Shown here one piece after another: positions 1-25,354 of a stretch of DNA of 25,354 bases (within the stretch, counting starts at the first letter, position 1; each line of letters begins with the position of its first letter). Location: the NCBI GenBank assembly GCA_027064085.1, contig JAMOQH010000192.1:1-25354 (forward strand). The letters run 5' to 3'. The DNA comes from a bacterium (lineage in GTDB: Bacteria; UBP6; JAFGXH01). The notes under the pieces were generated by a model. The model was not told where the DNA came from, did not search any database, and was given only the letters and a program-made list of their open reading frames with translations. The translations under genes were made by a program, and so were the position numbers.

Positions 1-2
1 CA

Positions 3-119
3 TCTGATATTGTAAGATGGCATCCATTAGATGATGTTGATAAGATTGTAGAACCAGAAAGTCTTGCTATTGATAGCAATAATAATATTTATGTTGTAGG
101 ACGGGTAGAATCTCTATGA
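3..119 (+). CDS. C-terminal fragment of a beta-propeller (SBBP/NHL-type) protein, truncated by the window edge
   Basis: The frame is open from base 3 to a TGA at 117-119 (38 codons); the start lies left of the window. The segment with ESLAIDSNNNIYVVGRVE has the shape of an SBBP/NHL beta-propeller blade: a small hydrophobic residue plus D, an Asn-rich turn, then a NIYVVG strand. Such repeats occur in large secreted or surface proteins of Gram-negative bacteria. The stop cuts the blade short. A further piece resembling the usual end of such proteins follows in another frame (116-196), so this gene may be frameshifted. The family call rests on one blade only. Confidence 0.5.
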   Translation, partial: SDIVRWHPLDDVDKIVEPESLAIDSNNNIYVVGRVESL

Positions 120-196
120 AATTAGACCATAGTGACTCTCTTGTAATGATGGGATTATTTAATTATGAGTTTTTTGTGAGTAAATTTACATTTTAA
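116..196 (+). pseudogene. Out-of-frame tail of the same beta-propeller gene (probable frameshift)
   Basis: An ATG at 116-118 overlaps the TGA of the upstream fragment (ATGA). The frame runs 26 codons to a TAA at 194-196 and ends in NYEFFVSKFTF. SBBP repeat proteins typically finish a blade with a strand of the form FFVSKF, so this reads as the displaced C-terminus of the upstream gene, not a new small protein. No convincing ribosome binding site precedes the ATG. A real short coupled ORF cannot be excluded, and neither can a sequencing indel. Confidence 0.4.
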
Positions 197-274
197 TTAT
201 AAGTTACAATTATTAAAATTAATGAAAATTAGCCTGAATAGTTACCAAAAAACAAATTAAGAATTGTAAAAAAA

Positions 275-317
275 CATAAAAAAAATGGAATTAAAAAAAG
301 AATAATGATAGTATAAT
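275..317 (+). promoter_or_regulatory. Candidate promoter for the RCC1-repeat lipoprotein operon
   Basis: A perfect TATAAT lies at 312-317, 22 bases before the ATG at 340. The best upstream partner is a weak A/T-rich -35 (TTAAAA, 291-296, 15-bp spacer) inside long A-tracts that could act as an UP element. The 16-base string CATAAAAAAAATGGAA (275-290) recurs exactly upstream of the macroglobulin gene (14292-14307). The remaining intergenic sequence 197-274 shows nothing else I can name. Confidence 0.4.
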
Positions 318-339
318 CTTACTTTTTTTATGAGGTAAT

Positions 340-1755
340 ATGAAATTTTTAATCATTTCTATAGTTTTTCTATCTATTTCATGCAATAATGCTTTTGATT
401 ATAGTAATCCATATCAGGTAAAAAAGAATTTTGTAAATAAAAATTCTGATAAATGCCATAAGGATAAGGATTGCAAAAAAGAAAATGAATTTTGTATTTT
501 TGAGAATAAAGCATCTCAAATAGGAATATGTAGTAATCCTTGTGATGGATTTGATTGTTCAAAAGAAGGTGTAAACAAAAGATGTGTTCTTAATGATGAG
601 CATGAGCCTTTATGTGTTTGCAAAGAAAACTATCATCCAGATGCGAATAATCAGTGTATTAAAGCTAATTGGGAAAAGGTATCGGCAGGTGATGGATATA
701 CTTGTGGTATAATGAATAAAAATCTTTATTGTTGGGGAAGATATAACCCAAGTAATTATAAAGGAGTTTTAGGTTTAGGCAATCTTGAAAATGAAGGTAA
801 TCAGACTATACCTGTAAAAGTGGGTAAAGATAATTGGATTGATATTTCGTGTAGTGGTGACTATGCATGTGGAATAAAAGAAGATAATAGTTTATGGTGT
901 TGGGGAGACAATTCAGATAAAAAATTAATTAGTGGTATGGAGGCAGGTAATATCAATACTCCTGAAAAGATAGGTAATGATAAATGGTTAAAGGTTTTTA
1001 CTAATAAATCCTTTAATAATAATCATTTTACATGCGCATTAAACACAACGGGTAAGCTTTATTGTTGGGGGAAAGATAATGCCGATATGAATCCCATAAA
1101 TGGGGATTATTTACATGCTTTTGTGAATGATGATAATATTCTAACTATCAATAATAATAATAATTTATATTATTTAGAATACGGTAATGAGCCTTATTCT
1201 GATGATAAAAATAATTATATTTTAGCCACTATGCTTAATAATGAGAAAGATGGTATATTAGCATTAAGAAGTGACAATAAATTAGTACATTACAATAGTG
1301 ATTCAATTTATGGTATTTGTGATAACTTAACTAGTGCAAATCTTGAAGATGATAAAGATAGTAATTGCAATATTATTGAAGCTAATTATATAGATTCAAG
1401 AGGAAATTTAGCATGCATTGTTGTAGATAGGCGTGGCTTGTATTGTTATCGCACAGGAAATATTGGTGACTTGTTTATGAGTATGATTGAATATGATAAT
1501 CAATTTTATAAATTAGGTGATAAAACTGATTGGATTTTAGTATCCATTGGAAATGATCATATTTGTGCTATAGATGGTATTCATAATTTATACTGCATAG
1601 GTAATGGAAATGATGGAGAGCTTGGGCTTGGGGATATGAATAAAGGCAGTAAAAATCTTAATGGTCTTGAGAATTGTGAAAACCTAACTGGTTCAAATGC
1701 TCATTGCTTAAGTTTTAATAAAATAAAGATGGTTGATAGAGGGGTAGCACAATGA
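340..1755 (+). CDS. Lipoprotein with Cys-rich (EGF/Dickkopf-like) region and RCC1-like beta-propeller repeats
   Basis: 471 residues. A hydrophobic leader ends at a relaxed lipobox with Cys15, suggesting export and lipidation. Residues 39-106 hold ten cysteines in a Dickkopf/EGF-like arrangement (C39, C45, C52, C64, C68, C73, C82, C92, C94, C106). From about residue 111 there are at least five degenerate RCC1-type blades, several opening with W-x-x-V/I-S. Each has a Cys pair 10-12 residues apart (for example TCGIMNKNLYCWG, ACGIKEDNSLWCWG, TCALNTTGKLYCWG), which suggests disulfide-stapled blades. The start is supported by GAGG at 332-335. Its stop overlaps the next ATG (ATGA, 1752-1755), so the two genes are probably translationally coupled. 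The likely role is a surface or periplasmic binding protein; the ligand is unknown. Confidence 0.75.
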   Translation: MKFLIISIVFLSISCNNAFDYSNPYQVKKNFVNKNSDKCHKDKDCKKENEFCIFENKASQIGICSNPCDGFDCSKEGVNKRCVLNDEHEPLCVCKENYHPDANNQCIKANWEKVSAGDGYTCGIMNKNLYCWGRYNPSNYKGVLGLGNLENEGNQTIPVKVGKDNWIDISCSGDYACGIKEDNSLWCWGDNSDKKLISGMEAGNINTPEKIGNDKWLKVFTNKSFNNNHFTCALNTTGKLYCWGKDNADMNPINGDYLHAFVNDDNILTINNNNNLYYLEYGNEPYSDDKNNYILATMLNNEKDGILALRSDNKLVHYNSDSIYGICDNLTSANLEDDKDSNCNIIEANYIDSRGNLACIVVDRRGLYCYRTGNIGDLFMSMIEYDNQFYKLGDKTDWILVSIGNDHICAIDGIHNLYCIGNGNDGELGLGDMNKGSKNLNGLENCENLTGSNAHCLSFNKIKMVDRGVAQ

Positions 1756-3377
1756 GAATAATATTGATATTGTTAATATTAACTTGTGTAAATTTATTTT
1801 CGTACAATAAAAAGATAGTAAAAACAACTATTCGTTCAGCGGCCGAAGAAATAATTACCAAATCAGGATTTTCTCTTTTAAATAAGGCAATTCAAGAAGA
1901 AGCTATAAAAGAACAGGCTCAGGAAAGTAAACATGATGATTGTATAGATGACAGTTGTCTTATGGATACAGGTAAAATGCTTGCTGCTCAAAGATTATTT
2001 CTTATAAGAATTTCTGAAATGGGAAATGATAACTATATGTTCAAAATTTCAGATGTAAATCTTGAAACGAATGAAAATGTTGCTGTGTTTTCAGAGGTTT
2101 ATACTGGTAATCTAGGGGATGTAAATAAACTATTTGAATTTAGTAAGAAATTTTTGAATGGCTTGCTTAAAGGAAATAAAAAAAGAGTAAAGAAGATAGA
2201 TTCAGAGAAGCTTCCTGTAATGCTAGAAATTGTTTTTGATTTAAAAACCTCAAATGAAAGTGATAATGTAAAAAAATATTTTTTATCTATAAAATCAAAA
2301 TATGATCCTGTAAATGTCTATAATCAGAGAAAGTATCTTGGTACAACACCTTTAAAATTACTGGTAAAAGAGGGAATGTATAGTTTAACATTTGAAAAAG
2401 AAGGGTTTGCATTAGCAGAAAGTAAAATAATAGTAAATAAAGATTCTGAAGTGAGAAATATTCCATTTATATTGGCTAAAACTCTTTTGATTAAATCAAA
2501 GTTAAATGGAGCAACGATTTATTTAAATAATAAGGATTATGGGGAAATTAAATATAATGAGCTAAAACTAAAGCTTCCTAAGGGAGAGTATAAACTTGTT
2601 ATCAATAAAAATGGATATGAGGAAAAAACTAAAAATATAACTCTTAAAAATGATTTAACAATTGATTTTGGTAAAATGTATAAAAAAGGAGGGCCATATC
2701 CTGTTAAAATAAAGACAAATATAAAAAGTAGATTGTTTATTAACGGAAAATTTAAAGGTTATTCTCCACTTGAAGTTAAGTTAAAATCAGGAATTTATAA
2801 ACTTAACATAAAAAACAGTATTGTTGGTAATGAAGAACATATGATATCGGTTAAAAAGTCAGAATATTTTAATTTTAAGGCCAATAAAGGCTTTTTTTAT
2901 TTAAAAACAGGGGTGAATATCATTTATTTATACACAAATTTTGATTTTCAGAGAAATGAAAATCATTTTCTGACTGGATTTGATTTAAGCTTGTTTAACT
3001 GGTCTTGGAAATATTTAAATCTTGATATATTGGGATTTGGATTTTATGCAGGGTTAAATAGTGATAAAATGTTTAAATTTCATTTATTAGGTGTTGATTT
3101 AAAATTATTTTCAGATTTTATAATGAGTATTTCTCTTGGACCTCTAGGTGAAGATTATCTAAATTTATATGATAATACACAGGATTCCTATATGAGTTTT
3201 GGAGGGGTAAATTTAAAATATAGTAAAAACTTTTTTAAAAATTTTAGTTTCTACACTGATGTAAATTTATACTATGGTTGTAAAAATTCAATAGATAGTT
3301 TTTTTGATTCAGAAGATAATTCAATGGAAAATGGAATAATCTTTTTTGCAACAATAGGAGTGAAAGCTATATATTAA
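1752..3377 (+). CDS. Exported protein with N-terminal CsgG/FlgO-like region and three PEGA domains
   Basis: 541 residues with a signal peptide (about 1-17). Residues 25-140, including C64 and C69 and the stretch GKMLAAQRLFLIRISEMG, resemble the CsgG/FlgO/TolB-N-like module often placed before PEGA domains. Three PEGA domains follow at about 177-241, 245-306 and 317-376. They show the characteristic YLGTTPLKLLVKEGMYSLTF and KGYSPLEVKLKSGIYKL pattern of a turn, then 'G-Y-L/F-T/E-F-x-K-x-G'. From about 380 to the end the chain is rich in alternating aromatic/hydrophobic beta-strands and ends near an aromatic residue, which could be an outer-membrane-associated beta domain. PEGA domains are usually in surface-layer or envelope proteins. 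It overlaps the preceding gene by 4 bases. The PEGA call is firm; the function is not known. Confidence 0.75.
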   Translation: MRIILILLILTCVNLFSYNKKIVKTTIRSAAEEIITKSGFSLLNKAIQEEAIKEQAQESKHDDCIDDSCLMDTGKMLAAQRLFLIRISEMGNDNYMFKISDVNLETNENVAVFSEVYTGNLGDVNKLFEFSKKFLNGLLKGNKKRVKKIDSEKLPVMLEIVFDLKTSNESDNVKKYFLSIKSKYDPVNVYNQRKYLGTTPLKLLVKEGMYSLTFEKEGFALAESKIIVNKDSEVRNIPFILAKTLLIKSKLNGATIYLNNKDYGEIKYNELKLKLPKGEYKLVINKNGYEEKTKNITLKNDLTIDFGKMYKKGGPYPVKIKTNIKSRLFINGKFKGYSPLEVKLKSGIYKLNIKNSIVGNEEHMISVKKSEYFNFKANKGFFYLKTGVNIIYLYTNFDFQRNENHFLTGFDLSLFNWSWKYLNLDILGFGFYAGLNSDKMFKFHLLGVDLKLFSDFIMSISLGPLGEDYLNLYDNTQDSYMSFGGVNLKYSKNFFKNFSFYTDVNLYYGCKNSIDSFFDSEDNSMENGIIFFATIGVKAIY

Positions 3378-3499
3378 TGATGCGAATTTGAGACTAAGTT
3401 AGTGTAAGTATATTTTCCTCTATTATGGATAAATTACTTTTTACTTTACTTACTACATTGATTTCTGATAATATTGATTTGATAGATTTGCTCATAAGT

Positions 3500-3528
3500 T
3501 TGTCTTAAATATGCATATAGGATAAAAT
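3500..3528 (+). promoter_or_regulatory. Candidate promoter of the first TetR gene
   Basis: TTGTCT (3500-3505) and TAAAAT (3523-3528) are separated by 17 bases. They match the sigma-70 hexamers at 4 of 6 and 5 of 6 positions. The promoter would give a leader of about 50 bases before the GTG at 3589. The rest of 3378-3588 shows no clear terminator for the upstream genes. Confidence 0.35.
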
Positions 3529-3545
3529 TAAGATAACCTTATTTT

Positions 3546-3567
3546 GTTAAAGGAAGTTTTGCTTAAC
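3546..3567 (+). promoter_or_regulatory. Candidate operator of the first TetR gene
   Basis: A 22-bp imperfect inverted repeat with outer arms GTTAA and TTAAC lies between the candidate promoter and the gene. It has the same overall length as the much better palindrome in front of the second TetR gene (7174-7195) but a different core. Only five bases per arm match well, so this is tentative. Confidence 0.25.
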
Positions 3568-3588
3568 TATTATTAGTCGGAGGTTATA

Positions 3589-4179
3589 GTGCAGGATTCT
3601 TCTCATAAAAAAGAAAAAAGGATAGAAATATTAAAAGTTGCAAAAAAGATGTTTGCTCATTATGGATTTAAAAAAACATCTATGGATGATATTGCCACGA
3701 ATATGGGGCTTGCAAAAACATCACTTTATTATTACTTTAAAAGCAAAAATAAACTTTTTAAGGCTGTTGTAGAATACGAAAGTGAGCTTTTGTTGACGAA
3801 GCTTGAAGAGGAAGTGAGTAAGCAAAACTCTCCAGAACAAAAAATAAAATTATATTTTATAACTAGAATGAATTATTTAAAAAAATTTATCAATCTTCAT
3901 AAGCTTACAACAAGTGTTGCTAGGGAGGTACTTGCTTATGCAGAAGAAACTCGTGTAAAGTTTTTAAATGCTGAAAAAAAAATCATTTTAGAAATTTTAA
4001 ATATGGGCTTAGATAAAAAAGTGTTTAAAATTGATAATCCTGAACTTGTTGCATTAGGTCTTATTGCTAGTATAAAAGGACTGGAGTCAAGTATCTTAAG
4101 CCATGATGATAGAGAAATAATTTCTAGTAATTTTGAAGAAATGTTAAATATACTTCTTCATGGAATTGTGAAAAAATAA
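3589..4179 (+). CDS. TetR/AcrR-family transcriptional repressor (copy 1)
   Basis: 196 residues, normal for TetR proteins. The TetR_N helix-turn-helix is at about residues 11-57: ILKVAKKMFAHYGFKKTSMD, then DIATNMGLAKTSLYYYFKSK, with the conserved Y-Y-F-x-S-K end of the recognition helix. The C-terminal part is an all-helical ligand-binding/dimerisation domain of unknown ligand. Translation starts at GTG (3589) five bases after GGAGG (3579-3583); no upstream in-frame ATG is usable. It is clearly paralogous along its length to the TetR at 7210 (shared FAH-GxKKTS, YYYFKSK, KFxNAEK, KKVFK and IKGLE blocks). It precedes a decayed third copy and an envelope operon, which it may also regulate. Confidence 0.9.
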   Translation: MQDSSHKKEKRIEILKVAKKMFAHYGFKKTSMDDIATNMGLAKTSLYYYFKSKNKLFKAVVEYESELLLTKLEEEVSKQNSPEQKIKLYFITRMNYLKKFINLHKLTTSVAREVLAYAEETRVKFLNAEKKIILEILNMGLDKKVFKIDNPELVALGLIASIKGLESSILSHDDREIISSNFEEMLNILLHGIVKK

Positions 4180-4318
4180 TTAAATTCTATAAATATTCTG
4201 ATTAAGCTAATAATGTATAAAAAATAGTACAAGTTATAATAAAATTCAATTCAACTCTTTAATCTTATCGATAAAACCAGTTTTTTCAAACATATTGTTA
4301 AAAAGTTTGAAAAAAATC

Positions 4319-4377
4319 TTGACAAACTTAAGTTTTAGAGGTACAGTACATTTAAGTCAAATGTTCTAAAGTTTGAT
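4319..4377 (+). promoter_or_regulatory. Retained promoter and operator of the collapsed TetR copy
   Basis: The -35 TTGACA (4319-4324) is intact, but the 17-bp-spaced -10 has drifted from TATAAT in the sister copy to TACAGT (4342-4347). The operator (4356-4377) keeps its left arm GTCAAAT; the right arm is GTTTGAT in place of ATTTGAC. The core TCAAA/TTTGA pairing therefore survives. The inverted repeat AAGTTTG/CAAACTT around the -35 (4303-4329) is also preserved. This region now lies upstream of the 4499-7052 operon and is its most obvious control region. Confidence 0.5.
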
Positions 4378-4391
4378 AAGCGGAGGTTTTT

Positions 4392-4501
4392 ATGTTTGAA
4401 TCTATTAGTAGGGAAGCAAAGAAAATTGAAATACTAAATATATAGCAGAAAATCTTTTTGCACATTTTGGGTTGATAATGGTATTTTAATGGAGAAAAAT
4501 G
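4392..4501 (+). pseudogene. Remnant of a third TetR gene
   Basis: An ATG at 4392 behind CGGAGG encodes MFESISREAKKIEILNI and then hits a TAG at 4443-4445. The sequence is nearly identical to the start of the TetR gene at 7210, but a 2-base insertion (ATATATAG against ACACAG context) shifts the frame. The middle of the gene is then missing, and the 3' end (TAATGGTATTTTAATGGAG) is the tail of the same gene. That tail supplies the ribosome binding site for the ATG at 4499. It cannot make a repressor. Confidence 0.88.
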
Positions 4502-5308
4502 ACTTTTTATAAACGAATAATAGTGTTAATCATGATTTTTTTGATGGCTTCATGTGACTATATTCAGTATAGTCCAAATGAACTTCTTGACAATACAGAA
4601 AAATATAATGAAAAAAATTTGGAGTTAATTTTATACGATGGTCTTAGGGTAGACAATAAATTCAGTTTTGCTATTTTATCAGATAATCACCATGGTTATG
4701 ATTCTTTAAAAATGACTGTTGACCACATAAATAAAGAAAATTTAGATTTTACTATACATATGGGGGATATTACAGATAATGGTTTGAGCAATGAATATAA
4801 AATTTCAAATAAAATAATAAGAGGATTAAATACTCCTTTTTTAGTTTTATTAGGTAATCATGATACTCTTGCTAACGGGAAAGAAATTTTTAAAAATTTA
4901 TATGGTGATTCTTTAAATTTTTCATTTATATATGGTAACAGTAAATTTATTATTTTAAATACTAATAGTTGGGAGTTTCCTGATGAAAATGTGCCAGATC
5001 TTGATTGGCTTGAAGACGAATTATTTGATAGATCTCTATATAAAAATGTTTTTGTACTAACTCATATTCCACCATTTGTAAGAGGTTTTGATAAGAAAAA
5101 GGCTAAGCGATATCAAAAATTAATGAAAGAGTATAATGTTACTTACTCAATTCATGGTCATCTTCATAGGTTTTGGAAGGGGGACTATTATAACGATGGA
5201 GTAACATATGTTCTTATAGATGATACAAGAGATAAAAACTTTACTATTATTTCTGTCGATGAAGATAAAGTTGATTTTGAAGTAAAAGCATTTGCGGGTA
5301 CTTTGTGA
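4499..5308 (+). CDS. Lipoprotein calcineurin-like metallophosphoesterase
   Basis: 269 residues. The leader ends in MASC with Cys19, indicating a lipoprotein. The full calcineurin-type metal-binding motif set is visible: D62-x-H64 in LSDNHHG, GD at 89-90 in HMGDITDNG, GNHD at 119-122, H189 in LTHIPP, and GHLH at 220-223. The protein is therefore likely a catalytically competent two-metal phosphohydrolase in the periplasm; the substrate is unknown. The SD (GGAG, 4491-4494) lies inside the tail of the TetR remnant, matching the arrangement at 7803. The stop overlaps the next GTG (GTGA, 5305-5308). It is the first gene of a three-gene envelope operon. Confidence 0.85.
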   Translation: MTFYKRIIVLIMIFLMASCDYIQYSPNELLDNTEKYNEKNLELILYDGLRVDNKFSFAILSDNHHGYDSLKMTVDHINKENLDFTIHMGDITDNGLSNEYKISNKIIRGLNTPFLVLLGNHDTLANGKEIFKNLYGDSLNFSFIYGNSKFIILNTNSWEFPDENVPDLDWLEDELFDRSLYKNVFVLTHIPPFVRGFDKKKAKRYQKLMKEYNVTYSIHGHLHRFWKGDYYNDGVTYVLIDDTRDKNFTIISVDEDKVDFEVKAFAGTL

Positions 5309-5880
5309 AAAAATATATTTATATTATTTTAATAGTAACTACTGTTGTCATAAATGCAAAGATCTATGTTCCAGATCAATTTTCTGTACAGTATGCAGGT
5401 AATACAGGTTTTGTTTCTATTGGAGGAGGTTACAATTTTTTTAATAAAAAAATTGCAACAAGTTTTTCCTATGGTTACCTTCCTAAGTCTCTTGGAGGGG
5501 TAAATATTCGTACTTTTAGTTTTAAAAATAGTTATACTCCATGGCAGATTAATATTAATGAAAATTATATATTTAAACCTTTAACTATTGGTATAACTAT
5601 TATTTATACATTTGGAGAAAATTTTTTCATTAAAAGACCTTCTCGTTACCCTGATGATTATTATAGACAAACAGCTATTCGCTTAGCTCCTTTTGTTGGA
5701 AGCTCTTTTTTACATAAAACTAAAGGCTATACTGATAGTATTAATTTTATTGAATTTTATACAGAATTGGGGACTATAGATTATTATTTAAGAGATTATC
5801 TTTACTCTGCTTTAGATGAACAATATCTTACCCTTAATGATATTGTTAATTTTTCATTTGGATTTAGAATTTATTTTTGA
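5305..5880 (+). CDS. Small outer-membrane beta-barrel-like protein
   Basis: 191 residues starting at GTG, overlapping the upstream stop by 4 bases. The N-terminus MKKYIYIILIVTTVVINA is a signal peptide. The remainder consists of short alternating strands rich in Tyr, Phe and Gly (for example FVSIGGGYNFF and LTIGITIIYTFG). It ends in a terminal Phe (FGFRIYF), as expected for a BamA-inserted barrel. I do not recognise a specific family. It sits between a lipoprotein phosphoesterase and another exported protein, which suggests a shared envelope job. Confidence 0.65.
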   Translation: MKKYIYIILIVTTVVINAKIYVPDQFSVQYAGNTGFVSIGGGYNFFNKKIATSFSYGYLPKSLGGVNIRTFSFKNSYTPWQININENYIFKPLTIGITIIYTFGENFFIKRPSRYPDDYYRQTAIRLAPFVGSSFLHKTKGYTDSINFIEFYTELGTIDYYLRDYLYSALDEQYLTLNDIVNFSFGFRIYF

Positions 5881-5891
5881 GGGGTAGTGTT

Positions 5892-7052
5892 TTGAATAAG
5901 TTGATGATTTTAATCGTTTTACTGTTTTATATAAATCTTTATGCAAAAGATTTTATTAGTCTTGATCTTTCTGGATACTACAAAGAAAATCCTAAGGGGT
6001 ATTATTATTATAATCCTGAAGAGGTTGGTGCTCAGGCATTTTTTCAACCTATACAACTGGTTATCGAAGGTGGATTTGGAGCTTTATATAATAGGAATAT
6101 AAGTGATTTTGGTTGGAGTGAAGGTTTTGAGAAAGTTAATCATTCAGTTTTTAATCCTATTGATGTTGTAAGTGATTACGGTTGGAAAAAATTATTGTAT
6201 TATGAATTTATTCCTCATTTAGGCAAAGGACAAAATTATATTGCAAATTGGGTATGGCATTTTACTGCTTTAGGGATGAGAAGTAAGTTAATGCAAGAGT
6301 ATTTTAAATATAATGATTATAAATATCCTAGAATTATGTCAATTGGAACAATGTATTTATTGCATTATATCAATGAATTAATTCAAGCTGAAAAATTTAC
6401 AGATACAAGAGGTTCTGTTGATGCAATACCTGATCTATTCTTTTTTGATTGGCTTGGAATGATATTCTTTTCTTTCGAACCAGTTAATAAGATTGCTACG
6501 AAGGTCTTTCACCTAAGAGAGTGGAGTAATCAAACAATGATAAATCCATTAACTAATAGACTTATGAATAACGGTCAGTTATTTTGGGCAAGAATAAATA
6601 TATGGAGAAACCTTAGTTTAAGTACTTTATCTGGAGAACAAATAAATAGTGTAAATTTAACATTTGAATTTGCTAATACTCATCAAGTATCGCTTGGAAT
6701 TGGTGGAAAAGTTAAAACTTTTTTAGCGGGAGATTCTGGAGATACCAATACTGAAGGCTTTGTTTATGATGTGGGATTATATTATTCAATTAATGATAAT
6801 CCCGTTTTAACTATTACATATGAACCTGAGGATAAGTCAGAGGCAGAACATGATTCTCTTTATGATAATGAATACACAAGAAAAATACTAATTAATTTAT
6901 ATCCTGGATTGATTGATATAAATGGCTTTAAACCTGGTATAACAATTTCATTTCAAAAAGAAGCTATTTTTTTGGGGATTTCCAATTCAAATTGGCCTAT
7001 TGGTTTTATAACTTCTACTCCACAAAAAGATAAATATTTAAATGCTTATTAA
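5892..7052 (+). CDS. Exported protein of unknown function, probably envelope-associated
   Basis: 386 residues from a TTG at 5892. A longer reading from TTG 5877 is unlikely because that codon lies within the SD GAGGGG (5879-5884); 5892 has a 7-base spacing. The leader MNKLMILIVLLFYINLYA is a signal peptide. Residues about 40-200 are rich in aromatics and include WVWHFTALGMRSKLMQEYF, a helical-looking stretch, and DAIPDLFFFDWLGMIFFSF. The last 150 residues alternate like beta-strands (HQVSLGIGGKVK, YDVGLYYSI, VLTITYEPE). I cannot assign a family with confidence. It overlaps or abuts the upstream gene and ends the operon; 7053-7100 shows no clear terminator. Confidence 0.6.
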   Translation: MNKLMILIVLLFYINLYAKDFISLDLSGYYKENPKGYYYYNPEEVGAQAFFQPIQLVIEGGFGALYNRNISDFGWSEGFEKVNHSVFNPIDVVSDYGWKKLLYYEFIPHLGKGQNYIANWVWHFTALGMRSKLMQEYFKYNDYKYPRIMSIGTMYLLHYINELIQAEKFTDTRGSVDAIPDLFFFDWLGMIFFSFEPVNKIATKVFHLREWSNQTMINPLTNRLMNNGQLFWARINIWRNLSLSTLSGEQINSVNLTFEFANTHQVSLGIGGKVKTFLAGDSGDTNTEGFVYDVGLYYSINDNPVLTITYEPEDKSEAEHDSLYDNEYTRKILINLYPGLIDINGFKPGITISFQKEAIFLGISNSNWPIGFITSTPQKDKYLNAY

Positions 7053-7120
7053 TGATGATATAAACTTAGATTTTACGAAATTTAATTAATGGTGTTAGTA
7101 TTTTCAAATATATTGTTAAA

Positions 7121-7147
7121 AAGTTTGAAAAAACTCTTGACAAACTT
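7121..7147 (+). promoter_or_regulatory. Inverted repeat overlapping the -35 box (possible second operator)
   Basis: Perfect 7-bp arms AAGTTTG (7121-7127) and CAAACTT (7141-7147) are separated by 13 bases and overlap the TTGACA at 7137. The repeat is conserved in the collapsed copy at 4303-4329. Its TTTGA content resembles the core of the downstream operator. Confidence 0.4.
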
Positions 7148-7165
7148 AATTCCTAGTATTATAAT
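7137..7165 (+). promoter_or_regulatory. Consensus sigma-70 promoter of the TetR/RND operon
   Basis: Perfect TTGACA (7137-7142) and perfect TATAAT (7160-7165) with a 17-base spacer. Transcription would begin near 7172, inside or at the edge of the palindromic operator, giving a leader of roughly 40 bases before the ATG at 7210. Confidence 0.85.
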
Positions 7166-7173
7166 ACATTTAA

Positions 7174-7195
7174 GTCAAATGTTCTAAAATTTGAC
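7174..7195 (+). promoter_or_regulatory. TetR operator (autoregulatory)
   Basis: A 22-bp palindrome has perfect 7-bp arms GTCAAAT (7174-7180) and ATTTGAC (7189-7195) around eight bases. It sits directly at the expected transcription start and 14 bases before the TetR ATG. Position and symmetry are typical of TetR self-repression. A derivative is present at 4356-4377. Confidence 0.7.
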
Positions 7196-7209
7196 AAATG
7201 GAGGTTTTT

Positions 7210-7806
7210 ATGTCTGAATCTATTAGTAGGGAAGCAAAGAAAATTGAAATACTAAACACAGCAGAAAATCTTTTTGCACATTTTGGGCTAAAGAAAACTT
7301 CTCTTGAAGATATTGCTGAATCAATAGGTTATGCGAAAACATCAATTTATTATTATTTCAAAAGCAAATCGGATATTTTTAGAGCTGTTATTGAGAGAGA
7401 AACCAATATATTTATAAAAACACTTAATAAAGAGATAAATAAATATGAAAGACCAGAGGATAAATTAATAACATATTTTTTAATAAGAATGGATTATCTT
7501 AACAAACAAGTTAATCTAAAAAAAATTACTAAAAAGGTTATTACCGAATTACTTCCCCTTATAGATAAAGAGCGTGCTAAGTTTATTAATGCTGAAAAGG
7601 AAATTGTTGTTAATATTCTCAAAGATGGAATAAAAAAGAAAGTTTTTAAAATGGAAGATCCTGAGTTTGTTGCAATAACAATGATTTCAAGTATAAAAGG
7701 CTTGGAAACTTCACTATTAACATATTTAAATCGTAATACAACTACTGCTGATTACGAGGCAATACTTGACATTCTTTTTAATGGCATTTTAATGGAGAAA
7801 AGATGA
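7210..7806 (+). CDS. TetR/AcrR-family transcriptional repressor (copy 2)
   Basis: 198 residues from ATG 7210, five bases after GGAGG (7200-7204). The in-frame ATG at 7198 lies in the SD and adds only MEVF, so it is rejected. The TetR_N helix-turn-helix is at about residues 12-58 (LFAHFGLKKTSLEDIAESIG, then YAKTSIYYYFKSKSDIF). The C-terminal helical domain shares KFINAEKEI, KKVFK and SSIKGLETS blocks with the copy at 3589. The stop overlaps the next gene's ATG (ATGA, 7803-7806). A consensus promoter and perfect palindrome precede it. It probably represses itself and the export genes behind it, with release by an unknown, possibly hydrophobic ligand. Confidence 0.92.
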   Translation: MSESISREAKKIEILNTAENLFAHFGLKKTSLEDIAESIGYAKTSIYYYFKSKSDIFRAVIERETNIFIKTLNKEINKYERPEDKLITYFLIRMDYLNKQVNLKKITKKVITELLPLIDKERAKFINAEKEIVVNILKDGIKKKVFKMEDPEFVAITMISSIKGLETSLLTYLNRNTTTADYEAILDILFNGILMEKR

Positions 7807-8843
7807 CTTTAATTATGAAAACAATAGTAATATTTATGTTTTTTTCCATTTTAGGATGGTTATTAGAAATGTCTTATCGTTCAATAGTAAATAAAAAACT
7901 AATAAATCCGGGATTTCTTCATATACCTTTTCTTCCTATTTATGGATTTGCCTCTTTATTTATATACTTTATACATATTTCAGATTTTAATGATTCCATA
8001 ATTATAAAATTCTTTACTTACCTCATTGCTTTGTCTATTTTGGAGTTTTCTACAGGTTATTTTGTTAATAAAATTTTTAATACTCGTCTTTGGGATTACC
8101 GAGATCAAATGTTTAATATTGATGGTCATATATGTTTGGGGTTTTCGATTGTTTTTGCATCATTAAGTTTAGTACTAGATTTATCTTTTGGTATATTACT
8201 AAATAATTTAACTTTATTGTATCAAGAATTAACACTAATAAGTAATATCCTTATATATGCTTCTTTATTAATTATTATAATAGATTATGTGCTAACTTGG
8301 GCAAAAAGACTTTATGGTAAATATTATGATATTGAAGAGTTGGAACAAGAGTTTTTAGAATTATCAAGAGAAATTATTAAGCACCCTAAAATAAGAAGTT
8401 TAGATAAATATAATCACCATTTTGGTAAGTCTAGATTAGATCATGTTCTTGATGTTGCTTGGTTGTCTTTTAAAATATCAAAGTATTTTTCATTAAACAG
8501 TAAAGAAATAGTAAGAGCAAGTATTTTACATGATTTATTTTATTATGATTGGTTAAGAGAAGGTCCAAAATTACATGGATTTAGACATCCTGCTATAGCA
8601 TTAAAAAACGCAGAACAGATTTATGAATTAACGGAAAGAGAAAAGGATATTATCTTAAAACATATGTGGCCACTAACAGTTGTGCCACCTAAATACTTAG
8701 AGTCATGGATAGTATCATTTGTAGACACATATTCGGCATTAAAAGATTATTTTGTTCCTGCTACTATGGGAGTGGTTGGTAAAAAAATAAACTATATTGA
8801 AAAGTTAAATGTAACTTTTCCTTTTAATATTAATAAAGGTTAA
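7803..8843 (+). CDS. CmpB-like membrane domain fused to an HD-superfamily hydrolase domain
   Basis: 346 residues. Residues about 1-170 form several membrane segments with the signature of the PF06541 (ABC_trans_CmpB-like) family: ILGWLLEMSYRS, NPGFLHIPFLPIYG, LEFSTGYF and LWDYRDQMFNIDGHICLG. Residues about 195-320 look like an HD domain: H214 in SRLDH, HD at 243-244 (ILHDLFYYDW), H287 in LKHMW and D308 in SFVDTY. The protein would place a metal-dependent phosphohydrolase at the inner face of the membrane; the substrate is unknown. Translation is coupled to the TetR gene, and the RND gene follows after 13 bases. 'ABC transporter' in the family name is historic; no ATPase is nearby. Confidence 0.8.
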   Translation: MTLIMKTIVIFMFFSILGWLLEMSYRSIVNKKLINPGFLHIPFLPIYGFASLFIYFIHISDFNDSIIIKFFTYLIALSILEFSTGYFVNKIFNTRLWDYRDQMFNIDGHICLGFSIVFASLSLVLDLSFGILLNNLTLLYQELTLISNILIYASLLIIIIDYVLTWAKRLYGKYYDIEELEQEFLELSREIIKHPKIRSLDKYNHHFGKSRLDHVLDVAWLSFKISKYFSLNSKEIVRASILHDLFYYDWLREGPKLHGFRHPAIALKNAEQIYELTEREKDIILKHMWPLTVVPPKYLESWIVSFVDTYSALKDYFVPATMGVVGKKINYIEKLNVTFPFNINKG

Positions 8844-8856
8844 AACAAGGAGAAAG

Positions 8857-11800
8857 ATGAAGAAAATTGTAGAATTAACGAGTCGATACTGGTATGTATT
8901 TATTATATTTACATTAGTTGCATCAATTGGTTCTGGCTATATGCTAACAAAATTAAAAATGAATAATGATTTAGTAGATTTTTTTCCTAAAAGTGACCCA
9001 GATGTTCAGACTTTTACAAGAACAGGAGAAAAGTTTGGTTCTTCTTATGTAAATATGATAACAATTAAAACAGATAATATTTTTACTCATAAAAATCTTA
9101 CTATAATCAAGAATTTTACAAAAGAACTCGAAAAAATAGATGGCGTTGACCAGGTTATAAGTATTACAAATATTTTAGATGTGAAAAAAATATCAGGTGG
9201 ATTAGAGGTTGGAAAATTAATTAATAAAGGCTTAATCCCTACAAAAAAAGAAGAACTTGATAAGTTAAAGAAATACACTTTATCCAAAGAAATGTATAGA
9301 AATAGTATTATAAGTAAAGATGGTAAAATAGCTGCTATCATTGAAAAAATTAAACCAACTGCAGATAAAGAAGCTATTTCTAAAAAAACTAAAGAATTGG
9401 CAGAAAAAATTAGTTCTAAAGAAAGTGGTATTAAGCCATTTTTTGGTGGAATGCCTTTTGCTATGTACTATGCAAATCAAATAGTGGAGGGGGATTTAAG
9501 TTTATTAACTCCCATGGTTGCTTTCTTGATTATATTTGTATTATTTATAAGCTTTAGGAGTGTTAAAGGAGTGGTTCTTCCACTTATTACTGTTGTTATT
9601 GCAACTTTAATAACTATGGGGCTAATGCCTGTTTTTCACACTCCGCTTACTATGTTATCTTCAATGATTCCCGTAGTATTATTATCTACTGGTACGGCAT
9701 ATGTTATACATTTAATAAATGCAGATAAAGAAGTTACTATAAAAAATCCAAATATTTTATTTAAGGATAGGTTAAATGAGATTTTTAATAAAGTTGGAAC
9801 TCCAATTATACTTTCTGGCTTAACAACTGTCATAGGTTTTGTATCTCTTGTAACTGCTGACCTTACTCCATTAAAAGAATTTGGCATATTTATTGCTACG
9901 GGTATTTTTATAACATTAATTTTAACATTTTTTTTCGTTACATCTCTGCTAAGAATATGGCCTAAATCTATTTCAACTAGGCAAAACAATTCGCCAAGTC
10001 ACCCTTCCAATTTTGCTTCGCAAGGAGGGGAGTCAAAAGATATAAATACAATAAATAATGAGTCAAAACATGATAAGACAATTATGGATAAGTTTTTTAG
10101 TAGTATTTCCGAGTTCATATTTGCAAAACCACTAGTTATTGTAATTATCACATTAATTATTACTATAGTTTCAATTATTGTTATTCCATCTATGAAAGAG
10201 GAGGTAAATTATTTTAAATATTTTGCTAAAGGTCATCCTGTTAGAGTTGGGGTAGATTTACTAGAAAAAGAATTTGGAGGTGCTTTACCTATTGTACTTG
10301 ATTTTAAAACTTCAAATATTAAACACCCTGCATTTTTAAGAGTACTGGAAAAAACAGAAAAAAAATTAAAAACAGTAAATCATGTTAAAAATCCTCAATC
10401 TGTTGTTGGATTAATTTCAGAAATGAATGAAATAATGAATGGTCATAGACTTACCCCTAATACAATTAAAGGTGTTGAAAATCTCTGGCTTTTTATTGAT
10501 GGCAAAAAAGAATTAACATCAATGGTTGGTAATAATAAAAAAGAAGCTCTTATTCAGGTATCACTAAATAAAAGTGATACTCCTACTATTGTTTCTGCAT
10601 CTAAAGATGTAAAAAAGATAGTTAATGCAATACCTTTAAGATGGGCATTATTAAAAAAAACTAACTTAAAAAATGATAAAGTTAAAAATGAAAAGCTTCT
10701 TGATATTCAAATTAAATCTATATTGTCAGAAATAGAAGATGATTTATTTATTGCTAAATTAAATATTAAAAATAAACCTGAATTTATTAAAGAACTTAAA
10801 CAAAATTTAATAGCTTCAAAGCCACCTTTAAATATATGGAAAGATGTTATAAGTAAATCATTAAATGATTATATTTCTTCTGAAAATTCAGAAGTTGAAA
10901 TTACAGATGATAATGTAAAAAGAGAATTAATAAATTCAATTTCTAGCTTAAAAAAATGGGATAATACAAAGGTAAAAGAAATACTTTCAGCAAAAATAGA
11001 TAAAAGTGAAATAGAAGATGATCCTGAACTTGTTGATGTTTTTGCAAAATCATTAAATTTTGTATGGAAAGATGCTGAAAAGAACGCTAGAGTAATAAGT
11101 ATGATGAATATATTAAATAAATACCTTTCATCACCTGTAAATAAATCAAACTCAATGCTTCTACAACGCCTAAAAGGTGATTTTTGGCAATTTACTGAAA
11201 GCGAAGTTTGGATTTCTGAAAGTGATTACAAGAAAATTACAGGAAATACTCCTTCAAAAATATTTGAATTTTCTGTTATTGAAACAGGAATTACAAAAAT
11301 TCTTGCGAATATACAAACAAGACTTCTTACAAGCCAGATGCAAAGTCTTGGAATGGCAATATTTTTAGTTTTAATTTTACTTATGATACAACTTAAATCT
11401 TTTTTTGGAGGGCTTTTAGCCATAGTTCCGGTAGTATTTACTATTATTTTTAATTTTGGATTAATGAGCATTACTCAAGTTCCTTTAGATAATGCAACAA
11501 TGATGATTGCAAGTATTGCTATTGGAATTGGAATTGACTATACAATTCATATTATTTCTAGATTTAAAAAAGAATTTTTAAGAACCCAAGATATACATGA
11601 GGCATTGAGTATTACAATCAGGACTGCAGGAAAAGCTGTTTTAATTAATACTTTTTCTGTTATGTTGGGATTTTTAGTTCTTATTTTTTCTGAACTAGAG
11701 CCTTTAAGAAGATTTGGATACCTTACCGCCGTAACTATGATTATAAGTGCAGGAAGTGCAATAACAATCTTTCCTGCAATTGTACTTGTTACAAAAGCAT

Positions 11801-11883
11801 CATTTATGACTAAATTAAATAAATCAAAAAAAAAGGAGGAGATGAATAATAAGATAGTTTATACAATAAAAAAAGAGAATTAG
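8857..11883 (+). CDS. RND-superfamily exporter (MMPL / sterol-sensing-domain type)
   Basis: 1008 residues, with an SD AAGGAG before ATG 8857. The architecture is the usual duplicated one: TM1 (about 11-30), periplasmic loop 1, a TM bundle (about 214-365), a hydrophilic cytoplasmic linker, TM7 (about 422-445), a large loop 2, and a last TM bundle (about 826-985). The second half has the hallmark GIGIDYTIHIISRF with its proton-relay Asp. The equivalent site in the first half is STGTAYVIHLI without that Asp. Loop 2 is about twice as long as loop 1 because of a Lys/Glu-rich, probably helical insert. MMPL-type RND proteins move lipids and other hydrophobic molecules. LolA-like and barrel genes follow. 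The linker contains a REP-like hairpin (10000-10032). Confidence 0.9.
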   Translation: MKKIVELTSRYWYVFIIFTLVASIGSGYMLTKLKMNNDLVDFFPKSDPDVQTFTRTGEKFGSSYVNMITIKTDNIFTHKNLTIIKNFTKELEKIDGVDQVISITNILDVKKISGGLEVGKLINKGLIPTKKEELDKLKKYTLSKEMYRNSIISKDGKIAAIIEKIKPTADKEAISKKTKELAEKISSKESGIKPFFGGMPFAMYYANQIVEGDLSLLTPMVAFLIIFVLFISFRSVKGVVLPLITVVIATLITMGLMPVFHTPLTMLSSMIPVVLLSTGTAYVIHLINADKEVTIKNPNILFKDRLNEIFNKVGTPIILSGLTTVIGFVSLVTADLTPLKEFGIFIATGIFITLILTFFFVTSLLRIWPKSISTRQNNSPSHPSNFASQGGESKDINTINNESKHDKTIMDKFFSSISEFIFAKPLVIVIITLIITIVSIIVIPSMKEEVNYFKYFAKGHPVRVGVDLLEKEFGGALPIVLDFKTSNIKHPAFLRVLEKTEKKLKTVNHVKNPQSVVGLISEMNEIMNGHRLTPNTIKGVENLWLFIDGKKELTSMVGNNKKEALIQVSLNKSDTPTIVSASKDVKKIVNAIPLRWALLKKTNLKNDKVKNEKLLDIQIKSILSEIEDDLFIAKLNIKNKPEFIKELKQNLIASKPPLNIWKDVISKSLNDYISSENSEVEITDDNVKRELINSISSLKKWDNTKVKEILSAKIDKSEIEDDPELVDVFAKSLNFVWKDAEKNARVISMMNILNKYLSSPVNKSNSMLLQRLKGDFWQFTESEVWISESDYKKITGNTPSKIFEFSVIETGITKILANIQTRLLTSQMQSLGMAIFLVLILLMIQLKSFFGGLLAIVPVVFTIIFNFGLMSITQVPLDNATMMIASIAIGIGIDYTIHIISRFKKEFLRTQDIHEALSITIRTAGKAVLINTFSVMLGFLVLIFSELEPLRRFGYLTAVTMIISAGSAITIFPAIVLVTKASFMTKLNKSKKKEEMNNKIVYTIKKEN
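10000..10032. repeat. GC-rich REP-like hairpin inserted in frame in the RND gene
   Basis: Arms CACCCTTCC (10000-10008) and GGAGGGGAG (10024-10032) pair with one mismatch and one G-T wobble. An inner perfect stem TTGC/GCAA (10013-10016, 10020-10023) closes on TTC. The segment codes for part of SPSHPSNFASQGGES (residues 379-393) in the cytoplasmic linker. Its G+C content stands out sharply from the surrounding coding sequence, as expected for an acquired palindromic element tolerated in a non-critical loop. Confidence 0.6.
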
Positions 11884-11941
11884 TTAAAAGAGTAATTTTT
11901 ATTAACCAGGTGGATTTTCACCAATATTAGAGGAGAAAAAA

Positions 11942-12679
11942 ATGAACAAAACAATGATTTTAACAGGAATTATGACTTTCCTATTTACAATTACAATTTT
12001 TGCAGGAAACGCTGATAATTACTTAAAAAAGGTTGACGAAATGATTGACCCGGGAAAAGATATGACGGGTACTGTAAAAATGGTTTTAATAGATAAAAGT
12101 GGTAAGTCTGAAGAAAGGGATATGAAAACTTACAGAAAGGGAGAAAAGAAAATATTCTTTTTTCAAAAACCTGCAGGAGTGAAAGGAGTTGCTTTTTTAA
12201 GTCTTTCTGATAGTAAAATGTACATTTATATGCCTGCATTTAAAAAAATTAGAAGAATTGCATCTTCTGCAAAAAATGAAAACTTTATGGGAACAGATAT
12301 GTCTTATGAAGATCTTGCTGAAACAAATTATAGTAAAAAATACACTCCTACAATAGTATCAGAAACAGATAAATATGTTGTGTTAAAACTTACTGCAAAA
12401 AAAGGGGGAGATGCTGCATATTCTAAACTTATTATTAAAGCAGATAAAAAAACATGGCTTAGAAAATCTATAGATTTATATAATAAAGCTGGAAAATTAG
12501 TAAAAAAAATGAAAGTAACTAAATCTTCTATTATAGGTGGTTATCCAACTCCTTCTGAAATTTTAATGAAAGATATTTCATCAGGTCACTCAACTAAAAT
12601 GGTAATGAACAACATAAAATATGATTCAGGATTAAAATCTTCACTATTTTCAAAGCGTAAGATAAAAAGGATTAAATAG
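11942..12679 (+). CDS. LolA-like outer-membrane lipoprotein-sorting family protein
   Basis: 245 residues with a signal peptide ending near FAG (residue 21). The body matches the LolA-like group that accompanies RND exporters (PF17131 type): MTGTVKMVLIDKSGKSEERD, then KKIFFFQKPAGVKGVAFLS, MYIYMPAFKKIRRIASSAK, FMGTDMSYEDL, and a beta-rich C-terminus ending before ILMKDISSGHSTKM. Such proteins have a half-barrel with a hydrophobic cavity and would ferry a lipid-like cargo across the periplasm. The SD GAGGAG is just upstream. It lies 58 bases after the RND stop, across a small GGTG/CACC hairpin, and 12 bases before the barrel gene. Confidence 0.85.
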   Translation: MNKTMILTGIMTFLFTITIFAGNADNYLKKVDEMIDPGKDMTGTVKMVLIDKSGKSEERDMKTYRKGEKKIFFFQKPAGVKGVAFLSLSDSKMYIYMPAFKKIRRIASSAKNENFMGTDMSYEDLAETNYSKKYTPTIVSETDKYVVLKLTAKKGGDAAYSKLIIKADKKTWLRKSIDLYNKAGKLVKKMKVTKSSIIGGYPTPSEILMKDISSGHSTKMVMNNIKYDSGLKSSLFSKRKIKRIK

Positions 12680-12691
12680 GAGTAAATAATT

Positions 12692-14092
12692 ATGAAGAAT
12701 ATTCTTTTTTTAATGTTGTTGGTATCTTTTTTGTTTAGTGCTAATACTTTATTTTCAGATGATACTGAAATTGGAGGATTTTTAAAATCTGATTATAGAT
12801 TTTTAGTTGATAAAGATAAAGAAGATGTTCCTTTTAATGATACATTTTCAAATTTACATATTAAATTACATAAAGATGTATCTGATAATATTGCAATAGA
12901 AGCAAGTGGTGAAACTAGAGTTTATGGTATGACGGGAGTATCAACTCCTGCTGATATGTCAGATCCCAATAAGCAATATGTTGTAGATCCTATGTTGTGG
13001 GAAATGTATGTAGATTTTTATGATTTGGGTATTGAAGGAATTGATTTAAGAATTGGAAAACAAATTATTGCTTGGGGTAAAGCTGATAGGATTAATCCCA
13101 CTGCAAATTTAAATTCTGATGATTTTTCTGATATTTTTAATTTTGGAGAACAAATTCCAACTTTTGCAACTAAGTTAAATTATGAGTTGAATGAGGAGTT
13201 TGCTATTGAATTAATATGGCTTCCAACAATGAAGCCTGCTTTAATGCCACGAGATGCTTCCATTCAAATGGGGGGAGAATTAAAAAGTGTCTTAGCTCCT
13301 TATCAGGAGAAATTAGGTTCTCTGCCCGCGGGAATGGTTGTTACTAACCCAACAGTTAGAGTTAATACACCAGAATATGATTTAAGACATTCAATGCAAG
13401 CAGTAAAAATAAAAGGAACTCTTTTTGAGATTGATTATTCATTAAGTTATCTTCATGGTTATGATGATATCCCTACTCCAGAAAAAGTAAATATTTCTTT
13501 GACTACAGATGGAAATACTGTAAATACAGAAATAGATATGAATTTCTTTGAATATAATGTATTGGGTATGGATTTTGCAGGTGAGTTAGCTGGAATGGGA
13601 TGGTGGATAGAGTCTGCTTTATTTTTACCTGTTGATGGTGTAAATGTTGCCGTAACTGCTCCTGATTTTACAACAGGACAATCAAATACTCAACATACTG
13701 AAATTTTTGATGATTCTCCATATGTAAAAGCAACTATAGGTATTGATTACACATTTTCATGGAGTATGTATATTAATCTTCAATATGCTCATGGTTTACC
13801 AATGGAAAGAGGTAAAGAAGAAAATATAAATGATTATATTTTTGCTCGTATTGAACAAAAGTTTAATCATGATAAATTAAAACTTATTATGAATTTAGCT
13901 GGCGGAATAACGAATAAAGATGATATTGAAAACAATTATGGATATCTTGTTAATCCTGAATTAAAGTGGTTTCCTTATGACAGTACTGAACTTACACTTG
14001 GTGGTGATATAATAGGCGGAAAAGGGAATAATTTTTTTACATCTCTAGAATCATATGAAATGCTGTATATACAGGCAAAAGTTAATTTTTAA
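12692..14092 (+). CDS. Outer-membrane beta-barrel protein (DUF1302-like) of the RND export operon
   Basis: 466 residues with a signal peptide (about 1-22). The stretch LRIGKQIIAWGKADRINPT (residues about 125-145) is typical of the DUF1302-like barrels found beside MMPL exporters and LolA-like proteins. Many amphipathic strands follow and the chain ends in a terminal Phe (QAKVNF). The SD AGGAG overlaps the upstream stop. As the last gene of the unit it would be the outer-membrane acceptor or exit for what the exporter and carrier deliver. This role is inferred from context; the barrel call is firm. No strong terminator is seen after it. Confidence 0.78.
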   Translation: MKNILFLMLLVSFLFSANTLFSDDTEIGGFLKSDYRFLVDKDKEDVPFNDTFSNLHIKLHKDVSDNIAIEASGETRVYGMTGVSTPADMSDPNKQYVVDPMLWEMYVDFYDLGIEGIDLRIGKQIIAWGKADRINPTANLNSDDFSDIFNFGEQIPTFATKLNYELNEEFAIELIWLPTMKPALMPRDASIQMGGELKSVLAPYQEKLGSLPAGMVVTNPTVRVNTPEYDLRHSMQAVKIKGTLFEIDYSLSYLHGYDDIPTPEKVNISLTTDGNTVNTEIDMNFFEYNVLGMDFAGELAGMGWWIESALFLPVDGVNVAVTAPDFTTGQSNTQHTEIFDDSPYVKATIGIDYTFSWSMYINLQYAHGLPMERGKEENINDYIFARIEQKFNHDKLKLIMNLAGGITNKDDIENNYGYLVNPELKWFPYDSTELTLGGDIIGGKGNNFFTSLESYEMLYIQAKVNF

Positions 14093-14221
14093 TGTTAAAA
14101 AGTAAATAAAATTCATATTTATACAAAAATTAATACTTAAATTTTTAATTAACCTTCGGAATAAATAGTAATTTATATTTTTCGTAAAGTTACTTAAAGA
14201 CTTATTTGCAAATACATAAAC

Positions 14222-14242
14222 CTTATTATATACAATAATAAG
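14222..14242. repeat. Perfect inverted repeat upstream of the macroglobulin gene
   Basis: CTTATTAT (14222-14229) and ATAATAAG (14235-14242) pair perfectly around a 5-base loop. It may be a regulator site or a weak hairpin that ends upstream transcription; no T-tract follows. The gap 14093-14364 (272 bases) holds this, the candidate promoter below, and otherwise featureless A/T-rich sequence. Confidence 0.35.
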
Positions 14243-14291
14243 CAACAAATGGAGAGTATTAATAAAAATAAAAATTAAAAAATATAAAAAT

Positions 14292-14338
14292 CATAAAAAA
14301 AATGGAACTTTTTGCAAAAAAATGTATCAATATATAAG
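14292..14338 (+). promoter_or_regulatory. Candidate promoter of the macroglobulin gene
   Basis: TTTGCA (14311-14316) and TATAAG (14333-14338) are separated by 16 bases, with A-tracts upstream. The element CATAAAAAAAATGGAA (14292-14307) is identical to the one at 275-290. The SD AGGAGG sits shortly before ATG 14365. Confidence 0.4.
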
Positions 14339-14364
14339 TAACTAAATTCCTAGTAGGAGGAAAA

Positions 14365-17300
14365 ATGAGAAATTTATCAAATTTAGTACTTATTATAATG
14401 TTATTAACAACAACATTCCTTTTTGCAGATGAAAATAGTGAGTTTAAAAAAGCAAAGTCTTATTGTGTTGAAAAATCACATAGATTATGTTTGAAATCTC
14501 TAAAAAAATTTAATAAAAAATATCCTAAATCTAAATTTAAAAGAGAAGCTATTCTTCTTGAAGCTAAATCGTTAAATAGAAGATATAATAAATATAAAGC
14601 ATTGAAGATTTTAGAAAGTTTTACTAGAGACTCTAAAAAAGATAAAATACATATAGAAGCAATTAGTCTATATATAGATTTATATATCTATCAAAAAGGA
14701 ATCTATAATACAAAAAATTTTAAAAAAGTGTACAATCTTTTAAATGCTAATTATAATATATTTAAAAAAAATAAAAGCTTAAAAAATAGAATGCTTAAAA
14801 ATTATTATAAATTATATTCTAATTCATATTATAGTAAAGATAAGAAAAAAATTGTAAAGGATGTAAAAAAAAGATTACTTGAACTTTCTGATACAAATTC
14901 ATTAAAAGCTAGATATTATTACACTCTTGGAAATATAAGCTTATATCAAGCAAAAAATCAAAAATCAATTTCTTATTTAAATACTGTAATTAATGAATTT
15001 CCTAGTGGGAGATATTATTATGATGCACTTTATGCCTTAGTGAATTATTACAGTAGTAAGCAACAATTTATAAAATCTGTTGAAATATTAGAAAAAGCTA
15101 AAAAAAGAGTTACTATTTTATCAAAAAGATTTTATGAAATATCTAATAAAATCGCTTATATCAAAAATCCAACTATGAGCGTTTATACAAATTATACATT
15201 TTTACCTAATAATGCCCCAATAGTTACATTAAATTACAGAAATAGCAGTAAACTTGATATAAATATTGTAAAAGTTAATGATGTGAAAAAATTACTTCCT
15301 AAGAATGGATATTATAATCAAATTAATGCTTTAAATGCTTATCAAAGTTTATCTAAAAATGATAAAAATATTATTAAAACTTGGAATAAAAAATTAATTA
15401 ATAAAAAAGATTATAAATATCATAATGAAACAATAAAATTAAAAAAATTAAAGCCAGGTACTTATATTTTATATGCTAAAACCCAAAAAGGTATTAAAGC
15501 TGCAACTGTTATAAATGTAAGCGAATATGCACTAGTTGTTAAAGCGGCTCCAAATAAATTTTTAGCTTATGTTGCAAATGCGATAACGGGTATTCCTGTT
15601 GCGAATGCAGATGTTTATATAACTTTAAATAAGTATAACTATAAAAATAGTAAGTATGAAATAATAGAAAAATCAGGAAAAACTGATGATAGTGGTGTTT
15701 TTACACTTGATGATGAAGATTTTAATAAAAAAAGGTATTCAGCTCCTAGTATTTCAATTTTAGCAACAAAAAATGGTAATACTGCATTTAGTAATACCTA
15801 TGGAGGATATTATTATTGGAATTATTATGATAATTATTCATCGTATTCTTTTACTGATAGACCAGCTTATAGGCCTAAAGAGGAAGTTTTTTATAAATCT
15901 TTTATAAGGCTTCAAAAAGATGGTAAATATACAATTCCTGATGAGAAATTTAAAGTAATAATAATGGATACTAAAGGTAAAAAGGTTGTAGAAAAAGAAG
16001 TTACTTTAAGTAAAGCTGGTACTTTAAGTGGTAGTTTTAAAATAGATAAAAATGCACCTTTAGGGCAATATACTATGTATATTTTAAATTCAAAAGGTAG
16101 TTATATTTATAGAAATTATGGTTATTTTAGAGTAGAGGAATATAAACTTCCTGAATTTAAGATGACAATTAAGTCAAAAAATAATATTTATAAACCAGGT
16201 CAGAAAATAAGAGTTGAAATTGATACACAATACTATTTTGGTGGTGCTGTAAAAAATGCAAAGGGTGAAGTTTTGGTATATGAACAACCTTACAGATATT
16301 ATTATTGGTATAGAAGACCTTATTATTGGTATTATAATAATTGGCGACAACAGCAAAATCCTTATGCTTCTTATGGTAGTTATAAAGGTACATTATTAAA
16401 AAGATATAAAATTAAAACAGATAAGCATGGCAAGGCTTTTATTGAAATAAAAACAAAATCAATTAAACAAATTGACAGAGAGCTAAGGAAAAGATATGGT
16501 AAAAATTATATAAATTGGTTAAAAAATGAGAAAAACAGTAAAATATTATCTTATTATAGTCGTTATGAATATTATAATTATTATTACAGATATTATTATT
16601 CTTATGATAGAAAATATATGATGGAAGTAAGATTAACTGATAAATCAAGAAGAGAAATTATAGGAAATAAAGAATTTAAAGTTACTGAGAATCCATTTTA
16701 CATAAATTTAAGACCAATTAAATATGTTTATGAACCAGATGAAAATATTTCTTTGAATATGAAAGTTTCTAATGCAAATGGAGAAGCTGTTAAAGTTAAA
16801 GGTAAATTAAAGATTTATAAATATTATTATAATCAAAAGGCTAAAAAGGGAGAAAATAAATTTATAAAAGAATTTTTAGTTGATATGCCACAAAAAGATA
16901 ATTTTATATATAATTTTAAATTAAAAAAAGAAGGTTATTACTATGCTGTTTATGAAGTAAAAAACGGTAAGAATGTTATTACAGGTGCAACTTATATTTA
17001 TATTTCAAATACAAAATATGCTAAATTGTATGTAGATAAAGATATTTCAGTTATTCCTGATAAGGACTATTATAAGCCAAATGAAAAAGCCAAAGTTTTA
17101 ATAACAAGTAAATATCCCGACTCCTATGTTTTAATTACAATAGAAGGCGAAACTATATTTAAATATCAAATTGAATATATAAAGGAAGGTAGTAAGATTA
17201 TTGAATTACAACTTGATAAATCAATGACTCCTAATGTTACAATTAAAGCTGGCCTTATTACTAATTTAGCATATCATCAAAATCAAAAAGAAATAATTAT

Positions 17301-19947
17301 ACCTCCTTTGGATAGATTTTTAACTATTAATGTAGAAAAAAGTAAAGATGTATTTCAACCAGGTGAGGAGGCCGAATTTAAAGTTAAAGTTACTGATTAT
17401 AAAGGAAACCCTGTAAAAAATGCAGAATTATCATTGGGTATAGTTGATAATTCTATTTATTATATTCAAAGTGATTATGCTAAAGATATTCAGCAGTTTT
17501 ATTATTCAAAAAGGAATCAACTATCTGTAAATACCACTAATTCTTTTTATAATACAACATATTATAATAAGGATAAAGGTGTTAAATTTAAGCAAAAAAT
17601 ATCATTAGATGGAGCTAAAGAAGAAAGTTTTGGTGCTGGAGATATGGAAAGTGAAAAATCTGTTATGGCTGATGAAATTTCAACTGGTAGTATAAGATTT
17701 TCTAGTCGTGGTTCTGGAGGCGGAAAAAGTAGAAGGCGTTCTGTAAGTAAATCAGCAGCAAGGCCAATGAAAAAAAGAAAGTTGGCATCTAATAAAGATA
17801 GTAAAGCAAAGTATGATTTTGATGATGATAGTGTTTCTGGACAAACAGTTAAAAAACCTAATTTTAAAAATGTAAAAGTTAGAACAAAATTTGCATCAAC
17901 GGCTTTCTGGAGTCCTTCTTTTATTACAAATGAAAATGGAGAAGCAACTATAAAAATGAAGTTTCCTGAAAATTTAACTTCATGGAAGATTGTTGTAAGA
18001 GGTATTACTCCTGACACTATGATAGGAGATGTAAAAACAACAGTAAGAACTAAAAAAGATATTTTAGTAAGATTACAAGCTCCTAGATTTTTCTTAGAAA
18101 GAGATAGGGTTACAATTAGTGGAAATATTCATAACTATAGTGATAAAGATGATTATTTTGATGTAAAATTAGATGTTAATGGTGGATTAAAATTTTTAGA
18201 TTCAGATAAATTTAAAAAGATTTTTATTAAAAAGGGGGAAGATAAGAGACTTGATTTTAATTTTGATGTAATAAAAAAAGGAGAGGCGGAAATTACTTTA
18301 TATGCTAAATCTAGTAAGGGTAGTGATGCAATGATGTTAAAGTATCCTATTAAAATATATGGAAGTTTAAAAACAATTAGTGATGTTTCAAATACAAGTG
18401 AAAGAACTATTTCTAAACTGATTTTACCTGCTGACAGAATTAAATCAGGTACTAAGCTAGAAATTTCAGTTGCTCCTTCTATTGCTATGATTACTTTATC
18501 ATCATTAGATTATTTGGCACAATACCCTTATGGTTGTGTAGAACAAACTATGAGTAGGTTTTTACCAACAATAATTGCATTAAGAATGGTAAGAGAACTA
18601 GGGCTTGATACAAGTTTTTTTAGTAAGGGTAAAAATATTGATGATATGATTAATAAAGGTTTAAAAAGATTATATGATTTTCAGTTATCCAATGGTGGCT
18701 GGGGTTGGTGGAAAAATGATAGATATAATCAATGGATGACAGCTTATGTCGTTTATGGTTTATCTGTCGCAGTAGATACCGATGTTAAAGTTAATCAAAA
18801 AATACTTAAAAGAGGGATTACCGCTTTAAGGAATTCATTAAAATATAATAAATCTAATATTCATACTATGGCTTATGCCCTTTATGCTCTTTCTTTTAGT
18901 AAACAAACAGTTAAAAAAGCATTAAATAGAGTTTATAAAAAAAGAGATAAATTAAATGCCTATTCAAAAGCCTTGTTAGCGATTACAATGCATAAACTAG
19001 GTAAAGATAAAAAAGCTAAAATATTATTAAGAAATTTAGAAGATGATGTTCATGTTGATAAAAAGAATAATACTGCTTTTTATGGAAACAATTATTATTG
19101 GTATTGGTATAATGGAAGTGTAGAATCAACTGCTTTTGTATTAAGAGCATATTTAATGATAGACAAAAATAATAAAAGAGTAGAGCAACTATTAAAGTGG
19201 TTGGTTTATAACAGAAAGGGTAACCGTTGGAATCATACTAAGGATACTGCACATGCTGTTTATGCATTAACTGATTATTTAAGAGTTTTTAAACAAATTA
19301 CTAAAAATGGTGAAATTGATGTTAAATTAAATGGTAAACTTATTAAAACTATAAAATTTGATAAAGACAATATTATTAAGCATTTAAATGGTTGGGGCTT
19401 AACTTTTGAAGATAAGGATTTAAAAACAGGAGAAAATGTCATAGAATTTGTTAAAAAAGGTAAGGAAAATATATATTTTTCAAATTTTTTAACATATTTC
19501 TCTCAAGAAGAGCATATAAAAGCAGATGGACATGAATTAAAAGTTAGAAGGAAATATAAAAAGATACTTAAAAATGGTAAATTTAAAATTTTAAAGGAAG
19601 GAGATACTGTTAAAAGTGGAGATAGGATAGAAGTACAGTTAGATATATATTCTAAAAATAATTATCAATATATTATGGTTGATGATTTCAAGCCTTCTGG
19701 AATGGAAAATGTGAGGTTTACTAGTGGTGGAAGTAGTGCTGGTGGAACTTATGCAAATATGGAAATCAGAGATGATAAAACAGTGTTTTTTGTAAGCTAT
19801 ATGAATCAGGGTAAACATGTAATTAAATATGAATTAAGAGCAGAAATACCAGGAATATTTCATTCTATGCCAGCAAAAGTAAATGCTATGTATGTTCCAA
19901 GGTTAAAGGGAAATTCAAGTAGTACAATTTTAAAGATTAAAGATTAG
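14365..19947 (+). CDS. Bacterial alpha-2-macroglobulin with N-terminal TPR-like region
   Basis: 1860 residues. A signal peptide (about 1-21, ending FLFA) has no lipobox Cys, unlike enterobacterial YfhM. Residues about 25-280 are Lys-rich TPR-like helices. Macroglobulin-type beta domains follow, including the MG2-like DRPAYRPKEEVFYKSFIRL (about 502-520). The chain then passes through a charged bait-like region (about 1078-1165) into the A2M domain (FASTAFWSPSF, then PENLTSWKIVVRGIT). The thioester motif PYGCVEQ is intact (C1391, E1393, Q1394) within an alpha-helical thioester domain with NGGWGWWKNDRYNQWMTAYV. The C-terminus is receptor-domain-like (about 1700-1860). Such proteins trap attacking proteases by covalent thioester linkage at the cell surface. 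Three Tyr-rich loops are unusual. No PBP1C partner gene is adjacent. Confidence 0.93.
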   Translation: MRNLSNLVLIIMLLTTTFLFADENSEFKKAKSYCVEKSHRLCLKSLKKFNKKYPKSKFKREAILLEAKSLNRRYNKYKALKILESFTRDSKKDKIHIEAISLYIDLYIYQKGIYNTKNFKKVYNLLNANYNIFKKNKSLKNRMLKNYYKLYSNSYYSKDKKKIVKDVKKRLLELSDTNSLKARYYYTLGNISLYQAKNQKSISYLNTVINEFPSGRYYYDALYALVNYYSSKQQFIKSVEILEKAKKRVTILSKRFYEISNKIAYIKNPTMSVYTNYTFLPNNAPIVTLNYRNSSKLDINIVKVNDVKKLLPKNGYYNQINALNAYQSLSKNDKNIIKTWNKKLINKKDYKYHNETIKLKKLKPGTYILYAKTQKGIKAATVINVSEYALVVKAAPNKFLAYVANAITGIPVANADVYITLNKYNYKNSKYEIIEKSGKTDDSGVFTLDDEDFNKKRYSAPSISILATKNGNTAFSNTYGGYYYWNYYDNYSSYSFTDRPAYRPKEEVFYKSFIRLQKDGKYTIPDEKFKVIIMDTKGKKVVEKEVTLSKAGTLSGSFKIDKNAPLGQYTMYILNSKGSYIYRNYGYFRVEEYKLPEFKMTIKSKNNIYKPGQKIRVEIDTQYYFGGAVKNAKGEVLVYEQPYRYYYWYRRPYYWYYNNWRQQQNPYASYGSYKGTLLKRYKIKTDKHGKAFIEIKTKSIKQIDRELRKRYGKNYINWLKNEKNSKILSYYSRYEYYNYYYRYYYSYDRKYMMEVRLTDKSRREIIGNKEFKVTENPFYINLRPIKYVYEPDENISLNMKVSNANGEAVKVKGKLKIYKYYYNQKAKKGENKFIKEFLVDMPQKDNFIYNFKLKKEGYYYAVYEVKNGKNVITGATYIYISNTKYAKLYVDKDISVIPDKDYYKPNEKAKVLITSKYPDSYVLITIEGETIFKYQIEYIKEGSKIIELQLDKSMTPNVTIKAGLITNLAYHQNQKEIIIPPLDRFLTINVEKSKDVFQPGEEAEFKVKVTDYKGNPVKNAELSLGIVDNSIYYIQSDYAKDIQQFYYSKRNQLSVNTTNSFYNTTYYNKDKGVKFKQKISLDGAKEESFGAGDMESEKSVMADEISTGSIRFSSRGSGGGKSRRRSVSKSAARPMKKRKLASNKDSKAKYDFDDDSVSGQTVKKPNFKNVKVRTKFASTAFWSPSFITNENGEATIKMKFPENLTSWKIVVRGITPDTMIGDVKTTVRTKKDILVRLQAPRFFLERDRVTISGNIHNYSDKDDYFDVKLDVNGGLKFLDSDKFKKIFIKKGEDKRLDFNFDVIKKGEAEITLYAKSSKGSDAMMLKYPIKIYGSLKTISDVSNTSERTISKLILPADRIKSGTKLEISVAPSIAMITLSSLDYLAQYPYGCVEQTMSRFLPTIIALRMVRELGLDTSFFSKGKNIDDMINKGLKRLYDFQLSNGGWGWWKNDRYNQWMTAYVVYGLSVAVDTDVKVNQKILKRGITALRNSLKYNKSNIHTMAYALYALSFSKQTVKKALNRVYKKRDKLNAYSKALLAITMHKLGKDKKAKILLRNLEDDVHVDKKNNTAFYGNNYYWYWYNGSVESTAFVLRAYLMIDKNNKRVEQLLKWLVYNRKGNRWNHTKDTAHAVYALTDYLRVFKQITKNGEIDVKLNGKLIKTIKFDKDNIIKHLNGWGLTFEDKDLKTGENVIEFVKKGKENIYFSNFLTYFSQEEHIKADGHELKVRRKYKKILKNGKFKILKEGDTVKSGDRIEVQLDIYSKNNYQYIMVDDFKPSGMENVRFTSGGSSAGGTYANMEIRDDKTVFFVSYMNQGKHVIKYELRAEIPGIFHSMPAKVNAMYVPRLKGNSSSTILKIKD

Positions 19948-19960
19948 AGCTGTTTCAACC

Positions 19961-20007
19961 AAACAAAGTTTGTTTTACACAGAAAATTTAACCTAAGGTT
20001 TAAATTT
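19961..20007. terminator. Two inverted repeats after the macroglobulin gene (possible terminator)
   Basis: AAACAAA/TTTGTTT (19961-19967, 19969-19975) is a perfect A/T-rich palindrome. A second, longer hairpin spans 19984-20007: AACCT/AGGTT near the centre, extended by AAATTT pairings past one bulged T. Neither is followed by a clean T-run, so termination is only a guess. The gap 19948-20149 otherwise holds the direct repeat at 20097-20130. Confidence 0.35.
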
Positions 20008-20096
20008 CAATATTCTGGAAAATTAATTGATAATTTAATAAATAAGCAGAAATTATCTCTTTAAATATGTGTTTTGGAAGGATAATTTTAAAATGT

Positions 20097-20130
20097 ATGT
20101 TTCAATTAAAAATTTGATGTTTCAATTAAA
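20097..20130 (+). repeat. 14-bp direct repeat in front of the RAYT gene
   Basis: ATGTTTCAATTAAA occurs at 20097-20110 (there as TATGTTTC context) and again at 20117-20130, 20 bases apart, ending six bases before the SD GGAGG (20136-20140). It may be a regulatory or end-binding site of the transposase, or a small slippage duplication. Confidence 0.5.
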
Positions 20131-20149
20131 GCAATGGAGGAATATGGAA

Positions 20150-20998
20150 ATGTATAATCGTAAATGGATTAGGTTAAGTTGTTATGATTATTCAAAAGAG
20201 GGTAGTTATTTTGTTACAATAAATACATATAAATTTAAATGTTTATTTGGTAAAATTGTTAATGGCGAAATGATATTAAATAATAGTGGTAAAATAGTTG
20301 AAAATGAATTATTAGCAACAGAAAGAATAAGGAAAAATGTATTTATTCCCATATATGTTATAATGCCAAATCATATTCATTTTATATTGGAAATTCGTTC
20401 AAATAATAATATATGTAGGGATAAGGCGTTGCCTTATCCTGTGATTAATAATTCAAATAATAATAATGATATATGTATTAGGGATAATGCGTTGCCTTAT
20501 CCCATGATTAATATTAAAAATAATAAAAATGATAATATATGTAGGGATAATGCGTTGCCTTATCCTGTGATTAATATTAAAAATAATAAAAATGATAATA
20601 TATGTAGGGATAAGGCGTTGCCTTATCCTGTGATTAATAATTCAAATAATAATAATGATATATGTATTAGGGATAAGGCGTTGCCTTATCCTGTGATTAA
20701 TATTAAAAATAATAAAAATGATAATATATGTAGGGATAATGCGTTGCCTTATCCTGTGATTAATATAGAGGACGAGGCAACGCCTCGTCCGTACTATGGG
20801 GATTTAGGGAGAAAGGATAAATTAGGAAATATTATTGGGCAAATTAAATCAATTTCATCAAAGAAAATTAGGAAATTAAATAAAAATAATTATCAAAAAA
20901 TATGGCATTGGAATTATTATGAGCATATCATTAGAAATAAGAATGAATATTTAAAAATTGAAAATTATATTAAATATAATCCCAAAAATTGGAGATAA
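20150..20998 (+). CDS. REP-associated tyrosine transposase (RAYT, IS200/TnpA-REP-like) with an internal repeat insert
   Basis: 282 residues from ATG 20150, nine bases after GGAGG; the ATG at 20144 has only 3-base spacing. The frame is open back to GTG 20069, but RAYTs begin near MYNRKWIRLSCYDYSKEGSYFVT, which fits 20150. The HUH motif is H75-I-H77 in MPNHIHFILE. The C-terminal region (NIIGQIKSISSKKIRKL, then IWHWNYYEHIIRNKNEYL, then ENYIKYNPKNW) is the family's conserved end; Y273 in YIKYNP is the likely catalytic tyrosine. Between them, residues about 86-215 are an insert of 21-residue repeats (RDKALPYPVIN followed by an Asn-rich stretch). These repeats are the translation of REP-like DNA palindromes. 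Without the insert the protein would be about 150 residues, the usual RAYT size. RAYTs nick and join single-stranded REP hairpins. Confidence 0.88.
   Translation: MYNRKWIRLSCYDYSKEGSYFVTINTYKFKCLFGKIVNGEMILNNSGKIVENELLATERIRKNVFIPIYVIMPNHIHFILEIRSNNNICRDKALPYPVINNSNNNNDICIRDNALPYPMINIKNNKNDNICRDNALPYPVINIKNNKNDNICRDKALPYPVINNSNNNNDICIRDKALPYPVINIKNNKNDNICRDNALPYPVINIEDEATPRPYYGDLGRKDKLGNIIGQIKSISSKKIRKLNKNNYQKIWHWNYYEHIIRNKNEYLKIENYIKYNPKNWR
20419..20754 (+). repeat. Array of six REP-like palindromes at exact 63-bp period inside the RAYT gene
   Basis: Palindromes start at 20419, 20482, 20545, 20608, 20671 and 20734, each 21 bases long. Arms are GGATAAGGC and GCCTTATCC around a GTT loop, with one arm change (GGATAATGC) in copies 2, 3 and 6. 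Copies 1, 3, 4 and 6 are immediately preceded by GTAG, copies 2 and 5 by TTAG. The 42-base spacers are A/T-rich and come in two types (encoding NNSNNNNDICI or NIKNNKNDNIC). The first three units and the next three units form a 189-bp higher-order duplication. Confidence 0.95.
20770..20790 (-). repeat. Seventh REP-like palindrome, inverted and with compensatory arm changes
   Basis: Arms GGACGAGGC (20770-20778) and GCCTCGTCC (20782-20790) pair perfectly around AAC. AAC is the complement of the GTT loop of the six upstream copies, so the element is in the opposite orientation. TA to CG changes in one arm are matched in the other. On the minus strand the four bases before the hairpin are GTAC. 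It starts 36 bases after the sixth copy starts, ending the 63-bp rhythm. Confidence 0.85.
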
Positions 20999-21024
20999 AT
21001 AATTATATTTATATATTAAAAATC

Positions 21025-21050
21025 ATAGTAAAGACTTTTGGCTTTACTAT
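21025..21050. repeat. Hairpin 1 downstream of the RAYT gene
   Basis: Perfect 9-bp arms ATAGTAAAG (21025-21033) and CTTTACTAT (21042-21050) with an 8-base loop. Its inner 20 bases align with the next hairpin in arm length, loop length and sequence (G-Y-AAAG and CTTT-R-C arms). Confidence 0.75.
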
Positions 21051-21054
21051 AAGA

Positions 21055-21074
21055 GCAAAGATTTAAAGCTTTGC
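21055..21074. repeat. Hairpin 2 downstream of the RAYT gene
   Basis: Arms GCAAAG (21055-21060) and CTTTGC (21069-21074) with an 8-base loop, beginning 27 bases after the matching point of hairpin 1. One arm base pair differs in a compensated way (T-A against C-G). Together they look like a flanking REP pair or BIME-like unit, although of a different class from the array inside the gene. Confidence 0.65.
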
Positions 21075-21089
21075 GAATAAAAATAAAAT

Positions 21090-21120
21090 AAAAAAAAAGG
21101 CCCACAAAAGCGAGCCTTTT
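21090..21120 (-). terminator. Rho-independent terminator of the minus-strand porin gene
   Basis: On the minus strand AAAAGGC (21120-21114) pairs with GCCTTTT (21101-21095). The stem is followed by an unbroken run of nine T (21098-21090) and further T-rich sequence. It lies 22 bases after the porin stop. The A-run on the plus strand also lets the hairpin stop transcripts coming from the RAYT gene. Confidence 0.85.
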
Positions 21121-21142
21121 GAATATTTAGAATAAGTTTAGA

Positions 21143-22066
21143 CTAGAAAGTCATGTTGTATCCAAGAGATAATCCAAGATTAGTTACATCTTTAAGACCA
21201 GCTTTATCACTTAATCCCATTCTATACCATAATCCAGCACTAATTCCCATATTTTCAGCTAATTTCATATCAAAAACACCTTTAAGTGATAATTGTCCAT
21301 CACCAAAACCAGGTGCATCATCACCTTCAGCTTGAAGATTTGGAACATCATAATAAATATGAAGTTTAGTAGCCATTTTAGGATTGATTTTATACCCTAC
21401 AATACCAACAAAATTTACAAACATTCCTTTTCCATATTTAATGGTCATTTTACCCATGCCCATATCTATTTCTTTTTCTTTTTCAAGAGACATAGAAAAG
21501 TTCATCCAGAATCCCCAGATAATTTTGCTTACTTCAGGGCTGTCAATAGCAATATTTAATCCAAAGCCTAAAGGTTGGTCAAAATTGCCATTTTCATCTC
21601 TATCATCCATATACATTTCAGCAAATGGAGCGTTGATATAAGCAGTAGTTGTTAAATCCATAGCTCCCATTGCTTTAGAGAATACAAAACCTAACTGAGC
21701 TGCACCAAATAATTGTTTAGTTGAATTATCACCTGTTGATGACATATTAAAAATAGGAAGAGATAATGCTACATGCATTTCATCATTAATACCATAAGCA
21801 AATGATAAACCTGAAGCTTGACTATCCAAAAATGTAAATGCATTTCCGCCAGGTCCGGCCATATTTATTCCCATTCCAAAACTAGTTCCTTTACCCATGA
21901 AGTCAATTTGAGTTGTAGAATCACCTTCTTCAGGACTATACATTGTGAAACCTGCTGATGCTGATAATTTCATTTTTCCTGCACCTACTGCTTGAGCAGT
22001 TTTAGCAAATGCTGTTGAGAATACCATTGCTGCTGCTGCAACTAATAGCAAAGTAAGTTTTTTCAT
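21143..22066 (-). CDS. Porin-like outer-membrane beta-barrel protein
   Basis: 307 residues on the minus strand, with ATG at 22066-22064 and a strong SD AGGAGG (22076-22071). The signal peptide is MKKLTLLLVAAAAMVFSTAFA with an Ala-x-Ala end. The mature chain is built of Gly/Met/aromatic-rich strands (for example FGMGINMAGPGGNAF, LGFGLNIAID, LGLSLGYNMTF) and ends in Phe, typical of an outer-membrane barrel. Strand content suggests about a dozen strands. It is a single-gene unit with its own promoter and terminator and less extreme base composition than its neighbours, consistent with high expression. I cannot name the substrate. Confidence 0.75.
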   Translation of the reverse strand: MKKLTLLLVAAAAMVFSTAFAKTAQAVGAGKMKLSASAGFTMYSPEEGDSTTQIDFMGKGTSFGMGINMAGPGGNAFTFLDSQASGLSFAYGINDEMHVALSLPIFNMSSTGDNSTKQLFGAAQLGFVFSKAMGAMDLTTTAYINAPFAEMYMDDRDENGNFDQPLGFGLNIAIDSPEVSKIIWGFWMNFSMSLEKEKEIDMGMGKMTIKYGKGMFVNFVGIVGYKINPKMATKLHIYYDVPNLQAEGDDAPGFGDGQLSLKGVFDMKLAENMGISAGLWYRMGLSDKAGLKDVTNLGLSLGYNMTF

Positions 22067-22175
22067 TTTTCCTCCTATTAAATAAACGAAAACTTAAAAA
22101 CTATGCTTTGGACGAAAATATTAAAAAAATATTCATTTTATTTTTAAAATATATTCCATCAAAACTATGCCATAC

Positions 22176-22203
22176 AATATATGCTCTATTATTCTAATGT
22201 CAA
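22176..22203 (-). promoter_or_regulatory. Promoter of the porin-like gene
   Basis: On the minus strand a perfect TTGACA (22203-22198) and TATATT (22181-22176) are spaced by 16 bases. The leader to the ATG would be about 100 bases. The gap 22077-22400 (324 bases) holds this promoter and a divergent one on the plus strand; nothing else was recognised there. Confidence 0.75.
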
Positions 22204-22343
22204 GTTTTAGGGATAAAGATTTTATTCTTATTTCTAATTGTTTGATATTAAAGCTAAAAAGGGTATATCTTTTTTTGATGTAAATAAAATAAGTTGATAG
22301 AAAAATAAAAATATAAATTATGTTTTAAAATAAGTATAAATAC

Positions 22344-22372
22344 TTGACAAATCAAAGAATTAATAGTTTAAT
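22344..22372 (+). promoter_or_regulatory. Promoter of the large lipoprotein gene
   Basis: TTGACA (22344-22349) and TTTAAT (22367-22372) with a 17-base spacer, 28 bases before the ATG at 22401. It is divergent from the porin promoter. Confidence 0.7.
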
Positions 22373-22400
22373 TATGATAGTATTGTTTATTGGGGGTTCC

Positions 22401-25354
22401 ATGTATAAATTATTATTCGTTGTTTTTATAACATTTTTTATTTACTCGTGTGGTAATATAGATTCAGAAAACAACACAATAGATCTAGAGTCGTCTAGGG
22501 TATTAAGTATTTCTCATAATTCTAAAGACTCTAGAATGAGTATTAATTCTGCTATTATAAATAAAGATTATAAATTTAATCTTAAAAGCAGTAAGTTTAT
22601 TGCTGATGAGTATCTTTTATACGAGGGGGACTTACCAGAAGGCTTAATGCTTGATTCTACAACTGGGGTTATTTCTGGTTCTCCTGTTGAATCGGGTAAT
22701 TTTAATTTTAAAATTGGATTGAAAAATTTAGATTCTGATGATATAAAAATTATTCCTCTCAATATTTCTGTAGATAAATTAGTAAATCTCTATAAAAGTA
22801 TAGAGAGTTTTATTGACATATCAAAAACCGCTCAAGATAGTTTACATGAAATAAATCATGAAGGCCATATTTTATTTTCAAAACCATTTTTCTTTTTTTA
22901 TGGAACCTCTGTATCTTCTTTAACTGTTTGTAAGGAAGGATATATTAAAATAGGAAGTACTTCTTGTAATCCTGCTACTGATATTGATGGAAATCAAAAT
23001 GTCATTGCTCCATTTGCTGATTCTGCATTAAAGTTAACAAGTAATTCAAAAATATACTATCAAGAAAGAGGATTAAGTCCAAGAAAAATGTTAATTATAC
23101 AATACAAAAATCTTGAAAGAGATGGAGATTCTGGTTCAGAATATAATTTTGAAATAATAATACATGAAGATAGTGGAAATATTCAATTTTTATACAACCT
23201 TTCTCATCCTGGTTTAAATGGAAATAGTAATGACAGAGCTTATCTGGGCAGTCATGCGTTTATTGGTATAACATCTTTAAGTAAGAGATTTGAAGTTATT
23301 AAAAATCAGCCTAAGATTTTTAGGGGTACTGTTATTACATTTCATGCACCTCCAGCAAATACTGATTTAAATTATAATAGTAATACTAAATGGTTGAATA
23401 ATAGATATATAACAAGTAATGTGGTAAGTGATTATGTTGATATTGCAAGATATAATAAAGACGCAAAAGTTTGTACATCAAATTCAAACTGTCCTCTTTC
23501 TAATAAATGTATTGATGGTTACGAGGGGAAACGATGTGCATCATTTGATTTAACCGACTCTTTATTATATGATACAAATTTTCAAGTAAGTTTACCTTTT
23601 ACATTTAATTATTATGGAAATTCATATAATGATTTTTATGTTACTGAAAATGGTTATATATATTTTGGAGCAAAAAACAGTTCAAATATTAATTTTCCTA
23701 AAAAAGACGAACCTAATCATGATAATAGTGTACACTTAAATTCTATGCCTGTAAATAATTCTATTTTACCTATGTTTTCTGATATTAATTTAAAATCTAC
23801 AATGGGAGGGCATGTTACATATAATGTGATTGGAACATCACCTAAAAGAAAAGCTATCGTTATGTATGATGAAGTTAGGATTTCAGATGGTAATACTGTA
23901 CATAATTGTTCTTTTGAGTTGGTTTTACATGAAAGTTCAAATGTAATTGAATTTTTATATAGTGGTGGTAATGAATCAGATATTTGTTTAGGAAGAGCCT
24001 CGACTGTTGGTTTAAAAAAAGATAATAGTGATTTTATTGAAATTGCTGCAAATAATAGAGCATTAGGGCAGGGTAAATCGATTACTTTTGTACCAGATGA
24101 CGGTAATGCAAGTTCATACACTTGGGTTGGTGTTGGTAATGAAAAACCAACTGCTTTATTTCCAAATTCAAAAGATGTTAATATTAGGAGTATATATTTA
24201 AATAAAGTAAATAGCTCATTTATTGATTTACCACTAAGAGATATTGAAACGAATCCAGTTCCAACAGATTTTGGAGAAGATATTGAAGAATTATATTTAG
24301 ATGATACTCAAATGAAGCCATACAGTATTTATGATTTAGACAATGCGAATGGTTCTGGCTATACTTTTAAATTTAAAGATAAATTATATAATAAACTATT
24401 TGTTGATGGACACGGAGCTGTTAGCTTTGGTAATGCTGAAACAGCTGAAATGGTTATTGCTCCAATGTGGGGAGATGTTTATTATCAGTCAGAGTTGGAG
24501 TCATTAGAAACTCCTTACGAAGATGTTGAAAATGATTTTATGTGGATTGCTAATTCAGCAGGAGATTCATTATCTAAAATTAATACTCATACCGGTGTTT
24601 TAATTGGTGAATATGGTGTTGGTGATAACCCATCAAGAACTGCAGTTGGATTTGATGGAAGTGTTTGGGTTGGTAACAGAAGCAGTCATGATGTAACAAA
24701 GTTAAGTAGAAATGGTGACTTTATTTGTGAAGTAGATTTAAATTGGGGTTGTGGACCAAGAGGGCTTGCTCTAGATAAAGATGAAAATTTATGGGTAGGA
24801 TGTTATTCTGGTGGTTATATTTATAAAATAACTGATACGAAAATAGAACCTTCTGCAAGTAATAATTATGCTCCAAGATGTAGGATATTAGATTTAAGGG
24901 CTCCAAATGACCATAGTAGTAATTTAGCCTTTAAAGGAAATAGCTATGGAACTTATGGTTTAGCTTTTGATAAACATGGTATTTTATGGTCATCAGGTTT
25001 AGGCTATCATAGAACAATAAGGATAGATACAAATAAAAATCCTGGAGAAAACGGTTTTTACAAATCCTATCCTTCACCAGGAAATAAAACTACTTATGGA
25101 ATTGTTGTTGATTATGAAGATAGACTTTGGTATGGAAATTGGTATAATGGTAATAATATTGGTGTAATTAGGGCAACTTACAATCCTAGTACTGATAGTC
25201 TTATAGAAAAAGATGTGCTACCTGCAAGAACTAATGCTACTCCTAGTGGTGGTGGTGTTGCTATTGATAGGCAAGGTAATATTTGGGTTGCACATGGTAG
25301 CACTAATCAAATAGGTAAATATTCACCTGATGGTACTCCTTTAGCTTTATTTAA
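22401..25354 (+). CDS. Large lipoprotein with putative-Ig, nidogen-like, EGF-like and Vgb/NHL propeller domains (runs off the right edge)
   Basis: The frame is open from ATG 22401 to the window end (984 codons, no stop), behind a GGGGG-containing SD. The leader ends at Cys17 (IYSC), so it is probably a lipoprotein. Residues about 50-125 form a He_PIG-type putative-Ig domain, with GDLPEGLMLDSTTGVISGSP as its hallmark. Three modules with the pattern 'PFxFxxYG, then NGYIxFG' (about 150, 397 and 650) look like nidogen-like domains. An EGF/Dickkopf-like Cys cluster lies at 358-379 (CTSNSNCPLSNKC, then C). From about 712 a Vgb/NHL beta-propeller starts (WIANSAGDSLSKINTHTG, SRTAVGFDGSVWVGNR, GPRGLALDKDENLWVG). 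Similar architectures occur in Myxococcota-like genomes. It is likely surface-exposed; the function is unknown. Confidence 0.85.
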   Translation, partial: MYKLLFVVFITFFIYSCGNIDSENNTIDLESSRVLSISHNSKDSRMSINSAIINKDYKFNLKSSKFIADEYLLYEGDLPEGLMLDSTTGVISGSPVESGNFNFKIGLKNLDSDDIKIIPLNISVDKLVNLYKSIESFIDISKTAQDSLHEINHEGHILFSKPFFFFYGTSVSSLTVCKEGYIKIGSTSCNPATDIDGNQNVIAPFADSALKLTSNSKIYYQERGLSPRKMLIIQYKNLERDGDSGSEYNFEIIIHEDSGNIQFLYNLSHPGLNGNSNDRAYLGSHAFIGITSLSKRFEVIKNQPKIFRGTVITFHAPPANTDLNYNSNTKWLNNRYITSNVVSDYVDIARYNKDAKVCTSNSNCPLSNKCIDGYEGKRCASFDLTDSLLYDTNFQVSLPFTFNYYGNSYNDFYVTENGYIYFGAKNSSNINFPKKDEPNHDNSVHLNSMPVNNSILPMFSDINLKSTMGGHVTYNVIGTSPKRKAIVMYDEVRISDGNTVHNCSFELVLHESSNVIEFLYSGGNESDICLGRASTVGLKKDNSDFIEIAANNRALGQGKSITFVPDDGNASSYTWVGVGNEKPTALFPNSKDVNIRSIYLNKVNSSFIDLPLRDIETNPVPTDFGEDIEELYLDDTQMKPYSIYDLDNANGSGYTFKFKDKLYNKLFVDGHGAVSFGNAETAEMVIAPMWGDVYYQSELESLETPYEDVENDFMWIANSAGDSLSKINTHTGVLIGEYGVGDNPSRTAVGFDGSVWVGNRSSHDVTKLSRNGDFICEVDLNWGCGPRGLALDKDENLWVGCYSGGYIYKITDTKIEPSASNNYAPRCRILDLRAPNDHSSNLAFKGNSYGTYGLAFDKHGILWSSGLGYHRTIRIDTNKNPGENGFYKSYPSPGNKTTYGIVVDYEDRLWYGNWYNGNNIGVIRATYNPSTDSLIEKDVLPARTNATPSGGGVAIDRQGNIWVAHGSTNQIGKYSPDGTPLALF

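Follow-up and report, generated by a model that had tools for sequence, protein, structure and literature searches.

A RAYT gene that carries within its coding sequence a tandem array of REP hairpins of its genome's own family

The window (the whole 25,354-nt stretch of DNA analyzed here) contains a gene for a REP-associated tyrosine transposase (RAYT, or TnpA-REP) in which seven REP palindromes lie in frame between the two halves of the catalytic core, six of them copies of a single tandem unit. Related hairpins are dispersed through the host genome, related RAYTs carry hairpins at the same position, and another gene of the host has a REPIN at a site that is empty in homologues from two other genomes. 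It is probable that a group 4 RAYT took up in frame a REPIN of its own family, that duplication then raised the REP to six copies, and that the enzyme mobilizes REPINs. REPs and RAYTs are widespread repeat systems in bacteria. A RAYT that holds substrate-like hairpins, in a genome with dozens of in-frame hairpins in its ORFs, provides a compact test case, both for the mobilization of REPINs by RAYTs and for the invasion of proteins by palindromes.

Results

The RAYT gene and its product

The reading frame is open from an ATG at 20144 or at 20150 to the TAA at 20996-20998, and a probable ribosome-binding site lies upstream (Table 1), 9 nt before the second of these starts. The product is a single-tyrosine HUH protein and has what defines a RAYT: a Y1 HUH core, an HUH motif (N-H75-I-H77, numbered from 20150), and a tyrosine motif of the YxxNP type, the YIKYNP at the C-terminus. 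In an AlphaFold model, built from an alignment of 45 sequences, most of the core has a pLDDT above 90, while residues 97 to 219 or so are nearly all below 50. The best match of the model in the PDB is 4er8, a RAYT bound to a REP hairpin. Frame, motifs, and fold all bear out the initial annotation, which had read the gene as a RAYT on the strength of H75/H77 and YIKYNP. It had also called the RAYT otherwise ordinary, with the insert as the exception. That part needs some correction, since REPs in the linker are the usual and published state of its subclass.

Table 1. Features of the RAYT gene (positions in the window)
Feature	Position	Strand	Remarks
Probable ribosome-binding site	20136..20140	+	GGAGG; from sequence; 3 nt before ATG 20144
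RAYT / TnpA-REP gene	20150..20998	+	ORF; alternative start ATG 20144
N-terminal half of Y1 core	20150..20403	+	HUH motif H75/H77; pLDDT >90 for most
Six tandem 63-bp units	20401..20766	+	REP + AT-rich spacer; in frame
REP 1	20415..20439	+	GTAG at 20415; perfect palindrome GGATAAGGCGTTGCCTTATCC from 20419
REP 2	20482..20502	+	TTAG before; palindrome from 20482, one mismatch
REP 3	20541..20565	+	GTAG at 20541; palindrome from 20545, one mismatch
REP 4	20604..20628	+	GTAG at 20604; perfect palindrome from 20608
REP 5	20671..20691	+	TTAG before; perfect palindrome from 20671
REP 6	20730..20754	+	GTAG at 20730; palindrome from 20734, one mismatch
REP 7	20770..20794	-	Inverted; perfect palindrome from 20770 with different stem GGACGAGGCAACGCCTCGTCC, then GTAC; 3' end of REPIN
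C-terminal half of Y1 core	20812..20995	+	Helix; W252; E258/H259/R262; Y273 (catalytic-type) in YIKYNP

The match to NCBIfam REP_Tyr_transpos (NF047646) is split in two by the long insert and scores 56.8 bits, below a cut-off of 80 that is a curation threshold rather than a biological definition and that is passed in only one of the six control genomes that give a match. The match to Pfam Y1_Tnp (PF01797) is weak, 22.9 bits against a cut-off of 23. Profile A2 matches both halves (E = 2e-64), partly by construction, the window protein being one of its 12 rows. Matches to SpoU_methylas_C, DND1_DSRM, and DfrA8 were rejected as low-complexity, since part or all of each lies in the linker that the repeats encode.

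Then there are the residues through which the E. coli TnpA-REP contacts GTAG. Four of them, W94, E100, H101, and R104, correspond to W252, E258, H259, and R262 of the window protein. A fifth, Q95, which reads GTAG, is replaced by H253, and this, like the NF047646 score, counts against the explanation preferred here. Judged by its sequence, the window enzyme may nonetheless recognize a GTAG hairpin.

Upstream of the RAYT gene lies an ORF of 1860 amino acids (14365-19947), by eye of the alpha-2-macroglobulin type, and downstream a hairpin, ATAGTAAAG...CTTTACTAT (21025-21050), a possible terminator or terminal inverted repeat whose sequence is unrelated to the REPs.

An array of palindromes with a tandem origin

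All seven palindromes lie between the HUH and tyrosine halves, where dinucleotide shuffles of the window predict 0.00. The initial annotation had it that some 130 extra residues separate the conserved halves, that they are the translation of seven palindromes, and that GTAG directly precedes four of these. The counts agree: the protein is about 125 residues longer than an insert-free paralogue (L059), there are seven palindromes, and exactly four have the GTAG. Four of the seven are perfect and the others have one mismatch (GGATAATGC). The seventh lacks a 5' GTAG and has GTAC on its 3' side. The best hairpin of the linker surpasses those of all 30 codon shuffles, and the predicted fold of the mRNA from 20398 to 20800 has a z of -9.4. 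A chance origin of the palindromes is ruled out by the window shuffles, by the codon shuffles, and by the survey of relatives described below.

Neither did the palindromes arrive by seven independent insertions, a possibility excluded by the 63-bp period of the array and by a higher-order period of 189 bp (97% matches over 20401-20766). Six are copies of one tandem unit, and the array can therefore be accounted for without the self-seeding of REPs that the initial annotation had thought possible. Its other two ideas, self-limiting nicking and autoregulation by hairpins in the mRNA, stay hypothetical, the stable predicted fold being what speaks for them. Since the six units are in tandem and the seventh palindrome is a different, inverted copy that ends in GTAC, the insert is best read as a single REPIN, GTAG-hairpin ... 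hairpin-GTAC, expanded by duplication. The same architecture, with the same hairpin-GTAC ending, is found in a second RAYT paralogue (L060), in a mannosyltransferase gene (L152, below), and between two ORFs, where five GTAG-type hairpins form an intergenic array (L039:3797-4275; G000, contig C189). The last consists of a GTAG-hairpin, an AT-rich tandem spacer, and an inverted closing hairpin-GTACGG.

Dispersal in the host genome

About 98 related palindromes (up to 2 mismatches) were found in the 3.65-Mb genome, against 1 with a reversed-pattern control. Exact matches to the window's 21-mer lie on contig C179 and, five times over, on C189. The GTAG-footed form gives 31 strand matches (18 + 13) in the host and 0 to 2 in each of 14 other genomes, two of the same family among them. 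The initial annotation had advised a search for copies elsewhere in the genome and had named their absence, together with a lack of binding or cleavage by the protein, as grounds for giving up its reading. With the hairpin dispersed, those grounds are gone, and GTAG foot and dispersal together uphold its view of the palindromes as GTAG-tagged REPs.

Most published REPs avoid genes; those of this genome do not. Of 92 distinct sites, 79 (~86%) are inside ORFs of at least 120 amino acids, an approximate proportion, as the list pools sites from an unbiased sample with others chosen for containing a match. The usual though not defining trait of REPs, that they are mainly extragenic, is accordingly absent. 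The part of the genome sampled was 862 kb plus targeted loci, and those 862 kb are about 92% covered by ORFs and have a G+C content of 26.6%. Intergenic copies of the hairpin type also occur (L039, L056, L169, L190). Among the host's other loci, one encodes an FtsK translocase with a REP in the linker that separates its membrane part from its motor (L066:893-913; G000, C133), and in one the product has a B12-binding domain and a comparable REPIN lies in frame (L162:19223-20002; G000, C18). A more distant Y1 transposase (L061; G000, C32:4223-4768) has a different palindrome, AACAAGGGGTTGCAACCCCTTGTT, at its 3' end.

Codon phase is far from even. Of 42 representative loci, 36 read the hairpin in phase 2, 6 in phase 0, and none in phase 1; if every stop-free phase were equally likely, 19.4, 7.7, and 14.9 loci, respectively, would be expected. 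Translation in phase 2 yields hydrophilic peptides (KDESVTHP, for example) and translation in phase 1 yields peptides like IRRCLI. The bias suggests selection at the level of the protein after insertion. The bias and the load of intragenic copies could also come from spread by another route.

Insertion is seen in the gene for a tRNA-queuosine mannosyltransferase (QTMAN; L152:12611-13819; G000, C8), in which a REPIN was inserted in frame between the two domains. The insert, about residues 172-224, reads CRDDGIASSLHQDG...NALAVREE, which a REPIN resembling the one in L060 encodes, and is absent from the homologues in genomes G024 and G003. The two flanking halves are contiguous in G024, where query residues 6-171 and 225-370 match 31259-31795 and 31793-32236. 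Between the domains of the host gene there are also about five 15-bp tandem repeats (NLSQG).

Paralogues and relatives

In the host genome, a hairpin stands at either end of the linker in the window RAYT and in its paralogues L062 and L060, and paralogues with similar inserts are likewise open reading frames. L059 has a short linker without hairpins, and so the insert is dispensable for the family in this genome. In a tree that has many unresolved forks, three own-genome rows of deviant composition, and rows that do not include the published reference members, the window RAYT groups with L062, L059 is their sister, and a RAYT from the same family (L103) comes next. This group is nested in a clade of linker-bearing RAYTs from many phyla, and L060 lies elsewhere.

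A GT[AG]G-tagged perfect hairpin is present in the same HUH-Y linker in 55 of 71 RAYTs of the clade (those parsable among 80 relatives from genome contigs), from many phyla, a count perhaps inflated because relatives were ranked by similarity to a query that itself has a linker hairpin. Codon shuffles predict such hairpins in 0.33 of 71 genes, and the rest of the gene, twice the length of the linker, has one in 4 of 71, contrasts that the ranking touches less. In the remaining 16 no tagged linker hairpin was detectable. An in-gene REP is thus common among the relatives analyzed, the recurrent insert position that the initial annotation had thought worth looking for, and the palindromes are perfect while their stems are specific to lineages.

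In most genomes tested, the internal hairpin corresponds in sequence to a hairpin family dispersed in the RAYT's own genome. A linker hairpin of the RAYT in G003 has more than 30 sites there and none in nine other genomes. The pattern GTAGGGGCGACCC... has 31 copies in G071 (L240), 12 in G070 (L257), 9 in G069 (L254), 8 in G072 (L238), and 3 in G068 (L228), and none in G000 or G036. Some copies in G069 repeat the AAT loop of the RAYT's own hairpin, and nearly all those in G072 have its stem variant, ACCT/AGGT. In G028 and G056 the sole copy found, with one pattern search each at the stringency used, is inside the RAYT, and in G063 (Fodinibius) the position on the contig of the single copy found fits the RAYT. 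A generic pattern, GTAGGGGC..GCCCCTAC, did not cleanly track the presence of RAYTs over 61 genomes; G030 has eight copies of GTAGGGGC...GCCCCTAC, yet a RAYT of the clade was not found there.

Discussion

I propose that a RAYT gene of subclass 2.4 (group 4) acquired, in frame, one REPIN from its genome's GTAG-hairpin family. The insertion would have fallen in a permissive loop that joins the HUH strand to the helix preceding the tyrosine motif, and replication slippage or unequal recombination would then have multiplied the 5' REP, together with the AT-rich spacer, until there were six units of 63 bp. The residues so added would form a disordered loop on the surface, so that the enzyme could remain functional. 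Most likely, the enzyme binds the single-stranded GTAG hairpin and mobilizes REPINs, which in this genome lie mostly inside ORFs, in-frame copies with a hydrophilic, KDESVTHP-like peptide being those that would survive.

It may be that the internal hairpin is instead kept by selection as an element acting in cis, either carrying a REP seed along with a horizontally moved RAYT or regulating the mRNA. The tagged hairpin is, after all, in one and the same linker in 55 of 71 RAYTs, with stems that differ between lineages, the window RNA folds strongly, and in three genomes the only copy found lies in the RAYT or at a position that fits it. Those single-copy cases, however, come from one pattern search each, L059 and 16 relatives do without a detectable tagged hairpin, and the pattern would be no different if REPs had entered a permissive loop again and again. 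On balance this reading is somewhat unlikely. It is very unlikely that the gene is a decaying pseudogene gathering repeats. An expanded linker of low complexity and a low NF047646 score are what one would expect of it, but the frame is open and has a ribosome-binding site, the HUH, W, E, H, R, and Y residues are conserved in a confidently modelled core, and paralogues with similar inserts are open as well.

It is too much to expect that the repeats were selected for the peptide they encode (RDKALPYP), the DNA palindrome being incidental, and this I regard as extremely improbable. One codon phase dominates and its peptide is hydrophilic, as it would require. But it does not account for palindromes that are perfect and have lineage-specific stems across phyla, for intergenic copies of the hairpin type, for a hairpin that L060 reads in one frame and the window gene in another, or for relatives in which the palindrome is kept while frame and peptide change.

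The idea of an element acting in cis can be carried a step further. Group 4 RAYT genes might keep a REP in their coding sequence for its usefulness in cis, each gene bringing both the nuclease and a seed of its substrate and so being able to found a new REP family wherever horizontal transfer takes it. In genomes like the host's, that family would spread mainly via protein-coding genes. I think this unlikely, but if it were true, protein-invading palindromes of the Rickettsia type would gain a candidate for the enzyme that mobilizes them.

How much of this is new? A limited literature search, which is no proof of novelty, did not find the tandem hexamer, a genome with GTAG REPs mainly in ORFs and in one preferred phase, or a linker survey over a comparable range of genomes. 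REPs inserted in frame in the HuH-Y interval, on the other hand, are already described for TnpA-REP subclass 2.4, to which RAYT group 4 is assigned (Quentin et al. 2018; PMC6006769), and the window RAYT is therefore probably a new and extreme member of a published subclass. It shares with that subclass the NH[IFV]H form of the HUH motif (here NHIH), a long and variable HUH-Y spacing, in-frame REPs within that spacing, GTAG-footed hairpins, and a scatter over phyla. It differs in that its AT-rich linker holds six REPs in tandem, in that its two ends are marked by GTAG and GTAC respectively where the subclass has a symmetric double foot, and in reading WH for WQ and YIKYNP for YIxNNP.

E. coli TnpA-REP (4ER8; RAYT group 2) has the same fold and the same GTAG-contacting W, E, H, and R, with Q95 in place of the histidine and a short linker without a REP. 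As for the hairpins, intragenic GTAG REPs and the Rickettsia palindromic elements have both been described (Di Nocera et al. 2013; PMC3733652). Like those GTAG REPs, the hairpins of the host are palindromes of 20-40 bp with an unpaired 5' GTAG, some of them in frame in ORFs and some as inverted dimers. The REPs described there are mostly intergenic, whereas about 86% of the examined sites in the host are inside ORFs. The Rickettsia elements, to judge by their description, are likewise palindromes in frame in many protein genes. Unlike those elements, the copies in the host are tagged with GTAG and accompany RAYT genes that hold the same kind of hairpin.
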